Part shown: piece after piece, positions 1-64,000 of the stretch
How positions within the stretch are numbered: position 1 is the stretch's first letter
Layout of the letters: each line of letters opens with the position of its first letter
IMG/VR virus record: IMGVR_UViG_3300025009_000050
Location: 62,001-126,000 of that record
Strand: one strand, 5' to 3'
Origin: a virus
DNA: 64,000 nucleotides
Notes under the pieces: generated by a model
Told to the model about the DNA's origin: nothing
The model's database searches: none
What the model saw: the letters and a program-made list of their open reading frames with translations, nothing else
Position numbers and translations under genes: made by a program

Positions 1-162
1 ATCAAGATTGGTAATATGGCCTCATATACTAATGATGTATTAGGTACAAAAGATGCATTCACTACTATGTCTTGTGCTACCAAAGGTTATATGAGGGGTA
101 GAGCTGATGGACAGTCTGCTACATTATCATTCTATGATCCTGATTCTGCAACTGATGAATAG
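1..162 (+). CDS. C-terminal end of an unrecognised protein (5' partial)
   Basis: The reading frame is open from the first base of the window and stops at TAG 160-162, leaving 53 residues of the C-terminus. The fragment ends in an acidic tail (DPDSATDE). I do not recognise a family. The next gene on the same strand follows after 64 bases, which contain only a possible 13-codon ORF. Confidence 0.6.
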   Translation: MKIGNMASYTNDVLGTKDAFTTMSCATKGYMRGRADGQSATLSFYDPDSATDE

Positions 163-226
163 TTAGAGGAGTGAAGCGGATGCAAGAAAGGATGCGACGT
201 AACACCTTCTAAGGGAGGTGGTCATA

Positions 227-577
227 GTGTCAAGAAGTTATAGACACAATCCATGTGTGGGTGATAGTGGCCCACACTACAGAAAGTATGCTAAGAGATT
301 AGCTAATAAGAAAGTACGCAAGTTACATGATGTACCGTATGGTAAGGTATATAAAAAATACTTCTGTAGTTATGATATAGTAGATTATAAAAGCTACTGT
401 ACATTAGGTGAATGGTTATTTCTAGCCAATAGATATGTACCTCATTATGCTTATCGTTATGACGAAAATAATGAGACATGGATAAAGGTAGTAAACGAAT
501 GTAGTGAAGCTTGGGTTAAACGTAACCAAGAATACTACACAGAAGTTAATTGGAGGAAGTGTTACTACTGGAAGTGA
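227..577 (+). CDS. Small basic hypothetical protein
   Basis: A 116-residue protein starting at GTG 227. The upstream GTG at 218 lies inside the ribosome binding site AGGGAGGTGG, so 227, six bases downstream of it, is the better start. The N-terminus (MSRSYRHNPCVGDSG) and a Lys/Arg-rich stretch resemble short basic proteins often seen next to tRNA regions in Firmicutes phages, but I cannot name a function. Many Tyr and Trp residues are present in the C-terminal half. Confidence 0.65.
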   Translation: MSRSYRHNPCVGDSGPHYRKYAKRLANKKVRKLHDVPYGKVYKKYFCSYDIVDYKSYCTLGEWLFLANRYVPHYAYRYDENNETWIKVVNECSEAWVKRNQEYYTEVNWRKCYYWK

Positions 578-578
578 T

Positions 579-899
579 ATCACGGTAAAGTACATTTATA
601 TCGATTATAATCTTCGATTGGCAATCGAAGATGAAGTCTCTTCTGACATCAAAAAAAATCTATACTGGGGAAATCTTGACGAATGTGATTATTATATAAG
701 GTTAGAACGTAAGAAAGAATCTTGCATCTTTGAATGCTGGCACGAACTAACTTACAAATTCGTTACCTATGAACCAGGAATAGACCTAAGAGAAATAGCT
801 ATGGATCTCTATAGATCCTATATCAAGTCTAATAGGGTGGAAAAGACATTAGCTCAGAAGAAAAGAGACACGTTACTAGCCATTGATGATGATTTTTAA
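579..899 (+). CDS. Hypothetical acidic protein, start codon uncertain
   Basis: The frame is open from 504, but that part overlaps the upstream gene by 74 bases and has no ribosome binding site. After the upstream stop (575-577) there is no in-frame ATG, GTG or TTG; an ATC at 579 follows GGAAGTGAT and would give about 106 residues. Alternatively the gene starts at GTG 504. The protein ends in LAIDDDF and has no recognisable domain. Confidence 0.5.
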   Translation: MTVKYIYIDYNLRLAIEDEVSSDIKKNLYWGNLDECDYYIRLERKKESCIFECWHELTYKFVTYEPGIDLREIAMDLYRSYIKSNRVEKTLAQKKRDTLLAIDDDF

Positions 900-928
900 G
901 ATGTGATCAAAGTCAGGAGGTGTTATAG

Positions 929-1237
929 TTGGAGGTATACTTACTCTTTGGTTTCGTACCTAATAAACGAGGTAGAGCATATAAGAGGCATCAAAGAATG
1001 CGCATAATAAACTACCGTAGAAATAGAAGGATGGAAGGCCAAAGATCTTGGCGTAATATGCGAAATTATTCTGATAGATATATTGAACAGCCAGGTAGAC
1101 TTGCTAAACATAATACCTCCTGTAGCTGTTGGATGTGTAAATGGGAGAAGAAGAATAGTATTCTTAAACCCAAAGAAAGGCAATCATTAAGGATATATCA
1201 AAGTTATGTTAGATATAAAAGATGTTATGATATTTAA
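929..1237 (+). CDS. Small Arg-rich hypothetical protein
   Basis: TTG 929 starts a 102-residue protein six bases after the strong site AGGAGGTG. The middle is very basic (RRNRRMEGQRSWRN), followed by a CSCWMC cluster, suggesting nucleic-acid binding or a small metal site. This is inference from composition only. No homologous family is recognised. Confidence 0.6.
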   Translation: MEVYLLFGFVPNKRGRAYKRHQRMRIINYRRNRRMEGQRSWRNMRNYSDRYIEQPGRLAKHNTSCSCWMCKWEKKNSILKPKERQSLRIYQSYVRYKRCYDI

Positions 1238-1263
1238 TGATACCGCAAAGGTAGTGATTCAAT

Positions 1264-1512
1264 ATGAAGATAAGGATGTACTACACACTAGAAGGAATGA
1301 TAGAAGCAGAGGTAAGAAATCCATATGACTATGGACATCTAGTTGAGGTATTAGATGAGATAAGTGATCGAGACCTTTTATCAGGGCTACATAGAGAAAC
1401 ATTTGATGGAAGACTATCTAATGTTGAACTTGTTTCTGCTGAATCAGAACCAGATGGTAAAGGTTTCGTTGTATTCTATTATCCGAAGATTGATGACATT
1501 CAGAACCAGTAA
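1264..1512 (+). CDS. Hypothetical acidic protein
   Basis: An 82-residue acidic protein starting at ATG 1264 and ending at TAA 1510-1512. It contains the segment VEVLDEISDRDLLSG and a C-terminal FVVFYYPKI strand-like segment. No family is recognised. It lies in a run of short same-strand genes ahead of tRNA-Trp. Confidence 0.6.
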   Translation: MKIRMYYTLEGMIEAEVRNPYDYGHLVEVLDEISDRDLLSGLHRETFDGRLSNVELVSAESEPDGKGFVVFYYPKIDDIQNQ

Positions 1513-1526
1513 AGGGGAATCATTCA

Positions 1527-1715
1527 ATTGATTTAAAAACCGCCATTAGAAACATTTACCCATTGAAAACTAAATATGGTGATGTAGTTCATACCATTAA
1601 GAAAGACAATGGTTACTGGCTACAGATCAAAGGTGGATATTTAATAGAAGTACCGGAAGAAAACTTTACTAAGATTAGTAATGATCTTAGAGAATTTATT
1701 GCTAAGCAATTATAG
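1527..1715 (+). CDS. Hypothetical protein with apparent AUU start
   Basis: A 62-residue frame from ATT 1527 to TAG 1713-1715. It contains no ATG/GTG/TTG near its 5' end. ATT 1527 sits nine bases after AAAGGGG (1511-1517) and yields (M)DLKTAIRNIYPLKTKYG, a well-formed N-terminus; the protein ends in LREFIAKQL. The composition looks coding throughout. The stop codon falls in the 5' arm of a hairpin just before tRNA-Trp. Confidence 0.6.
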   Translation: MDLKTAIRNIYPLKTKYGDVVHTIKKDNGYWLQIKGGYLIEVPEENFTKISNDLREFIAKQL

Positions 1716-1731
1716 GCGGTTATACCGCCTA
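1713..1731 (+). other. Short hairpin between gene and tRNA
   Basis: TAGGCGG and CCGCCTA form a perfect 7-bp stem with a 5-base loop immediately before tRNA-Trp. There is no T-tract after it, so it could be a processing signal rather than a terminator. Confidence 0.4.
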
Positions 1732-1734
1732 CAT

Positions 1735-1808
1735 GTGGTAGTAGTTCAACGGTAGAACAACGGCTTCCAACACCGTAGATTTGGGTCCAATTCCTAACTA
1801 CCATGCCA
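1735..1808 (+). tRNA. tRNA-Trp (CCA)
   Basis: Full cloverleaf. The acceptor is GTGGTAG/CTACCAT with a G-U first pair, the D arm is GTTC/GAAC, the anticodon loop TTCCAAC reads CCA, and the T arm is TTGGG/CCTAA. The 3' CCA is encoded after a G discriminator. The top of the anticodon stem has one C-A mismatch. Supplying Trp decoding suits an AT-rich phage. Confidence 0.85.
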
Positions 1809-1830
1809 ATATAAACTAGGAGCAGTGATC

Positions 1831-2079
1831 ATGATTACCTATGAAGTAGATGGATACTTTAAAACTCAGCTTATCACTCATGAGAAAGAATTTGATATTG
1901 AATCACTTAGATATATGTACCAAGAAGCTCTTAATTACATAGAGTACAAGCATGGGAGTATCACAGAAGTAGCTGATATACTATGTGGAATGTTTGGTTT
2001 CAAGTTAACAGACACTCATGATGATCCAATGTATACTATCGATACAGATACAGATCTGGTAATATACCATGATAGATAG
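1831..2079 (+). CDS. Hypothetical protein
   Basis: ATG 1831 is eight bases after AGGAG and is preferred over GTG 1825, which is only two bases from it. The 82-residue product (MITYEVDGYFKTQ) is acidic, with no recognised family. Its 3' end overlaps the next gene. Confidence 0.6.
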   Translation: MITYEVDGYFKTQLITHEKEFDIESLRYMYQEALNYIEYKHGSITEVADILCGMFGFKLTDTHDDPMYTIDTDTDLVIYHDR

Positions 2080-2326
2080 AATAATGGTCGCTAATGAGAG
2101 TCTATGGTATTATAAGAGATCCGGAAATCATATTACAATAAAAGCTGGAACTGCAGTAGTCATAAATGATGTACGGAAATGTGGTATGCGATGTTCCTAC
2201 GAAAAAAGATGTAGTATGACTATATATAGAGTGAACAATAAAACATTCTTCTGTGCTCATAAATTTAGAGTTCCTAAGGTCAACGAAGAACTAGTATTTG
2301 AAGGAGATAACTATGTTAGAGACTGA
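2069..2326 (+). CDS. Small cysteine-containing protein of the 'DQIV' family
   Basis: An 85-residue protein (ATG 2069; ATG 2084 is an alternative). It is a divergent member of a family present about eleven times in this window: a short N-terminal beta-like segment, a central TAVVIxxVRxC stretch, several Cys residues (CGMRC, CS) and a C-terminal CAHKFRVP-like end. The arrangement of paired Cys suggests metal binding, which is inference. It overlaps both neighbours. Confidence 0.6.
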   Translation: MIDRIMVANESLWYYKRSGNHITIKAGTAVVINDVRKCGMRCSYEKRCSMTIYRVNNKTFFCAHKFRVPKVNEELVFEGDNYVRD

Positions 2327-2579
2327 CCAGATAGTGATAGTTGAAGCAGACTTCATATTGCTCCTTGACAAAGAAGATATAGTACCAATTTTACAAGGTA
2401 CTGCTGTACTAATTGATAAAGTACGTAGATGCCTTCATGCTGATGTTTGCAGTATGGATAGTGAATGTGCAAAGCTTGAGATAAATATACGTGGATGTTA
2501 TTGGTGTCATACCTACTTCAGAGAGCCAAAATTAGATGAGGTTCTAATATGGGAGGAACAAGATGCTAATAGTCTGTAA
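2313..2579 (+). CDS. Small cysteine-containing protein of the 'DQIV' family
   Basis: Starts at ATG 2313 after AAGGAGATAACT; 88 residues. The N-terminus MLETDQIVIVEADF carries the family signature (hydrophobic-x-x-DQIV). TAVLIDKVRRC, further Cys residues and a YFREPKLDEVL tail align by eye with the preceding protein, so the two look like a tandem duplication. Function unknown. Confidence 0.65.
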   Translation: MLETDQIVIVEADFILLLDKEDIVPILQGTAVLIDKVRRCLHADVCSMDSECAKLEINIRGCYWCHTYFREPKLDEVLIWEEQDANSL

Positions 2580-2778
2580 AAGATCTGTCAAACATATTAA
2601 TTCAAATGTTTACATGATCACTATAGATAAAATTTATGAAACTGAATTACATATAGATACTGAAGAAGAATATTATACTATTACATCTGATTCTGAACAT
2701 AAGATTAGAATCTCACTTGATAGTAATCTTAAAATAGATAGTTTATTTAATGCTTTCTTTATATTAATGCACCTGTAG
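2563..2778 (+). CDS. Small 'DKIY' family protein, stop codon inside a tRNA-like gene
   Basis: ATG 2563 follows GGGAGGAACAAG; 71 residues. It carries the signature TIDKIYET and then a polar beta-rich body, as in other small phage proteins of the pattern ...LTVDKIYxVxxD.... Its stop TAG (2776-2778) is the TAG at positions 8-10 of the downstream tRNA-like RNA, so the last codons are also acceptor-stem sequence. Role unknown; a small SH3-like barrel is my guess. Confidence 0.65.
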   Translation: MLIVCKRSVKHINSNVYMITIDKIYETELHIDTEEEYYTITSDSEHKIRISLDSNLKIDSLFNAFFILMHL

Positions 2779-2934
2779 CTCAATGGAAAGAGCACAGTAA
2801 AACGGAGACTGGTTGCAGAGATAAGGTTGCAGAGGCACTGAAAAACCGCTCGGTGAAGTTGAGTAAGGAAGCGCGTAATCCTTGATCTTATGCTTAGGAA
2901 ACGAGAGCCGGTTCGATACCGGCCAGGTGCACCA
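2769..2934 (+). ncRNA. tRNA-like RNA with a ~90-nt insertion (CCA encoded)
   Basis: The 5' part is a normal tRNA start: acceptor GCACCTG, TA, D arm GCTC/GAGC. The 3' part is a normal end: T arm GCCGG/CCGGC, acceptor CAGGTGC, A, CCA. Between them are about 130 bases instead of about 30. A 4-bp CAGT/ACTG stem with a 9-base loop follows the D arm, then several small hairpins (ACCG/CGGT, CTC/GAG). It is too short for a group I intron. It may be an interrupted tRNA or a tRNA mimic with an extra domain; I cannot assign an anticodon. Confidence 0.65.
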
Positions 2935-2949
2935 GATAGGGGGTTGTAT

Positions 2950-3150
2950 ATGAAAGTATATACGGTATGTAAGAACAGGGCTACTAATATATTCACCGTA
3001 GATAAAATATATAAACTTTACCAAGACGATAGAAATGAACTACGTGTTGTCGGTGACAATGGACATAACTATTATATATGTAAAGCGGATAGTTACATTA
3101 CAGACACTTCTTTCAAATATTATTTCATAGAACTATATACGGTGAGGTGA
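2950..3150 (+). CDS. Small 'DKIY' family protein
   Basis: ATG 2950 follows GGGGG; 66 residues. MKVYTVCKN then FTVDKIYKLYQD and VVGDNGHNYYICKAD match the common small phage fold MKVxCIxN...LTVGKxYxV...DDnGxxYxI. Function unknown; probably a small beta-barrel. It belongs to a group of seven such proteins in the window and sits between two tRNA-type genes. Confidence 0.65.
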   Translation: MKVYTVCKNRATNIFTVDKIYKLYQDDRNELRVVGDNGHNYYICKADSYITDTSFKYYFIELYTVR

Positions 3151-3157
3151 AATAGTT

Positions 3158-3391
3158 ATCAATACAATCAGCATAAGTGGCCAAACTATTAATGCGGCAT
3201 GTATACGTGGCATGAGTAGAATATTAACTGTTGATAAAATATATAAGATAATTAAAAAGAATGGTTATTATCATTTTACAGGTGATAATGATCATACATA
3301 TTGCATTACAGCTTATAGTAATACAGATGCTGATACATCATTCAAAGAATATTTTGTAGAAATTGCCTCCTTAACTCAATTGGTAGAGTGA
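3158..3391 (+). CDS. Small 'DKIY' family protein with apparent AUC start, overlaps tRNA-Thr
   Basis: The frame holds ILTVDKIYKIIKKNG and FTGDNDHTYCI, clearly paralogous to the preceding gene. The first ATG (3212) has no ribosome binding site and would trim the N-terminus. ATC 3158 lies seven bases after GAGGTGA and gives (M)NTISISGQTINA, 77 residues. The last nine codons plus stop (TGA 3389-3391) lie inside tRNA-Thr. Confidence 0.55.
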   Translation: MNTISISGQTINAACIRGMSRILTVDKIYKIIKKNGYYHFTGDNDHTYCITAYSNTDADTSFKEYFVEIASLTQLVE

Positions 3392-3440
3392 CTCCTTTGT
3401 AAGGAGTGGGTTACGGGTTCAAGTCCTGTAGGAGGCTCCA
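3365..3440 (+). tRNA. tRNA-Thr (TGT)
   Basis: Acceptor GCCTCCT/AGGAGGC, anticodon arm ACTCC-TTTGTAA-GGAGT with anticodon TGT, T arm TACGG/CCTGT, encoded CCA after discriminator T. The first 27 bases are also the 3' end of the upstream protein gene. Confidence 0.85.
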
Positions 3441-3445
3441 GTAAA

Positions 3446-3651
3446 TAAGCGGTGGCGAGAATAGACACCTTAATCGGTGGTAAAGCCTGTTTTCCAAAAG
3501 GGATGCATACCTTTCTTAGGGCAATAGTAGACGCTATATAGTAATTCTAGATAGCTATTGAGTTCATAGATCCTTGTCTAGAGGTAAAAACAGCTAGACC
3601 ATCAGGGATAAGCTCCTGATGACATGTAAGGTGCAAATCCTTACCCGCTTA
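3446..3651 (+). ncRNA. ~206-nt structured RNA with tRNA-like acceptor and T arm
   Basis: TAAGCGG (3446-3452) pairs with CCGCTTA (3645-3651). A T arm GTAAG-GTGCAAAT-CTTAC precedes the 3' strand. The 5' side has GGTG/CACC around an 11-base loop rather than a standard D arm with GG. The ~150-base interior contains several hairpins, including ATCAGG/CCTGAT and GTCTAG/CTAGAC. No CCA follows. It sits between tRNA-Thr and tRNA-Lys, so it is probably co-transcribed. It is neither an obvious tRNA nor a tmRNA. Confidence 0.55.
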
Positions 3652-3654
3652 CAT

Positions 3655-3731
3655 GCACCATTAGCTCAATTGGCTAGAGCAACCGACTCTTAATCGGTAG
3701 GTTGAAGGTTCAAGTCCTTCATGGTGCACCA
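3655..3731 (+). tRNA. tRNA-Lys (CTT)
   Basis: Acceptor GCACCAT/ATGGTGC, D arm GCTC/GAGC, anticodon loop CTCTTAA (CTT), T arm GAAGG/CCTTC, A discriminator and encoded CCA. A canonical tRNA only a few bases downstream of the preceding structured RNA. Confidence 0.9.
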
Positions 3732-3736
3732 ACCAT

Positions 3737-3811
3737 CTGGGTGTAGTGCAGTGGTAGCATGCCTGCCTTGGGAGCAGGTGGTCGCAAGTTCGAGCCTTGC
3801 CACCCAGACCA
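3737..3811 (+). tRNA. tRNA-Pro (TGG)
   Basis: Acceptor CTGGGTG/CACCCAG, anticodon arm CTGCC-TTGGGAG-type with TGG, T arm GCAAG/CTTGC, encoded CCA. The C1-G72 first pair is typical of bacterial tRNA-Pro. Confidence 0.85.
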
Positions 3812-3829
3812 GTAGTAAACCTCTTTGAC

Positions 3830-4027
3830 TTTTGAATAGCGGCGTGGTGAGAACACCTAAAGTTACTATATGCAGAGATATAAGAAGTCCTGAACCGAAG
3901 GCCAAGAGTAAGGATGTCAAGTTACCAAAACATATAAGATACGATAGGGTACAGCATCGGCGTGATAAACCGAAGGTAGCTGAACCGTATTCCGGACCAA
4001 GCAGGTTTGAATCCTGCCTATTCAAAA
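3830..4027 (+). ncRNA. ~198-nt structured RNA with tRNA-like acceptor and T arm
   Basis: TTTTGAATAG (3830-3839) pairs perfectly with CTATTCAAAA (4018-4027). A T arm GCAGG-TTTGAAT-CCTGC adjoins the 3' strand. The 5' side has a short GTG-AGAA-CAC hairpin instead of a true D arm. The interior contains two related stretches with ACCGAAGG. No CCA and no recognisable anticodon arm. By architecture it is a sibling of the RNA at 3446-3651. Function unknown. Confidence 0.55.
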
Positions 4028-4036
4028 CAGTTATAA

Positions 4037-4228
4037 GGCCGGTAGTTTAATCAAGTTAAAACAATCACCTATGGTTTTTGTTATAAGCCCTATTAGCGCA
4101 ATAAGTAACTTATAACAAAAATGCTTAGAGTATACTTTTACCGGGTATATCAAATCGAACTGCAGCGACATATATCAGTTGGGAGAGTATATACTAGAAG
4201 TGAGGTACAAATCCTCACCCGGTCGCCA
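4037..4228 (+). ncRNA. tRNA-like RNA with a ~120-nt insertion (CCA encoded)
   Basis: Acceptor GGCCGG/CCGGTC, TA, D arm GTTT/AAAC, T arm GTGAG-GTACAAAT-CTCAC, discriminator G and CCA (4226-4228) make a normal tRNA frame. The anticodon/variable region is replaced by a long insert. The insert contains the strong hairpin TTTTTGTTATAAG/CTTATAACAAAAA and two AGTATA-containing segments. Interrupted tRNA or tRNA mimic; the anticodon cannot be assigned. Confidence 0.6.
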
Positions 4229-4237
4229 GTTTAATTT

Positions 4238-4315
4238 ATATGACCAGGCTGCGGGAGTAGCCAGAGGTGCGAAGGGTGTCCAGAGTGGGCTGATTCGTGA
4301 CACAAATGGTCATAT
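4238..4315 (+). ncRNA. Compact 78-nt structured element between tRNAs
   Basis: ATATGACCA and TGGTCATAT close a perfect 9-bp stem. Inside are a GGCT/AGCC hairpin and a GTGTC/GACAC hairpin, giving a three-way junction of tRNA size without T-arm or anticodon consensus. It directly precedes tRNA-Ser. No known class recognised. Confidence 0.4.
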
Positions 4316-4320
4316 GATAT

Positions 4321-4408
4321 GGAGAGTTGACAGAGTGGCATTGTACTTGATTGCTAATCAAAGGTCAGGGTAACACCTGCGTAGGTTCAAATCCTACACT
4401 CTCCTCCA
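4321..4408 (+). tRNA. tRNA-Ser (GCT)
   Basis: Long class II tRNA: acceptor GGAGAGT/ACTCTCC, anticodon loop TTGCTAA (GCT), long variable arm, T arm GTAGG/CCTAC and encoded CCA after discriminator T. The long variable arm supports Ser identity. Confidence 0.85.
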
Positions 4409-4424
4409 ATGAAAGGATGGTATT

Positions 4425-4571
4425 ATGCTTAAATGGTTGTTAAATCTATTCAAACATGATAGTATTAAACCTAATAAAGCTCTACTTACACAGGGTAGAG
4501 TCAGAAAGCAAGGACTCAATTCTGCTCCTGTAAGTTCTAGACCAGGAGCACCACCAGCACAACGTAATTAA
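4425..4571 (+). CDS. 48-residue hypothetical protein ahead of the Y RNA array
   Basis: ATG 4425 follows GAAAGGATGGT and the frame ends at TAA 4569-4571. The product starts MLKWLLNLFKHD (short amphipathic helix) and ends in a Pro/Ala-rich basic tail (RPGAPPAQRN). The stop codon's last base is the first base of the first Y RNA, so the array probably lies in the same transcript. No family recognised. Confidence 0.55.
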   Translation: MLKWLLNLFKHDSIKPNKALLTQGRVRKQGLNSAPVSSRPGAPPAQRN

Positions 4572-4650
4572 TGAGCAGTGTAGGGCAGAGTTACTTCAAA
4601 AATAAACTTCTTATTTATATACAAAGCTCTCTGTCCAATTATTCTCTCAT
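4571..4650 (+). ncRNA. Y RNA-like RNA 1 (short form)
   Basis: The 5' strand ATGAGCAGTGTA..AGAGTTACTTC and 3' strand CTCTGTCC..TTATTCTCTCAT match the eight-copy consensus N6-TAGTGTA-N5-RRGTTACTTC ... YCTA-N5-TTATTCTCC-N5. ATGAG/CTCAT and GGCAGAG/CTCTGTC pair across the two strands. The AGTG..GTTA core resembles the Ro60-binding helix of Y RNAs. The loop is AU-rich with no tRNA-like module. Confidence 0.7.
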
Positions 4651-4659
4651 TAAAATATT

Positions 4660-4726
4660 GATAGGTAGTGTGATGTAGGGTTACTTCTGATAAAAGTGCC
4701 ACCCTACTATTAATTATTCTCCTATC
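4660..4726 (+). ncRNA. Y RNA-like RNA 2 (short form)
   Basis: GATAGG/CCTATC closes the stem, GTAGGGT/ACCCTAC forms the inner helix, and the conserved GTAGTG, TTACTTC and TTATTCTCC blocks flank it. It is 67 nt with a short loop and no tRNA-like module. Nine bases separate it from copy 1. Confidence 0.75.
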
Positions 4727-4734
4727 GCAAACTA

Positions 4735-4874
4735 TTAGGGTAGTGTAGATAAGAGTTACTTCAATAGGGCACCAGCATCCGGAGGTTCAAATCCTCCACC
4801 CGTGGCTATCACGGGTTAGCCAAGCGGTCCAAGGCACTGGTTTAGATAGTCTCTTATCGCTTAATTCTCCCTAA
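4735..4874 (+). ncRNA. YrlA-type Y RNA 3 with permuted tRNA-like module
   Basis: Ro-type stem: TTAGGG/CCCTAA outside, GATAAGAG/CTCTTATC inside. Between the strands lies a circularly permuted tRNA: anticodon-stem 3' strand CCAG, T arm GGAGG-TTCAAAT-CCTCC, a closed acceptor ACCCGTG-gctat-CACGGGT, TA, D arm GCC..GGC, then anticodon-stem 5' strand CTGG. The acceptor has no free end or CCA. This is the reported architecture of bacterial YrlA, whose tRNA-like domain lacks a CCA end. The D loop resembles Leu/Ser-type tRNAs. Confidence 0.85.
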
Positions 4875-4884
4875 CAATTTTAAG

Positions 4885-5021
4885 ATTAGGATAGTGTATA
4901 TAATGGGTTACTTCGCATCTTCAGCCGTGATCGGGAGTGCAAATCTCTCACCCACAACCATAGTGGGTTAGCCAAGTAGTCAAGGCAACGTAATGTACCC
5001 TTATAGCTTATTCTTCCTAAT
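4885..5021 (+). ncRNA. YrlA-type Y RNA 4 with permuted tRNA-like module
   Basis: ATTAGG/CCTAAT outer stem and GGGT/ACCC inner helix enclose a T arm GGGAG-TGCAAAT-CTCTC, a closed acceptor ACCCAC/GTGGGT, TA and a GCC..GGC D arm. Order and lengths match copy 3, so the two look like diverged duplicates. The anticodon-type stem is short (ACG/CGT). Confidence 0.8.
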
Positions 5022-5032
5022 CTAAGCTTATT

Positions 5033-5168
5033 ATCAGGACAGTGTAGTTAAGAGTTACTTCTACATTTAATAGAGTGGTCATGGGTTCGAGTCCCATCAG
5101 AGCAACTGATAGCTCCGTAGCTCAGCTGGTAGAGCACTATGTACTCTTAACGAACAATTCTTCCTGAT
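5033..5168 (+). ncRNA. YrlA-type Y RNA 5 with permuted tRNA-like module
   Basis: ATCAGG/CCTGAT outer stem and a perfect 9-bp GTTAAGAGT/ACTCTTAAC inner helix. The permuted tRNA part has T arm ATGGG-TTCGAGT-CCCAT, acceptor CAGAGC/GCTCCG closed by a short loop (one mismatch), and D arm TAGCTCAGCTGGTAGAGC, the Ala/Thr/Lys type rather than the Leu/Ser type of copies 3 and 4. Confidence 0.85.
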
Positions 5169-5175
5169 ACAATAT

Positions 5176-5315
5176 TATGGGTAGTGTAGCATAGAGTTTC
5201 ATCGAATTGTAATCGAGTGGTCGTAGGTTCGAGTCCTACCAGGGCCTCATCAAAAGGTTCTGTAGCTCAGTTGGTTAGAGCACTAAAAGCTACTCTATGT
5301 GATTATTCTCCCATA
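5176..5315 (+). ncRNA. YrlA-type Y RNA 6 with permuted tRNA-like module
   Basis: TATGGG/CCCATA outer stem and CATAGAGT/ACTCTATG inner helix. The T arm is GTAGG-TTCGAGT-CCTAC, the closed acceptor AGGGCCT/AGGTTCT includes G-U pairs, and the D arm is TAGCTCAGTTGGTTAGAGC. The 5' block reads GTTTCATC instead of GTTACTTC. The anticodon-like segment TTGTAATCGAGTGGTC resembles the 3' half of a tRNA-Thr. Confidence 0.85.
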
Positions 5316-5321
5316 CAAATT

Positions 5322-5410
5322 TATGAGTAGTGTAGGATAGGGTTACTTCATATATACAAATTAGTATCTTATTGAAACATCAAATTACCCTATTCATTTA
5401 TTCTCTCATA
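5322..5410 (+). ncRNA. Y RNA-like RNA 7 (short form, long AU-rich loop)
   Basis: TATGAG/CTCATA and GATAGGGT/ACCCTATT helices flank the conserved TAGTGTA, GTTACTTC and TTATTCTC blocks. The loop is about 40 bases of AU-rich sequence and shows no tRNA arms. It ends 10 bases before the Ro60 ribosome binding site. Confidence 0.75.
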
Positions 5411-5433
5411 TCAAATTATAAGGAGTGACACTA

Positions 5434-11595: not shown

Positions 11596-12072
11596 GTGTT
11601 TTCATTAACTCTTAATGTTTTAAGTCTTATAATGGCTCTGATACTATTCAAAATAGTATCAGGGAAGAATAAGGAGATATCATCTCTAAAGGAAGAAATA
11701 TATTCCTATAAGAGAGAGATCCAAGATCTGAAAATAATTAATCAGTCAGTAGCTAAGTCTAGCATAGTCCCTGAGTCTAGGAAAGCTAGCATACATGCAA
11801 GTTCATCTCCTAACACAAAAATACCAAATAGGGTCAATGGCCATATAGAGAAAAAGTCAGTTAAGACTTACGACATTGACCCAGTACAAACAGCTATTGT
11901 ACTTGGTGATGATACTCATAAGACGAGTCATAGTAATTCTCAACATCATAATTCTCATAGCAATCACAGCTCACACAGTTCTCATGATCATAACAGTCAT
12001 AGTTATTCAGATAATGGCTCCTATGATTCTGGATCTTGCGGTGGTGATTACGGTGGTTGTGGATGTGATTAA
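11596..12072 (+). CDS. Membrane-anchored His/Ser-rich protein
   Basis: GTG 11596; 158 residues. One N-terminal membrane segment (LTLNVLSLIMALILFKIV) is followed by a coiled-coil-like charged region, then a stretch of about 40 residues dominated by His, Ser and Asn (HNSHSNHSSHSSHD), ending [11 protein letters not shown]. The His-rich and Gly-Cys tail suggests metal sequestration or an interaction surface. A similar C-terminus occurs in some bacterial membrane proteins of unknown role. Confidence 0.6.
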   Translation: MFSLTLNVLSLIMALILFKIVSGKNKEISSLKEEIYSYKREIQDLKIINQSVAKSSIVPESRKASIHASSSPNTKIPNRVNGHIEKKSVKTYDIDPVQTAIVLGDDTHKTSHSNSQHHNSHSNHSSHSSHDHNSHSYSDNGSYDSGSCGGDYGGCGCD

Positions 12073-12307
12073 TGCGGGAGATATTGTAGTATCAACTGAG
12101 AATTACGAACGGAATGGGCACCTTATAATCATGGATAAATGTTATGTGATACGAAAAAGCACTCGGTGTATTGCCGTGAATAATGTATATCGCTGCATTC
12201 ATAAGGAACACTGGGATACTTGTCCAAAATTAACATTAAACTTTATTGAAAATCCATTAGGTTTATGCTCACATAGATTTATAAAAATAGATAAAGGGAG
12301 AGATTAG
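12065..12307 (+). CDS. Small cysteine-containing family protein (AGDIV variant)
   Basis: GTG 12065 follows GGTGGTTGTGGAT and overlaps the previous stop; 80 residues. [45 protein letters not shown] and LCSHRFIKI follow the order of the DQIV family. The long open frame upstream of it is a shadow of the previous gene. Confidence 0.55.
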
Positions 12308-12309
12308 TA

Positions 12310-12885
12310 TTGATTCCTATTGTAATTGAACAGACGATGAATGGTGAGAGGTCTTACGATATCTATTCAAGATTGTTGAAGGATCGCATCATAATCTTAG
12401 GCGGAGAGATTGATGATTATATGGCTAATGCCATAGTTGCTCAGATGTTGTTCCTTGAAAGTGATAATCCAGAAAAAGATATCAGCTTATATATTAATTC
12501 CCCTGGTGGTGTAGTCACTGCTGGAATGGCAATATATGATACTATGCAGTACATTAAAGCTGACGTAGCCACCATATGCGTTGGACAAGCCGCCAGTATG
12601 GGGGCTTTCCTGTTGGCAGCAGGAACCAAGGGTAAGAGATTCTCATTGCCAAGCTCCCGTATAATGATTCACCAGCCCTCAGGCGGGTCACGTGGTCAAG
12701 CTACTGATATTCAGATTCAGGCTGCTGAGATATTACGTATGAAGGACGAACTTAACAGAATTTTATCTGAGAATACAGGCCAACCCTTGGAGAAAGTTCA
12801 AATTGATACTGAGCGTGACTTCTTCATGTCCGCTACTGAATCATTAGCTTATGGACTAATTGATTCTGTAATAAAGAGCAAGTAG
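12310..12885 (+). CDS. clpP: ClpP-like ATP-dependent protease proteolytic subunit
   Basis: TTG 12310; 191 residues, the normal length of mature ClpP. The catalytic triad is intact: S96 in GQAASMGA, H121 in RIMIHQP and D170 in ERDFFMSA. The YINSPGG oxyanion motif, GSRGQATDI handle motif and YGLID end are typical. ClpP forms tetradecamers that degrade proteins fed by ClpX/A/C; no phage Clp ATPase is seen here, so it would use the host unfoldase. No signal peptide or propeptide. It lies inside the small-protein/tRNA zone. Confidence 0.95.
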
Positions 12886-12904
12886 GTGAAAGGTCATAGG
12901 AAAT

Positions 12905-13171
12905 ATGAGTAACGAAAGACTTAACGTTGATGAGATGGTTATCTTCCATGAGACTAACGGTCCTTATGAGGAACTATCAGGCAACATCTTTACAATAGGA
13001 AAAACAATTGAATGTTTCGGATGCAATGGACCTACAGGACAAAGAGTCTGTTATGGACAGACGATATACATCCATGGACTTAATATGGAAAAATACTCAT
13101 GGTGTTCGTGGACTGTAAGGAAAATTAAGTCAACTGACTCATTAGAAGACTTACTTGTTAATGGATGGTGA
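12905..13171 (+). CDS. Small cysteine-containing 'DEMV' family protein
   Basis: ATG 12905; 88 residues. MSNERLNVDEMVIFHETNG, ECFGCNGPTGQRVCYGQTIYI and YSWCSWTVRKI align residue by residue with the next gene, a recent tandem duplication. Cys pattern CxxC...C...C suggests a metal site. Confidence 0.62.
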   Translation: MSNERLNVDEMVIFHETNGPYEELSGNIFTIGKTIECFGCNGPTGQRVCYGQTIYIHGLNMEKYSWCSWTVRKIKSTDSLEDLLVNGW

Positions 13172-13173
13172 TT

Positions 13174-13437
13174 ATGGGGGGTATAAGTAACGAAAGTCTT
13201 AGTATAGACGAAATAGTTATTTTTCATAGGACTGAAGGAATCAAAGAAGAACTGCTAGGCAAGGCTTTTATTATAGAAAAAATTAAACCATGTAGAAGAA
13301 CTTGTAGACCTATGGGAGACGATGTATGTTATGGAGTACACATATTTATACGTGGTCTTGTAAGAGAAGACTGTACCTGGTGTTCATGGACTGTGAGAAA
13401 GGCCACGGATGCTGATTCATTAGAAGACTTACTTTAG
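13174..13437 (+). CDS. Small cysteine-containing 'DEIV' family protein
   Basis: ATG 13174 (ATG 13165 is an alternative); 87 residues. ISNESLSIDEIVIFHRTEG, PCRRTCRPMGDDVCYGVHIFI and CTWCSWTVRKA parallel the preceding gene. It ends just before the non-coding RNA at 13460. Confidence 0.62.
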   Translation: MGGISNESLSIDEIVIFHRTEGIKEELLGKAFIIEKIKPCRRTCRPMGDDVCYGVHIFIRGLVREDCTWCSWTVRKATDADSLEDLL

Positions 13438-13459
13438 ATAGTAGATTTGTTAATAATAC

Positions 13460-13789
13460 TAATGAGGGAATGTTGGCTTAGAGGCAGCCATTCGCGAAAG
13501 CGAAGTTGATATCAAAATACTTAACAAAGTATAAGGTATTGACTCATCTAAGGAGTTGCGAGTACGTGAAAGCTACATCATGTAACAAGCATGTATAGAT
13601 ATCGTACAGGGGAAACATACGGAAAACTGTTAGCTGAAAAGAGTTAGTATAGTGACGCGTGATTTAATCAACAGTCAAAGGTTGTTATGAAAGCGGCATA
13701 CTCAAGTATCATTGGGCTCTTGTTAGGTCTAATGGTGCAATGCTATACTAGACCCTCAGAGCATTTGGCGTAATAGCACACCCTCATTA
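13460..13789 (+). ncRNA. 330-nt RNA mimicking the 23S rRNA GTPase-associated centre
   Basis: TAATGAGGG (13460-13468) pairs perfectly with CCCTCATTA (13781-13789). Directly inside, 13469-13492 matches the helix-43 hairpin of 23S rRNA (core TTGGCTTAGA..GCAGCC) at 21 of 24 positions, compared from memory with E. coli; the terminal G-C pair is replaced by A-U. At 13768-13777 GCGTAATAGC is identical to the helix-44 loop. These are the two rRNA hairpins that bind L11 and contact EF-G and EF-Tu. In rRNA they are ~10 bases apart; here ~275 bases lie between, with many hairpins (for example TTCGC-GAAA-GCGAA and GGTCTA/TAGACC). No ORF with a ribosome binding site. Confidence 0.8.
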
Positions 13790-13812
13790 ATATTATAATT
13801 ATAGGAGGTACT

Positions 13813-14064
13813 ATGTTTGAGGTAGACCAGATAGTTACATATAGTGGTAATATAGCTAAAAACTATAATAAACCATGCATAATAGTACATGTTTGTCCAT
13901 GTGGGACCAAGAATTGCGATATTGTTGAATGTGCACACCAGCATGTATTATTAGCAGGAAAATATAGAAAGCATAATAGCTATGGCCCGATATGTTCTAA
14001 TAGATTAAAGAAGTTAAAGAAAGATGCACCCGTAGACAACATAGTAACATCATGGATTGAATAA
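13813..14064 (+). CDS. Small cysteine-containing 'DQIV' family protein
   Basis: ATG 13813 follows TAGGAGGTACT; 83 residues. MFEVDQIVTYSGNI is the clearest family N-terminus. CIIVHVCPCGTKNCDIVEC and a C-terminal YGPICSNRLKKL complete the pattern. It begins 24 bases after the rRNA-mimic RNA. Confidence 0.65.
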   Translation: MFEVDQIVTYSGNIAKNYNKPCIIVHVCPCGTKNCDIVECAHQHVLLAGKYRKHNSYGPICSNRLKKLKKDAPVDNIVTSWIE

Positions 14065-14065
14065 C

Positions 14066-14332
14066 ATGGATACACCAATGTTTGAACTAGATCAGATAGT
14101 TACATATATGGGTTTGGTTCCAAATAATATTGGTAAACTAGCAGTAATATCTGGAACTTATGAATGCCCTATCAGCTTTGCATGTCAATTATTATTCAGT
14201 AAAATAAATAGATGTACAAAGCAGAGAGTTACTCTGATGACAAAGGGAATTACACATGGTCCAATATGTACACAGTATGTAAGTTCTGAAGTTAGGGAAC
14301 TAGAATCTAGAGAATGGTTGGGATATGAATAA
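14066..14332 (+). CDS. Small cysteine-containing 'DQIV' family protein
   Basis: ATG 14066, with ATG 14078 (MFELDQIVTYMG) also possible; about 88 residues. It has YECPISFACQL, NRCTKQRVTLM and HGPICTQYV, matching the preceding paralogue (QHVLLAG...YGPIC). Confidence 0.62.
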   Translation: MDTPMFELDQIVTYMGLVPNNIGKLAVISGTYECPISFACQLLFSKINRCTKQRVTLMTKGITHGPICTQYVSSEVRELESREWLGYE

Positions 14333-14361
14333 AGGAACGAGTATTTATACTAACTGTAAGA

Positions 14362-14532
14362 ATGGCACCTAATGATGTGCTATTAACTAATGAAGACGAA
14401 TTAAATCAATTACTAGAAGAAGGTTGGTGCGTATCAAGTTGCACACCAATGAGAGCAGCAGGCATGGGTACTGGAATAGATCGTTGGCCATACTCTTATT
14501 TCGCATCAGTAGTAGTACTTCAGAAAGCTTAA
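14362..14532 (+). CDS. Small hypothetical protein, start uncertain
   Basis: From ATG 14362 the product is 56 residues: MAPNDVLLTNEDELNQLLEEGW, CTPMRAAGMGTG and YFASVVVLQKA. The frame stays open and sensible seven codons further (VFILTVR before MAP), and AAAGGA lies just ahead of that, so the true start may be a non-ATG codon at 14341-14347. The shape (EDELNxLLxEGWxV.. then YFASVVVLxK) is that of small DUF1737/DUF4177-like proteins. Function unknown. Confidence 0.55.
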   Translation: MAPNDVLLTNEDELNQLLEEGWCVSSCTPMRAAGMGTGIDRWPYSYFASVVVLQKA

Positions 14533-14550
14533 AATAAAGGAGAGGTACAT

Positions 14551-15630
14551 ATGATTATCATAAAACAAGATGCTTCAGTAAGAAAGAAATTAGATAGTGA
14601 GAATAGATTCTTATCTATATTCAACTCAGAAAATGGTTCATACTTGCGTACAGGTATCATAGAAAATGGAAAAGATACTGGTGTTAACCCGTTTATGACA
14701 GATTACCCGGAATTACTAGATCTGGGAATCATGGGCCGCTGTAAGAACGCACATTTATGTGATGTTGGGTGTTACCAGGGTAAGAAGTCTGAAGGTGAAA
14801 ATATGTCACTGGAGGATTATAAAACTATAATTGATCAGTTCCATGGTAAGGTGTTCCAGGTTGCACTTGGTGGTGCTGGAAGTCCTGATGAACATGAAAA
14901 CTTTGAAGAGATTTTAAAGTATACAAGGGACTCTGGTGTTATACCTAATTATACCACAAGTGGTATTGGAGTAGATGAGCGCATAGCCCAGTTAACTAAG
15001 CAGTACTGTGGTGCTGTTGCTGTATCATTCTACCGTAAAGAATATACATATAGAGCAATTGATTTATTCCTCCAAGCTGGTTGCAAAACTAATATCCACT
15101 ATGTACTCTCAGAAGATAGCATTGAGGAAGCTACTAATAGGCTTAAACGCAATGCCTTCCCAGCAGGTATTAATGCAATAATCTTTTTGATGCATAAGCC
15201 AGTAGGATGTGGTTCAGATAAGCTTGTACTCAGAGATGAGCAAAAGATTAAAAACTTCTTTAAAGTAGCAATGGACAAACATCCATTTAAAATTGGGTTT
15301 GACAGTTGCTCAGTACCTGGTATACTTAACTATGCTAAGGAATCGGTGTTAGTCGATTCGGTAGATACCTGTGAAGGTGGACGTTTTAGCTGTTATATAG
15401 GCGCTGATATGGTCATGGTACCTTGCAGTTTTGATCAACAACGTAAGTATGGTGTATCACTAAGAGGAAAGACTGTAGAGGAAGCATGGAACTCTGATGA
15501 GTTTAAAGCTTTTCGCAATAAGCTAGTAGAGGCTTGTCCACAATGCCCAAACCATAGTGAATGTATGGGCGGTTGTCCACTTGAGCCATCCATAGTATTG
15601 TGTACCAGTAAGGAAAGGATGATAATATGA
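14551..15630 (+). CDS. Radical SAM protein with SPASM-like C-terminus
   Basis: ATG 14551 after AAGGAGAGGTACAT; 359 residues. The cluster region reads RCKNAHLCDVGCYQG, giving C64-x5-C70-x3-C74 rather than the usual CxxxCxxC. ALGGAGSPDEHENF is the GGE-like motif, and FNxF.. to NIHYVLSE is barrel sequence. The C-terminal Cys set (CEGGRFSC, VPCSF, CPQCPNHSEC, GGCP) is a SPASM-type auxiliary-cluster domain. Such enzymes modify peptides or proteins; the substrate is unknown. It lies 2-3 kb upstream of the TDFVTNSSSS genes, a possible but unproven link. Confidence 0.8.
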   Translation: MIIIKQDASVRKKLDSENRFLSIFNSENGSYLRTGIIENGKDTGVNPFMTDYPELLDLGIMGRCKNAHLCDVGCYQGKKSEGENMSLEDYKTIIDQFHGKVFQVALGGAGSPDEHENFEEILKYTRDSGVIPNYTTSGIGVDERIAQLTKQYCGAVAVSFYRKEYTYRAIDLFLQAGCKTNIHYVLSEDSIEEATNRLKRNAFPAGINAIIFLMHKPVGCGSDKLVLRDEQKIKNFFKVAMDKHPFKIGFDSCSVPGILNYAKESVLVDSVDTCEGGRFSCYIGADMVMVPCSFDQQRKYGVSLRGKTVEEAWNSDEFKAFRNKLVEACPQCPNHSECMGGCPLEPSIVLCTSKERMII

Positions 15631-15926
15631 TTTGGAATGATAAAGAAATAGTTTCTGTTGGTGATTTAATAAACTCTGTTGTATCATGTACTTCTCCTGA
15701 GGAAGCTGCAGAGTTTATAAGACTGTACAAAATGGAAAATGACAATGCCGAGAATCTTATAGGGTATCTAACTGGGTATCTTAGTAAGGATGAAAAGCAT
15801 AGAATACAGGAGTTATTTAACGTAGAACATCCAATATTCGGTAAAACAGATCCTACTACTGAAGAAGCATTTAATGCGGGTATAAAGTTCGCCAAAATGC
15901 TGATTGCTGAGGAGGAGAAGGAATGA
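15627..15926 (+). CDS. Hypothetical protein downstream of the radical SAM gene
   Basis: ATG 15627 overlaps the radical SAM stop (ATGA); 99 residues, acidic and helical. The segment SPEEAAEFIRLYKMENDNAENLIGYLTGYLSKD looks like a helical partner or substrate-like protein. Translational coupling suggests a functional link. No family recognised. Confidence 0.6.
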   Translation: MIWNDKEIVSVGDLINSVVSCTSPEEAAEFIRLYKMENDNAENLIGYLTGYLSKDEKHRIQELFNVEHPIFGKTDPTTEEAFNAGIKFAKMLIAEEEKE

Positions 15927-16312
15927 AAATACTGATCAATACATCTCATGGTGGATTTGGTTTCTCTGATAAAGTGTATGAAGAGTTGATAAGTATTGGA
16001 TGGTCAGTATTCGAAACTGAAAGCTTCATTGCAGTTGAATCTGATGCCAAAATCTTTAAGAGAACTAGAAACAAACCCAAGGAAAAACCTTGGTACGGTG
16101 ATGGAGATAACTACTGCTTTCAATATAAGATGATTGAAGAAGGAGTTAGGCTCAATCCTGATATTATAGCTATTGTTGAAAAACTAGGAACAGAAGCAAA
16201 TACTCATTACAGTAATATTAAGGTTGTCGAAATACCAGATGATGTAGACTGGGAAATTGTAGACTATGATGGAGCAGAATGGATAGCTGAAAAACATCGT
16301 ACTTGGCGTTAA
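15923..16312 (+). CDS. Hypothetical conserved phage protein
   Basis: ATG 15923 overlaps the previous stop; 129 residues. MKILINTSHGGFGFSDKVYEEL is a recurrent start in Firmicutes phage proteins of unknown function, and the C-terminus IVEIPDDVDWEIxDYDGAEWIAE is typical of the same group. Confidence 0.65.
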   Translation: MKILINTSHGGFGFSDKVYEELISIGWSVFETESFIAVESDAKIFKRTRNKPKEKPWYGDGDNYCFQYKMIEEGVRLNPDIIAIVEKLGTEANTHYSNIKVVEIPDDVDWEIVDYDGAEWIAEKHRTWR

Positions 16313-16324
16313 GGAGCATCTATT

Positions 16325-16483
16325 ATGAGTAAATACCTCGTGATACAAGAAGTAACAGTTTCGATTGAAGTAGAGGCTAATAATGTTGATGAAGCTAGAG
16401 ACAAAGCATTCTCTATTCCTATAGATGAATGGGATAATGTTGATGTAACAGATTTTAGTATAACCGAACATACAGACTGGTAG
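16325..16483 (+). CDS. 52-residue hypothetical protein
   Basis: ATG 16325 after AAGGAGCATCTATT; ends TAG 16481-16483. The product MSKYLVIQEVTVSIEVEANNVDEARDKA is a beta-alpha-type small protein of the DpnD/PcfM-like appearance (VExxNxxEAxxKA). Function unknown. Confidence 0.6.
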   Translation: MSKYLVIQEVTVSIEVEANNVDEARDKAFSIPIDEWDNVDVTDFSITEHTDW

Positions 16484-16491
16484 GTGATAAT

Positions 16492-16608
16492 ATGTGCCCA
16501 TGTCATGATTGTAAAGGATTTTACTTCACAAGTGTAGATTCTTGTTATGCACATTGTGATGAATATAAAGATTTTATTACAACGCTTGGAGATGATGCCG
16601 ATGTATGA
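16492..16608 (+). CDS. 38-residue Cys-rich protein
   Basis: ATG 16492 after TAGGTGATAAT; stop TGA 16606-16608. MCPCHDCKGFYFTSVDSCYAHC carries five Cys and two His in the first 25 residues, a plausible mini zinc finger. It overlaps the next gene's start by eight bases. Confidence 0.5.
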   Translation: MCPCHDCKGFYFTSVDSCYAHCDEYKDFITTLGDDADV

Positions 16609-16921
16609 ATACAAAGCTAAAGTAATCAACGTTGTAGACGGAGATACGATTGATGCCGAAGTAGATGTTGGTTTCTATACCAAAATGGTATTAAGATTTA
16701 GACTACTCGGAGTTAACTGTCCTGAAATGCATGGTGAAAATAGCCTAGCAGGAGATGCAGCCAGAGACTTTACTTGTCTTCATCTAGATGGTAATGAAGT
16801 TACTCTGAGGACATATAAGGCAGACTCATTTGGTAGATGGCTCTGTGAAGTACTGATTAATGGCATTAACTTTAATGATCTGCTAATCAAAGAAGGATAT
16901 GCTATCCCCTACAAGAAATAG
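16601..16921 (+). CDS. Staphylococcal-nuclease-like (thermonuclease) protein
   Basis: ATG 16601, nine bases after GGAG; 106 residues. MYEYKAKVINVVDGDTIDAEVD, RFRLLGVNCPE, ADSFGRWLCEVLI and DLLIKEGYAIPY are the SNase OB-fold motifs with the catalytic Asp, Arg and Glu positions represented. It is single-domain and without a signal peptide, so probably cytoplasmic. It may act in DNA or RNA turnover. Confidence 0.85.
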   Translation: MYEYKAKVINVVDGDTIDAEVDVGFYTKMVLRFRLLGVNCPEMHGENSLAGDAARDFTCLHLDGNEVTLRTYKADSFGRWLCEVLINGINFNDLLIKEGYAIPYKK

Positions 16922-16929
16922 GTGATTAA

Positions 16930-17436
16930 ATGAAAGAGTTTGTAATTGCTGACCTACATCTAGGTCATCGCAATATCTTAGAATACGAACCTCGTCCATG
17001 TTATTCAGTAGAAGAGATGGACGAGTTCTTAATTCATAACTGGAACGAGACTATATCAGATGAAGATATAGTATGGGTTCTTGGAGACTTCGCATTATGC
17101 GGCTCTGACAGGATCATTGAACTCGTAGGAAGACTTAATGGAAGGAAAAGATTAATCAAGGGCAATCATGACAAGAAAACTCCAACATTCTGGAAGAAAG
17201 CTGGGTTTGAGAATTATTATGATAGCCCTATACATAGATTAATAAGACAGCAGTGGGTAGTTTTATCTCACGAACCCGTACCAATTGAACCTGAATGGAT
17301 TAATGTACATGGTCATACACATAGTCAACCTACAGGACTTAATCCTAACACACATAGGTGTGTTAGTGTAGAATTAATTAACTATAGGCCAATTCTGCTT
17401 GACATAGTACTAAGGAGAAACTATAATGCGATTTGA
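16930..17436 (+). CDS. Calcineurin-like metallophosphoesterase
   Basis: ATG 16930 after AGGTGATTAA; 168 residues. The five metal motifs are present: ADLHLGH, LGDFALCG, KGNHDK, LSHEP and GHTHSQ. This size and order match small phage/bacterial phosphoesterases acting on phosphodiesters, but the substrate is unknown. It overlaps the next gene by 11 bases. Confidence 0.88.
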   Translation: MKEFVIADLHLGHRNILEYEPRPCYSVEEMDEFLIHNWNETISDEDIVWVLGDFALCGSDRIIELVGRLNGRKRLIKGNHDKKTPTFWKKAGFENYYDSPIHRLIRQQWVVLSHEPVPIEPEWINVHGHTHSQPTGLNPNTHRCVSVELINYRPILLDIVLRRNYNAI

Positions 17437-17656
17437 TATTGATGAAATCATTATGCTTTATAATAAAGCACATATAGTAATCAATACAGAAGACTGCATC
17501 TTTACTGATTGCGATAAGGTCGAATGTGGAAGACAAGGCGTACTAATAAAATATATAGGAAAAGATACATGTGATCTAGATGATCGTTGGTGGTGTTCGA
17601 GTTCATTGACCAAGATAGATACCAAAGATGAAAATATATTGAAAGGACTCATGTGA
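17426..17656 (+). CDS. Small cysteine-containing 'DEII' family protein
   Basis: ATG 17426 after AAGGAGAAACTATA; 76 residues. MRFDIDEIIMLYNKA, DCIFTDCDKVECGRQGVLI and WWCSSSLTKI follow the DQIV family pattern, the most downstream member in the window. Confidence 0.6.
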   Translation: MRFDIDEIIMLYNKAHIVINTEDCIFTDCDKVECGRQGVLIKYIGKDTCDLDDRWWCSSSLTKIDTKDENILKGLM

Positions 17657-17661
17657 TAAGT

Positions 17662-17946
17662 ATGAAAGTAAGAACAGATTTCGTAACCAATAGTAGCTCA
17701 TCTAGTTTTGTTATTATGAAGAAAGATATAACCGCTGAACAAGCTAGAGCTATAATAGATTACAGTGAGCATGATCTTTATAAATCATTGTTCGGTGGTA
17801 AAGAGTACAGCGGAGACTATTGGAGTGTAACAGATGGAGCTGAATTCATTCATGGGTTTACCACAATGGATAATGGTTACATGTCAGACTTTATGGAATT
17901 GTTAGGTATTCCATTAAATGTTGTTGAGTTCGATGATTATTCATAG
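17662..17946 (+). CDS. TDFVTNSSSS-start protein 1
   Basis: ATG 17662; 94 residues. It starts MKVRTDFVTNSSSSSFVI, a strikingly conserved leader-like N-terminus seen in many Firmicutes hypothetical proteins, here in four consecutive genes. The rest (EQARAIIDYSEHDLYKSLFGGKEY) is unique. Function unknown; the invariant head with variable body could be a recognition or processing signal. Confidence 0.7.
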   Translation: MKVRTDFVTNSSSSSFVIMKKDITAEQARAIIDYSEHDLYKSLFGGKEYSGDYWSVTDGAEFIHGFTTMDNGYMSDFMELLGIPLNVVEFDDYS

Positions 17947-17955
17947 GAGGAAATT

Positions 17956-18396
17956 ATGAAAATACGTACAGACTTCGTAACCAATAGTAGCTCAACTAGT
18001 TACTGCTTACTAGGAGTTAATGTTAGGGAAGAAGAATTAAAGAAACTTGTTATGAACACGATAACTTTCGCTTATCTGGTTGATGAATTAAAAGACAGTT
18101 ATGAACAAGATAAGAAGTACGATAAGGATCTCAAGTTCATAGATTGGTATATAGACAACTATGGATTTAGCGAACTACTGGATCATACCGTAAACACAAT
18201 AGCTAAGGATGTACAAGTATACACGTTCGAATACGAAAGACCATGTGCTGGATGTGATCTTCCTTATACTGTTTCTCGTTATTCTAATAAAACCTATAAT
18301 GAGGTTAAAGAGATAGTAGCCGAACAGATAACCAGCATGGGTATTCCTACTGAATCAAAAGATCTTAGACAATATGATATCATAGAGAATAACTAG
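17956..18396 (+). CDS. TDFVTNSSSS-start protein 2
   Basis: ATG 17956 after TAGGAGGAAATT; 146 residues, head MKIRTDFVTNSSSTSYCL. The body includes FEYERPCAGCDLPYTV. Second of four tandem genes with 2-10 base spacing, so one operon. Confidence 0.7.
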   Translation: MKIRTDFVTNSSSTSYCLLGVNVREEELKKLVMNTITFAYLVDELKDSYEQDKKYDKDLKFIDWYIDNYGFSELLDHTVNTIAKDVQVYTFEYERPCAGCDLPYTVSRYSNKTYNEVKEIVAEQITSMGIPTESKDLRQYDIIENN

Positions 18397-18405
18397 GAGG
18401 TTGAA

Positions 18406-18894
18406 ATGAAGATAAGAACCGACTTTGTAACTAACAGCTCTAGCTCTAGTTACATTATAGGAGTTAGGAATATCGAACTTACAGAAGAAGGGTTACTAGC
18501 AGCCCTCTTAGGTGGGAATACTCAACAAGGATTTGGCTCATTTGTGATACGTAAATTAGCTCATGAGATTCTTGATAGTATTACAATAAACGATGATACT
18601 ATGAAATACTATAAAGAGGAAATAGGTTATTCGCAAGAGGAAATTGAGCTAATAGTGAATGCTCCCATTACTACAGTCGAGCAGGTACAAGAATACTATG
18701 CCGATATCCCTAACTATGAAATATTGGAGTCATATCAATATTGTATACAGTTGGTTAATGAAGGTTACACGATATATAGAACTCAACGTGATACGTGGAG
18801 CTTTCCATGGGACTTCCTATATGATAACGTACATGATAACACTTATAAAGACGATAATGTATCTATATTTGTTACTGAAAACTACGGGGTGTAA
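18406..18894 (+). CDS. TDFVTNSSSS-start protein 3
   Basis: ATG 18406 after TAGGAGGTTGAA; 162 residues, head MKIRTDFVTNSSSSSYII. The body is acidic and helical (SQEEIELIVNAPITTVEQVQ). Third of the tandem set. Confidence 0.7.
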   Translation: MKIRTDFVTNSSSSSYIIGVRNIELTEEGLLAALLGGNTQQGFGSFVIRKLAHEILDSITINDDTMKYYKEEIGYSQEEIELIVNAPITTVEQVQEYYADIPNYEILESYQYCIQLVNEGYTIYRTQRDTWSFPWDFLYDNVHDNTYKDDNVSIFVTENYGV

Positions 18895-18896
18895 TA

Positions 18897-19301
18897 ATGA
18901 AGATAAGACTTGATTTTGTTACAAATAGCTCTAGCTCATGCTATGTTGTAGGTGTACTTTCAACCATCACTAGTAAAAAAGAATTCATTCAAGGCATGAT
19001 TGAGCATCTTGATCTTGGACCATCATGGGATAAAAGGCTAGCTAGTTATGTTGGTGTAACAAAGGTAGAAAACATCATGAATATCAATATGGATTCAGGA
19101 ACTATATTATCACGTCTTGAAGAACATGATTATCTTGAGTTTAGCGTAGATGAAAGACAAAATCTTAATCCACATGCAGACATATACTACGCTGAATTAT
19201 GTACTGGAGGAGACTGCGAACAAACTTATTGTGAAATGATTTCTGATGGTATGAGAGCATTAGGACAAGTTGTATTGGAGACATATTCATACGACTGTTA
19301 A
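18897..19301 (+). CDS. TDFVTNSSSS-start protein 4
   Basis: ATG 18897, two bases after the previous stop; 134 residues, head MKIRLDFVTNSSSSCYVV (L replaces T). It has LCTGGDCEQTYCE near the end. Last of the tandem set. Confidence 0.7.
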   Translation: MKIRLDFVTNSSSSCYVVGVLSTITSKKEFIQGMIEHLDLGPSWDKRLASYVGVTKVENIMNINMDSGTILSRLEEHDYLEFSVDERQNLNPHADIYYAELCTGGDCEQTYCEMISDGMRALGQVVLETYSYDC

Positions 19302-19313
19302 GAGGTGTTTCAT

Positions 19314-19562
19314 CTGGCATTTGACCTTATAAAGGCTATACGGCGATTAGTATCTAGTGATTGTGCTAACTATAGTAGGTCATTAAATGATATAACAAAT
19401 TATTGTTGCTTAGAAAAGACTGAAGGATGTGTGTGTATGTATTTTATACAGAACGAAGGAAATCCACGATGTGGCTACTTTGAGAAATGCGTCCTTCCTA
19501 TGGACCCTATGATACACATGGAATATGTAAAAAACAAGGAGGAATATGATGGCAAAACTTAA
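19314..19562 (+). CDS. Cys-containing hypothetical protein, apparent CUG start
   Basis: The frame opens at GTG 19305, but that GTG is the end of the ribosome binding site AGAGGTG; CTG 19314, six bases on, gives (M)AFDLIKAIRRLVSSDC, 82 residues. It carries CCLEKTEGCVCMYFI and RCGYFEKCVLP, a Cys pattern also seen in the protein at 20165 (CANFND..CMIETGECPCKNF). Function unknown. Confidence 0.55.
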   Translation: MAFDLIKAIRRLVSSDCANYSRSLNDITNYCCLEKTEGCVCMYFIQNEGNPRCGYFEKCVLPMDPMIHMEYVKNKEEYDGKT

Positions 19563-20175
19563 AATATGTTTTGTAGCTCCACCAAGCTGCGATAAGACAA
19601 CCACAGCAAGAGAAGTAGTTAAGATACTTAAGAAAACTCACGGTATTAATGCTGAAGTTGCTGAAGAATATGCACGTAAGTACATCAGAGACAACTATGA
19701 TGGTACCCATCCTATAATTGATCCCCATCAACAATATCCTATCATACTTGGTCAGATGGAAACTGAGAGAATGGTTAGTAAGCTTCATGATGTAGTAGTA
19801 TGTGATAGCGCAAGCTTCCTTGGTTATATATATGTTAAGGAAATGATAACTAACCTACCTAAACAGCAATCCATTAAACCAATGTATTTTAAACTACTAA
19901 AAGATATACATGAAATGTCATTACGTGAGATCTCATCCTATGATGCTGTATTCCTATTTGAACCTACTGGCTCTATATTCCAAGACGGAATACGTTCACA
20001 AAAGGATGATGATCAAATACCTATCTACAATAAAATAAAGGGCTTTCTCGACTCTGAAGGTATCCCATATTATAAGATTTCAGGTAAAGCAGAAGAGAAA
20101 GCAAACGAAGTTGTAAATACATTAAAACCAACCCTTGAACAGATTGGTTTACTGGAGGTTAGACATGCTAACTAA
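19549..20175 (+). CDS. NadR-like P-loop ATPase/kinase
   Basis: ATG 19549 (19546 also possible) after AAGGAGGAAT; 208 residues. The N-terminal loop reads CFVAPPSCDKTT, with D where nucleotide kinases of the NadR/AAA_28 type usually have G (SxGKTT). It is followed by AEEYARKYIRD, DSASFLGYIYV, DAVFLFEP and a C-terminal Rossmann-like segment. By analogy it would phosphorylate nicotinamide riboside or a similar small molecule. The P-loop change leaves activity uncertain. Confidence 0.65.
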   Translation: MAKLKICFVAPPSCDKTTTAREVVKILKKTHGINAEVAEEYARKYIRDNYDGTHPIIDPHQQYPIILGQMETERMVSKLHDVVVCDSASFLGYIYVKEMITNLPKQQSIKPMYFKLLKDIHEMSLREISSYDAVFLFEPTGSIFQDGIRSQKDDDQIPIYNKIKGFLDSEGIPYYKISGKAEEKANEVVNTLKPTLEQIGLLEVRHAN

Positions 20176-20344
20176 TTGTACACATGAGAGAGATAAGAAC
20201 TGCATTCCTTCTAGCGTACAGATTTGCGAAGGATGTACTAGTTTTATACTAGATACTGATAAATGTGCTAACTTCAATGATTATAGCTGTATGATAGAAA
20301 CTGGAGAATGTCCTTGCAAAAACTTTAAACATAAGGATGAGTGA
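20165..20344 (+). CDS. Small Cys-rich hypothetical protein
   Basis: ATG 20165 after TGGAGGTTAGAC; 59 residues with eight Cys (CTHERDKNC, CEGCTSF, CANFNDYSC, CPCKNF). Related in pattern to the protein at 19314. Probable metal-binding mini-protein of unknown role. Confidence 0.6.
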   Translation: MLTNCTHERDKNCIPSSVQICEGCTSFILDTDKCANFNDYSCMIETGECPCKNFKHKDE

Positions 20345-20358
20345 CTTGGGTGGTTAAG

Positions 20359-20757
20359 ATGATGATAATCTGTAGAAAAGATTTGAAATGTAGAAAGGGT
20401 AAATATATGGCTCAAGCTGGTCATGCAGTCTTAAAAGCATTCCTAGATAAAGCAGACTTTCCGACTAAGGATTATGATGAAGATTGGAATCTTAAGCATT
20501 ATAATATGACAATGAATGTGCCACCTGAGATTTATGAATGGATAACAGGACAACAAACAAAGATAGCAGTGTCAGTCGATTCCGAAGCTGAGCTGTTAGA
20601 TATATATACCAAAGCTAAAGATGAAGATCTTTGGTGTAGTCTGATACAAGATGCAGGTAAGACCGAGTTCCATGGCGTACCAACATATACTGCTGTGTCT
20701 ATACTAGGAGAAGAAAAAGTAGTGGATATAATAACAAGACATCTACCACTATTATAG
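20359..20757 (+). CDS. pth2: Peptidyl-tRNA hydrolase, Pth2 family
   Basis: ATG 20359 or 20362 after GGGTGG; about 132 residues, the family's normal size. MIICRKDLKCRKGKYMAQAGHA is the Pth2 N-terminal motif (K and AQxxHA), with QQTKIAVSVDSEAEL, LIQDAGKTEFHGVPTYTAVSI. Pth2 releases peptides from prematurely dropped peptidyl-tRNA. This is the archaeal/eukaryotic-type enzyme, found sporadically in phages, and fits the tRNA-rich, translation-centred content. Confidence 0.9.
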   Translation: MMIICRKDLKCRKGKYMAQAGHAVLKAFLDKADFPTKDYDEDWNLKHYNMTMNVPPEIYEWITGQQTKIAVSVDSEAELLDIYTKAKDEDLWCSLIQDAGKTEFHGVPTYTAVSILGEEKVVDIITRHLPLL

Positions 20758-20768
20758 GAGGATTTTAT

Positions 20769-20885
20769 ATGGAAACTATTACCGGAGGATTTGGAGGAGA
20801 TCCAGCTGATGTAGTGTGCTGCGAAGTATGCGGCAATCCTATATTCCCAAATCATCCCTGTTCTTGTGATGATAAGAAAGACTAA
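20769..20885 (+). CDS. 38-residue Cys-containing protein
   Basis: ATG 20769 after GGAGGATTTTAT; stop TAA 20883-20885. Gly-rich head METITGGFGGDP followed by CCEVCGN and CSC, a possible single metal site. It ends just before a strong promoter. Confidence 0.5.
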   Translation: METITGGFGGDPADVVCCEVCGNPIFPNHPCSCDDKKD

Positions 20886-20888
20886 ACT

Positions 20889-20917
20889 TTGACATATAAC
20901 ATCTTTTGTATTACAAT
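20889..20917 (+). promoter_or_regulatory. SigA-type promoter
   Basis: TTGACA (20889-20894), exactly 17 bases, then TACAAT (20912-20917). It drives the winged-helix gene that starts at 20941 and is the best promoter seen on the + strand. Confidence 0.8.
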
Positions 20918-20940
20918 AGTAATAGAGGAGGTGTTAATTA

Positions 20941-21305
20941 TGAACCTTAAGAATTCTGAAGTTAAGATTAAAGACTATATTAAATCTAATATCAGTAATG
21001 GAGCAATAAGTATTTCATTATCTAAGATGGCTGAAGATACAAACCTGTCAACAGCAACTGTACATCGAGCAATCAAGAAGTTACGAGATAATAGTATAAT
21101 AAGGGTTGATAAATCCAAGGCTAGATGCAAGCCAGATACGATAGTGTTCTTAGGAGACACAGATGATATTAGTTTAATTACATCTGAATTAACACTTCAA
21201 TCTAAGTCCGTCAGTATATTAACAGAAGAGTTAATTAAAAGACTTATAATGAAGCAAAAAGAAATAGAATACCTTAAGAGAAAACTACAACAATGTAGTT
21301 GTTGA
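20941..21305 (+). CDS. Winged-helix DNA-binding regulator
   Basis: ATG 20941 after GAGGAGGTGTTAATT; 120 residues. ISISLSKMAEDTNLSTATVHRAIKKLRDNSII is a helix-turn-helix with wing, of the type that recognises DNA after MarR/GntR-like or replication-initiator families. The C-terminus is a basic coiled coil (MKQKEIEYLKRKLQQCSC), likely for dimerisation. It is a single-gene unit with its own promoter and terminator, consistent with a regulator expressed independently. Confidence 0.75.
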
Positions 21306-21330
21306 GGTGGGATATCCCACCTTATTTTAT
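21306..21330 (+). terminator. Rho-independent terminator
   Basis: Perfect palindrome GGTGGGATATCCCACC followed by TTATTTTAT, right at the end of the regulator gene. Confidence 0.8.
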
Positions 21331-21347
21331 ATTGAGGAGATGTTGGA

Positions 21348-22085
21348 ATGTCCATGATTGCATTCTCAGGGAAGATGAGTGCTGGTAAAACCGTGTCAGC
21401 TAATTATCTAGCTGAAAAATATGGATATGTAAAACTTGCTTTTGCTACACCACTAAAAGAGATAAGTTCTCATTTTAAGACATTATGTGAAGCAGAACGT
21501 TTATTGTCTGGAGAGAAATTGATATACTCTTCTGATACAGATATAGTACCAAAGGAATTAAAACTGCGTGATCTTATGCCGGATATATATAAAACAATAT
21601 CTAGTATAGATGATGTTATGTTTGATCTCTTTGAAAGTTTTGCGGACTATGATCGTGGTATGATATCATTGTTTGAAGATGTCTTTCCTAAATATTACGA
21701 TCTTGATATCAATGTTGATAAGAGCGATCTTCATAGAGCTCTACTTCAAGATATAGGTCATGCTATGAGGTCCATAGATCCAAACGTATGGACGACGTAT
21801 CTAATCGAATCAACATATGATTATAAGAAAGTAGCTGTCGATGATCTTCGTTACAAGAACGAGTACGACGCACTGAAGAAAGCTGGCTTTAAAATTGTAC
21901 GGGTTAATGTATCTCCTGAGGTACAAGAAAGAAGACTTGAGCTGTTATACGGTGATATAGACAAGTCTAGGCTAGAACATATATCAGAAACAGATTTAGA
22001 TGACGCTGAATTTGATTATGTACTAGATGGAAATGCTCCACTACCTGATATGTTACGTGAATTAGATAACTTTATTGGAGGCTAA
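21348..22085 (+). CDS. Deoxynucleoside monophosphate kinase-like protein
   Basis: ATG 21348 after TGAGGAGATGTTGGA; 245 residues. P-loop GKMSAGKT, then LAEKYGYVKLAFATPLKE, RALLQDIGHAMRSIDPNVW and DDLRYKNEYDALKKAGFKIVRV, ending with SETDLDDAEFDYVLDG. This motif order matches phage dNMP kinases (T4 gp1 / SPO1-type), which phosphorylate dNMPs for DNA synthesis. Confidence 0.82.
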   Translation: MSMIAFSGKMSAGKTVSANYLAEKYGYVKLAFATPLKEISSHFKTLCEAERLLSGEKLIYSSDTDIVPKELKLRDLMPDIYKTISSIDDVMFDLFESFADYDRGMISLFEDVFPKYYDLDINVDKSDLHRALLQDIGHAMRSIDPNVWTTYLIESTYDYKKVAVDDLRYKNEYDALKKAGFKIVRVNVSPEVQERRLELLYGDIDKSRLEHISETDLDDAEFDYVLDGNAPLPDMLRELDNFIGG

Positions 22086-22088
22086 GTA

Positions 22089-22295
22089 ATGGGAATGTAC
22101 GATCCAATAATAAATGAACCATGCCCTAAGTGCGGAGAAATAATGTACTCAGAAGGCGTTTCCAACGGTATAGGATATTATTATCCTCCATTCCATTGCG
22201 ATAACTGTAGTTATGCCGAGAGATGCGGATATGAGGGCAATTGTAAAAAGTGTGATCAATACGAGAATTGTTTCGGTAAATTGGAGGATATATAA
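22089..22295 (+). CDS. Small zinc-ribbon protein
   Basis: ATG 22089; 68 residues. CPKCGE, CDNCS, CGYEGNCKKC and CFG give nine Cys, two or more CxxC knuckles. Starts four bases after the previous stop. Function unknown. Confidence 0.65.
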   Translation: MGMYDPIINEPCPKCGEIMYSEGVSNGIGYYYPPFHCDNCSYAERCGYEGNCKKCDQYENCFGKLEDI

Positions 22296-22720
22296 TGGAA
22301 CAGGCTACATGGGAGAGACATAAGAGAGACTTCGAAACTAGGATAAGGGATATAGTTATTCCTCCAGACATAAACCCTGGCACAGCTAAGCCACTTGTAG
22401 CTAAATTAGATTCATTGTATACAGATGTTATGTTATTGTATCCTGACATTAAAGTCAGTGACGATAACATAACACAGTTACTTGATAATACTAAGAAGCT
22501 AGCTGCTGCTACTGGGAGTAATCCAGATGCAAGAACCGCAAGGGCCATAACTGCTGCTCAGGAATATGGTGATGATGATGTAAAGATAAACTTATTTGAT
22601 ATCAAGCAGGTAACAAATGAGAGATTAATTTTTATTAATAGTATCGTCAAAATCATTGAAGGGAAACAGAATAGATTAATCACTGCATTAGGCTTAATGA
22701 AAATAGAATCTAATTTTTAG
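22295..22720 (+). CDS. Hypothetical helical protein
   Basis: ATG 22295 overlaps the previous stop; 141 residues, helical, with DNTKKLAAATGSNPDARTARAITAAQEYG in the middle. No family recognised. Its position between nucleotide-metabolism genes suggests, but does not show, a DNA-related role. Confidence 0.6.
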   Translation: MEQATWERHKRDFETRIRDIVIPPDINPGTAKPLVAKLDSLYTDVMLLYPDIKVSDDNITQLLDNTKKLAAATGSNPDARTARAITAAQEYGDDDVKINLFDIKQVTNERLIFINSIVKIIEGKQNRLITALGLMKIESNF

Positions 22721-22730
22721 GGGAATGAAT

Positions 22731-23309
22731 ATGTCTGATAAACTAAAATCTAAGCTAGATAGTATTAGTTCTAAAGCTCAACCATTAAAGTCTACTGATG
22801 GTGCAATCGAACTTAATCCTGGAAATCCTCAACATAAAGATTGGTTTGAGGAAAACCCATATGTTATAAGTTCCAAATGGGATAAGCGTTTTATGGACGT
22901 TGCTTATCAAATAGCTGCTTGGTCCACATGTCTTCGTAGACAATGTGGTGCAGTTATAGTAAGAGATAAAAGAATTATAGCAACTGGTTACAATGGTGCT
23001 CCAGCAGGAGTCTTTGAATGCTCATCAGGACGTGTATGTCTAAGAGAAAAGATACAGGTACCGTCTGGTGAGCGTCAAGAACTCTGTATTGCAACACATG
23101 CAGAACAAAATGCTATTGTGCAAGCTGCTAAGTTCGGTATTAGCGTAGAAGGAGCAACGATGTATGCTACTAATCATCCATGCTCATTATGTGCTAAATT
23201 AATCATTAATGCAGGTATTAAGGATGTATATTATGTGGGGGATTACAATGATGAACTAGCTAAAGAACTATTAAAAGAAGCGAAAGTATTTATACACAAG
23301 ATTGAATAA
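22731..23309 (+). CDS. dCMP deaminase
   Basis: ATG 22731 (six bases after AGGGGA; ATG 22725 is too close); 192 residues. Zinc site HAEQNAI with PCSLCAKLIINAGI, plus RQCGAVIVRDKRIIATGYNGAPAG. This is the ComEB/dCMP-deaminase layout with the extra Cys/His loop (CSSGRVCLREK). It makes dUMP from dCMP for dTTP synthesis. Neighbour of the dNMP kinase. Confidence 0.9.
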   Translation: MSDKLKSKLDSISSKAQPLKSTDGAIELNPGNPQHKDWFEENPYVISSKWDKRFMDVAYQIAAWSTCLRRQCGAVIVRDKRIIATGYNGAPAGVFECSSGRVCLREKIQVPSGERQELCIATHAEQNAIVQAAKFGISVEGATMYATNHPCSLCAKLIINAGIKDVYYVGDYNDELAKELLKEAKVFIHKIE

Positions 23310-23658
23310 GCCTAGCAGACATGCTACAACACGCTTTAGAAATAGGCTAGGTAAAAAACATTGGCCCACCACCAAATCGAAGAGACATATAAGAAAGATG
23401 TTACGAAAACACGTAAAGAAAACATTACACGATCCAGTAACAAATGCCCTGGTTATAGTTACCAAGGAGTTTGTAGCTTATATAAAGAACAAAGTTATTC
23501 TCACCATAATAACTACAGAACAGTTTTATGGTCCAGGAGGATATTATGAGCGTTGTTACCCAGTTGATGTTGACCAAAACATGCTCAGAGATATATCAAA
23601 TGCGGAGAGTACATCCGGAATTGAAGAATATAACGATGAAGTGGCTTCAACATCATAG
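23302..23658 (+). CDS. Hypothetical basic protein
   Basis: TTG 23302 overlaps the deaminase end; 118 residues. The head NKPSRHATTRFRNRLGKKHW and TNALVIVTKEFVAYIKNKVILTIITTEQ resemble small phage proteins of the S/RHAxxRxxxR type with a short beta-sheet. The last 113 bases overlap the next gene in another frame, so the C-terminus may not be as predicted. Confidence 0.5.
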   Translation: MNKPSRHATTRFRNRLGKKHWPTTKSKRHIRKMLRKHVKKTLHDPVTNALVIVTKEFVAYIKNKVILTIITTEQFYGPGGYYERCYPVDVDQNMLRDISNAESTSGIEEYNDEVASTS

Positions 23659-23962
23659 AAAAACGAAACCGCGATATGCTAAGATATGTGATAATTGTAA
23701 TAAATGTACTGATGACCTAGTTACAAAATACGTAAAAGTTCTCAGTACTGAAGAAACTAAGAAAGTTCATTCCACATCTAGAGGAATAACTTTTACATAC
23801 TCTTTTACACCTAACGAAATAGCTTATATTGACAATGCAATACGTCAAAATTCAAGAATCATGTCTTTTAGTAGAATAGTATATCCAGAAGAAAGACATG
23901 AAGTAGACGAATTAACTAAGTTATATCTTAGGGCATTTGGAGGTAAAGCAGATGGACTTTAA
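23546..23962 (+). CDS. Hypothetical protein with CxxCxxC motif
   Basis: ATG 23546 follows CCAGGAGGATATT; 138 residues. MSVVTQLMLTKTCSEIY, KICDNCNKCTDDLV and a C-terminal EVDELTKLYLRAFGG. No family recognised. It overlaps both neighbours. Confidence 0.6.
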   Translation: MSVVTQLMLTKTCSEIYQMRRVHPELKNITMKWLQHHRKTKPRYAKICDNCNKCTDDLVTKYVKVLSTEETKKVHSTSRGITFTYSFTPNEIAYIDNAIRQNSRIMSFSRIVYPEERHEVDELTKLYLRAFGGKADGL

Positions 23963-24470
23963 CTGCGATCCTGAGATAGGGAAGCAATGTAAGAACAATG
24001 CACTTTGCCATTTATGTGACGGTGAAAGGTTGCTTAAACTACCAGTTAAAAAGACATTCAGGACTGGGCCAAAGAAGAAGAAAGAGGGGATGGACTTTGA
24101 AAAGAAGGTTGCTAAGAAGTGGAACAAGAGCACTAACAAGAACCTCGCTGTTAGGCAGCCTAACTCAGGTGCTATTAGAGATCGGCCTGGAGACATTACT
24201 ACTCCGACTGACCTCATGGAATGCAAAGAAAGAGGTACAATCACGTCAAAGGGTGAGAAGACAATCTCGATCAGTCTCTCGTGGATACTCAAAGTACAGA
24301 GGGAAATGATTAGCGCTGGTAAGCAGCATTGGTATATACCATTTGGATTTAAACACCATGAAGATATATATGTTGTTAAAAGTCTTGATCATGAACTAGA
24401 ACTTCTACAAGAGATAGAAGTTCTGAATAACAAAATAGCTGAACTGGAGGCCAAACTAGATGAGAAATGA
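23952..24470 (+). CDS. PD-(D/E)xK nuclease, Holliday-junction-resolvase-like
   Basis: ATG 23952 after GGAGGTAAAGCAG; 172 residues. After a basic Zn-like head (CDPEIGKQCKNNALCHLC) comes GMDFEKKVAKKWN, RQPNSGAIRDRPGDI, MECKERGTI and ISLSWILKVQREM, i.e. the E...D...ExK nuclease core of archaeal/phage Hjc-like resolvases. The C-terminus is a coiled coil. Likely acts on recombination or replication intermediates. Confidence 0.72.
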   Translation: MDFNCDPEIGKQCKNNALCHLCDGERLLKLPVKKTFRTGPKKKKEGMDFEKKVAKKWNKSTNKNLAVRQPNSGAIRDRPGDITTPTDLMECKERGTITSKGEKTISISLSWILKVQREMISAGKQHWYIPFGFKHHEDIYVVKSLDHELELLQEIEVLNNKIAELEAKLDEK

Positions 24471-24663
24471 TTTACTTATGTGCCCTGAATGTGGTAGTCT
24501 AGAGTTTGAGGGTAGTGATAGATATGGAATTTCCCTAGAAACAGGATACCCAGTTATGATAACAGTTACATACTCTTGTACTGAATGTGGTTTGACGCTG
24601 ACAAGAGGGCAGATACTAGAATTGTCAGAAGGAAGGCAACAAGTAGCTGTCGCTGCAGGATAA
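24460..24663 (+). CDS. Small zinc-ribbon protein
   Basis: ATG 24460 overlaps the previous gene; 67 residues. MCPECGSLEFEG and YSCTECGLTLT form a clear two-knuckle zinc ribbon. Function unknown. Confidence 0.65.
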   Translation: MRNDLLMCPECGSLEFEGSDRYGISLETGYPVMITVTYSCTECGLTLTRGQILELSEGRQQVAVAAG

Positions 24664-24675
24664 GGAGGAGACCTC

Positions 24676-24996
24676 GTGAAGACTTATACAGTAGTTATAA
24701 CAGATGAGAATATTGATCATCAAGAACTACTAACTGCGCTCAGTAATTTAAAACCTAATGCTGAGATAATGGTTAAAGAGGGAAAGCTAGAATTTGAAGA
24801 TGCTCTGTCTGGTTATATAGCTAAAATAGCTAATAATGAACTTAGACTAGAGATGACAGTAGAGGAATTAGATACGATAGCTAGCAAAATGATTGACAGT
24901 GCAGAATTATTTATAGCTGTTGAAACATATATCGATGATTACTTGTTCATTTATGAACATGAAGAGAGAGATGTCAGAAATGCTAGTTGGCAATAA
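24676..24996 (+). CDS. Hypothetical acidic protein
   Basis: GTG 24676 after AAGGAGGAGACCTC; 106 residues, acidic and helical (NNELRLEMTVEELDTIASKM). No family recognised. It overlaps the radical SAM gene start. Confidence 0.6.
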   Translation: MKTYTVVITDENIDHQELLTALSNLKPNAEIMVKEGKLEFEDALSGYIAKIANNELRLEMTVEELDTIASKMIDSAELFIAVETYIDDYLFIYEHEERDVRNASWQ

Positions 24997-25534
24997 TTTA
25001 ACTGTTAATCTTGGAGGTATAACATACCACTGCAAGACGGCAGGTCCATGGGTGTCTACAGAGATATTCTTTAAGGGATGTGCTAGAAGCTGTGATGGAT
25101 GTTTTAATTCACAGCTTCAAGACACTAGTGATATGCATGTCTTCAAAGTTAATGAACTAGTAGATTTGTTATTGAAGAATGTTCCTTATAAGAGAGTAAC
25201 TATATCGGGTGGTGAACCATTTCTACAAACATTGGCGCTATATGATTTAGTTACTAAACTTAAATCACACGGGTTCATTATTATATGTTATACTGGTAAT
25301 GAGCTATTTGATATACAGTGTGACATTGAAGATCCACACATACCTACTATAACTCAGATGTGTCTTGATGCGATCCTCCACAATATAGATATACTTGTTG
25401 ATGGAGAATTCATGATCGATAAGAAAGTGGAAGGCGTAGGATTTAAACCGGGTTTATGGATAGGTAGTACAAATCAAAGAGCCATAAATATGCCGCAAAC
25501 ACTAAAGGAAGGTGATATAGTACTTTGGAGGTAG
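24971..25534 (+). CDS. NrdG-like radical SAM activating enzyme
   Basis: ATG 24971 (24980 also possible); about 187 residues. NLGGITYHCKTAGPWVSTEIFFKGCARSCDGCFN contains the canonical CxxxCxxC cluster, followed by TISGGEPF and a small barrel. This matches class III ribonucleotide-reductase activases and related 7-carboxy-7-deazaguanine synthase-like enzymes. No NrdD is in the window, so the partner is outside or host-encoded. Suggests an anaerobic or facultative host. Confidence 0.78.
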   Translation: MSEMLVGNNLTVNLGGITYHCKTAGPWVSTEIFFKGCARSCDGCFNSQLQDTSDMHVFKVNELVDLLLKNVPYKRVTISGGEPFLQTLALYDLVTKLKSHGFIIICYTGNELFDIQCDIEDPHIPTITQMCLDAILHNIDILVDGEFMIDKKVEGVGFKPGLWIGSTNQRAINMPQTLKEGDIVLWR

Positions 25535-25539
25535 ACGAC

Positions 25540-26343
25540 ATTAATGAACTTGAAATTGACAACTGGGAAAGCATTTCTGAAATACCAGTATTGCCTAGAA
25601 CAAAGATAAGAAAAGATGTAATACAAAAACACCGCATTATAAAAGCTAATGGATCTAGCTGTGAAACAGATTTGTCACTCTCGTATGATCCATTATTAGA
25701 GTCTGTAATTTTACAAATGTCTTATAATGATGAAAAAGTTACTCACAACATAGATAAAGAAGAGTTTACTGATATACTACGCAAGTCATTTAAAAGCTCT
25801 CTATTCATTGTGGAGCTCGATGAAATGACAAAACATATTATTGAGCTCAGAGAAAATCTATGTAAGAAGTTGATAATGAATGGGAAACCTGCTTTAAGTC
25901 CTAATCATGAATACAATTTTAGTTCTGGACAAGGAATAATCAGAAATACCAGTGGTCTAATCATAGCTAAAGCAATAGGGATGAGTATTACTGTCGGAAC
26001 AGGAGTTGATATTGCCTTTGATAAAATCGTAGGAACTAAATATACGAATGTTCCTATAATCATGAAGTACACAATACCAAAAATCAATTTATGTATTGAC
26101 TTCAACGGGATTACTTTATCTCCTGACAACAAATACTCCGGTCTAGGTAAGTTTATCAAGCTTTCACCTATAGATAAAGACGTTGTGATAGATAAATGGC
26201 CCGATGGTTTAAATAGCCCAGGGATTTGTAACAAATGGGATAAGGTGAGATCAAACATAGGCGTCAGACTAATGAGGATTAGCGAGGACAAAGAATTAGT
26301 CGAATTCTTTAAGAAAATTAAGACTGAAACAGGAGGGAAATAA
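25540..26343 (+). CDS. Hypothetical protein of the AAA+ module, apparent AUU start
   Basis: The open frame begins with TTG 25525, which is part of the site GGAGG. ATT 25540, eight bases on, gives (M)NELEIDNWESISEIPV, 267 residues. The body (NHEYNFSSGQGIIRNTSGL, VDIAFDKIVGTKYTNVP) is unfamiliar. It is tightly linked to 26344 and the AAA+ gene, so probably acts with them. Confidence 0.6.
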   Translation: MNELEIDNWESISEIPVLPRTKIRKDVIQKHRIIKANGSSCETDLSLSYDPLLESVILQMSYNDEKVTHNIDKEEFTDILRKSFKSSLFIVELDEMTKHIIELRENLCKKLIMNGKPALSPNHEYNFSSGQGIIRNTSGLIIAKAIGMSITVGTGVDIAFDKIVGTKYTNVPIIMKYTIPKINLCIDFNGITLSPDNKYSGLGKFIKLSPIDKDVVIDKWPDGLNSPGICNKWDKVRSNIGVRLMRISEDKELVEFFKKIKTETGGK

Positions 26344-26946
26344 GTGTCTTTCTACGTACTAAAATACATCGTACCAGTAGCTATTCCTAAGTACAGAAGT
26401 TCTGTACTTAACCCGAATCATATTTTGAAAGAAGATCTTCTAGATCCTTCCGAAAGAATCAATTTACTAAATAGAGATTATTTAGTAAATGGAACTACAC
26501 CCGCAAAAGCGTTATGTGCTTTCTTCTCTAGAAACGAAACGGCTCAGATACCTCAGCTTCATGAAGTACCTACTGAAAATGGAGCAGGTTTTGATTTACC
26601 AATAATAATGAATAAATGGTACGCTGCTAGACTTATATCTTCCAAAGGCAATGTACATGTCTTATTATTTATGCCATCAATTATATCAGGCAACGCATCA
26701 TTAATAAGTCATTCTGACTTGAATGATGAAGTGAAGGCTTTACTTGGAAATGTTATAGAAACTCAACATGGCCATGTAGAAGACCTCATTAAAAATCGTA
26801 AAGATGCAGTTTCATTTGCTTTTAATGTAATTGAGTCTCGTCAACTACCGGAGGATGTAGTTCCTAAATTGGCTCATGCAATAAAGTCAGCTAAGAAGGA
26901 GTGGATTTTGTTTGATCCCGTCAGAGGAGCTAGAGATCCTGATTAA
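26344..26946 (+). CDS. Hypothetical protein of the AAA+ module
   Basis: GTG 26344 after GGAGGGAAATAA; 200 residues. YIVPVAIPKYRSSVLNPNHI, FSRNETAQIPQLHEVP and WYAARLISSKGNVHVLLFMP suggest a mixed alpha/beta protein. No family recognised. The end overlaps the AAA+ gene by 35 bases. Confidence 0.6.
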   Translation: MSFYVLKYIVPVAIPKYRSSVLNPNHILKEDLLDPSERINLLNRDYLVNGTTPAKALCAFFSRNETAQIPQLHEVPTENGAGFDLPIIMNKWYAARLISSKGNVHVLLFMPSIISGNASLISHSDLNDEVKALLGNVIETQHGHVEDLIKNRKDAVSFAFNVIESRQLPEDVVPKLAHAIKSAKKEWILFDPVRGARDPD

Positions 26947-28420
26947 AAGTAGACAACCTATTATATGGGTTGTCACCTGGGAAGAGCATAGACTTGATTT
27001 AGCATTACATGAAATAGCTAAACACAATTATCTTGAATTCTCTACATGGACATTTGCTTCAGGGTTAAGTAAATTGGCAGGATCTGATAAGCCTATAATG
27101 CTTAACCCGATTGAGATACTTGAGATAATAGATCAGCACAATGTGGGAACAATGTTCGTATTGCGCGACTATCATTCATTCCTTAAAGATGCCCAGGTAG
27201 TAAGAAAGCTAAGAGATATAACAGAATCAAAATCAATATATAATCCAATAATTATTACGTCTCCAGTGCTCAATATACCTATTGAACTAGAAAAACTAGT
27301 ACATGTTATTGATTATACGTTACCAGGAGTAAAGGATATATCAATGATGGTAGATGAAGCTTTGGATTTTATAGAGGATAGAGATATAGATGTTGACTCC
27401 GTAGTTAAAGCCTGTCAAGGCTTAACTGCTGATGAGATAGAGAATGTATTTGCTAAATCTACTGTGGTATCTGGAACTTTAGACCCGGATATTATTTCAA
27501 ATGAGAAGAAACAGATAATTAGGAAGTCTGGTATTCTTGATTTATATGATGAAGCAGATGACTTTAACGATATAGGAGGAATGGATAATCTTAAACACTG
27601 GATAATGCAGCGTTCAAAGGCTTTCACAGAAGAAGCAAAAAGCTATGGGCTACAAACTCCTAAGGGAATGCTCTTACTAGGCATACCAGGCACAGGGAAA
27701 TCAATGATTTGCAAAGCTATATCTAACTTATGGAGAATGCCACTACTCAGATTGGACATAGGCAGAATGATGGCTGGAATAGTAGGTAGTTCAGAAGAGA
27801 ATATGCGTAAAGCAATCAGGTTAGCTGAAGCTTGTTCTCCATGTATACTCTTTATTGATGAGATTGAAAAGGGCCTATCTGGTATGGCTAGTTCAAACTT
27901 CTCAGACGCAGGAACCACCAGTAGATTAGTGTCTACACTACTACAATGGTTATCCGATAAGACATCACCAGTCTTTGTGGTAGCTACTGCAAATAGTATA
28001 GAAGAATTATCTCCTGAGTTGCTTCGTAAGGGAAGATTTGATGAGATATTCTTCCTGGATCTTCCTAACAAACTTGATAGAGAAGAGATAACTAAAATTC
28101 ATCTAACTAAACGTGGTCGTAATATTGAAGACTTCTACGTAAACGTAATAGCATCTGAAACTGTGGGCTTCTCTGGATCAGAAATAGAACAAGTAATAAT
28201 GGCGGCTATGTTTGATGTATATTCTAAAACTAATGGAGCTAGAGACATAAACACAGAAGATATATTAAACGCTGTCGGATCAACAAAACCTCTATCTGTC
28301 ACAATGAAAGAAAAAGTAGACAAACTTAGAAAATGGTGTTTAACGAGAGCTAGATTAGCATCTACAACAGTAGAAGATAATTCATTCTTACTAAAGCGGA
28401 AAAATAAAAGAGAGAAGTAG
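26912..28420 (+). CDS. Ycf46-like AAA+ ATPase
   Basis: TTG 26912; 502 residues. The first ~220 residues are a helical/P-loop-like region (IIWVVTWEEHRLDLALHEIA). The AAA+ domain has Walker A GIPGTGKS near residue 256, Walker B ILFIDEIEKG, sensor 1 ATANS, and arginine finger RKGRFDE. This two-part layout matches Ycf46-type ATPases. Downstream lie DUF1257 and DUF2997 genes, the same neighbourhood known in cyanobacteria and other phages. Function is not established. Confidence 0.85.
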   Translation: MIPSEELEILIKSRQPIIWVVTWEEHRLDLALHEIAKHNYLEFSTWTFASGLSKLAGSDKPIMLNPIEILEIIDQHNVGTMFVLRDYHSFLKDAQVVRKLRDITESKSIYNPIIITSPVLNIPIELEKLVHVIDYTLPGVKDISMMVDEALDFIEDRDIDVDSVVKACQGLTADEIENVFAKSTVVSGTLDPDIISNEKKQIIRKSGILDLYDEADDFNDIGGMDNLKHWIMQRSKAFTEEAKSYGLQTPKGMLLLGIPGTGKSMICKAISNLWRMPLLRLDIGRMMAGIVGSSEENMRKAIRLAEACSPCILFIDEIEKGLSGMASSNFSDAGTTSRLVSTLLQWLSDKTSPVFVVATANSIEELSPELLRKGRFDEIFFLDLPNKLDREEITKIHLTKRGRNIEDFYVNVIASETVGFSGSEIEQVIMAAMFDVYSKTNGARDINTEDILNAVGSTKPLSVTMKEKVDKLRKWCLTRARLASTTVEDNSFLLKRKNKREK

Positions 28421-28427
28421 GTGCTTT

Positions 28428-28862
28428 ATGTCTGGTGCTACAGAGGAAAATGACGGATTAAAGAAAATGATTGACGATTTATTCACTGAGAAAGAAATAC
28501 CTAGTGAACCTAGCGATAAAGACGAGAGACCTCGTCCTGTGATTGATCACCTAGTACCAAAAGAAAACAAGGAAGCTATAAATGCTTATATCAAAAAAGC
28601 TACTGAGGAATTAGAATTAATTCGTCTTGCCTTCTTAGATTTTCAGGAGAGCATTTCTGAATTAGTTGTATACCCTTATGTATATCACCAGATACAAGAA
28701 TTTGGTGAAGCTTGTATGGATCTAGTAGAAGTCTTGAATAACGATTTTGATACCGGAAAGATGTCAGACAAAGGTAAGAAAGATTACGAAAAGTTAAAGA
28801 AGCTTAGGGCAAATATTCTGTCCTCAATAAGACAGAAATATAGTAAAGAACTGGGGGAGTAA
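28428..28862 (+). CDS. Hypothetical helical protein of the AAA+ module
   Basis: ATG 28428 after GTAGGTGCTTT; 144 residues, charged and helical (INAYIKKATEELELIRLAF, DYEKLKKLRANILSSIRQK). No family recognised. Two bases from the DUF1257 gene. Confidence 0.6.
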   Translation: MSGATEENDGLKKMIDDLFTEKEIPSEPSDKDERPRPVIDHLVPKENKEAINAYIKKATEELELIRLAFLDFQESISELVVYPYVYHQIQEFGEACMDLVEVLNNDFDTGKMSDKGKKDYEKLKKLRANILSSIRQKYSKELGE

Positions 28863-28863
28863 C

Positions 28864-29238
28864 ATGAGTCACCTTGTAACTGTTGACTGTAAGATAGACT
28901 CTATTGAGGCACTATCAGAAGCATTAGTAGAGATGGGTTATGAGCCTGTCAGAAACGCTACCATCAGTAGTCGCTATTGGAATGACAAGAAAGTAGACCT
29001 TGGTATCCGTAAGGACGGAAAAACTATCACAATAGGATGGGTTAATGATGGCAATGACACCTATGATCTAATTGCTGATTGGTTCTGTACTGGAATTAAC
29101 CAGGGCGAATTCGTTGAAGCTGTTAATGTTGGCCATACGAAACACAAAACATCTTCATGGATGAAGAAAAATGGTTACAGTGTTAAGTATGAAACGAATA
29201 CGGATGGTAACTTGGTAGTTGTAGGAACACGCTGGTAA
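28864..29238 (+). CDS. DUF1257 (Ycf35-like) protein
   Basis: ATG 28864 after GGGGGAGTAAC; 124 residues. MSHLVTVDCKIDSIEALSEALVEMGYE is the DUF1257 signature, with DLGIRKDGKTITIGWVNDG and a C-terminal YxVKYETNxDGNLVVVGTRW. Family function unknown; partner of AAA+ and DUF2997 here. Confidence 0.8.
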   Translation: MSHLVTVDCKIDSIEALSEALVEMGYEPVRNATISSRYWNDKKVDLGIRKDGKTITIGWVNDGNDTYDLIADWFCTGINQGEFVEAVNVGHTKHKTSSWMKKNGYSVKYETNTDGNLVVVGTRW

Positions 29239-29499
29239 ATGGTTGAGCTAATAAAACTTGTCACTGGTAGCCTACCTCTAAATGTATTACATTTCAGTGA
29301 TCTTATCGCTATATACGATGAATATAGCGATAAGCGCTCTACCAAGTATCTGGTTTTAAAGAACAGATATGACAAACTTGGGTTTAAGAGCAGGACTCAA
29401 TTTCATAATGTACTTTCTTGCTCTTCATCTCCAGTTGTAATAAATGCAGGCTGTGTTTCGAACTATGAGGATTTGAAGAAACTATTTAGAGCAGAGTAA
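29239..29499 (+). CDS. Hypothetical protein
   Basis: ATG 29239 directly after the DUF1257 stop; 86 residues (VELIKLVTGSLPLNVLHFSDL). The stop codon lies in the loop of a terminator-like hairpin. No family recognised. Confidence 0.6.
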   Translation: MVELIKLVTGSLPLNVLHFSDLIAIYDEYSDKRSTKYLVLKNRYDKLGFKSRTQFHNVLSCSSSPVVINAGCVSNYEDLKKLFRAE

Positions 29500-29510
29500 A
29501 ACTCTGCTCT
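29488..29510 (+). terminator. Terminator-like hairpin at gene end
   Basis: AGAGCAGAG/CTCTGCTCT 9-bp stem with the loop TAAAA, which contains the upstream stop codon. The following ATACATAAAATT is AT-rich but has no clear T-run, so termination may be partial. Confidence 0.5.
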
Positions 29511-29535
29511 ATACATAAAATTAGGAGTGATTATA

Positions 29536-29733
29536 TTGGCTAAAGAAACAATCAAGGTAACGATAGATAAGCAAGGGAATGCAACTGTTGCTACTGAGAA
29601 CTTTACAGGCAAAGCATGTCAAGCAGCCACTAAAGAGTTAGAGGTTCAACTTGGTAAAGCAACTTCAGAGAAGTTTACTGCTGATTACTACAAACCTGAA
29701 CCAGATAGTAAGACTTGGGTCACTGGCAAATAA
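29536..29733 (+). CDS. DUF2997-like protein
   Basis: TTG 29536, eight bases after GGAG; 65 residues. AKETIKVTIDKQGNATVATENFTGKACQAATKELEVQLG matches DUF2997 (beta-hairpin then KCxxxTKxLE helix). It usually accompanies DUF1257 and an AAA+ ATPase, as here. Confidence 0.75.
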   Translation: MAKETIKVTIDKQGNATVATENFTGKACQAATKELEVQLGKATSEKFTADYYKPEPDSKTWVTGK

Positions 29734-29736
29734 ACA

Positions 29737-29765
29737 TTGTGCATTGTATAAATACATTATATAAT
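29737..29765 (+). promoter_or_regulatory. Possible weak promoter
   Basis: TTGTGC (29737-29742), 17 bases, TATAAT (29760-29765), within an ATACATTATATAATGTAT palindrome that could also be an operator. It lies 24 bases before the S1-protein gene. Confidence 0.4.
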
Positions 29766-29788
29766 GTATAAAAGAAAGGAGTAGATAT

Positions 29789-30865
29789 ATGAATTGGACA
29801 GAATCAGATCACATTGGCCTATATAGATATATAGAAGATAGAATTGATATGGCATCCCTTACAGAGCTGCTTGCAGACTATGCGTCAGAGAATGAATTTA
29901 CATTCGCAGAAGTTCAATCTGAGTATTCTAAAGCTAAAGCAGAGTTTTCAAAACTCAATTTTAGATTTGAGAAACTCATAACTGAAGCTATCCCTAAGTC
30001 AAAGAAGAGAGCAGAACAACTTGAGAAAACAAATGCACCTACTGATAGGTACTACGAGGAATGGGAAGAAGAAATCATTGATATTGCTCAAAGATTAAAG
30101 ATCATGTCTAGAACAGCACTCTCTAGATACTTAGAAGAGTTATTGCCGCATAGGACCTGGCGTGCATATATGTCTTACATGTCTCGTAAATCCAGGACTC
30201 TTGAAGATATACCTGCATATAAGTTAATCGAAGAACCCAAAGTGATTGAAGAACCTAAGGTAGTTGAAGAACTTAAGTCCATAGATAGTAATGGTGTTAG
30301 AGTAGGAGACATCGTACAGGGCTGTGTAACTAAGATATTAGATTTCGGAGCTATAGTAGTAACTGCTAATGGTAAACGTGGTTTATTACACATATCGGAA
30401 ATCACTAATAAATATGTGGAAGATGTTAATGAATACATTTTTGTTGGAATGAAAGTTGAATCAATGGTAATGTCAATAGACACTGATGGCAAGTTATCCC
30501 TGTCTACAAGACGATTAGGAGGCTTAAGAAAAGAAAATACTAATGAACAACGAGCACAGCAATTTGTTGATCAAGTAAATTCTTCTGATCATCGTCAAGA
30601 TAAGTATCGTAAGCTCATAGAGTCCGCAGTAGGGTTTAAGGTTCAAGATGTGATTCCGCATAATATTCCTGAGTACCTAAAATCAGAATTGAGAGGTGAG
30701 GACGTTATGGAAAGGAATGTATTAAACGAACTGGATAGTATAATAGCTTCAATCGGAGATACGTTGGAAAATCTTAAAACTTTTAGAGCTACTATCAACA
30801 ATAAGTTTACTGAGTTTGAGAAGATATCTAATCTCAAGAAACAACTTGCTGAGTTACTTTCATAG
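29789..30865 (+). CDS. S1-domain RNA-binding protein
   Basis: ATG 29789 after GAAAGGAGTAGATAT; 358 residues. The N-terminal ~150 residues are helical, then a repetitive VIEEPKVIEEPKVVEE linker. An S1 OB domain follows at ~170-240 (VGDIVQGCVTKILDFGAIVV, GLLHISEITNKYVEDV, LSLSTRRL), and then a C-terminal coiled coil. S1 domains bind single-stranded RNA and can influence translation initiation or RNA decay. It is the last gene before the strand switch. Confidence 0.8.
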   Translation: MNWTESDHIGLYRYIEDRIDMASLTELLADYASENEFTFAEVQSEYSKAKAEFSKLNFRFEKLITEAIPKSKKRAEQLEKTNAPTDRYYEEWEEEIIDIAQRLKIMSRTALSRYLEELLPHRTWRAYMSYMSRKSRTLEDIPAYKLIEEPKVIEEPKVVEELKSIDSNGVRVGDIVQGCVTKILDFGAIVVTANGKRGLLHISEITNKYVEDVNEYIFVGMKVESMVMSIDTDGKLSLSTRRLGGLRKENTNEQRAQQFVDQVNSSDHRQDKYRKLIESAVGFKVQDVIPHNIPEYLKSELRGEDVMERNVLNELDSIIASIGDTLENLKTFRATINNKFTEFEKISNLKKQLAELLS

Positions 30866-30924
30866 GAATTGTGATATTAATGAGTGCATTTTCGTATAAG
30901 GAATTAAACAGATCAGAGTAACAG

Positions 30925-30951
30925 TTAAGGGAGGCCATTGGCCTCCCTTAA
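30925..30951. terminator. Bidirectional terminator at the strand switch
   Basis: TTAAGGGAGGCC and GGCCTCCCTTAA form a perfect 12-bp stem with a 3-base loop; AA/TT flanks serve both directions. It separates converging transcription units. Confidence 0.8.
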
Positions 30952-30952
30952 T

Positions 30953-31885
30953 CTATTCCCATATACAGTGTTCAGGTGGTTTATCATCACGCCATCTATC
31001 AAACTTAGGATGGCGTAACTTACCAGATTTCAATATGTCATTACATTTAACTTCTACTACTCTATTAATATAGTTAGTAATATTCGCGGTCATATCATTT
31101 ATAGTATTTCTATCGAATCCGTCGAATGTTCCTCTATAAGTTAGTATACCATCTTTATATTGACTAAACTCTAGTTTAGCTACAAGATGACTATTATACT
31201 TACCCTTGCCCATCTCATAACCAGTAACAATGCCATCCAATGTTATCAACTTTTTAGCCTTTAGCATATCAGAAGATGCTTTACTATCCTCACATATCTT
31301 ATACTTACCAGATAGGCGCTTACGCATTAATCCCTCACTACCTGCTCCTGTCATTAACTCAAATAATGATTTGATATCAGTATCAGTAGGGCTATATTGT
31401 ATGGCAAGACCAATATGGTGATATGTACAATATGTCGATACTACTTTTGTTAAGATTTCTCTACGTATACGGAAAGGTAAATCAGTAACATATATTCCTC
31501 TATATTTTATAATATCATAGGCCATATAACATAGCATACCCTTGTCTTCTTGCACCTGAATGGCCCTGTGCGCTGTTCCAGAGCCCATTATAGAGCGTAA
31601 AGTATCAAAGTCATCATGTAATAGCTCTCCGTCAATTACAGTCCCGTATAAGGCTTGTATGTCGTATGAGGTTATGTGTGGTATGTAACTACCTTTCTCA
31701 GGTAGTAACCCAGTAACGTCTGATTTCCTTCTTCCAGTCATACCTATAAAATGAGGAAGAACGTGCAACAAGGCACGTTCACCATCGTACTTTAGTTCCC
31801 ATATCCATTCAGGATCTTGCCATACCTCTTCAGAACTATCAAGGTCAAAACTTTGAGCTCTCATAGGATAGAGTTGTTCTAACAT
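30953..31885 (-). CDS. ATP-dependent DNA ligase
   Basis: 310 residues. Motif I ELKYDGER with nucleotidyl Lys 32, motif III YMAYDIIKYRG, motif IV SEGLMRKR and motif V AKKLITLDGIVTGY are in order, followed by an OB-like C-terminus ending HPKFDRWRDDKPPEHC, typical of LigD-type ligase domains. Seals nicks in phage DNA replication or repair. Terminates at the bidirectional terminator. Confidence 0.88.
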   Translation of the reverse strand: MLEQLYPMRAQSFDLDSSEEVWQDPEWIWELKYDGERALLHVLPHFIGMTGRRKSDVTGLLPEKGSYIPHITSYDIQALYGTVIDGELLHDDFDTLRSIMGSGTAHRAIQVQEDKGMLCYMAYDIIKYRGIYVTDLPFRIRREILTKVVSTYCTYHHIGLAIQYSPTDTDIKSLFELMTGAGSEGLMRKRLSGKYKICEDSKASSDMLKAKKLITLDGIVTGYEMGKGKYNSHLVAKLEFSQYKDGILTYRGTFDGFDRNTINDMTANITNYINRVVEVKCNDILKSGKLRHPKFDRWRDDKPPEHCIWE

Positions 31886-31893
31886 AGGCCCTC

Positions 31894-32673
31894 CTATATT
31901 AATTCGTCAATAGAAGTATATGCTTTGCTACTATCACCCCAGCATAAACCATTATAACTACAATAGGTACACGCAAATGAGCTTCTACTATTCTCACGAG
32001 GAGGAATAACATTTTCCTTTGCACACTTATTAACATGCTCAATTTTCTTTACTAAGGTGTTCACTAAGGCTTCATCATATTCTACCCAGTATTCCCACTG
32101 TGCCTGTGTGTCTTTATTCTCATAGTAAATAACACCTTGTTTAATTCCACTGAGAAACATATAGATTTGTAGTTGTGCTATATGTTCTGGTTTAGCTTCC
32201 TTATTACAAACCCTATTAAATCCTTTGTTGTTAATACTTTTAAGCTCTACTAGAGCTACCTCGTTATTAGGACCTTCATATATCACTTCTCCGTCAGCAC
32301 CATAAAGCTTAATTATGTCCTTAGGAAACATATGTCTATAAGGATTTGGGTTTCTAATTACCGCATCAGTTCTTCCTGAGATATTTAAGTCTGCATTCCT
32401 GATTGTTAACTCAGGAGCAATCAGTATTTCAGCCTTATCAAACATCTCTTCCATTCTATGATGATAGTAATGCCCATTCTGGAATATCATTAGTGTTCTT
32501 GGTGCTATATCCGGCTCTGGATATCCAAGCATACTATATACAAGTTCTCTAGTACACTTTCCAATGGCAGAAGGGTGGAACTTCTTCATATCTCTATCGT
32601 TTTCCTTCTGCATCCTAACTAAGTAAGCATCCATTAATTCAATTATATGCCCCAAAATTCTCATCTCTCCCAA
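31894..32673 (-). CDS. Cas4/RecB-like PD-(D/E)xK nuclease
   Basis: Up to 259 residues; the frame starts at TTG 32673, with an internal ATG and TTG also possible. FHPSAIGKCTRELVY, ISGRTDAVI, ALVELKSI and QLQIYMFLSG give the nuclease motifs. A Cys in motif I region and CTYCSYNGLC at the C-terminus form the Fe-S-type Cys set of Cas4/AddB nucleases. Probably a DNA-end-processing exonuclease. The gene follows a strong promoter. Confidence 0.8.
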   Translation of the reverse strand: MGEMRILGHIIELMDAYLVRMQKENDRDMKKFHPSAIGKCTRELVYSMLGYPEPDIAPRTLMIFQNGHYYHHRMEEMFDKAEILIAPELTIRNADLNISGRTDAVIRNPNPYRHMFPKDIIKLYGADGEVIYEGPNNEVALVELKSINNKGFNRVCNKEAKPEHIAQLQIYMFLSGIKQGVIYYENKDTQAQWEYWVEYDEALVNTLVKKIEHVNKCAKENVIPPRENSRSSFACTYCSYNGLCWGDSSKAYTSIDELI

Positions 32674-32688
32674 TATACTATATACTCT

Positions 32689-32717
32689 ATATTACATTTA
32701 TATTACATCTATGTCAA
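32689..32717 (-). promoter_or_regulatory. SigA-type promoter (minus strand)
   Basis: Read on the - strand: TTGACA (32717-32712), 17 bases, TAATAT (32694-32689). It serves the Cas4-like nuclease and ligase genes and overlaps the end of the upstream gene. Confidence 0.72.
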
Positions 32718-33223
32718 GCGATAATCAGTTTATTGGACACTAAGTAGTCGAATAGATTAGTGTCTTGTATCCTGCTTATAAGATACTCTCTAGTCAAACT
32801 CTTATCATATCTTATATGTATTAGTGTGATACCTTTGACTACACATAATTGAGACTTGAGCGTATCACATTGCTGTAAATACAAGAACTGCTTCTTGGTC
32901 TTATGGAAGTATTTATTGAAACGATAATGTTGCGCACCTTGATATTCAAACCCTAATTTGATATCTGGATAGTATCTGTCTAGCTGCATAGGAGATCCTT
33001 TAGGGCTTTGTAACCATGAGTAATAGCCATTATTAATATAGTCTAGCTTTAGTATACTATCCAGTGTGTTAAACATTAACAGTTCACCATTACTAGATGA
33101 GTTTACCTTATGACTATAACCTTTCCTCTTACTCTTACATTCTTCACACTTAGTAGGCGGTTTAGTTTTATAGTAGATAGTATTACCACATGCACATTTA
33201 GTACTCTTTAGCAGATCAGCCAT
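32714..33223 (-). CDS. Zinc-ribbon endonuclease-like protein (Vsr/EDxHD-like fold)
   Basis: Start chosen at ATG 33223 (MADLLKSTKCACGN); an upstream in-frame TTG overlaps the previous gene. 169 residues. CACGN..CEEC is a zinc ribbon. QLDRYYPDIKLGFEYQGAQHYRFNKYF, then QQCDTLKSQLCVVKGITLIHIRYD, matches the Vsr/I-Bth0305I-like nuclease core (D, E/Q-x-QH, K). Likely a phage repair or homing-derived endonuclease. Confidence 0.65.
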   Translation of the reverse strand: MADLLKSTKCACGNTIYYKTKPPTKCEECKSKRKGYSHKVNSSSNGELLMFNTLDSILKLDYINNGYYSWLQSPKGSPMQLDRYYPDIKLGFEYQGAQHYRFNKYFHKTKKQFLYLQQCDTLKSQLCVVKGITLIHIRYDKSLTREYLISRIQDTNLFDYLVSNKLIIA

Positions 33224-33584
33224 TCCATCTAGCTTTTTTCTTACGAATGTCAACATGTGTGAACGTAGGATAAGTCCCTATACCATTAAAGCTAACTTTT
33301 TCAGCTAACTTAGCAACATTAGCTGGGGACAAACTACCTATGATTATATCTGCAGCAGTACCTTCCATATGTTCACTACCACTTACTCCACCAACAGTAG
33401 TGTTATGACTAGGACAACGATACCCACAAGTAAGAGTTACTGGAGCATTTACTAACATACGTAGCTTCTCTAATTTATTAACTAACTTAGTATCAACCTT
33501 AACCATCCCACAGCAATGACAAGCAAACTCTAGTTCATTAAAATGGGGGCTTAATTGTCTATCTGTTGCTTTCCAAGCTTTCAT
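33216..33584 (-). CDS. M15-family D-Ala-D-Ala peptidase
   Basis: ATG 33584 after GGAGGTAATTAAT; 122 residues. GYRCPSHNTTVGGVSGSEHMEGTAADI and GIGTYPTFTHVDIR supply the zinc His-Asp-His set of peptidase M15 (VanY / DUF882-like). It cleaves cell-wall stem peptides; here separated from the holin/amidase cassette, so possibly a second endolysin or a virion enzyme. No signal peptide. Confidence 0.85.
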   Translation of the reverse strand: MKAWKATDRQLSPHFNELEFACHCCGMVKVDTKLVNKLEKLRMLVNAPVTLTCGYRCPSHNTTVGGVSGSEHMEGTAADIIIGSLSPANVAKLAEKVSFNGIGTYPTFTHVDIRKKKARWNG

Positions 33585-33585
33585 A

Positions 33586-34362
33586 TTAATTACCTCCTGT
33601 TTTAAGTAAGTTAACAGCTTTCCTTCTATGGATGAATATAGTATTAACATGCATCTTCAGCTTACTAGCTATCTTCTGATCAGTTAATCCATCTATATAA
33701 TAATGTTTAACAATTGACCTTTGGAGTGGAGTAAGTGCAATGAACATATCGCTGCAAGTTATTCCTTCTATCCAGCTATTATCTAGCTCATCTTCAATAA
33801 CTAACATTAAGACATCATCAAAGTCAATGTCTTTCTTGTAATCTTCGTATTCTGATATAACGTCAGTATCGTCATATCTTATGTTCATATATGCCTTATA
33901 TGACAGCGGGTCCTTGATAGTTTCTATTAGGTTACGATGTAATTCATATCTAAATGAGTTATAGATATAACCACAGAAGTTGGTTTTTACTCCACCTTTC
34001 TTCCACCTCTTAGCCAAAGTAAGAAAGGTTACTCGTAGTTCCTGTTTTATATCGTCAGAAGACATACAGGAACAAGTCTGTGATAGGAATGAAGCAGTTT
34101 TATGCGCTTCATTCCTAATACCAACAGATTGATTAGTTTTAGTCAAGTTCTTCCTTATCTCTTCATCAGCTATAAATAAGCTGATGAACTTACATGAATC
34201 CTTGTCATTAAGGTTTAAAAGCCCATCCTGTATTATCTTAAGGAACTTAATGAGATATGGCTCGAATGCATCAAGAAGGAGTATTCCACAACTATTGTCT
34301 CCTTCTTGATATCTAATTACTAGTTCATCTATATGATCATACCACTGTTTACTATTCCTCAT
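33586..34362 (-). CDS. Sigma-70-like RNA polymerase sigma factor
   Basis: 258 residues. LLDAFEPYLIKFLKII and QELRVTFLTLAKRWKKGG resemble region 2. The end has a region-4 helix-turn-helix: LTPLQRSIVKHYYIDGLTDQKIASKLKMHVNTIFIHRRKAV. Phage sigma factors redirect host polymerase to later genes; divergent but consistent. Target promoters not identified. Confidence 0.75.
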   Translation of the reverse strand: MRNSKQWYDHIDELVIRYQEGDNSCGILLLDAFEPYLIKFLKIIQDGLLNLNDKDSCKFISLFIADEEIRKNLTKTNQSVGIRNEAHKTASFLSQTCSCMSSDDIKQELRVTFLTLAKRWKKGGVKTNFCGYIYNSFRYELHRNLIETIKDPLSYKAYMNIRYDDTDVISEYEDYKKDIDFDDVLMLVIEDELDNSWIEGITCSDMFIALTPLQRSIVKHYYIDGLTDQKIASKLKMHVNTIFIHRRKAVNLLKTGGN

Positions 34363-34586
34363 TATATTCCTCTGTCTTCTAATTCTCCGAGAAGTCTTCC
34401 CATGATTCTATCCACTCGTTCATCTTCACTTACCTCATAAAGACCTAGTATCTCACGGACTACTGAGCCAGGATCGTCTAAACAAACAACAATTGAGATT
34501 AATTCATTTAATAGATCATTCTCCATTATTTCAATAAACTCTTCAATCGTTAACTTAATACCTGAATTATTCTTGTAAATATACAT
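34362..34586 (-). CDS. Small acidic hypothetical protein
   Basis: 74 residues, ATG 34586 after AAGGAGGACAATA, one base overlap with the sigma gene. The sequence EEFIEIMENDLLNELISIVV is helical and acidic. It could be an anti-sigma-like partner by position; this is inference. Confidence 0.55.
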   Translation of the reverse strand: MYIYKNNSGIKLTIEEFIEIMENDLLNELISIVVCLDDPGSVVREILGLYEVSEDERVDRIMGRLLGELEDRGI

Positions 34587-34647
34587 TATTGTCCTCCTTG
34601 TTAAAGACCTAGCCCATCTTACCTATATTCTCATCCCCTTAGGTCAA

Positions 34648-34857
34648 TTAGTTATAATATGGGTTACACTTCACAGTCCATATACCTTGTTCCGTTAAGA
34701 ATGGTTTATCTTCAACTATGAATTCATCTGTATCTTCCCAGATCACGGCTTCACCATCGGATTCAAACAGTCTGAATATATCTTTGTCCTCTAACATCAT
34801 GAATTCTATATCATTCCAACCATCATTAGCTTTAACCTGAGTTCTTCTATGATTCAT
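34648..34857 (-). CDS. Hypothetical protein
   Basis: ATG 34857 follows GGGAGGAAGTT; 69 residues (MNHRRTQVKANDGWNDIEF, ending CNPYYN). Acidic beta-rich. No family recognised. Confidence 0.58.
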   Translation of the reverse strand: MNHRRTQVKANDGWNDIEFMMLEDKDIFRLFESDGEAVIWEDTDEFIVEDKPFLTEQGIWTVKCNPYYN

Positions 34858-34867
34858 AACTTCCTCC

Positions 34868-34960
34868 CTATCGTACAATATTTATTAACGAATTTATCAA
34901 TAGATAAATGCCAGTACAGAATACTGTAATAATAACTAGTAGAGGGACTATACCGTCCAT
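34868..34960 (-). CDS. 30-residue membrane peptide
   Basis: ATG 34960, stop TAG at 34868. MDGIVPLLVIITVFCTGIYL is one hydrophobic segment. The start directly follows the RuvC stop region with AAAGGA ahead. Too short for certainty; possible lysis-timing or membrane peptide. Confidence 0.45.
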   Translation of the reverse strand: MDGIVPLLVIITVFCTGIYLLINSLINIVR

Positions 34961-34963
34961 ACA

Positions 34964-35425
34964 TCACATTCCTTTATTCTTTTCTTTTTGATGGCAATAA
35001 GCTATGGCTATTGCATCAGCAACATTGTCATTTATGTCCATTAAGTTGAACCTATCACTAATCACAGATATAACTTCTTCCTTGGTAGCATTTCCTTTAC
35101 CTGCAGCTTTAAGCTTGATAGTAGAAGGCCAGTAATATTTTATCTCTATGCCATGCTGCTGACAAGCTAGCATTATTACACCACGTACTTGAGATAAAGT
35201 CTTTATAGTCTCTTTCCTAGGTCCAAGATATTGATTTTCACAAGCTACTTCTGTAAGATTATACTGCTCTAGTACTTGTTTGATTCCATCGTACATACAT
35301 GTGATCTTCTCTTGGTTAGACATTGACCTTTTAGTTTTAATATAGCCATGAGCTACTAACTCACCATCATCATTAATAATTCCCCACCCAGTACACGCAG
35401 TACTGGGATCGATTCCTAGTACCAC
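34964..35425 (-). CDS. ruvC: RuvC-like Holliday junction resolvase
   Basis: 153 residues. GIDPSTACTGWGII (Asp 6), VACENQYLG (Glu 63) and DNVADAIAIAYCH (terminal Asp) are the catalytic carboxylates of RuvC, with the basic segment KLKAAGKGNATKEEV. Phage RuvC resolves branched DNA before packaging. The phage also encodes a separate PD-(D/E)xK resolvase-like protein (23952). Confidence 0.9.
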   Translation of the reverse strand: MVLGIDPSTACTGWGIINDDGELVAHGYIKTKRSMSNQEKITCMYDGIKQVLEQYNLTEVACENQYLGPRKETIKTLSQVRGVIMLACQQHGIEIKYYWPSTIKLKAAGKGNATKEEVISVISDRFNLMDINDNVADAIAIAYCHQKEKNKGM

Positions 35426-35426
35426 A

Positions 35427-35720
35427 TTAATCTTCCTCCGATAGGTCTATTTCGTAATAAATATACTTTTCTTTGTAGACTGGAACACATATTTCTACCT
35501 CAGCTTGCTCAAGGTACTTCCCGCATGCTAAGCATACCCAGTCTCTTCCCCATATATCTTCATTGTCGTACTCTAGATGAAATACATGAGTGTTCTCCTC
35601 TGTCCCACAATCAGGACATATGATGTTTATATAGGCCACGTTATATACTCTCCTAAAGTCTCTTAGTCTGTCTATAAGAGTCAAGCATAAACTCCTTGGT
35701 TCTATTGTCAGGCTTTTCAT
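35427..35720 (-). CDS. Small zinc-ribbon protein
   Basis: ATG 35720, eight bases after GGAG and overlapping the metallopeptidase end; 97 residues. CPDCGTEENTHVF and CLACGKYLEQ are the two knuckles. C-terminus acidic. Function unknown. Confidence 0.6.
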   Translation of the reverse strand: MKSLTIEPRSLCLTLIDRLRDFRRVYNVAYINIICPDCGTEENTHVFHLEYDNEDIWGRDWVCLACGKYLEQAEVEICVPVYKEKYIYYEIDLSEED

Positions 35721-36279
35721 ATTCCATACTCCATGTATCCTGATGAGCAGTATCAGTACAAAACAGCCAACGCCAATCTTCAGCCCATAGCTGCTTCCAG
35801 TCCTTGGTCCATTCTTCATTCCTCTTATAGTCTGCATTACGTAGTTCAGCGTACATCTTTATCTGGTCTAAATTTCTGCAGTAGGTATCCTGTATTACAT
35901 GGCCCATCTCATGACAAAAGATATAATGACTCATAAATCTAGGTACAGGAGTAGATCTCCCATATAGAGTAATGTGTCCTTTAATCTTATCATCTCTAAG
36001 ATGAGCGCCTGCAGAACCGTTAAAGTGGTCATGACTTGGGTCCCTTAAGAGATACACTTCAAGGTACTCCAACACTTCCTCCATGTTAGGCCATGTGATA
36101 AGGTCCAATGATTCGACTACATTGTTAATATTATGGCTATATGCTCTATTAAGTACATCTATTCTTGATGGTAGCCAGTAATCACTGAACTTGAATACAG
36201 TTATGTTATGAACTGAACCGTAGCCTTCAGTTGCAGTATCATACATACTAGTACACTCGTCAGGCGTGTATATTCTCAA
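35653..36279 (-). CDS. Zinc metallopeptidase-like protein (HExxH)
   Basis: 208 residues. HYIFCHEMGHVIQDTYC contains HExxH with flanking helix, followed by AELRNADYKRNEEW with a candidate third ligand. Overall like small minimal gluzincin/IrrE-type peptidases. Substrate unknown; intracellular by lack of signal peptide. Confidence 0.72.
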   Translation of the reverse strand: MRIYTPDECTSMYDTATEGYGSVHNITVFKFSDYWLPSRIDVLNRAYSHNINNVVESLDLITWPNMEEVLEYLEVYLLRDPSHDHFNGSAGAHLRDDKIKGHITLYGRSTPVPRFMSHYIFCHEMGHVIQDTYCRNLDQIKMYAELRNADYKRNEEWTKDWKQLWAEDWRWLFCTDTAHQDTWSMEYEKPDNRTKEFMLDSYRQTKRL

Positions 36280-36291
36280 TCTACGTTCCTC

Positions 36292-36543
36292 CTAGGTTAT
36301 AAATATTACATCAATATTTCCATTATCATTGTAATATAATTTACAATCAAGTTTATTACCATATAACTTAAGAATGTGTTCCACACCTATACGTATAGTA
36401 TCTAGAGTGTCTTGTCCAACAGGTTGTCCTACATACCAACTAACATACTTTTGGATTTGTTCTTTAACTGTCTCTAAAGTACTATCGATAGAAGTATAAC
36501 CATTCATCTTGTCTGCGTATAAGTTTATTAGGTCTTTTTTCAT
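36292..36543 (-). CDS. Hypothetical protein
   Basis: ATG 36543 after GAGGAGACTT; 83 residues (MKKDLINLYADKMNGYTSI, ending NDNGNIDVIFIT). No family recognised. Confidence 0.58.
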   Translation of the reverse strand: MKKDLINLYADKMNGYTSIDSTLETVKEQIQKYVSWYVGQPVGQDTLDTIRIGVEHILKLYGNKLDCKLYYNDNGNIDVIFIT

Positions 36544-36573
36544 AAGTCTCCTCATTATAGTAAGGAGCTCTGG

Positions 36574-36690
36574 CTATTCACCAGAGCTATCCTTAGTTTC
36601 CTTTGTAATAATGGCCCCTATGACTTTCATACTACCATCATCTTCAAGTTTTATAACCTTCTCACCAAGTGAGTTCTTTATGATTAACAT
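36574..36690 (-). CDS. 38-residue hypothetical protein
   Basis: ATG 36690 overlaps the upstream stop; MLIIKNSLGEKVIKLEDDGS then TKETKDSSGE, stop at 36574-36576. The stop lies in the loop of an AGCTCTGG/CCAGAGCT hairpin (36565-36587), which may be a terminator or processing site. Confidence 0.5.
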   Translation of the reverse strand: MLIIKNSLGEKVIKLEDDGSMKVIGAIITKETKDSSGE

Positions 36691-36959
36691 CATTCAGCAG
36701 CTTCCTGTTGCGCTCTCATAGCTTCCTGAGCTTGCTGCATAGCACGGGCTTCCCAGTAACGATCAAGCTCCTGTCTAGCATAGTTAAGCAACCCTTCAAT
36801 AGTAATTAGGTCTACACTTTCTCCTCTACTACCGAAGTACACATCGCCATTCTCCTTAATCCCAGCTACAACCTCACAACGCGTAGGAACATTAGTAGAT
36901 TCTACTTCAGGTGAATCTACAACTTCAGGTATCATATCTACTACTTTCTTCTTGGCCAT
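36690..36959 (-). CDS. Hypothetical protein with Gln/Ala-rich tail
   Basis: 89 residues; MAKKKVVDMIPEVVDSPEV, then a beta segment and a helical QQAQEAMRAQQEAAE tail. No family recognised. Confidence 0.58.
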   Translation of the reverse strand: MAKKKVVDMIPEVVDSPEVESTNVPTRCEVVAGIKENGDVYFGSRGESVDLITIEGLLNYARQELDRYWEARAMQQAQEAMRAQQEAAE

Positions 36960-36961
36960 TG

Positions 36962-37153
36962 TTAGTGGTCCTCCCTTAATAATATTTTAGTGAATACATA
37001 CAACGCAACCATTTGTATATAGTTGATTGATTGTAAATTGAATACATCAGTTATAACGTTATTCCATATCATCAATCCAGCGAATGTAATAAATAAGAAC
37101 TTTACAATCATTAATAATGTATCGTATAGTAACTCATAAGTGTCATCTTTCAT
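36962..37153 (-). CDS. Small membrane protein (two helices)
   Basis: 63 residues with LLMIVKFLFITFAGLMIW and INYIQMVALYVFTKILL as membrane segments. Overlaps the next nuclease gene by four bases. Function unknown. Confidence 0.6.
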   Translation of the reverse strand: MKDDTYELLYDTLLMIVKFLFITFAGLMIWNNVITDVFNLQSINYIQMVALYVFTKILLREDH

Positions 37154-37887
37154 TTATCACACCTACCACATTCATGTTGATATGGACAGCTCTTACATGC
37201 ATAAGAGTACTTTGGATAAAACACTCTATTCTCTATGCTGTCAGCAATACTATTTATTGTATATTCAAACGTAGAGAACTCATCTCTGCTTGTATAATAG
37301 ACCTTGCCATTCTTAAGGAAGTAATATACTATCCTATTTTCAACAGCTTCAAATAGCTTCCTGAATGCATAAGATTGTGCCGTGAGGTATATGTCATGAT
37401 CAGTATAAAACTTATCAGGCATATATTCACCCATCTTAAAGTCTACTATCTCTATGATATCGGTGTTATCAACTTTAACTTCTCTAACAAGTTCTATTGT
37501 ACCAGTCAGTTGATGTTTGCCTATATCTACTTTATAATTTTGTTCTACTGTTATTGGAACACATGGATTAAATTTCGCATGTCTATGAAAGCTAATGAGC
37601 ATACTTAAACCTTTCATTTCTAGGTCACTATGCTCATCACGCTTTCTGAACATTATGTCTTGGAGACTTAGATTCTTTGACCACAAAGTCCCCCATTCAT
37701 TCTTCAGTTGTTCTGCTCCGGGTAGATTACCATCGAACATGTTACGATAGAAGGAATAAATCACCTTGTGAATTTTAATGCTGAAATCAGCCTTAGCAGA
37801 TAGTTGACTAGGTATCCCGATACTACGTAGATAATACTTTCGAGGACATTCCGTATACACTAATACATCGTCTAATGACAGTATCAT
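37150..37887 (-). CDS. Cas4-like PD-(D/E)xK nuclease
   Basis: 245 residues. TECPRKYYLRSI at the start, GTIELVREV, IVDFKMGEYMP and TAQSYAF are nuclease motifs. CKSCPYQHECGRC supplies the C-terminal Cys cluster. Resembles Cas4/PDDEXK_1 exonucleases; second such gene in the window. No cas genes or CRISPR array nearby, so a DNA-repair or degradation role is likelier. Confidence 0.82.
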   Translation of the reverse strand: MILSLDDVLVYTECPRKYYLRSIGIPSQLSAKADFSIKIHKVIYSFYRNMFDGNLPGAEQLKNEWGTLWSKNLSLQDIMFRKRDEHSDLEMKGLSMLISFHRHAKFNPCVPITVEQNYKVDIGKHQLTGTIELVREVKVDNTDIIEIVDFKMGEYMPDKFYTDHDIYLTAQSYAFRKLFEAVENRIVYYFLKNGKVYYTSRDEFSTFEYTINSIADSIENRVFYPKYSYACKSCPYQHECGRCDK

Positions 37888-38102
37888 TTTCTCGTGTATG
37901 CATTAAGACATTCAGTATGTACTTGGAAAGTCATCTCTTGTTCATACTCGGCTCTTGATTTCTCTTTGCCACTAGGAGAACAAATCCATAGTATCTCTCG
38001 ACCGCATAACTTACAGTGTACAGGAATACTTGTAATAGCTTTATAGCCTCTGAGAGTAATGTCTTCAAGGCTATTAGGAATAGGTTTAAATTTCTTTGCC
38101 AT
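37884..38102 (-). CDS. Hypothetical protein with Cys pair
   Basis: ATG 38102 (GGGAG upstream); 72 residues. MAKKFKPIPNSLEDI, CKLCGREILWIC, a possible zinc ribbon half. Overlaps neighbours by 4 and 1 bases. Confidence 0.55.
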   Translation of the reverse strand: MAKKFKPIPNSLEDITLRGYKAITSIPVHCKLCGREILWICSPSGKEKSRAEYEQEMTFQVHTECLNAYTRK

Positions 38103-38266
38103 TAGTTTAACGTCTCCCACATAGTACATATAGTAACTTTCTTTAAGTTCTCTTCTGTTACTTCCATGTTTAAATCCCTAAGGCACTTTAGTTTATTAGT
38201 TAAGATGTATTGTTCTCTTCTACTAAGTACAGCATCGGTAAAACCTTTCTTCCTCTTACGAGCCAT
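38102..38266 (-). CDS. Small basic hypothetical protein
   Basis: ATG 38266 after GGAGGAGATACTA; 54 residues, basic head MARKRKKGFTDAVLSRREQ. No family recognised. Confidence 0.55.
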   Translation of the reverse strand: MARKRKKGFTDAVLSRREQYILTNKLKCLRDLNMEVTEENLKKVTICTMWETLN

Positions 38267-38420
38267 TAGTATCTCCTCCAGAATCATAATCTGAGCTATC
38301 AATTTCCTGGTTATACTTTTCCTTAACTAACTTTTGCACGTATTCTCTTGTTTCATAATCCATTTGTGCCCATTCTTCAGTAGTAAACATGACTGACACC
38401 TTAGTTACATTAGGCTCTAT
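38256..38420 (-). CDS. Small acidic protein, apparent AUA start
   Basis: The frame has ATG 38390 (MFTTEEWAQMDYETR) after AAGGTG, but an ATA at 38420 lies nine bases after AAGGGGG and gives (M)EPNVTKVSVMFTTEEWAQ. 44 or 54 residues; acidic C-terminus. Start unresolved. Confidence 0.5.
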   Translation of the reverse strand: MEPNVTKVSVMFTTEEWAQMDYETREYVQKLVKEKYNQEIDSSDYDSGGDTNGS

Positions 38421-38607
38421 GACAAGGAACCCCCTTACCCATAAATGCTTTATTACTATCTTTAGCTGCCCTATACTTCTTAAGGTATCCAGCACCATGT
38501 TCACATATGGTATTGCATTTAAGACATTCATCAATTAGTACGATAGTAACATGCTTAATCTTTGCTCTTTCAGCTACACTAGCGTTCTTACTCTTCTTCT
38601 TGGCCAT
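38410..38607 (-). CDS. Small Cys-containing hypothetical protein
   Basis: 65 residues; MAKKKSKNASVAERAKIKH, DECLKCNTICEHG, ends PCHRA. Possible metal binding. Overlaps the next small gene. Confidence 0.55.
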   Translation of the reverse strand: MAKKKSKNASVAERAKIKHVTIVLIDECLKCNTICEHGAGYLKKYRAAKDSNKAFMGKGVPCHRA

Positions 38608-38619
38608 AAAACATCATCC

Positions 38620-38826
38620 TTACTGTTTATGCTTTAACCCTTCTTCTGGAGTATGTTGGGCTTCAACCACATCAAATCTACCACCAGAACAGTATACAAC
38701 ATACATTCTTCTATCTGGAATATATTCAAGATCAGTTATCTTAGCATCAGCAGGAATATCAAATCGGCTAGATATCAAATCTAGAAGCAATTCCTTAGTA
38801 ATATTGATCTTAAAGTGTTTGCTCAC
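38620..38826 (-). CDS. Hypothetical protein
   Basis: GTG 38826 after GGAGGGCCACAA; 68 residues (MSKHFKINITKELLLDLISSR, ADAKITDLEYIPDRRM). No family recognised. Confidence 0.55.
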   Translation of the reverse strand: MSKHFKINITKELLLDLISSRFDIPADAKITDLEYIPDRRMYVVYCSGGRFDVVEAQHTPEEGLKHKQ

Positions 38827-39364
38827 TTGTGGCCCTCCTATAATCATCAGAAAATCCTGGCACCATATTATCAATACTTATGAATGTATAGTAATCAGTT
38901 GCTTCTAACACAATGGAATCGACACTCAGAGTGCTTTCTGAAAATACCTTACTACAATTATTAAATTTAGTATATACGCTCATTCCGTGTTCATTAGTGC
39001 TTTGCATTACTATGTCAATATAACCATCGTTAGGGTTATATTGTTTATCAAAGATGGCTCTATTTAGCCCTAGCACTCCACACTCACCAATAGATGATTG
39101 AAAGATAATAGGATCAAATTGTTTATAGCTTATTGCTTGTATAGTAGGATCTATATGCGCCTCTTGTGTCCCACTATAGACTATTACAAAATCTGCACCG
39201 CAAAATGATACATAGACTGATTCCTCTAGTTTAGGTTCATTAATATCCTCAACAATCTCAGCACCATTAAAAGTTGATATTGTCGATACTGACGACATTA
39301 AGTGTCCAACCCTCAATTCCCGTCTTATGTCTTTTATTAATTCATACATAAAATGACTACTCAT
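38810..39364 (-). CDS. Hypothetical protein
   Basis: 184 residues, mainly beta-rich (ESVYVSFCGADFVIVYSG, YIDIVMQSTNEHGMSVYTKF). ATG 39364 after GGAGGAAATA. No family recognised; located between PhoH and small genes. Confidence 0.58.
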   Translation of the reverse strand: MSSHFMYELIKDIRRELRVGHLMSSVSTISTFNGAEIVEDINEPKLEESVYVSFCGADFVIVYSGTQEAHIDPTIQAISYKQFDPIIFQSSIGECGVLGLNRAIFDKQYNPNDGYIDIVMQSTNEHGMSVYTKFNNCSKVFSESTLSVDSIVLEATDYYTFISIDNMVPGFSDDYRRATSEQTL

Positions 39365-39373
39365 TATTTCCTC

Positions 39374-40687
39374 CTATAATAACTGTACTGCTAATTCAGA
39401 CAGCAGTGATCTTTCAGTCTTTGTTAGTGTTACGTGCCCGTATATCTCTTGACCTTTAAAGGAATTGATAACATGGACAAGTCCATTGTTGCTACTATTC
39501 AATCTATGATTATCTACTTGTTCAATATCACCTGTGATTACGATCTTGGTCCCTTCACCAGCCCTAGATATGATGGTCTTCATTTCACTCTTAGTAAGAT
39601 TCTGAGCTTCATCAATTATAATCCATTGACGTGGGATACTACGACCTCTGATGTATGTGAGTGCTTCTAGTTCTAGAATACCAGTTCTCATTAGTTCTTC
39701 TACTCGTTCAGCCGGTGTAGAAGGAGATCCATATTTGTTAGAAGCTAAGTCCTCGGTTAAATATTCAAGATTATCGAATATGGCACCCATCCATGGAGTA
39801 AGCTTTTCTTCCTTATTACCAGGTAAGAAACCTATATCATTTCCTACAGGAACAATTGCCCTAGATACTATGATCTTCTTATAACTCTTATCATTCAGAG
39901 TCTTTTGAAGACCTGCAGCTAATGTCATTAAAGTCTTTCCTGTACCACTAGGACCTATAGCTGTGACTAACTTTATAGAATCATTGAGTAGTAGATCCAT
40001 AAAGAATCTCTGTTGTGTATTTCCCTTAGTAGGTTTAATTCCCCATGCTTCAAGATTCTTACTAAGAGGAACTATGGACTTTAGCCTAGCATCATATCTA
40101 CCATAATGATTTCCACCGTAGCTATCAATCATAATCATAAATTGATTAGCTACATATGGTTTCTCACAATCAATTCTGCGTTCCTCATAGAGCTGCTGCA
40201 CTTCATCATTATAAATATTTACTTCTGTACATCCATTGTAGATGTTAGATACATCTACAATCTCTACTACATAATCCTCAGCAGGTATATCAAGCGTATC
40301 AGCAATAACTCTCTCACATATATCCTGAGTGATTAATGTCACATTATCATGTTGCATAAGACCTTTAGTGACCATTAATATACGATTGTCAACAAGCTTT
40401 CTATCAAGCTCAGCAGGTAAATCTATATCGGTAAAGTTAGTCTCAACTCTCAATATAGACCCATTGTCGAGTTCAACACCTTCATGCAATTTGCCGTGCT
40501 TTCTTAGGTCATCCATAAAGCGTATAGCTTCTCTGGCATTACGTCCTCTATTGTCTTCTAACTTCTTAAAAGTATCTAGTTCTTGTACCACAGCTAGAGG
40601 TATAACAATGCTGCATGGTTCAAATGAATTTATTATTTCATTTATACTTCTGTCTAATAGCACATTCGTGTCAAGAACTCGAATCAA
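39374..40687 (-). CDS. phoH: PIN-PhoH fusion ATPase
   Basis: TTG 40687 after GGGAGGAATTCAC; 437 residues. N-terminal PIN-type ribonuclease domain (VLDTNVLLDRSI, VVQELDTFKKLEDN, NRILMVTKGL, VTLITQDI). From ~residue 230 comes a PhoH P-loop domain with GPSGTGKT, IVSRAIVPVGNDIGFLPG, WIIIDEAQNLT and GDIEQVDN. PIN-PhoH (PhoH2) proteins are RNA-directed helicase/nucleases, again an RNA-turnover function. Confidence 0.93.
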   Translation of the reverse strand: MIRVLDTNVLLDRSINEIINSFEPCSIVIPLAVVQELDTFKKLEDNRGRNAREAIRFMDDLRKHGKLHEGVELDNGSILRVETNFTDIDLPAELDRKLVDNRILMVTKGLMQHDNVTLITQDICERVIADTLDIPAEDYVVEIVDVSNIYNGCTEVNIYNDEVQQLYEERRIDCEKPYVANQFMIMIDSYGGNHYGRYDARLKSIVPLSKNLEAWGIKPTKGNTQQRFFMDLLLNDSIKLVTAIGPSGTGKTLMTLAAGLQKTLNDKSYKKIIVSRAIVPVGNDIGFLPGNKEEKLTPWMGAIFDNLEYLTEDLASNKYGSPSTPAERVEELMRTGILELEALTYIRGRSIPRQWIIIDEAQNLTKSEMKTIISRAGEGTKIVITGDIEQVDNHRLNSSNNGLVHVINSFKGQEIYGHVTLTKTERSLLSELAVQLL

Positions 40688-40705
40688 GTGAATTCCTCCC
40701 TGGAA

Positions 40706-41077
40706 TTATAGGTTCCTCTCAATACTTCTAGCGATGAATGTATGTTCTAGTTGTAAAACTTCATTACCGTATTCTACATTGTAATTTACTATCTCTGCAT
40801 TATGTAGCACAACATCCCCAAGCACTATATCCATTGGCCCATTAGGTTCATTAATCAAATTATTAAAGACTAGAGTACCAGCTATTCCTCTTCGTCCTCT
40901 TGAGAAACCTTGAATGCCTGTGCCACCTTGATAAGATATAGGAACTCTTTCTTGTTCCACAGTATAGTCTATAGATTGTATAGTACCTATAACTTTGTCT
41001 CCGAAGTATACTGTGTTGGGTTGTCTGGTTGTCTCCATAATATCTAGCTTATCTTTGTAAACATATATAAGATCCAT
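40706..41077 (-). CDS. Virion structural protein (tail, SPO1-like type)
   Basis: 123 residues. VIGTIQSIDYTVEQERVPIS, GFSRGRRGIAGTLVFN and GDVVLHNAEIVNYN, LEHTFIARSI reproduce the motif order of small tail structural proteins of Firmicutes myophages (usually IAGSLVF...PFDI...I.GVE.....E.TYTYVA). Exact position in the virion unknown. Confidence 0.65.
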   Translation of the reverse strand: MDLIYVYKDKLDIMETTRQPNTVYFGDKVIGTIQSIDYTVEQERVPISYQGGTGIQGFSRGRRGIAGTLVFNNLINEPNGPMDIVLGDVVLHNAEIVNYNVEYGNEVLQLEHTFIARSIERNL

Positions 41078-41361
41078 TAGTAACCTCTTATTAATCTATA
41101 TGGATCATCACTATCCATATAGTGATTGCTATTAGAGCTTGTTGTAGTACTAGCAATTGAGTTGCTATAGGTCCCATTAATTGTTATATTACCTGCAATT
41201 ATTGTATCAGCACCTGTTGTATAATTAGGATAGTTGAAAGTTGCAATACCATTATTGCTGATATACACTCTTGGTTCATTATGCATCTTTATCTCAATGC
41301 CTTTAGTCAATTTAGCTTCATCTTCACTCATCTTCTTGATATATTTACCAATTAAATCCAT
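41077..41361 (-). CDS. Probable virion protein
   Basis: 94 residues. GIEIKMHNEPRVYISNNGIATFNY and a Ser/Thr/Asn-rich low-complexity end (SNSIASTTTSSNSNHY). Overlaps the tail protein by one base, so co-translated. Confidence 0.5.
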   Translation of the reverse strand: MDLIGKYIKKMSEDEAKLTKGIEIKMHNEPRVYISNNGIATFNYPNYTTGADTIIAGNITINGTYSNSIASTTTSSNSNHYMDSDDPYRLIRGY

Positions 41362-41362
41362 G

Positions 41363-41390
41363 TTTACATCCTCATCCTTTATGTTATAAT
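41363..41390 (+). promoter_or_regulatory. Plus-strand promoter inside the minus-strand region
   Basis: TTTACA (41363-41368), 16 bases, TATAAT (41385-41390), facing into a gene-free stretch on the + strand while all neighbouring genes read on the - strand. Confidence 0.65.
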
Positions 41391-41396
41391 AGTAAT

Positions 41397-41680
41397 AACC
41401 AGGGCAGAAGCCTTATAGAAGTTGTATCTGCTCCTTACATAGATAGTTCGTTAGGTCTATCCTATAGCTTATGACTATCAAGCTTCTATGTAAGGAGCCC
41501 TCCTGATTAAAGAGGGACTGAAATATGATTTTCTTTTAAGGCTAATACCTAGTTTGTAACTATGATACAAGGTATATTAAAGTACTATGTTTGCTAATAC
41601 CTAATTAGCACCTCCTGATGAAAAAGGGACTGAAATATAAATACTTTAATATACAAGCGTCATAGTATTTACCTCTGAGC
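41397..41680 (+). ncRNA. Structured non-coding RNA with two repeat motifs
   Basis: No ORF in about 330 bases. The plus-strand transcript would contain a perfect 14-bp stem, GCTCCTTACATAGA with TCTATGTAAGGAGC (41450s to 41498), and a second stem GTATATTAAAGTA/TACTTTAATATAC (41571-41654). Each half ends with a copy of CCTCCTGATnAAAnAGGGA followed by CTGAAATAT (at 41499 and 41611, 112 bases apart). GCTAATACCTA also occurs twice. The repeat ends CTGAAAT, like some CRISPR handles, but spacing and absent cas genes argue against a CRISPR array. Confidence 0.55.
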
Positions 41681-41693
41681 CGTAAAGCATTGA

Positions 41694-42737
41694 CTAACCA
41701 TTAATCATTTGATTATACCTACGGGTGCCCTCAGGTGGGACTTCTCTAAGATATGACATCTCAGGCACAAATTCAAAGAACATTCTCTTCTTGTATGAGG
41801 AGAGTTTGTTCTTTCCCACCTTGACCTCAAGTAGTGGCCTCTTCTCATTAATACCATCTTGTTCCCAGAATACCTGTGCTGACTCTCCACGTAAACCTAC
41901 TTCATTATAACATAGCATTATAGCTTTAGCTTCGTATGCAATCTTACCAGTAGACTTTACATCATCAATAATAGGTCTGCGTGCACCATTTAACTTCTTA
42001 AACTCAGCAGTACAAATTATTGGGATATCATACTGTGTGCACATGCTTCCTAGCTCACCAGAGATATGAGTAAACTTTGCATTCTCATCATTATTAAAGT
42101 TTGTTTCTGATGATGATATATCGTGAAAGTTGTCTATAAAGACTACTAACTTATAATCTTCATCCATCTCTTTAAGAGCAAAGTTATGGTCTCCTATAGT
42201 CTTGCATATTACTTCTATGGTGTCAGCCATAGGTACGTAGTTTGAGTCAACTACTTTAATATAAGGTATGGCATTTCTCAGCCTTCTTATTCCTTCTTCC
42301 CTACGTACAAGATACGGCATAGCAGAGGGATCATTCTGATACTTCTTAGGCTTAGTCACTACATTGATCGGTATCTTTTGATCAAGAGCTATGAGTCTCG
42401 GTAGTATCTCCTTTACGTTATCATCAAGGCTAAAGTATAATACATAAGCCTTGTGAGGTTTCTTCTCTGTCTTAGTCTTATTAGCATTTGCTATTGACCA
42501 TGCTAACTGCATACAAAGAGCGCTTTTTCCGACATTCGCTTGACCTGCCACAAGATGTAGCCCAGGATTTAATCCTTCAAATGCTTCATTGAAACATTCT
42601 ATTCCCCAGTCTAATCCACCAAGCTCTCCACGTTGAAGAGCATATTCATTGACATCATCAATGATGGTTCCCATCTCCTTAATTAAGTCCGGTAATTCAA
42701 CCTCTTGTTTATTCCTTCCGCCTTCTAGCACTATCAT
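41694..42737 (-). CDS. DnaB-like replicative helicase (RecA-fold domain only)
   Basis: 347 residues. Walker A GQANVGKS (65-72), SLDDN.. E-like motif, Walker B KLVVFIDNF, GELGSMCTQYDIPIICTAEFKK and a C-terminal KVGKNKLSSYKKRMFFEF arginine-finger region. It lacks the N-terminal DnaB domain. Unwinds DNA at the fork; neighbours primase. Confidence 0.85.
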   Translation of the reverse strand: MIVLEGGRNKQEVELPDLIKEMGTIIDDVNEYALQRGELGGLDWGIECFNEAFEGLNPGLHLVAGQANVGKSALCMQLAWSIANANKTKTEKKPHKAYVLYFSLDDNVKEILPRLIALDQKIPINVVTKPKKYQNDPSAMPYLVRREEGIRRLRNAIPYIKVVDSNYVPMADTIEVICKTIGDHNFALKEMDEDYKLVVFIDNFHDISSSETNFNNDENAKFTHISGELGSMCTQYDIPIICTAEFKKLNGARRPIIDDVKSTGKIAYEAKAIMLCYNEVGLRGESAQVFWEQDGINEKRPLLEVKVGKNKLSSYKKRMFFEFVPEMSYLREVPPEGTRRYNQMING

Positions 42738-42918
42738 CCTGTAACCTCTCCCTTAAAACTAATTTATTCATTTCTGAGTCGTTCATTACCTCGACATCCT
42801 TACAATATATACACTTTACTTTTACCTTAGTAGGTTGCAACGCATTTAAATCGTCAAATATGGTTTCAATCTCTGCTCCGCATACATTACATTTCGTATA
42901 AACAGCATAGATGTACAA
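42709..42918 (-). CDS. Small zinc-ribbon protein
   Basis: TTG 42918 after GGAGTGATAGCTA; 69 residues. KCNVCGAEIETIF and KCIYCKDVEV knuckles, charged tail RERLQDDSARRRKE. Overlaps the helicase start by 29 bases; could be an accessory replication factor. Confidence 0.6.
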   Translation of the reverse strand: MYIYAVYTKCNVCGAEIETIFDDLNALQPTKVKVKCIYCKDVEVMNDSEMNKLVLRERLQDDSARRRKE

Positions 42919-42924
42919 TAGCTA

Positions 42925-43179
42925 TCACTCCATACTAAGTTGTCTCTCTAATTCATCAAAGATATCATGCATGGTTTTCTTTGCTCTCTTTAAACTAGCA
43001 TCGGTTGGGCATACTAGCTCAAACTGTTTGACTACATTACCCTTAGTTTTATCTAACAAGGTTTTTAATGTGTCTGTTGCTGGGATACAGTAGGAACTTG
43101 TAGCTGTTCCTTGCTGCACGCCATATACTGACCTTGCTGTAATTCCAACGTTTTCTACATATCCTTCATGATTTGCCAT
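42925..43179 (-). CDS. Hypothetical protein in replication cluster
   Basis: 84 residues (MANHEGYVENVGITARSVYG, KKTMHDIFDELERQLSME). ATG 43179 after GGAGGAGATAATTCA. Helical C-terminus. No family recognised. Confidence 0.55.
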   Translation of the reverse strand: MANHEGYVENVGITARSVYGVQQGTATSSYCIPATDTLKTLLDKTKGNVVKQFELVCPTDASLKRAKKTMHDIFDELERQLSME

Positions 43180-43183
43180 TGAA

Positions 43184-44125
43184 TTATCTCCTCCGTTTAT
43201 ATAATTTACATTCTTGTTTGTTACACTCTGTAATTGTGGTTAACCAACCACATCCCATCTTATACTCACCTTTATACACACTCTCAAGTATAGTTTCTAC
43301 TTCGAGCTCAGGCATTGATGGGTCACAATATTTAGAATTCCATTCATCCATTCTGTGCTTGCACTCTTCTTTATCCAGACCTTGTTGTCTATAGAAAGAA
43401 GCTATTGCCGCTCCTGAGTTATTGCGTTGTCCTTTAAGAACCATTTGATTAAGCAGTGCATTCATACAAGGAGGTGTGTAGCTTAAAGGTTTAAGCGGTT
43501 TATTATACGTAGGTTTAGCCTTTAGATTAAGCCTTCTTATGATATTTACATATGCTAGGTTGGCCATCGGAATCAATTTTACTGTGATTGGTTTTATAGC
43601 CCTTGGTTCCCTAGCTAGTTGATAAATTTCATCTGCCTTTAAGGTCTGCAACTCCTGGTATGTGATAGGAATCTTATATAGCTTTGTCTTTTGATGACGA
43701 CTATTGGGAAGTCTGAATAGCCGCTTGCTATCATATATCTTTGTGTCTATTGTCTTGTGTCTAGTGTTGTCCTTAATATCCATGGCCATCATCTTAAAGA
43801 CTCTATGTAAGTCCTTAGAGGGAATTACTCCAATGATTCTGCTATCTACTATTATATGTATTCCCTTAGCACCACTGAAATAGATACTTAGCAATTCAGG
43901 ATTGATGCCATAGTTTCTGTACATATATCTTATAGAAGTCAAAGCATCTTCAATAACAATTTCTATACCATCGTTGGTATCAAAGTCTAGGTAGAAATCA
44001 CCCAATAGTAAAGCTTCATTCTGTGCTGGGGAATTGTACTTATAAACAGTAGCGAATACTCCTATGTTGTCATACTTAAAACGGAACTTATTGACTTCAC
44101 TTATAGGAATAATTTTATTTCTCAT
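43184..44125 (-). CDS. Archaeo-eukaryotic-type primase (PrimPol-like)
   Basis: 313 residues. LLGDFYLDFDTNDG provides the DxD metal motif, SIYFSGAKGIHIIVDS the SxKGxHI motif and DTKIYDSKRLFRLPNSRH the third motif. The C-terminus has PPCMNALL...MGCGWLTTITECNKQEC, four Cys that may bind Fe-S or Zn as in primase large-subunit-type domains. Makes primers with the adjacent helicase. Confidence 0.82.
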   Translation of the reverse strand: MRNKIIPISEVNKFRFKYDNIGVFATVYKYNSPAQNEALLLGDFYLDFDTNDGIEIVIEDALTSIRYMYRNYGINPELLSIYFSGAKGIHIIVDSRIIGVIPSKDLHRVFKMMAMDIKDNTRHKTIDTKIYDSKRLFRLPNSRHQKTKLYKIPITYQELQTLKADEIYQLAREPRAIKPITVKLIPMANLAYVNIIRRLNLKAKPTYNKPLKPLSYTPPCMNALLNQMVLKGQRNNSGAAIASFYRQQGLDKEECKHRMDEWNSKYCDPSMPELEVETILESVYKGEYKMGCGWLTTITECNKQECKLYKRRR

Positions 44126-44168
44126 AAACTTTCCATTTGGAAGTGTAGCTCCGCATTCAACCCACCAT

Positions 44169-44849
44169 TCAGTAGATTTCGTGGTCTATGCCTTCTGCCT
44201 TACATGTGTTTATTCTATCTTCCAGCATAGCCATTCCATTGGGTATATAATCCATTAGGTATATAGGTGATGTAAGCCTAGGTAAATCTTTATCGTTCCT
44301 TATACTGGAGGAAGCGTCTATCGTATATAATACCAAGTCTATATCTCCTCCACATGCTTTGATTACTATTTCCATAGAAGCTCTGTCTCTACTTTTAAGT
44401 AGTACTTCTGTATGCATCTTCTCATGGAAATAATCGCATAAATCCGTAAGAGTAAAGTCTCTTACATTCCGTAATACGAATTTCTTGTCCTCTTCCTTTT
44501 CATACACCTCAATAAACTCACCAGACTCAAGTTGCTTTAACTTTGGTCTTGGGCTTGTAGCCTGAAGTCTAGTGTGATAATAGAATGTACCTGGTGTTAA
44601 TTTGTTATCAGGGTCTACTTTAGTTCTTCCTACTCTGATAACATCATAGGCATTAGATATATGTTTAGCCTTGCTAGGACGGAGTCTTTGTAATTCATGA
44701 AGCTTCTGAATATATTCAGAAGGCTCCATATCTATCTTAGTTAGTTGGTTAATCAAGTTCATTTTAACTTCTTTAGAAGCTGTGTTTATGTCCTGTCTTA
44801 TATTAGTAAAGATATATCTTGCAACCTCTATCGCCTTTTCCTTTTCCAT
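44169..44849 (-). CDS. Hypothetical replication-cluster protein
   Basis: 226 residues. Helical N-terminus (VARYIFTNIRQDINTASKEVK), a middle basic region and C-terminal LPRLTSPIYLMDYIPNGMAM. No family recognised. It lies directly upstream of the primase on the same strand. Confidence 0.6.
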   Translation of the reverse strand: MEKEKAIEVARYIFTNIRQDINTASKEVKMNLINQLTKIDMEPSEYIQKLHELQRLRPSKAKHISNAYDVIRVGRTKVDPDNKLTPGTFYYHTRLQATSPRPKLKQLESGEFIEVYEKEEDKKFVLRNVRDFTLTDLCDYFHEKMHTEVLLKSRDRASMEIVIKACGGDIDLVLYTIDASSSIRNDKDLPRLTSPIYLMDYIPNGMAMLEDRINTCKAEGIDHEIY

Positions 44850-44861
44850 TATATATCTCCT

Positions 44862-45107
44862 TTATACTATTTTCCAATCCTGTGCTAATACATCACCTGT
44901 ATTAGGTGTCCATACCACTGCATTACCATACACGGTTTTAATTACAAAGAATGGGTAAAGTATAAAGTCTCCTTTACCTTTTAGGTGACAGATTTCTGCA
45001 CTTCCTTCTGGGGTTATTAAAGCTACGTAAGAACCTTCCCAAAATTCATTATCTCTAGTTACAAACTTACCATCTACTAGAGCTTTTATTGCTTCTCCAA
45101 AATCCAT
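44862..45107 (-). CDS. Tad2-like (DUF2829) protein, candidate anti-Thoeris
   Basis: 81 residues. MDFGEAIKALVDGKFVTRDNE, FVIKTVYGNAVVWTPNTGDVLAQDWKIV follow the DUF2829 pattern (MxFGEALxxLKxGKxVxRxxW ... DxLAxDWxxV). DUF2829 includes Tad2, which sequesters the Thoeris signalling molecule. Here the usual Trp after xR is replaced by NEFW. Expressed in the replication operon. Confidence 0.72.
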   Translation of the reverse strand: MDFGEAIKALVDGKFVTRDNEFWEGSYVALITPEGSAEICHLKGKGDFILYPFFVIKTVYGNAVVWTPNTGDVLAQDWKIV

Positions 45108-45134
45108 ATTAGCCTCCTGTATAGGAGAGGAAGA

Positions 45135-45821
45135 CTAAGCTTCCTCTGCCTTCTTCTTTAAGAATGTGTTGAAAGCACTTATGTTCAATGGGCTTATCAC
45201 TTTAAATGTAGCAGAGCCATCACCTAGAAACTCTCTTACATATGGGTCAAGCTGATTATTATCTACAATGCCAAGTACGGCTTTATACTCTTTAAGCTTA
45301 GAGACTTCAGCTGGAGGCCATTCTATAGTAGGCTTCGGTGGCTTTACTGGTTCATCTTCATAAAGCTCTATACCAATACCAAGGAGTGTTGCACATTTCT
45401 TCAGAGCATCGGTAGCGGCTGCTTTAGATGCGCCCTCTTGTTCAGACTCTCCACCAATCAAAGCTTTACTACCATATTGTTCTTTAACAATACCAAGACT
45501 TGGAACAATAAGTTGACCTAGTACCTGGACATATGGAGGTTGTTCAATGTTTTCATTCTTTCTCTTGTCCCACTTAGGAAGTGATTGTATAACTTCCATC
45601 CTTAGAACACGGAATGTCCATTGATATGCAAAGGCTTCATTGAGTAGGTTGATTACTGTTGAGCCACTTATATAACTAAGTTTCTTTCCAAAACCAGCAT
45701 CACGTTCTTTAATCTGTTTTGGGTCAATCGGCCTTGTTACTACTCCTACTACCCTATCAAGTTCTTCTTGACTCAGGGTAGTCATAGAACTAGGATTGAG
45801 TAATGTTGCTAAATCTGCCAT
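45135..45821 (-). CDS. Rad52/22-like single-strand annealing protein
   Basis: 228 residues. AGFGKKLSYISGSTVINLLNEAFAYQWTF, GQLIVPSLGIVKEQYGSKALIGG and QEGASKAAATDALKKCATLLGIGIELY are Rad52-family core motifs (Sak/DdrA type). It anneals complementary ssDNA in phage recombination. Follows a strong promoter; works with Cas4-like exonucleases and RuvC. Confidence 0.88.
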   Translation of the reverse strand: MADLATLLNPSSMTTLSQEELDRVVGVVTRPIDPKQIKERDAGFGKKLSYISGSTVINLLNEAFAYQWTFRVLRMEVIQSLPKWDKRKNENIEQPPYVQVLGQLIVPSLGIVKEQYGSKALIGGESEQEGASKAAATDALKKCATLLGIGIELYEDEPVKPPKPTIEWPPAEVSKLKEYKAVLGIVDNNQLDPYVREFLGDGSATFKVISPLNISAFNTFLKKKAEEA

Positions 45822-45874
45822 TAAATAATTTCTCCCTTCACCTTGTATAATAACTTCATCTATGTTATAATGTT

Positions 45875-45903
45875 ATTTTACCTTAATGCGGGTTATATGT
45901 CAA
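45875..45903 (-). promoter_or_regulatory. SigA-type promoter (minus strand)
   Basis: On the - strand TTGACA (45903-45898), 17 bases, TAAAAT (45880-45875), about 54 bases before the Rad52-like gene and the replication operon. Confidence 0.8.
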
Positions 45904-45948
45904 TAGCATTTGTGAAAAATAAATGAGAAACAAGTAACTTTATGTATT

Positions 45949-45967
45949 AGTAGGGCCTGGCCCTACT
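45949..45967 (-). terminator. Terminator-like hairpin
   Basis: AGTAGGGCC/GGCCCTACT, 9-bp stem with one-base loop, right after the last lysis-region gene. Weak T-richness, so termination is probable but not certain. Confidence 0.55.
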
Positions 45968-45973
45968 AGGTTC

Positions 45974-46366
45974 TTACTTATCAGAGAACATGATAGATCT
46001 GGCCTGCTCAAGTGTGTATACATTAGGAGTGTTATACAACTTCCTAAGTGGAGATTCAATGATCGATCTGATTAATTCCTTACTTAATAATTCCTTTTCT
46101 TCAGGAAGTAAGAACGTAGCTTTGTCTATCTTGCTCTTAACAAACCTACTTGAATATGATAGTGTCTCTTCAAATGATCCCTTAGAATCATTGAACCTGA
46201 TTAGCTCTAATATAAGGTCATCTATGATGGGTCTTATTTCATCTAAATCGTCTACTATCTTATCCACATAGTTGCTACTACTTTTATTCGCCATAAGTAT
46301 CGACGCTATCTTTGTAATACATATGGTACATATGATAGCTATAATAACCACTATTGCTGTATTCAT
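45974..46366 (-). CDS. Membrane-anchored protein of lysis region
   Basis: 130 residues; N-terminal membrane segment AIVVIIAIICTICITKIASIL, then a helical soluble part. Position next to the holin suggests a lysis or superinfection role (inference). Confidence 0.6.
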   Translation of the reverse strand: MNTAIVVIIAIICTICITKIASILMANKSSSNYVDKIVDDLDEIRPIIDDLILELIRFNDSKGSFEETLSYSSRFVKSKIDKATFLLPEEKELLSKELIRSIIESPLRKLYNTPNVYTLEQARSIMFSDK

Positions 46367-46785
46367 TACTTAACCTCCTCTGAGGATATATCCACTCCAA
46401 GCTTTTCTTCTATTGCTCTGTCAAGATTAACATCCTGCGGCATACCAAGATCCTTTAGTTTCTGATAAACTTGTACTATATATTTCACTGTAATGATACT
46501 CCATGCACTAACTTGTATGCCTGTGAATGCTAATTGTATAAGTGCGAATGACGAGCTGGATACAATAGCGATCTCAAGTACAAACAAAAGCAACATGTAG
46601 TAGACCATTGGTTTAGCAAAGTCTGCAATCTTATCCCATGTAAACTCTTTCTTCTTTACTGCTATAGCGGTTGATAGAATGGTATTAACTACCATGAATA
46701 TTATCAGTGCCAGTATGGGAAAGATATCAGTGCCACCAGGAATTAAGTTACAGTAGTGGTTTATCAGTTCATCTAGTCCAAACAT
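46366..46785 (-). CDS. Holin-like membrane protein
   Basis: 139 residues with three hydrophobic stretches (IFPILALIIFMVVNTILST, VYYMLLLFVLEIAIVSSSSFAL, VSAWSIITVKYIVQVY). VKKKEFTWDKIADFAKPMV is typical of the TcdE/Phage_holin_4 group. Adjacent to the amidase. Confidence 0.75.
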   Translation of the reverse strand: MFGLDELINHYCNLIPGGTDIFPILALIIFMVVNTILSTAIAVKKKEFTWDKIADFAKPMVYYMLLLFVLEIAIVSSSSFALIQLAFTGIQVSAWSIITVKYIVQVYQKLKDLGMPQDVNLDRAIEEKLGVDISSEEVK

Positions 46786-47462
46786 TTATACCACTCCTCC
46801 AAGTTCTTTGATACGAGAATTAATCTGGTTTAGTTGTTCTTTAAGCTTGTTGGCTTGTGCGATTAGTTCTGATAATTCATTGCTAATTGTAATGCCAAAG
46901 TATTTACCAATACCACTTGCTATAGCTAATGCCATCTTATCTCTACTGCCAGAATCTTTAAGCAGTATCTCTTCTCTTGCGTTCGTGTGAAATGCTATTT
47001 CAGTTAGTACTGCAGGCATATTGGTGAGCCTTAATACGGCAAAGTTAGCAGTCTTTATCCCACGGTTATATAAGCCTAAGGAATTAATTAGGTTAGACTG
47101 TATGAGATTAGCTAACTTTTCACCATTGCCACCCTTACTGTAGCAATATGTTTCTGTTCCGTGTGCTGATGCTGGTCCCGCATTAGTATGGATAGAAACA
47201 TATATATCAGCTTTGTTCTTGTTGGCGAAGTCTGCTCTTGCAGATAAGTCAAATCCTTTGTCAGTCCAGGGCTCAAGGTTATAATCGCCAATACGAGTAT
47301 ATATTACGTCTATGTTATTACTCTGTAATATTTTTCCTACTCTTAGTGCGATATCTAAACAGCCATTAGCCTCTACATAACCTGTAGGACCCTGATTCCA
47401 TTTATCACGGCCACCATTCAATGGCCAGGGTCGATACAGGCTTTGTATCGTATTACTGGCAT
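46786..47462 (-). CDS. N-acetylmuramoyl-L-alanine amidase (Amidase_3), frame shifted near N-terminus
   Basis: The main frame (46786-47421, TTG start) has VEANGCLDIALRVGKIL, SIHTNAG, HGTETYCY and VLTEIAFHTN, giving the Glu and His zinc ligands and catalytic Glu. The first zinc His is missing from it. It lies upstream in another frame: ATG 47462 after GGAGTGATTAAA reads MPVIRYKACIDPGH then TGA at 47420-47418. The two frames overlap by one base (the T of CAT), so a -1 shift would join DPGH to LNGGRDKW. Either a programmed shift, a real lesion, or a sequencing error. C-terminus is a coiled coil. Confidence 0.75.
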
Positions 47463-47488
47463 TTTAATCACTCCTTATTGTTATGGTT

Positions 47489-47510
47489 TAGGAGCGCATA
47501 TGCGCTCCTA
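47489..47510 (-). terminator. Palindromic hairpin before the amidase
   Basis: TAGGAGCGCAT/ATGCGCTCCTA, an 11-bp perfect palindrome just after the upstream gene's stop codon. May terminate or attenuate transcription into the lysis genes. Confidence 0.55.
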
Positions 47511-47511
47511 A

Positions 47512-47829
47512 CTAGCCAAAAGCTTTAGCTATAAAACCTCCTAATGCACCAACTACCCCCATTAGGATACTGAATCCTACTGTTACCCATGGTGGGGTAC
47601 TATTGGATATTTGTTTTGAAAACTCATCTCTTACGGCAGACATTTCCCTCGTAAATTCTCCCCTCATGGCACCTATCTCTTTATTCATGTTGGATAGCTC
47701 TTGCCAGATTCTCTCATTGATATTGTCCTGAGTCAGCTCTACTCTAACCAACCTGTTCCTAATCTCACTCATTTGTTGTTCTATGCGTACGCCTATTACG
47801 CATTCATCTTGTGACTTAGGTGTGACCAT
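47512..47829 (-). CDS. XhlA-like coiled-coil membrane protein
   Basis: ATG 47829 after AAGGAGGAATTGCCCC; 105 residues. A coiled coil (MSEIRNRLVRVELTQDNIN, NKEIGAMRGEFTREMSAV) ends with one membrane helix PWVTVGFSILMGVVGALGGFIA, the layout of XhlA/hemolysin-type lysis accessory proteins. Confidence 0.65.
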   Translation of the reverse strand: MVTPKSQDECVIGVRIEQQMSEIRNRLVRVELTQDNINERIWQELSNMNKEIGAMRGEFTREMSAVRDEFSKQISNSTPPWVTVGFSILMGVVGALGGFIAKAFG

Positions 47830-47843
47830 GGGGCAATTCCTCC

Positions 47844-49025
47844 TTAAATTGTGAAGTAATCTATATCTATACAACTTATAGCTGGCGTTACATCGTCAGT
47901 TTTCTTAATCTTAGTCAGTATATATACAGTTGAGTAAGATCCTCCTATACCTTGGTTAAAAGGTATACCTGTGCTACTAATTGATATATCACTAGGATCA
48001 GTAAACAGCTTGTGCTCAACTAAGTTGTAAACGTTCTTTGGGCAACCATCTGGAATTTGTATTACAGGGCTATTAATAATAGAAAAGTATTTATCTTTGA
48101 TCTCAAACTTACTCACAATATATGATTCATCTGATTTGAAATCATAGTTATATACTCCGATCTCTTGCATGCCATAATAGAATGAACGAACTCCATCTTC
48201 AATAAAATAATATGGCTGTTTGAGAAATATGAATAGCTCTGTGATCTCTGTAGATGGGAACATGAATAGTGCCTTATTTGCATTTATGATTGGAGCAAAG
48301 TTAGGAATGGTACGTGGAACGTTGTTACTTGGTGTTATATATTGTATGTTGCTAATCTCCATTGAGTACTCAGGTGTAGGCTTTATACTAATGCTGTTAA
48401 CGTATACATTATTAATTGACTGCAATGGTAACTTTATATGAAGTAATATATATAATTCATTAATTGATGAGTACTGTGATTTATGCATCCAACATGAGCT
48501 ATTGTTACAATCAAATGTCCTCATAACTTTTGGATCATTTACAGGAACATATGTTGTTCCGTCAGTAGATTCATATAGGTTAACAGCTAGTGATGGTGGA
48601 ATCATAACTACACCATTTTGATCGATGATACTAGCCTTACTTGTTGAGTTGTATTTGATTGTTGCTATTCCATGTAAACTATCTATCTGAGCAATCTTAT
48701 CCTTATCAACATCATATAAGGCATTAAACATGTTCTCAGCTTTAAATGAATTAGATAATGTTCTAGGTATATTAACAGAATCTAAGCTATTGACGCCATT
48801 CCTTATTGTTCTTATACTGTTCTCTAATTCATATATCTTATTTTGAAGGAAATAGTTTTCTACGATAAGTAAATCCATATTATATCGGATATCTTCATCA
48901 TGTTGATTAGCTATATCAAATAGTTTACATATGTCATAGTGGAAGTCTTCACACATTTGTATGAACTCTTTTGAGTTCTTAGGTCCAGTTCTGATGTTTT
49001 CATTAATTTGTGAAATTGGCAGCAT
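47844..49025 (-). CDS. Virion structural protein (tail/baseplate paralogue)
   Basis: 393 residues. A helical N-terminus (EDFHYDICKLFDIANQHDEDI) precedes a beta-rich part. YYGMQEIGVYNYDFKSDESYIVSKFE matches the recurring Y.YGIxEIxxYxYxF module found in the next genes. Likely a tail-tip or baseplate component. Confidence 0.6.
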   Translation of the reverse strand: MLPISQINENIRTGPKNSKEFIQMCEDFHYDICKLFDIANQHDEDIRYNMDLLIVENYFLQNKIYELENSIRTIRNGVNSLDSVNIPRTLSNSFKAENMFNALYDVDKDKIAQIDSLHGIATIKYNSTSKASIIDQNGVVMIPPSLAVNLYESTDGTTYVPVNDPKVMRTFDCNNSSCWMHKSQYSSINELYILLHIKLPLQSINNVYVNSISIKPTPEYSMEISNIQYITPSNNVPRTIPNFAPIINANKALFMFPSTEITELFIFLKQPYYFIEDGVRSFYYGMQEIGVYNYDFKSDESYIVSKFEIKDKYFSIINSPVIQIPDGCPKNVYNLVEHKLFTDPSDISISSTGIPFNQGIGGSYSTVYILTKIKKTDDVTPAISCIDIDYFTI

Positions 49026-49035
49026 GATGACACTC

Positions 49036-49455
49036 CTATTTTAGTGATTTGTTAATACAATCTATGTCTTTCCTAATCATATCAATTCGTGTTTTAATAT
49101 TATTCTGACCAATTCCATTCTCGTCTGGGTTAAGACTCTGTATGGAAAAACCTGTCTTAACACCATTGTTCTCAGGACCTACCTCTGATCCTTTATAGTA
49201 TAATCTATTGTAAACTGGAACAGAGAATAAAGTGATATCATTAGTTCCTTCAATCATAAGCTTCATATTATTCATGATGTAGTCTGTATGTCCTGGCCTT
49301 TGAACAGTGCCATTAGTAAAGTTATCATTACGATCCATATAGAACATCAAATATCTTACGTCATGTAACAACTCACTAAAATAATTTATGTGATCTTCTG
49401 TGTCAGTTGGTCCACGAAGTGGAGCTGTTAGTCTAGTCAATGTAGGTCTTATCAT
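49036..49455 (-). CDS. Virion-associated hypothetical protein
   Basis: 139 residues (MIRPTLTRLTAPLRGPTDTEDH, HDVRYLMFYMDRNDNF). Located in the structural block. No family recognised. Confidence 0.5.
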   Translation of the reverse strand: MIRPTLTRLTAPLRGPTDTEDHINYFSELLHDVRYLMFYMDRNDNFTNGTVQRPGHTDYIMNNMKLMIEGTNDITLFSVPVYNRLYYKGSEVGPENNGVKTGFSIQSLNPDENGIGQNNIKTRIDMIRKDIDCINKSLK

Positions 49456-49466
49456 ATATACAACTC

Positions 49467-51494
49467 CTATATAGAAAATTTAAGTCTGTATGATTTAAGC
49501 TTTGGTGATAGTTTTGTAACCGAACTATCTCTACGTAACTCTGCTTTAAACAATATAGAGTCTGTATCTGTTGTAGTTATATACTTGTAATAAAATTCAT
49601 ATTCTACATCGAGTATGTAGTTATTAAGCACTATGATACAATCATCTACCATAGCATAACAATCATGAACAGAATTAGGAATGTTATATTGTAGGTCAAA
49701 TAAACTTACATGCTTCAAAGGAGTACTATTTGCATAAAACTTAGAACCAGTTGTGATTAATTCATAGTTTAAGTTAAGACTTATAGTAGATATGGTATTA
49801 TGTTTGTACACTAATACTACTATCTCATTCCATCCTCTATTCAGTAAGTAATTTACTGAACTACTAGGTGTGCCGCTGAACTTTAGTACTCCGTTAACAT
49901 AGATAGCTACTGGACAGTTACATATAGGTATAGCGTTGCTTATGTTTTGTTCTTGTACATATACGCCTATAGTAAATTTATAATTTACGCAATCACTAGA
50001 TTGTATACCACTTACTACCTCACCTGACTTATTAGAATCTATCTTAATGTAGCTCACTTCAGGATTGGTATCGATCCAATCATCAATAGACGGGATATGA
50101 CTAGCTCCCATATCAGTTTTAACTACTTCCATCTTCCAATTGTTCTTCCCTATATATAGTTTCTCAGTCCCATTAACTATCTGCTTAGATACTATATGTC
50201 CAAGTTTGTAGAATGATATATTATTTGTCTTAAGGGACCTTAGTTCTCTTTCAGATATTGCTATGTTAGATGGAAAGGAGAAAATATCTGGGGTTGCTTG
50301 TTCTACGTTCTTAAAGTCTATGACCTGTGAGTATTGCGGAGAGGTTTCATTAGTGGGTGATATAGGAATCCAGTTGGGATTATTACTAGTAAGAGCAATC
50401 CAATAGTCGATCCATGTTCCTGTTGTAAGTTCAGAGTTAGTCTCTAAGGATACTTTGTCTATGACAAATGGAGAGCCGCTTTCGACTATGAAAGGTTTAG
50501 ATACAAGTGTAGACTTATTCATATAGCTAAAGTTATAGAATGAGATCTCTCTGATTCCAAATATATATGAATACTTCTCAATGTTGTTAACTGTTGTTGT
50601 AGTATCATTCTCATTTTTAGAAAGTAAAAATCTAATGGATTTAAAACCTATATCGGGGAAGTTATATGTCTTATTACCAGATACAGATTCAGTAGTTGAA
50701 TATGGTAGCTCTAGCCAGTTGATCCCATCACTACAGAACTCTACCTTCACGACAGTTGGTTTAACGGTATGAAGAGACAGTAAAATTTTATTTGCTACAA
50801 TAATAGTATCAAAATCAATTGTCACATATCCACCAACAGTTTGTACTGTAGAACTAATAATCTCTTGTTTCCATACTTCGTCATACGACTGGGTTAAGAT
50901 GTTATTTAATGTGCCAGATATAATATTCGTTTCTACGGAAGATAAACCACTATATAACCTAAAGTTGATTTGCCAATCAGTGGGTGTTATCTTCGTAGTC
51001 TCTGTCCTACTAGCTTTAATTGTTACTTCATTCTTGGTTATGTCAACATTAGCATTTGTAAGTTGCTGATCTATCTTTGACATATCAGAAAACGTATCGT
51101 ACACTGAATTTACAGCTCCACTATCTGAATACAGTAGTAGTAATTCTTGTAGTTCCTTCTCTAACTTGTCTAACTGATATTCTAGCCTCTTACGTTCAAC
51201 TTCATATTTATTAAGATTTGTTGTAGCCATATTATTTAACTTTATCGCACTACTATATAATATAGATAAGTCATTAAAGGATTCGTCTAGCATCTTCTTA
51301 TAATCTTCGCTCGATACAGTAAGGCCACGTTGTGCTAACCTTACTAATAAATTAGGCGCTGATAAATCATTCTGACTTATGTATGCATTGATCTTTGATG
51401 TTGTCTTATCTGATGATGGCATTTCGCCTTTCATCAGTTCTTCTTTAATAATATTATTTATAGCAACATCGAGTTTCCTCATCTTTATAGTCAT
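49467..51494 (-). CDS. Large virion structural protein (paralogue)
   Basis: 675 residues. Helical N-terminus with coiled coil (YEVERKRLEYQLDKLEKELQ), then discoidin-like beta segments. KYSYIFGIREISFYNFSYMNKSTLVSKPF shares the module of the neighbours; WIDYWIALTSNNPNWIPISP is the second conserved block. Overlaps the next gene by one base. Confidence 0.6.
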   Translation of the reverse strand: MTIKMRKLDVAINNIIKEELMKGEMPSSDKTTSKINAYISQNDLSAPNLLVRLAQRGLTVSSEDYKKMLDESFNDLSILYSSAIKLNNMATTNLNKYEVERKRLEYQLDKLEKELQELLLLYSDSGAVNSVYDTFSDMSKIDQQLTNANVDITKNEVTIKASRTETTKITPTDWQINFRLYSGLSSVETNIISGTLNNILTQSYDEVWKQEIISSTVQTVGGYVTIDFDTIIVANKILLSLHTVKPTVVKVEFCSDGINWLELPYSTTESVSGNKTYNFPDIGFKSIRFLLSKNENDTTTTVNNIEKYSYIFGIREISFYNFSYMNKSTLVSKPFIVESGSPFVIDKVSLETNSELTTGTWIDYWIALTSNNPNWIPISPTNETSPQYSQVIDFKNVEQATPDIFSFPSNIAISERELRSLKTNNISFYKLGHIVSKQIVNGTEKLYIGKNNWKMEVVKTDMGASHIPSIDDWIDTNPEVSYIKIDSNKSGEVVSGIQSSDCVNYKFTIGVYVQEQNISNAIPICNCPVAIYVNGVLKFSGTPSSSVNYLLNRGWNEIVVLVYKHNTISTISLNLNYELITTGSKFYANSTPLKHVSLFDLQYNIPNSVHDCYAMVDDCIIVLNNYILDVEYEFYYKYITTTDTDSILFKAELRRDSSVTKLSPKLKSYRLKFSI

Positions 51495-53311
51495 TATAGT
51501 ACCTCCTCAAAGTAAATCTTGAGGCTATAATCTTCAATAAGTGGAGTTATAGTAGCAAGATCATTTGGTCTAGTTAACTTCATCTTCAGACGTATAGTAG
51601 TCGGCGGCTTGTCAGTATTCACATAACCCTTATATAATGCCGTCCTTGTAGCAGGGATATCCTTTGGATTAAATTCATACTCCTTAGGAGGAAAGTAATT
51701 AAGCCTCTCAAACTCTCCAGAATTGACTAGTTCTATAAAGCTATCAGCTGGTATGACTTTAGCCTTCTCATCACCAGCAGGTCTCCTATGCATAGGAGAT
51801 ATAGGATACCATTTGTTGCCTCCATCTACACTTATACTATAAGTAATCCATTTATTAACTTCATTTAAGTTAGCTAGAAATGAAGGAGGTAACTTTTCAT
51901 TTGAATATAATAATACCTTCTTAATACTTCTATCAGTACTGAATGTTTTAGTTACCATTTCGCTTTGATTGGAGAATGTATAACTGTATACTCCAATATC
52001 ACGAATTCCTATACAATATCTCCAACCATCTATCATATCAATGCCTTTGTTTATATATGTAGCGTTGTCTATAATGTATTTACCAGGCGGACCGTCTATA
52101 GCTTGCTGTGAGGCTTCATTCTCAGGAATCCTAATTGTTGTACTAATATCATTAGAAGTGACTACTCTTTCGTAGTAGGTATGACCAACAGTCTCGTCAT
52201 ATGATTCAGGTTGATCCATAACAATTTCGATATATCTTGTAGGTCTAGTCTCGAAGCTCCACACTCCTTGTCCTGCAAACTTACTTGGCGTGTAATCATC
52301 AACTATTATTTCATCTAGTAAATATGTTTGTGGAGTTTGGTTAAGTTCTGAGTTTAATACTAATAAGTCATTGTATAATCCAGTATAATCTATACCATTA
52401 TTGCTTGTCTTGATAGAGTGTACTACGACCTTACCACTGCTACCTGGTGGGTTATATGGATTTATTGTTATCCAATTGATATCGTATATGTCCTTTAGGT
52501 CAACGAGTATTCTTACTCGCAATAGATCATTTGTCTTAGACCCTTTAGCCCATTCCATATCATATTTAAGACTTGTCTTATCACTGCTACTAAAATTGAC
52601 TGCTTGATATTCATACCATGTATTGGGGTTATCATCTAGTATAGTTACTATATCATCATGTGAGTTATTCTCGCTAATGTATTTAAACGTATTACCATCA
52701 ATAACAGCAATATGATAATTGCCTGGATCACCATTACCTTGTATCATAGTTACTTCAGAATTCATACTTCTATTTATACTACTTGTCCTGGTTAAAGTTA
52801 ATACACCTTCTCTGGTGGAAATATAAGCACGCATAGAAGGATCTGTGAATGTTAAGTCGATGTTATTTGTATTGGTGAATGTATCCTTTATGTAGGTTGT
52901 GTTATTCGGATTTTCAGTATTGGCCATGAGCACTAAATCAGTACATATGCCAGTATTGTATCGTATCCTTTCCATCAACCTATTCTTCTCTGTCTGTCTA
53001 TAGTTGAAGTAATCAACAAGTAGGTTAGCTAAGTTCTGATACTCTTCAAATAATATAACTAAGTTCATAAACATAGCATTGCAGTTATAGTTATAATCGT
53101 CTACTATAGGTAGCCCTCCACTATTAGGATATTTGATATTGAAGAATGGCTTACCTACATTAAGATAATATTCTCTGAAGTATCTAGAAATGATTTCGAT
53201 TACATCATTATACGTTTTAGCGTTAGCAAGCTCCTGCTGCATCATTAAATCATTCACTAATGCTTGCATATAGGGAAGCAATGATCTGTTATTAATACTT
53301 AGATCGCTCAC
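51494..53311 (-). CDS. Large virion structural protein (paralogue)
   Basis: 605 residues. YCIGIRDIGVYSYTFSNQSEMVTKTF and WITYSISVDGGNKWYPISPMHRRP repeat the module seen at 49467 and 53323, and RYIEIVMDQPESYDE resembles F5/8-type strands. Probably part of a tail-tip assembly built from duplicated genes. Confidence 0.6.
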   Translation of the reverse strand: MSDLSINNRSLLPYMQALVNDLMMQQELANAKTYNDVIEIISRYFREYYLNVGKPFFNIKYPNSGGLPIVDDYNYNCNAMFMNLVILFEEYQNLANLLVDYFNYRQTEKNRLMERIRYNTGICTDLVLMANTENPNNTTYIKDTFTNTNNIDLTFTDPSMRAYISTREGVLTLTRTSSINRSMNSEVTMIQGNGDPGNYHIAVIDGNTFKYISENNSHDDIVTILDDNPNTWYEYQAVNFSSSDKTSLKYDMEWAKGSKTNDLLRVRILVDLKDIYDINWITINPYNPPGSSGKVVVHSIKTSNNGIDYTGLYNDLLVLNSELNQTPQTYLLDEIIVDDYTPSKFAGQGVWSFETRPTRYIEIVMDQPESYDETVGHTYYERVVTSNDISTTIRIPENEASQQAIDGPPGKYIIDNATYINKGIDMIDGWRYCIGIRDIGVYSYTFSNQSEMVTKTFSTDRSIKKVLLYSNEKLPPSFLANLNEVNKWITYSISVDGGNKWYPISPMHRRPAGDEKAKVIPADSFIELVNSGEFERLNYFPPKEYEFNPKDIPATRTALYKGYVNTDKPPTTIRLKMKLTRPNDLATITPLIEDYSLKIYFEEVL

Positions 53312-53322
53312 ATGGCAACCTC

Positions 53323-54747
53323 CTATTGAAGTGTCATTAACTTCAGAGTATATTGATGGATTATTGGACTCAATGAAGAGAAATAGGTTTTACCTATCCT
53401 ACGCATTATTATCTTGACTCTAATATTAGATGTAAGATATTCATACTTAACTCTTATCTTAGCATCTCCATGATTAATCTCCATGTTCTCTATGTTATTA
53501 GACCCAGTAAATGTTTCAGTAAAATATAATCTATTGCTATCTTGATAGTATTCAAATGCCAGATTCTCTGGAGCATTTTTAACAGCATCAATCTTAAGAC
53601 TATATGGACTTAACACAGGAGTTTCCTTGGTTATATAATCAGTCATATTTTTAGTACATACAGCATTAGGAATGCTATATGGATTCACTGATGTGGTTAC
53701 ATTTTTATTAGGTATGGCTATACTTGCATTTTCAAGATAAACATTGATAGGCTTATAATCAAATTCATAAGCGTTGTAACCTTCTGTGCTATTGATCACA
53801 TCATATTTTATATATGGAGTATATGTCAATTTCACAGAACAATTATGATTTGCCCCATTAAATACTTCTCCCTCTCTACCATCAGGTCCAATGTAGTTAG
53901 TAGGTGTTACACCGATAGAATTGAAATCTAATATATGTGGATTAACTTTCGACTTATCAGGTGTATAGTCTATCGAATAGTCTACTCCAGGTTGTCTATT
54001 TATTATTCTTACACTTAAGCCTAGAGGTCCGAATTCCCATTCTTCGTCTTGCAACTTGACGTTATCTGCATATACTACATTAATATCACTAATTAATGCT
54101 GGAAATCTTAGAGTAGCCTGATCCGAATCTATGAAAAATAGTAGTTCGTTATAGATTCTAGTTTGGCCAATCGGTAGTATTGGATGCCATTGATTATTAT
54201 TAGGTTGTTCTGCATAAGTAATGTAGTATTCTACAGATGTACATCTATTACTTACTGCATTAATACCTACCTGAGGAGGAGTGAATAGAGGATGTTCTTC
54301 TGCTGAGATTAACGATACTTGAATAATATTACCGACAATATTTATTGGCTTAGATACATAGATTGATGACGGAGCTATTTCATTACCAGATATTTTTATC
54401 TCTTTAATACCATATACATATTCTAATTTAGTAACAGAAGTTTGTTCTTGTTTTGTTATGGTAGATGGTGGTCCAGGAGGCGGTGGTGGAGGAGGTGGGC
54501 TACTGTAACTACTACCACTACTATGACCACCACTATGACTACTACCGCCACCTACAGTAAGTGTGTTTGTTGATCCGTTGTAACTCCATGAACCACTAGA
54601 CAGCGAGCTGCTATAACTAACATTAACTCCTGCTGTAGATCCGAATCCAGATACAAAACCTCCAGACCCTCTACTAGAACTGCTACTGCTACTAGAACTG
54701 CTAGACCAATGTCCACCACTTGGACTAGAAACCCATGTACTGCCCAT
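53323..54747 (-). CDS. Virion protein with Ser/Gly-rich and poly-Pro head
   Basis: 474 residues. The first ~100 residues are low-complexity Ser/Gly (GGHWSSSSSSSSSSSRGSGG) followed by PPPPPPPPGPP. The rest shares KLEYVYGIKEIKISGNEIAPSSIYVSKPI and SVEYYITYAEQPNNNQWHPILP with its paralogues. The flexible head may be a linker or adhesin stalk. Confidence 0.6.
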   Translation of the reverse strand: MGSTWVSSPSGGHWSSSSSSSSSSSRGSGGFVSGFGSTAGVNVSYSSSLSSGSWSYNGSTNTLTVGGGSSHSGGHSSGSSYSSPPPPPPPPGPPSTITKQEQTSVTKLEYVYGIKEIKISGNEIAPSSIYVSKPINIVGNIIQVSLISAEEHPLFTPPQVGINAVSNRCTSVEYYITYAEQPNNNQWHPILPIGQTRIYNELLFFIDSDQATLRFPALISDINVVYADNVKLQDEEWEFGPLGLSVRIINRQPGVDYSIDYTPDKSKVNPHILDFNSIGVTPTNYIGPDGREGEVFNGANHNCSVKLTYTPYIKYDVINSTEGYNAYEFDYKPINVYLENASIAIPNKNVTTSVNPYSIPNAVCTKNMTDYITKETPVLSPYSLKIDAVKNAPENLAFEYYQDSNRLYFTETFTGSNNIENMEINHGDAKIRVKYEYLTSNIRVKIIMRRIGKTYFSSLSPIIHQYTLKLMTLQ

Positions 54748-56087
54748 TATGTTACACCTCCAAAGTTAAGACCAGGAAGTTGTTTTACCCAGTCAGGTAG
54801 GTTGTAGACAATATTAGTATTGTATTGAGCATTATAACTATTAATTGAATCGATATACGCTTGAACTTGTACTTTATAATTTGCTAAAGCATTTAGATAT
54901 ATTGCCCAACCATCCCACTCATCTATTTTATTTTGTTCTACAGTTGGATTATAATCTACTGTTAAACCATCCAATGTTATAGACATTTCGTTGGCCGTTA
55001 TCATGCTCCATAGTTCTTGTGAGTCCTTCTGAGCTTTATTAATTGTGTATACATTAGTTGTGTAATTCCTCTGTCTTAAGTAGAAAGTAAATTTCTTGGC
55101 AACTATAGATTGAAATTTAAATATCATTACGTTCTCTGATTCAGTTGGAGGATACCAGTTATTCGATTCTGAGCCATAAACTATATATTTAGGTTCTTCA
55201 TAATTACGAGGGTCTCGTTCATACTTAATGCATGCTACTTCAAGTGGATACACAGAGAAAGGAGTTATGCTTATTTCGTTCACCATTACGGCTTTAGGTA
55301 ACTCTATACTTAGTTTTGTAAGCGCTCCTCCTGGTGGTATAGTAGTTGCACCGTCATCCATGTTAATGTTGATCGCTTGGTCTGACAATACAACTTCTCC
55401 CCAGAAACTAATGAATGAGTTATCTATGGCATTAGATATTGGATATAGTATTTGAGAGACGGGTTGCCCTCTATAATCATCTATGCTTATGGAAGCTACT
55501 AAATTAGCATTATCTCGTAATCTATCTATAGAACTCAATGTTGCTGAAGATAAAATATTTTTAGTATTTATTGATAATATTTCAGCGAATCTTAAAGTTG
55601 TTCCGTCTCTGTCTTTATACATATAAGAGTAGTCTGGACTACTCTCCATGTTTGAGCTTTTGCTAAAGTTTTCTGTGTACGTAGTAACTCTGCTCTTATC
55701 ATTAGAAGCTAACTTCAAGTTCTCGATTCTTTCTTTCAACGCGTTGATTTCACGCTGCAAGTAATTTAATTCTGATGTATGTAGATATTCGTAATTAACT
55801 ATTGCTTCTTCTATTAAGTCAGACTCTCCCAATAGAAGACTCATATCTCCATAAACTTGGCTATGAAAAGTATTAAATTGGTCTGAACTAATTATATCTT
55901 TGTCTGCTGCAAGGAAATTAAAAGTAGTTAATAACGATCTATCGGCAGACAACTTTACAGCTAGTTTTTCATAATCTTCTTCAGTCATTCCTAATATAAT
56001 ATTTTCATTCGATAGTATCAAATCAATTATTCTCTTACGTTGGTTTGACGGAAGAACACTAAGATAGCCATTAAGATAATCTTTCAT
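54747..56087 (-). CDS. Virion structural protein (paralogue-like)
   Basis: 446 residues. Helical N-terminus with coiled coil (LQREINALKERIENLKL), beta-rich middle with KLSIELPKAVMVNEISITPFSVYP and VYGSESNNWYPPTESENVMIFKFQSIVAKKFTFYLRQRNYTT, typical discoidin-like strands. One-base overlap with the next gene. Confidence 0.58.
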   Translation of the reverse strand: MKDYLNGYLSVLPSNQRKRIIDLILSNENIILGMTEEDYEKLAVKLSADRSLLTTFNFLAADKDIISSDQFNTFHSQVYGDMSLLLGESDLIEEAIVNYEYLHTSELNYLQREINALKERIENLKLASNDKSRVTTYTENFSKSSNMESSPDYSYMYKDRDGTTLRFAEILSINTKNILSSATLSSIDRLRDNANLVASISIDDYRGQPVSQILYPISNAIDNSFISFWGEVVLSDQAININMDDGATTIPPGGALTKLSIELPKAVMVNEISITPFSVYPLEVACIKYERDPRNYEEPKYIVYGSESNNWYPPTESENVMIFKFQSIVAKKFTFYLRQRNYTTNVYTINKAQKDSQELWSMITANEMSITLDGLTVDYNPTVEQNKIDEWDGWAIYLNALANYKVQVQAYIDSINSYNAQYNTNIVYNLPDWVKQLPGLNFGGVT

Positions 56088-56398
56088 TATATATCTCCTT
56101 CCTCAAGAATAATTTTGGTTGATACTACCCATGGAGATTGTTCAGATCCGATAGCTCTTATTCTTATATGTGTTGGATTCTTATCAATTTCAATTGTATT
56201 GGTTTCTACCCATAGTCCATCGTTACTCTTAAGTCTAATTCTACTTACATTTCCATCAATAGATGTTTCTTGTATAATTATCATAGCACTTTGTTTGGCG
56301 CTCATACGATACATAACTACTTTACCCAATGCAGGCTTGACAGTTAAATACCTACCATACTTAAAGGTTTTATATTTTGCAGTCTTGTACTTAGACAT
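56087..56398 (-). CDS. Small virion-region protein
   Basis: 103 residues, basic, beta-rich (YKTAKYKTFKYGRYLTVKPA, WVVSTKIILEEGDI). Co-translated with the large gene. No family recognised. Confidence 0.5.
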   Translation of the reverse strand: MSKYKTAKYKTFKYGRYLTVKPALGKVVMYRMSAKQSAMIIIQETSIDGNVSRIRLKSNDGLWVETNTIEIDKNPTHIRIRAIGSEQSPWVVSTKIILEEGDI

Positions 56399-56465
56399 TA
56401 GTACAACACAACGAAAGCGCTATATCTGGAGGTGAAGGCAGTGCACAAAATTTAATATTGTTCAA

Positions 56466-56636
56466 TTACACCATCTCCAAATCTGGTCTCTTAAGATACA
56501 CGTTAGTGATTACTTCTTGTTGTTCTTCTACAGTTAACTTTGTATATGTCGCAACAATTTCCTCAACAGTACCCTCACCAGAGTCTACCCTAGTGATTAC
56601 TGCGTTTGTGAATATATTCAGTTTATAGCTTAACAT
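56466..56636 (-). CDS. 56-residue hypothetical protein
   Basis: ATG 56636 after GGGAGTGTAATAA; stop 56466-56468. MLSYKLNIFTNAVITRVDSGEG then helical VEEIVATYTKLTVEEQQEVI. Looks like a small XkdX/tail-fibre-accessory protein; uncertain. Confidence 0.55.
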   Translation of the reverse strand: MLSYKLNIFTNAVITRVDSGEGTVEEIVATYTKLTVEEQQEVITNVYLKRPDLEMV

Positions 56637-56639
56637 TTA

Positions 56640-56921
56640 TTACACTCCCATCATTTCAGCTAATGCAATCTCTAAATCCGCAATACGTTGAGTCTGTTCT
56701 TGTGCTAGTTCTTTCTCATTTAATTCTCTATCTTCTAGTTCAAATGTAAATTGGCTAGTGTCAGGATCGAAGTACATTACATGATTCTTCCCAAATACTG
56801 GTGCTGGATAATCAGGTACTGAGTTTACTGAGTAACCATTTGGATCGCTATTAATGAGATAAGCTACAGACATTACTTTAAGTCTTGTATTTGATTCTAA
56901 ATTGCCAAATACAACTGCCAT
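56640..56921 (-). CDS. Small tail-fibre-associated protein (XkdW-like pattern)
   Basis: 93 residues; MAVVFGNLESNTRLKVMSVAYLINSDPNG, then an acidic coiled C-terminus (EKELAQEQTQRIADLEIALAEMMG). The final helix is typical of small proteins following tail fibres in Firmicutes phages. Confidence 0.55.
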   Translation of the reverse strand: MAVVFGNLESNTRLKVMSVAYLINSDPNGYSVNSVPDYPAPVFGKNHVMYFDPDTSQFTFELEDRELNEKELAQEQTQRIADLEIALAEMMGV

Positions 56922-56938
56922 GTGTATTGCCTCCTTTA

Positions 56939-58105
56939 TTAGTTAGGTAAGAATGGTAAATATGTTTTACCCATAAATGTCAATGCACTAGGTTGTTGCG
57001 ATACAAAGACACTATTAGTTTTTAATAATGCAAAATAAGGCGAAGTACTATGCCCAATTGCAAGATATTGACTATCAGGTGAAAATACAATTGAATATCC
57101 AGTTATCGACGTTGTATAACTACCAGCTAAAGATATGATATCTCCAGTCCTTTTAAATATATAAACTCCAGAAGCAATTGCTGTAGCTATATACTGACCA
57201 TCTGGCGAGACAGTCATACTATTACCAATACCTGTTAATGTATAATTACTAGCTAACGATATAGTATCTCCTGATCTTTTAAGTAGCGAAAAATAAGGAG
57301 AAGGATAATGTCCTACAGCTATATAAATATTATCTGGTGAAAATGATACTCCGGAACCAGTAGTGAATCCAGAATAAGTTGTGACTGAAGATACCGTATC
57401 ACCAGTTCTTTTGAGAAGACGAAAACAAGGAGTGTTGTCATTAGTTACTGCTATATATTGACCATCTGGGGAGAAAGATACACCGTTACTACTACTACCT
57501 AAAGTACAAGTACCAGCTAATGCTACAGAGTCTCCATTTCTTTTTAACATGGTGAAGTAAGGGGAACTGAAGTGTCCTAATGCTATATACAAACCATCTG
57601 GAGAGAATGATATACTATTTAACATATTTCCTAATGAGTATGTAGCAGCTACTGCTACAGTATCTCCGGTTCTCTTAAGCATAGTAAAGTAAGGAGAACT
57701 AGTATACGCTAATCCTATATAGTTTCCACAAGGAGAGAATACTGCATCATTAACCATAAGACCGGGTGTTGAATAAGTACTAGCTACTGTCACACTGTCA
57801 CCAGTTTTCCTTAGTAAAGTGAAATATGGCGAATTAAGATGTCCTACCGCTATATACACACCATCAGGAGAAAACGATACGCCATATCCAGTACTTAATG
57901 TATAAGTAGTAGCCAATAATGGTTTATCCCATCCTGTCTTATATATCTTATTATCTATCTTACTAAGTAGATTACCTGAAATTTCATAATTTTGGCTATC
58001 TATTTCTGTAAGTTTACTACCAATCTCAACCCAATTACCAGCTATGTCTCTTATCTTAACTGGTGCTTCCTTATGAAAGGCTCCATCATAATATTTTATT
58101 GTCAA
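56939..58105 (-). CDS. Seven-bladed beta-propeller virion protein
   Basis: 388 residues. A short N-terminal anchor (MTIKYYDGAFHKEAPVKIRDIAGNWVEIG) is followed by seven repeats of ~38-46 residues, each close to SFSPDGxYIAVGHxxSPYFTLLKRxGDxVxLAxTYxL. One complete WD40-like propeller. The anchor is shared with the next protein. Likely a tail-fibre or surface-displayed binding protein. Confidence 0.75.
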   Translation of the reverse strand: MTIKYYDGAFHKEAPVKIRDIAGNWVEIGSKLTEIDSQNYEISGNLLSKIDNKIYKTGWDKPLLATTYTLSTGYGVSFSPDGVYIAVGHLNSPYFTLLRKTGDSVTVASTYSTPGLMVNDAVFSPCGNYIGLAYTSSPYFTMLKRTGDTVAVAATYSLGNMLNSISFSPDGLYIALGHFSSPYFTMLKRNGDSVALAGTCTLGSSSNGVSFSPDGQYIAVTNDNTPCFRLLKRTGDTVSSVTTYSGFTTGSGVSFSPDNIYIAVGHYPSPYFSLLKRSGDTISLASNYTLTGIGNSMTVSPDGQYIATAIASGVYIFKRTGDIISLAGSYTTSITGYSIVFSPDSQYLAIGHSTSPYFALLKTNSVFVSQQPSALTFMGKTYLPFLPN

Positions 58106-58117
58106 AGTGTAGCCTCC

Positions 58118-60250
58118 TTAAGTAGGTCTATAATATCTCTTACCTTTGTATTCTATAACGCTTGGTGGTTGAGCATCAAACACTCCTCCTGCTTTCAATA
58201 AAGTGAAATACGGAGAATTAGTATGCGCTATTGCAATGTATTCCCCATCAGGAGAGAAAGTAATCCAGTTCGTACTATTTGCTAAAGCGTAACTACTCAC
58301 TAATGATACTATATTCCCTGATCTCTTAAGTAAAGAAAAATAAGGAGAATTAAAATGAGCTATAGCTATATAGTTGCCGCAAGAAGAGAATGATACTCCT
58401 TTGCCAACGCTTGGCAACGTGTAAGTATTAGACAACGATACGGTATCACCATTTCTTTTAAGTAATGTAAAGTAGGGTGAAGTGCTGTGAGCTACTGCTA
58501 TATAGTTTCCACACGGAGAGAAAGATACGGCATTACTAGTTCCAGTAAACGTATAAGTACCCGCTAAGGATACGGTATCACCACTTCTTTTAAGCAATGT
58601 GAAATAAGAAGAAGTGTTATGAGCTACGGCTATATAATTTCCACACGGAGAGAAGGATACGCTATTTCCTAGACCTGATAATGTATATGTACTCGCTAAG
58701 GATATGGTGTTGTTATTTCTTTTCAGCAATGTAAAATAAGGAGAGGTACTGTGTCCTGTAGCTATATATTGACCATCTGGAGAAAAACATGTATCCCATG
58801 TGATATTTGGTAGGATGTAAGTACTAGCTAATGTGACAGTATCTCCATTCTTTTTAAGTAGAGTAAAGTAAGGAGATGTGTCATGACCCAAAGATATATA
58901 GTTTCCATCTGGGGAAAATGATGATCCATGTGCATTAGAAGGCGTTGTATAGGAACTGGATAAAGATATAGAGTCTCCCTCTCTCTTTAATAGTAGAAAA
59001 TAAGGAGAAGATGAATATGACACACCTATATAGTTACTATCAGGTGAAAATGACGTGTTATATGCATAAGCCAACTCTGTATAAGTAGAAGCCAGTAGCA
59101 ACGTTTCATAGTTACATGGTTGTGCTACCTTCTTAACTAACTCAAATGGATAGCTACCCCCAGTCATGCTAATGCTAGATGGAGTGGCAATCCCTGTCAA
59201 CCTTAAAAGTGTAAGTTGATTAGATGTATCACACGCAATAGCTATGTATCTTCCATCAGGAGAAAAGGAAGTTCCATAACATATTCCTGATATTAGAAAA
59301 GTACTACCTAAAGTAGTTGTATCTCCATATCTTTTAAGTAAGGTGAAATACGGGGAATTGTAGTGCCCTACAGCTATATATTGCCCATCAGGTGAAAACG
59401 AGACACTCGTCCCAATAAAAGTTATCGTATAAGTACTAGCTAAGGAAATTGCATCTGCACTTCTTTTAAGTAGTGTAAAGTATGGAGATATTGAGTGTGC
59501 GACGGCTATATACCATCCATCAGGAGAAAAAGAAACACCTTTCCCCGAACCTGGTAAAGTATAAGAACTGGCTAATGAAATTGTGTCAGCTGATCTCTTC
59601 AGCATTGTTAAATAAGGGGAACCATCATAACCTACAGCTATATATTGTCCATCAGGTGAAAAAGATACTGTTTCACAAGTTCCTGACAAAGTATAAGTAG
59701 TAGCTAATGAAACAGTATCTCCTGATCTCTTCAGCATTGTTAAATAAGGAGATACACTATAACCGACCATTATATATTGACCATCCGGTGAGAATGAAAC
59801 GCCATATCCTGTACACAAATAATCTGATATTGTGTATGTACTAGCAAGTGACATGCTATTACCAGATCTTTTAACGAGAGTGAAATAAGGAGTCTGGCTA
59901 TGTGTCACAGCTATATACAAACCACAAGGAGAAAATGATACACCTTTCCCAGAACCTGGTAAAGTATAAGTAGAAACTTGAATCACATTACCATCATTAA
60001 CTTTAAATAAAGATAAGTATGGGGAGCTGAAATATGCTACAGCGATGTATTGACCGTCCGGTGAAAATGATACACTATTTCCAGCTCCAGACAAAGTGTA
60101 AGTGCTTGCTTGTGTGGGAGCTCCACCTGAATAAGTAAAATTAACTGATTCTGTATTATAGCCACCTTGAGTAGTAACCCAATTACCAGAACTGTCACGA
60201 GTCTTTACTGTGGGATTTACATATTTTAAACCGTCCCAATAACTCAACAC
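58118..60250 (-). CDS. Double seven-bladed beta-propeller virion protein
   Basis: 710 residues. Anchor MLSYWDGLKYVNPTVKTRDSSGNWV, then blades 1-7, a ~40-residue linker (PSSISMTGGSYPFELVKKV), then blades 8-14, all of the SFSPDGQYIAVAHxxSPYFTLLKR type. The low divergence between blades implies recent amplification. Probably receptor-binding or decoration protein. Confidence 0.75.
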   Translation of the reverse strand: MLSYWDGLKYVNPTVKTRDSSGNWVTTQGGYNTESVNFTYSGGAPTQASTYTLSGAGNSVSFSPDGQYIAVAYFSSPYLSLFKVNDGNVIQVSTYTLPGSGKGVSFSPCGLYIAVTHSQTPYFTLVKRSGNSMSLASTYTISDYLCTGYGVSFSPDGQYIMVGYSVSPYLTMLKRSGDTVSLATTYTLSGTCETVSFSPDGQYIAVGYDGSPYLTMLKRSADTISLASSYTLPGSGKGVSFSPDGWYIAVAHSISPYFTLLKRSADAISLASTYTITFIGTSVSFSPDGQYIAVGHYNSPYFTLLKRYGDTTTLGSTFLISGICYGTSFSPDGRYIAIACDTSNQLTLLRLTGIATPSSISMTGGSYPFELVKKVAQPCNYETLLLASTYTELAYAYNTSFSPDSNYIGVSYSSSPYFLLLKREGDSISLSSSYTTPSNAHGSSFSPDGNYISLGHDTSPYFTLLKKNGDTVTLASTYILPNITWDTCFSPDGQYIATGHSTSPYFTLLKRNNNTISLASTYTLSGLGNSVSFSPCGNYIAVAHNTSSYFTLLKRSGDTVSLAGTYTFTGTSNAVSFSPCGNYIAVAHSTSPYFTLLKRNGDTVSLSNTYTLPSVGKGVSFSSCGNYIAIAHFNSPYFSLLKRSGNIVSLVSSYALANSTNWITFSPDGEYIAIAHTNSPYFTLLKAGGVFDAQPPSVIEYKGKRYYRPT

Positions 60251-60259
60251 TGCACCTCC

Positions 60260-60400
60260 TTAAGTACTAATGTCTATCCATATATCATTTATTGAAGGAT
60301 TCTGTGGTGCCGTAGTTGATACTGTAACCTTGATAGGTACATCTTTCTTAGTTACTATAGGATAACCTCCAGATGTACTACCACCTTCAAGTTCTGCTAT
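60260..60400 (-). CDS. 46-residue protein with apparent AUA start
   Basis: No ATG/GTG/TTG near the 5' end. ATA 60400 is six bases after AGGAGGTG and gives (M)AELEGGSTSGGYPIVTKKD, ending in DIWIDIST. (ATC immediately upstream is also possible but only three bases from the site.) It follows a promoter. Likely a small virion-associated protein. Confidence 0.55.
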   Translation of the reverse strand: MAELEGGSTSGGYPIVTKKDVPIKVTVSTTAPQNPSINDIWIDIST

Positions 60401-60444
60401 GATAAACACCTCCTGGGTATAACTAACCCATTGTAATAACCTAT

Positions 60445-60473
60445 ATTATACACTATAATTCTACTAAAGTAAA
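60445..60473 (-). promoter_or_regulatory. SigA-type promoter (minus strand)
   Basis: On the - strand TTTACT (60473-60468), 17 bases, TATAAT (60450-60445), overlapping the end of the giant fibre gene and driving the 46-residue gene and the propeller genes. Confidence 0.65.
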
Positions 60474-63400
60474 GCTTTTTCTATAATTTTCTCACTTATA
60501 AGTAAGTTGTTTTTCTTTGCTCTCATCTGGCAGTTAGTTATATTATTTAACTCAGTATCAGACAATGCACGCTTTACCACAAACAAATCTTTAAAGTAAC
60601 TATTTGATACATTAATATTATCCCATCCACCAAGCATTAAATCATACCCATGTTGTGTGACAAAATAATTAGAAGGTATTGTTCCAAAAGACGTTGTCCT
60701 AATATAGATTTGTCCATTAATATATTCTCTAATAACTAAATTTGTGCTACTCTTTACTAACGATACCATATGCCAGATGTTAAAATAAGTACTAGGTGTT
60801 ATGGTTGATGGGGTAGATGAATATATAGCATCTGATCCGCTAGTCTTTCCCCACCATATATAACCTCCACCAACAGTGTTCCCGTTACATCCTAGACTTG
60901 ATAAATTATATCCAGTTAAAGTTCCTGTACTTGTACCAACTGGCATTACCCAATATATGATAGACCAGTCTCCATTCCAATCCAATCCTATAGAGCTGTT
61001 CAGGTTATATTGTAATTTCGTAGCAGGTCTTGTTGTTAAAGCAAATGGAGTAGGGAAGGGTAATTGTTCTAACTGGACATCTGTTATATAAAGTTCTGCA
61101 TTTGAATCAATATTAGAACTACCACATACGCATCTAAATTGTACCCAAGGAGCTCCAGCTGGAACTGTATAAGTAACACTATATCTAACCCATTTATCAT
61201 ATTGTACATATGAGGAAAATGACCAACCAGTAGTATCATTCCCAATCTGTAATACAGACTCAGATCTTGAGTATGTCGAGCTTGGTATATATACCATCAT
61301 TGACCCAGTGTAAGTCGATCCGACAACTAAACCATTTAAAGTACTCCAATCTCCTAAGATAACAACACCACCCCATGAGGAGGTAGTTCCTTTAAATTTA
61401 GCAGCGCATCTACCATAGAAACATCCAAATTGACTTGTGTCAAACCAAGTACTCCATAAAAAATTATTGTTAAGCTTAGGATAACTTATATTACAAGCTC
61501 CATCTGTTATTATATTAGTTGTACTAGATCCAACCCATGCTGAGTAATCAGAGTAATATTCATTAGATGTTGATGATGATGGGATCGAGCCATTAACATT
61601 ATAACCATCGTATACTAACGGGAAATGATAAGTGCCATTAGGCATTATAGGTTTTTCTACCACAATACCTTTTAGATCTCCTTCCTTAGTAATGGTAAAT
61701 GAAGACTTATATAATTTGCTTACTTCATCATCACTTAATGCTCTATTGTAAGAAGTAAAGTTACTAAATTTAGAACTGGCTGAAGCATATCCATGTCTTC
61801 TTCCTAATTCTATACAACTATTAGTGGGAGTACTAAATGTTAGTCCTGTTGATGAGCTCACGTTGACTCCGTTAACATATAATTTTAATACTCCACTAGT
61901 CCATGACATAGCAAAATGATTTTCATTATTGTCATTAAAATTAGGATCACTAGCATATGAATAAGATACGCTGCCTAACGCATAATAAAAATAAAATATT
62001 TGTGTACTTCTAATAAATCTTCCCCACATGCAATTAGCTTGGCCTGGTACTCCCCATGTAAAATAGTTATCTACATATGGTTCTGCAGTTCCATTATTTA
62101 TGGTAGAATTCTTCCAACCAATAATACTAGCCATACGAAATACTATTGTGCCTTGAGAATAACTAAGAATATTGGAGGGAAGATCTAATGAGCTTGAGTA
62201 GCGTATAGATTTAGTGAATGATGTTGTGTATGGCTTCTGCTCTAACTGTACATCAGTTAGATAGTACTTTGCTCTATTTGCGTCAGCATAGAAATAAAAA
62301 TACTCACTTCCACCAGTGGCACCAGTCGTAAATGTATAACTATGTTTAACCCACTTTCCAATCTCTGGAGTTAAATTATAATTTGTATCCCAAGGTCCAT
62401 TAGGATCAAAAATAACAACCCCAGATACCCTATATATTAAGAATGATATAGTGTATGTTGTATTGGCTATAAGAGTAAGAGTATAATATCTATAATCAGT
62501 TTGAATCCAAATTCCAACGTCTTGGTATAAACACGTTTTACCATCATTTAGAGTAGTTGTATAGATTGTTGCATTACCCTTTCCTCCAGAAAGATCCCAT
62601 CCAGTTAATCCACTAGAAAAGTCTCCGTTATTAATTAGATTCGTAGTTGGCTCTTCTATTGAAATGCCGTCATTATTAATTGTCGTATTAATATTAGTAC
62701 ATACATTAACATCTGCGATAGAATTCTGTAACCCATAACAATGCATAGATGTGTCTACATAGACTGGAAATGTTGCGAATACTAAACTTGTATAGAATAA
62801 GATATCGTTTCTATAATATCTTACGGTTGTATTTTTAATCTCAATTTTGAATGTATCGGTATCGGCATTACATGTTCCAAAGCTTCCAATGTTTGTACCA
62901 TTTTCAAATACGTAAAAAGAACCATTAGTATCTATCGCATAATCTATATCTGTATAAGAGAATGTAGTATGATTACTATTGAACCCAAGCATTTCTGCTC
63001 CAGTGACTCCGTCAACGTATTTAACTTTCCATTGTAATGAAACGTCACCACTGAACTTTTCAGATGAGATAGCCCCTGAATCCCAAGCACCTGTTCCTGC
63101 TGTTTTAGTTAAGCTGTTATCTGTTCCAACCGTAACACCAGTAGCGTTTTGCCATGTTACAGGATGCCATCCAGGATTTGCTGTAATACCTAAACTATTC
63201 ATATAGTGTGTCTTACCACGTGATGTTTCCTGATATTCTCCTTCTACGCTACTATCAAATATTGTATACCAAGTAACTCCATCCCCTGAGACCTCTGTCT
63301 TAGTATTATGGTATGTTCTACCATCATTATAATAATGCCATACTTTAATTAGATCAATATTAAATAGATCACCAAGATCAACCTGCACCCAGAATGGAGT

Positions 63401-64000: not shown

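What the first reader, a model, noticed from the sequence alone, without database searches (positions are those of the whole stretch)
4735..5315. Four YrlA-type RNAs carry permuted tRNA mimics of two different tRNA types
Seen: in each, the T arm precedes a closed acceptor hairpin that leads directly into the D arm, so a tRNA is circularly permuted and its anticodon stem is replaced by the Ro-binding stem. Copies 3 and 4 have Leu/Ser-like D arms (GCCAAG..GGC); copies 5 and 6 have Ala/Thr-like D arms (GCTCAG..GAGC). Known: YrlA tRNA mimics lack a free CCA end. Inference: each pair may attract a different tRNA-binding partner (modification enzyme, nuclease, synthetase), or may derive from different captured tRNAs.
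Basis: partly seen in the sequence, partly recalled or inferred. Interest (0 to 1): 0.7.

Follow-up and report, generated by a model that had tools for sequence, protein, structure and literature searches.

The report
Phage Y RNAs carrying permuted tRNAs
A large phage carries eight small Ro-protein-binding RNAs in a row, four of which contain a tRNA with its order rearranged, and two of these four still have a complete anticodon arm, a layout that recurs in many other phages and some bacteria and is not the published tRNA-mimic layout as far as I could check.

Summary
The four RNAs are real. They are Y RNAs beside a phage Ro (TROVE) gene, and each holds T arm, closed acceptor hairpin and D arm in that order. 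They are the only such modules in 64 kb. That order is the known YrlA layout (RF02553), so the permutation is not new. There are eight Y RNAs in all; four carry no module.

Two D-arm classes exist, but the labels are wrong. GCCAAG..GGC is a Gln/Cys D arm, never Leu/Ser (0 of 267). GCTCAG..GAGC is shared by many isotypes.

The anticodon stem is not replaced. Copy 3 keeps all five pairs, opened in the anticodon loop like YrlA. Copies 5 and 6 keep a whole anticodon arm, with the Ro stem inserted between tRNA nucleotides 28 and 29. Rejoined, copy 6 aligns end to end with genuine phage tRNAs. This 28/29 split recurs in other phages and bacteria (25 of 83 modules, null 3.5) and in held-out modules (8 of 10 at Ro loci, all with U33, R37, A38).

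Anticodon and body do not agree on isotype, so these are generic tRNA mimics, not isotype-specific hooks. Phages carry mixed module classes, some with class-II-like variable arms, so different tRNA types entered the Y-RNA scaffold. Partners remain unknown.

The parts
4568..4652 (+). Y RNA copy 1, no tRNA module
   Evidence: GTGTAGGGCAGAGTTACTTC motif; fold -21.2 kcal/mol, z -4.3
4661..4725 (+). Y RNA copy 2, no tRNA module
   Evidence: Motif and fold
4737..4873 (+). Y RNA copy 3: Gln/Cys-type permuted tRNA, open anticodon stem
   Evidence: AC-stem 3' strand 4771-4775, variable loop 4776-4780, T arm 4781-4797, acceptor 4798-4804 and 4810-4816, D arm 4819-4835, AC-stem 5' strand 4837-4841
4886..5020 (+). 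Y RNA copy 4: Gln/Cys-type D arm, degenerate module
   Evidence: T arm 4933-4949 (TGCAAAT loop), acceptor 4950-4968 with closing loop ACCAT, D arm 4971-4986 lacking GG; AC stem only 3 bp
5032..5168 (+). Y RNA copy 5: permuted tRNA with anticodon arm split at 28/29
   Evidence: AC hairpin CTA-CATTTAA-TAG 5061-5073, positions 42-43 AG 5074-5075 paired with CT 5137-5138; variable loop TGGTC 5076-5080; T arm 5081-5097; acceptor 5098-5117; D arm 5120-5135; RF02553 39.0 bits
5176..5314 (+). Y RNA copy 6: permuted tRNA with anticodon arm (UGU) split at 28/29
   Evidence: AC hairpin CGA-ATTGTAA-TCG 5203-5215, AG 5216-5217 paired with CT 5283-5284; variable loop TGGTC 5218-5222; T arm 5223-5239; acceptor 5240-5262; D arm 5265-5281; RF02553 42.9 bits
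5323..5409 (+). Y RNA copy 7, no tRNA module
   Evidence: Motif and fold
5425..7041 (+). Phage Ro (TROVE plus Ro60 vWA) protein, 538 aa
   Evidence: PF05731 117 bits, PF25045 31 bits
7045..7116 (+). Y RNA copy 8, no tRNA module, downstream of Ro
   Evidence: Motif; fold z -4.55

Best explanation
This is a phage array of eight Y RNAs next to their Ro gene. All eight share the Ro-binding stem and a 5' motif of the form GUGUA..GUUACUUC. Four also carry a tRNA rearranged by circular permutation, so that the tRNA hangs on the Ro stem and has no free 3' end. Two module types coexist. Copies 3 and 4 are of Gln/Cys-type D arm; copy 3 has the anticodon stem opened in its loop, the known YrlA layout. 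Copies 5 and 6 are general-type tRNAs that keep a complete anticodon arm, with the Ro stem inserted between nucleotides 28 and 29. SHOWN by sequence: anatomy, recurrence in other phages and bacteria, covariation, canonical anticodon-loop letters, lack of isotype coherence. INFERRED: the Ro ring binds the stem; the module offers a tRNA-shaped surface (elbow in all but copy 4, plus anticodon loop in copies 5 and 6) that recruits or occupies tRNA-binding enzymes, for example PNPase, tRNA-modifying enzymes, RtcB repair or anticodon nucleases, but cannot be charged. The pairs differ by which tRNA type was placed in the scaffold and where it was cut, not by synthetase identity.
For: RF02553 matches copies 5 and 6 with E 6.1e-7 and 4.7e-8 and shows the same permuted order. 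Ro gene adjacent. In viral loci fetched by DNA pattern alone, permuted modules and Ro-like genes go together: 19 both, 17 module only, 2 Ro only, 200 neither, Fisher P 3e-16. Split arm, all five pairs: 25 of 83 modules against a null mean of 3.5, maximum 11 of 5,000; loops have U33 23/25, R37 23/25, A38 21/25. Held-out modules at Ro loci: 8 of 10 split, 8 of 8 loops with U33, R37 and A38. The open stem also covaries (28 of 69, null 4.5). Rejoined copy 6 aligns over all 77 nt at 79% with genuine phage tRNAs, and copy 5 over 93%; ARAGORN reads them as tRNAs. RtcB lies in the same genome.
Against: No binding, expression or structure data; the mechanism rests on other species' Y RNAs. Copies 5 and 6 fall below the RF02553 gathering score (39 and 43 against 69), and copies 3 and 4 are not matched at all. 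Copy 5 has A at position 33 and two acceptor mismatches; copy 4 is degenerate. A strict anticodon-arm call is made for roughly a third of modules only; many are open or unclear. The viral sample is not random (partly found by patterns).
Confidence: 0.7

Rival explanations
1. Decoy or repair bait. The split modules with an intact anticodon loop occupy or are cut by host anticodon nucleases (PrrC-, RloC-, VapC- or PARIS-type defences), and Ro with RtcB handles the products, so the array protects translation during infection.
For: Complete anticodon arm with U33, R37, A38; RtcB in the same genome. PMC7790460 links the bacterial rsr-yrl-rtcBA operon to tRNA cleavage and suggests that YrlA may competitively inhibit an anticodon nuclease.
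Against: Anticodons vary and are not focused on one target; copy 5 lacks U33; no nuclease was tested. [quoted passage not shown]
Confidence: 0.25
2. Plain RYPER-like tether. All modules simply dock PNPase or another elbow-binding protein to Ro; D-arm class and anticodon arm are unimportant leftovers.
For: The elbow is nearly universal: GG in the D loop 88 of 92, TTC in the T loop 91 of 92, though the detector favours both. Y RNA tethers Rsr to PNPase, and YrlA is a DusA and TruB substrate (review PMC8394870).
Against: Leftovers should decay, yet U33, R37, A38 and all five AC pairs are kept with covariation across unrelated phages.
Confidence: 0.25
3. Permuted tRNA genes that are processed into working tRNAs by removing the Ro stem, joining 28 to 29 with RtcB, and opening the acceptor loop.
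For: Topology equals that of permuted tRNA genes of red algae (own knowledge); RtcB is present; CCA sits at positions 74-76 in the closing loop of 7 of 67 Ro-linked modules, P 0.001, including copy 4.
Against: Anticodon and body do not agree on isotype (3 of 29 rank first; genuine tRNAs are classified correctly about 80% of the time). Acceptor mismatches in copies 4 and 5; closing loops are only 3-14 nt.
Confidence: 0.05
4. All four modules come from one ancestral module by drift, with no separate tRNA origin.
For: The Ro stems of all eight copies are clearly related, and copies 5 and 6 are 76% identical over 63 nt. Isotype scores are weak.
Against: D-arm class goes with architecture across phages (0 of 14 Gln/Cys-class modules have a closed or split arm). 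Leu/Ser-class modules elsewhere have class-II-like variable hairpins, and a Glu-class module carries anticodon CUC. Mixed classes in one genome are common.
Confidence: 0.2

Closest known systems
YrlA (Rfam RF02553), bacterial Y RNA with tRNA-like domain
   Same: Adjacent Ro gene; Ro-type basal stem; T arm, closed acceptor hairpin, UA, D arm in that order; no free CCA. Copy 3 also shares the open anticodon stem.
   Different: Below the gathering score or unmatched. Copies 3 and 4 have a Gln/Cys D arm. Copies 5 and 6 keep a full anticodon arm with the Ro stem at 28/29. Eight Y RNAs in one array.
Deinococcus Y RNA / RYPER (Ro-Y RNA-PNPase)
   Same: Ro plus Y RNA with an effector-binding module.
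   Different: PNPase partnership is not tested here; the phage modules are tRNA-shaped.
Circularly permuted tRNA genes (red algae) and two-piece tmRNA
   Same: 3' tRNA half precedes 5' half, joined through a short acceptor loop.
   Different: Ends form a Ro-binding stem instead of a splice motif; anticodon and body are not isotype-coherent.

Membership tests
YrlA, RF02553 | T arm - closed acceptor hairpin - D arm order | tested here: met
   All four copies
YrlA, RF02553 | Score at or above the curated gathering score (69 bits) | tested here: not met
   Copy 6 42.9, copy 5 39.0; copies 3 and 4 no match at E 10
YrlA, RF02553 | D arm of GUAGCUCA..GAGC type | tested here: inconclusive
   Met in copies 5 and 6, not met in copies 3 and 4
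YrlA, RF02553 | Anticodon stem formed by D-side and V-side strands and open to the Ro stem | tested here: inconclusive
   Met in copy 3; copy 4 only 3 bp; copies 5 and 6 have the 28/29 split instead
Bacterial/phage Y RNAs (broad sense) | Encoded next to a Ro (TROVE) gene | tested here: met
   Ro 5425-7041
Bacterial/phage Y RNAs (broad sense) | Closed basal stem with shared motif | tested here: met
Bacterial/phage Y RNAs (broad sense) | Physical binding to Ro | not testable with these tools
   Needs a pull-down
tRNA-Leu/tRNA-Ser derivation of copies 3 and 4 | Leu/Ser D arm and long variable arm | tested here: not met
   GCCAAG..GGC in 0 of 152 Leu and 0 of 115 Ser, but 15 of 29 Cys and 16 of 56 Gln; variable loop 4-5 nt
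Functional permuted tRNA | Anticodon agrees with body isotype | tested here: not met
   Mean rank 9.0 of 20 over 29 modules

The most novel reading that the evidence does not exclude
A second, widespread class of Y RNAs carries a complete circularly permuted tRNA cloverleaf with a normal anticodon loop, the Ro stem being inserted exactly between nucleotides 28 and 29. Ro rings thereby display whole uncharged tRNA shapes, and phages and bacteria use them as baits for anticodon-loop enzymes in a Ro-RtcB RNA-damage response.
Probability: 0.25. Interest if true: 0.85.

Novelty: new variant of a known kind. Interest (0 to 1): 0.6.

Why it matters
The published Y-RNA tRNA mimic is described as D, T and acceptor arms only. 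If many Y RNAs also carry an anticodon arm, possible partners widen from elbow-binding proteins to anticodon nucleases and repair ligases. This makes the open question of what phage Ro and its Y RNAs are for directly testable. The mixed module classes suggest that the Ro scaffold has taken up several tRNA types.

Tried and rejected
Leu/Ser and Ala/Thr assignment: rejected by D-arm tallies over 1,477 tRNAs, excluding the ones that brought the loci in. A naive-Bayes isotype classifier gave only weak, inconsistent calls for the four modules. First idea of a fully closed anticodon hairpin (cut at 26/27) explained the data less well: recurrent 28:42 mismatches disappeared once 27:43 and 28:42 were assigned to the D-side strand. 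A crude 'hairpin before the T stem' test for class-II arms did not discriminate; the class-II claim rests on individual folds with the module helices imposed. Random-dealing test of mixed classes per genome: not different from random (11 mixed of 16 observed, 10.4 expected), so there is diversity but no proof of selection for diversity. BLAST of rejoined copy 3 with its unknown loop masked found nothing.

Full report
SETTING. The window is bases 62001-126000 of a 244-kb virus record of IMG/VR. A 538-aa Ro protein lies at 5425-7041 (TROVE PF05731 117 bits, vWA_Ro60 PF25045 31 bits), inside a tRNA-rich region (13 ARAGORN tRNAs). Around it are eight related units. Seven carry the motif GTGTA..AG.GTTNCTTC within one mismatch; the whole genome has no other copy and the reversed control has none. 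Copy 4 is an eighth with a different spacing. Each closes with a stem ending in ATTCTYC.

OBSERVATION. A detector written for T arm, closed acceptor hairpin and D arm in that order finds exactly four modules on both strands of the window, in copies 3, 4, 5 and 6. Copies 1, 2, 7 and 8 have none. Rfam's YrlA model matches copies 5 and 6 (39.0 and 42.9 bits, gathering 69) and its consensus has the same permuted order. The permutation is therefore the known YrlA plan.

ISOTYPE. From 1,842 ARAGORN tRNAs in fetched loci, 1,477 were usable after removing those that had brought in their locus. GCCAAG..GGC D arms occur in 15 of 29 Cys, 16 of 56 Gln, 0 of 152 Leu and 0 of 115 Ser. GCTCAG..GAGC occurs in Val 45/68, Phe 41/52, Asn 32/65 and many more. 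Copies 3 and 4 have variable loops of 5 and 4 nt, not class II. So copies 3 and 4 are Gln/Cys-type and copies 5 and 6 are general-type.

ANTICODON REGION. Copy 3 keeps the 5-bp stem CTGGT/ACCAG between the strand after the D arm and the strand before the variable loop, as in YrlA. In copies 5 and 6 the strand before the variable loop folds with the strand directly upstream (CTA-CATTTAA-TAG; CGA-ATTGTAA-TCG), while the last two pairs (27:43, 28:42) are made with CT after the D arm. The Ro stem thus sits between nucleotides 28 and 29 of an otherwise complete cloverleaf. Over 83 modules from viral and bacterial loci (mostly Ro-linked), all five pairs occur in 25 (null 3.5, SD 1.7, maximum 11 in 5,000 re-dealings), with U33 in 23, R37 in 23 and A38 in 21. 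The rule was then frozen and applied to modules from a new scan: 8 of 10 at Ro loci fit, and all 8 loops have U33, R37 and A38. Rejoined at 28/29, copy 6 aligns over 77 of 77 nt with genuine phage tRNA genes annotated Met or Asn (E 4e-10 at full length), and copy 5 over 93-96% with tRNAs including Lys and Met. ARAGORN reads them as tRNA-Thr(UGU) and tRNA-Lys(UUU).

GENERALITY. Among viral loci fetched only by DNA patterns, a permuted module and a Ro-like gene go together (Fisher P 3e-16). Among GenBank phage Ro neighbourhoods, chosen by protein only, 7 of 16 have detectable modules and 5 of those 7 have mixed classes: Arthrobacter Atuin, Streptomyces LuckySocke, Brevundimonas Kabachok, Caulobacter CcrColossus, Xanthomonas Olaya. 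Bacterial TROVE loci are nearly uniform: 23 of 25 modules TAGCTCA-type. Leu/Ser-type modules of Kabachok, CcrColossus and L249 fold with a class-II-like variable hairpin, and a bacterial one, L371, shows the same by reading the sequence. Gln/Cys-type modules never show the closed or split arm (0 of 14; Fisher against general-type for the closed arm P 0.0016; split arm).

NO ISOTYPE COHERENCE. Where the closed/split arm has U33, the amino acid read from the anticodon ranks on average 9.0 of 20 by the tRNA body, with 5 of 29 in the top three (P 0.44). Genuine tRNAs are classified correctly about 80% of the time on a similar feature set. The modules are mimics of tRNA in general, not of one isotype, and not working tRNAs.

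ORIGIN. CCA at positions 74-76 of the closing loop occurs in 7 of 67 Ro-linked modules (expected 1.6, P 0.001), including copy 4 (ACCAT). This fits origin from a tandem tRNA duplication, where the end of one copy joins the start of the next. It is suggestive only. The random-dealing test neither supports nor rejects selection for diversity within a genome.

FUNCTION. Shown: anatomy, conservation, genome context, RtcB in the same genome. From the literature: Y RNA tethers Rsr to PNPase and YrlA is modified by DusA and TruB (PMC8394870); the Salmonella rsr-yrl-rtcBA operon answers tRNA damage and YrlA may inhibit an anticodon nuclease (PMC7790460); jumbo-phage TROVE proteins are placed with RNA repair (PMC7824862). 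Inferred: Ro displays uncharged tRNA shapes that recruit or occupy tRNA-binding enzymes. Copies 5 and 6 could in addition engage anticodon-loop enzymes; copy 3 could not.

LIMITS. The viral sample is partly pattern-selected. The detector favours a canonical T loop and GG in the D loop. The core Y-RNA papers could not be read.

Noticed in passing
L051:2873-4285, L016:1804-3222, L108:2037-3536, L012:4641-6095, L095:4679-5527, L085:4085-4786, L340:10337-11860, L347:1199-2935: DUF2828/DUF7788 proteins (Pfam, function unknown) sit near permuted-tRNA modules in phages in the place of Ro, and their profile aligns with TROVE-vWA along its length (hhalign probability 98.5%). They look like a second Ro-like, Y-RNA-associated family.
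   Followed up: partly
L414:2372-2426, L416:2168-2225, L371:3107-3162, L249:770-823: Permuted modules with Leu/Ser D arms and a class-II-like variable hairpin, in Brevundimonas phage Kabachok, CcrColossus, a bacterial TROVE locus and an IMG/VR contig.
   Followed up: partly
L411:2277-2350: Annotated as tRNA-Ser(gct) in Streptomyces phage LuckySocke, but it appears to be the 5' part of a Y RNA with a permuted tRNA whose D arm lies downstream.
   Followed up: partly
window 2771-2935, 3443-3653, 3826-4026, 4037-4229: tRNA-like genes whose halves are separated by roughly 100-150 nt in the anticodon region; Rfam finds no intron family there and the inserts show little similarity to one another.
   Followed up: partly
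G000:C1:5667-6773 (outside the window): RtcB RNA ligase in the same phage genome, about 60 kb from the Ro locus.
   Followed up: no
L064:2772-3115, L007:1844-1900, L092:513-1167, L249, L104: Permuted modules in viral genomes where no TROVE gene was found (no DUF2828 either where sought), so other partner proteins may exist or the genes are missing from the record.
   Followed up: partly
L408, L410, L418, L419: Ro genes of Halogranum virus HGTV-1, a 635-kb uncultured phage, crAss001 and Bacillus phage G have no detectable permuted module within 2.5 kb.
   Followed up: no
window 4950-4968 (copy 4): The closing loop ACCAT reads as discriminator plus CCA plus one base, a possible scar of a tandem tRNA duplication.
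   Followed up: partly

Follow-up and report, generated by a model that had tools for sequence, protein, structure and literature searches.

A free-standing, structured RNA of about 170-450 nt, with a core that adopts the fold of the 23S rRNA domain binding L11 (the three-way junction of the helices H42, H43 and H44), is found in many unrelated phages, and the sequence of this rRNA domain is kept across them together with its secondary-structure and tertiary-pair constraints. That a family of phage RNAs mimicking the GTPase-associated centre (GAC) exists is, in our view, virtually certain; it is widespread, unnamed and, as far as our searches reach, undescribed. The hairpins H43 and H44 of the GAC form the L11-binding site that contacts EF-G and EF-Tu and is the target of thiostrepton. 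The phage RNA probably enables the virus to disturb this L11/factor site of its host or to exploit it, and we consider it moderately probable that the RNA acts in trans, as a decoy or scaffold for the host uL11 and the factors active at this site.

The element in the window

The window (the whole stretch of 64,000 nucleotides analysed here) contains one member of the family, the parts of which are listed in Table 1. It lies in a gene-free interval (13438-13812) between a small phage ORF ending at 13437 and the next one starting at 13813, and the sole ORF overlapping the end of the RNA stretch is antisense and encodes 62 amino acids. The initial annotation, made from the sequence alone, had described a phage RNA copying the GAC, and in this it was correct: the gene-free segment of 330 nt, the perfect closing stem of 9 bp, the match to 23S H43 with the A of the thiostrepton loop (A1067) and the identical H44 loop (GCGTAATAGC at 13768-13777) were all found as stated there. 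The RNA proved to be larger than described, however, being one member of a widespread family, and the supposed single insert of 275 bases consists in fact of two, of 53 and 209 nt. The equivalent of 23S 1079-1090, unnoticed earlier, lies between them, and the GAC copy is therefore more complete than first described.

Table 1 Parts of the GAC-mimicking RNA in the window, with the equivalent 23S rRNA positions (E. coli numbering)
Feature	Position	Strand	Remarks
Whole GAC-mimic RNA	13455..13793	+	Limits from the covariance model; 89.1 bits, E=1.9e-19
H42-equivalent closing stem, 5' strand, TAATGAGGG (23S 1047-1055)	13460..13468	+	9 perfect pairs with 13781-13789
H43 copy, ATGTTGGCTTAGAGGCAGCCAT (23S 1057-1078), including U1060 and A1067	13470..13491	+	21/22 identical to E. 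coli
Insert 1, 53 nt, inside H43 at 1078/1079	13492..13544	+	Site filled in 17/105 members
H43 3' foot and junction, CATCTAAGGAGT (23S 1079-1090), with the C1082-G1086 pair and A1088	13545..13556	+	
Insert 2, 209 nt, non-rRNA arm at 1090/1091	13557..13765	+	Closing helix immediately after U1090
H44 tip, TGGCGTAATAGCACAC, final 14 nt = 23S 1091-1104, A at 1101	13766..13781	+	
H42-equivalent closing stem, 3' strand, CCCTCATTA (23S 1104-1112)	13781..13789	+	Pairs with 13460-13468

If the inserts are omitted, the core of the window RNA (23S 1055-1104) shares 45 of its 50 positions with the bacterial consensus and 43 with E. coli, a likeness far above chance. The fold is more stable than that of dinucleotide shuffles (z = -3.55, 0 of 100 shuffles), and the first insert starts with a GAAA-capped hairpin (TCGC-GAAA-GCGA).

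Distribution among phages

Searching IMG/VR with the H43 motif alone returned 28 contigs, of which one contains a true 23S rRNA (L025), while the others show the phage form or are cut by the contig end. The phage form reads GGAUGUUGGCUUAGARGCAGCCAUCAUYUAARGAGU, followed by a long insert and then by GCGUAAYAGCACAC. The 18-nt distal signature of the family, TTTGGCGTAAYAGCACAC, applied without any requirement on the 5' side, gave at least 120 matches in IMG/VR, and three narrower scans added more. Among the matches listed, 139 were usable, i.e. preceded by at least 450 nt, and 130 of them have a copy of H43 upstream (at most 4 mismatches in 18 positions within the preceding 450 nt), in comparison to none of 695 random 450-nt stretches taken from the same contigs.

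Cultured phages carry the RNA as well. A BLAST search of INPHARED identified it in Serratia phage BF, Cronobacter phage GAP32, Pectobacterium phage CBB, seven Erwinia phages, the Xanthomonas phages XbC2, XaC1 and XacN1, Acinetobacter phage ME3, Aeromonas phage 4_4572, the Pseudomonas phages pf16, UNO-G1W1, Astolliot and Milchi, and Vibrio phage 2.275.O. In pf16 (KU873925) the RNA lies at about 29.42-29.60 kb, on the minus strand. The hosts, where known, are mostly Gram-negative. At the inspected loci the RNA is either unannotated or overlapped merely by a doubtful hypothetical ORF. Across 84,980 species genomes of bacteria and archaea, the exact motif occurs only 18 times; an H43 copy accompanies 13 of these matches, and a further one shows a 3' end specific to a subtype. 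One copy resides on a Methylobacterium plasmid, and none was found in 5,426 E. coli genomes. The RNA thus belongs essentially to phages.

In Pseudomonas phage Astolliot (L156, 2158-2676) a tRNA-Met gene is immediately preceded by a tandem pair of GAC RNAs, one a degenerate type A and the other a type B. In L049 (4720-4948, minus strand) a second copy keeps junction and stems but is devoid of both GAC loops, GUAAUAG being absent; it is possibly a paralogue with a different partner. The member in L057 (1049-1184, minus strand) has a 23S-like H42 (AGACAGCCAGG ... CACTGGCCGAG) and may be the closest to the ancestral capture or, possibly, recaptured from host rRNA.

Conservation of the rRNA fold

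For the constraint statistics we used 95 distinct cores with a mutual identity below 93%. H42, comprising 10 bp, is paired in 83% of cells, compared with 51% in shuffled alignments and 37-50% in slid registers, and it shows 368 double changes against a shuffle maximum of 159. Within H43, the pair 1058:1080 is formed in 100% of the cores, almost always as UA, GC or AU. Positions 1082 and 1086, whose tertiary pair is non-canonical in E. coli, are UA, CG or AU in 98% of the cores (shuffle maximum 65%). These three observations (for H42, outward from 1105) are free of bias from the parser or the search motif.

Invariant positions are U1060, A1084, A1085, A1088, G1071, C1072 and G1087, although the invariance of 1084, 1085, 1087 and 1088 is partly built in, the first-pass parser demanding the junction T.TAA.GA[AG]T. 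In the GAC crystal structures A1088 is the tertiary partner of U1060, and G1071 and C1072 contact H44. Besides the L11-binding junction, the loops 1067-1073 and 1093-1098 are also kept, the statistics for positions 1091-1104 being biased through the distal search motif. Core identity to the bacterial consensus ranges from 78 to 98% across the members (median 90%). About 16% of them have G, C or U in place of A1067, and A1067 and A1096 vary in 11-16%. Position 1101 is A in the family and U in both 23S sequences read (E. coli and Paenibacillus); A1101 is present too in phage loci that were found by the H43 motif alone. The fixed insertion place and A1101 suggest a single capture of one 23S segment.

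The fold is also recovered without reference to rRNA: RNAalifold, applied to alignments of two subtypes, returned H42, H43 and the H44 tip de novo. A covariance model (R1) was built from 12 type-A members of other phages, leaving the window out. It detects the element in the window (Table 1) and almost every other member, even where the arm is unrelated. It also detects the GAC of E. coli 23S rRNA (43 bits, E=5e-8, 407 kb searched), by which phage RNA and rRNA domain are tied together from the phage side too.

Since the positions that are conserved correspond to the core of the domain binding L11, whereas the L10-binding part of H42 keeps its pairing alone, host uL11 would be expected to bind the RNA in trans as it binds rRNA, which from the sequence we judge to be likely.

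The inserted arms

Every member carries an arm at 1090/1091, 56-362 nt in length (56 nt in the short L014 type) and usually exceeding the core. Its closing helix sets in immediately and covaries, 78% of cells being paired at one register in comparison to 40-55% at others. The second arm, placed in H43 at 1078/1079, is present in about 16% of the members, among them the one in the window. The arms vary by subtype, each subtype having conserved motifs of its own: the type A arm (jumbo phages and the window) contains the blocks AGGGGAAG and GACCCUUAGAG and a covarying inner helix, the type B arm (pf16, Astolliot, 4_4572) contains CACCCCGGAAACGGUAAGG. Long and internally covarying as they are, the arms may do the main work. 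One could accordingly imagine the GAC copy as an anchor, which docks on L11 or on the vacant L11/factor site of ribosomes or assembling 50S subunits, with the arm as the effector that blocks or recruits. The constant presence and site of the arm, its covarying closing helix, its length and the subtype-specific motifs are in favour of such a division of labour; on the other hand, the arm differs between subtypes while the core is kept, and many different effectors would be required. We regard this as possible but rather unlikely.

The arms as a whole do not resemble rRNA. A blastn comparison of the inserts with E. coli 16S, 23S and 5S rRNA gave 86 matches against 49-78 in shuffles, the top score being equal. 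The 12-mer of the sarcin-ricin loop, AGUACGAGAGGA, is found exactly in 2 of 153 unique inserts, where 0.005 would be expected. An arm hairpin with the exact AGUACGAGAGGA is present in L215 (2640-3060, on the Methylobacterium indicum plasmid pVL1_2), and one with a single mismatch in L209. However, an AGUAC segment in L143, L089, L064 and L209 is complementary, as read by eye, to an upstream (C)GUACUA, and a long-range helix may be the alternative cause of the sarcin-ricin-like segment. A generic bulged-G hairpin occurs four times in the inserts, against a mean of 0.75 and a maximum of 4, which is no clear enrichment. The idea that these RNAs rebuild more of the factor site than the GAC, some with a copy of the sarcin-ricin loop, and that together with captured L11 they form a miniature site engaging EF-G, EF-Tu, IF2 or RelA in trans, appears quite improbable to us.

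Relation to rRNA and to known RNA families

In view of a core 78-98% identical to the bacterial consensus, one might suspect an ordinary rRNA fragment, host contamination or a decaying rRNA gene, the more so as one INPHARED record, Paenibacillus phage Pd_22F (L154, MZ092003), does hold a whole 23S. This record was rejected as a carrier, since it contains complete copies of 23S and 5S rRNA, which probably derive from assembled host DNA. Against a relict origin of the family speak the complete genomes of isolated phages that carry the RNA, an H42 that covaries and is not host sequence, the constancy of the two insertion places and the rarity of the motif in prokaryotic genomes (just 18 matches, 13-14 of them real). 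Moreover, the Rfam LSU model RF02541 has no match in the window even at E<=10, nor in the carrier loci except for the 23S of Pd_22F. Covariation, the upstream H43 copies in 130 of 139 cases and the non-rRNA inserts rule out relict and contamination, the probability of which we consider vanishingly small.

Compared with the GAC of 23S rRNA (H42-H44, E. coli 1051-1108, RF02541), the phage RNA has the same H43 and H44 loops, the same junction and the same 1060/1088 and 1082:1086 positions, but it is stand-alone and intergenic, has the arm at 1090/1091 and A1101, and is free in the sequence of H42. In the 23S gene H43 and H44 are contiguous, whereas the phage RNA is split at 1090/1091 and, in the window, at 1078/1079, and is flanked by phage ORFs or tRNAs. 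With ribosomal-protein leaders, such as the L10 leader (RF00557), it shares the principle of an RNA copying the protein-binding site of rRNA; unlike these, it has no ribosomal-protein gene downstream, is encoded by phages and copies the whole GAC with its loops. Phages and mobile elements also carry the structured RNAs GOLLD and ROOL, frequently in the vicinity of tRNAs. Structures of GOLLD and ROOL are the subject of PMC12286853. The GAC RNA resembles them in being structured, phage-borne and often near tRNAs, but differs in being smaller, in its rRNA-derived core and in having no Rfam match. The stable RNAs species 1 and 2 of T4 (rnaC, rnaD) likewise are phage RNAs of unassigned role in a tRNA cluster; as relatives they were dismissed, having no GAC elements and a best R1 score of 4.6 bits in the T4 tRNA region.

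At the gathering score, Rfam 15 recognises only tRNAs in the window and the carrier loci, plus the rRNA of Pd_22F, and no prior description of a phage rRNA or GAC mimic was found in the full-text literature (subscription papers and most preprints lie outside its coverage). Two further statements of the initial annotation thereby hold: that the element is not an rRNA fragment, its inserts being no more rRNA-like than shuffles and placed at fixed sites across a large family, and that no phage RNA of this kind has been described, as far as Rfam 15 and the covered literature go. It had also named homologues keeping both hairpins, covariation of the closing stem and a covariance model as ways to check its proposal; the first two are seen across many phages, and the model from 12 other phages finds the window.

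Genomic surroundings

A tRNA lies within 200 nt of the RNA in 40% of the members, as against 20% for positions drawn at random from these loci, and the nearest tRNAs within 1 kb are all on the strand of the RNA (56 of 56). Arrays of tRNA genes are a frequent location, some members lying between tRNAs. Sigma-70-like promoters are not enriched upstream (11 vs 9.8 at random); terminator-like sites were found in 6 of 105 members against 2 expected.

Leaders that mimic rRNA and bind ribosomal proteins are well known, and by this precedent the GAC mimic could act in cis, sensing L11 or the state of a translation factor and regulating the downstream phage gene or tRNA transcript. The elements do occupy 5' intergenic stretches, and in the window a ribosome-binding site follows the RNA. 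The downstream genes, however, are not conserved (for 77 members, the proteins encoded immediately downstream form 72 clusters), a Ribosomal_L11 gene is absent from the nine carrier virus records tested, some members sit between tRNAs and Astolliot has two in tandem. The lack of a conserved downstream gene and of a phage L11 gene favours action in trans over an autogenous leader, and we hold control in cis to be very doubtful.

The window contains further features of interest. A phage Ro60-like protein with TROVE and vWA domains (PF05731, 117 bits) is encoded at 5425-7041 (plus strand), and before it, at 5048-5303 (plus strand), there are two tandem YrlA-like (Y RNA) matches of 42.9 and 39 bits, below the gathering score; gene and matches likely constitute a phage Ro60-Y RNA module. 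Ro60 (TROVE) was rejected as a partner of the GAC RNA: it is encoded by the window phage, yet by just 2 of 18 carriers. A tRNA-like gene with an unreadable anticodon call (two-base 'ac') is located at 10712-10784 (plus strand). The genes of a ClpP-like protease (12310-12885, plus strand) and of a SPASM protein of the radical-SAM type (14551-15630, plus strand) flank the RNA locus, with a few small ORFs in between.

Possible function

For the preferred reading, a trans-acting decoy or scaffold for uL11 and its factors, the following course can be envisaged. The RNA would be made and processed as a discrete transcript and would trap uL11, and it might also engage translation factors or RelA. L11 held by the RNA would leave less of it for ribosomes, or the factor site might be remodelled during infection; as an outcome, RelA/(p)ppGpp signalling could be damped or factor traffic shifted in favour of the phage. 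In E. coli, activation of RelA requires L11 (PMC7058999), and an L11 trap would therefore phenocopy relC and damp the stringent response. That the effect runs via L11 or the stringent response is a tentative proposal, somewhat on the doubtful side. It should also be noted that host ribosomes are abundant, so that an L11 decoy needs high expression, and that the variation of A1067, the A1101 in place of the rRNA U and the missing promoter enrichment count against a decoy or scaffold.

The retention of both loops, beyond the L11-binding junction, leads to the question whether the RNA could be a decoy for another attacker or reader of the GAC, be it RelA, a translational GTPase, an rRNA-modifying or -cleaving defence enzyme or a thiopeptide antibiotic. 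The variability of A1067 and A1096 and the mostly Gram-negative hosts contradict this, and we know of no defence enzyme aimed at the GAC; we consider such a target unlikely. Of the roles envisaged in the initial annotation (titration of L11, binding of translation factors or RelA, an antibiotic or toxin decoy), the antibiotic decoy is the weakest, given that A1067 is exchanged in about one sixth of the members and that the known hosts are mostly Gram-negative.

Implications

Phages carry tRNAs and encode some ribosomal proteins; a widespread free RNA in which a functional centre of rRNA is conserved, its tertiary contacts included, is, as far as our searches reach, not described. Its existence implies that phages exert pressure on L11 or the factor site of their hosts' ribosomes, and it ties infection to the machinery of the stringent response and of translocation. 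This is directly testable, since the RNA is carried by cultured phages whose hosts are non-pathogenic, for example pf16 on Pseudomonas putida. The family moreover represents a natural experiment on which contacts of the GAC are indispensable outside the ribosome.
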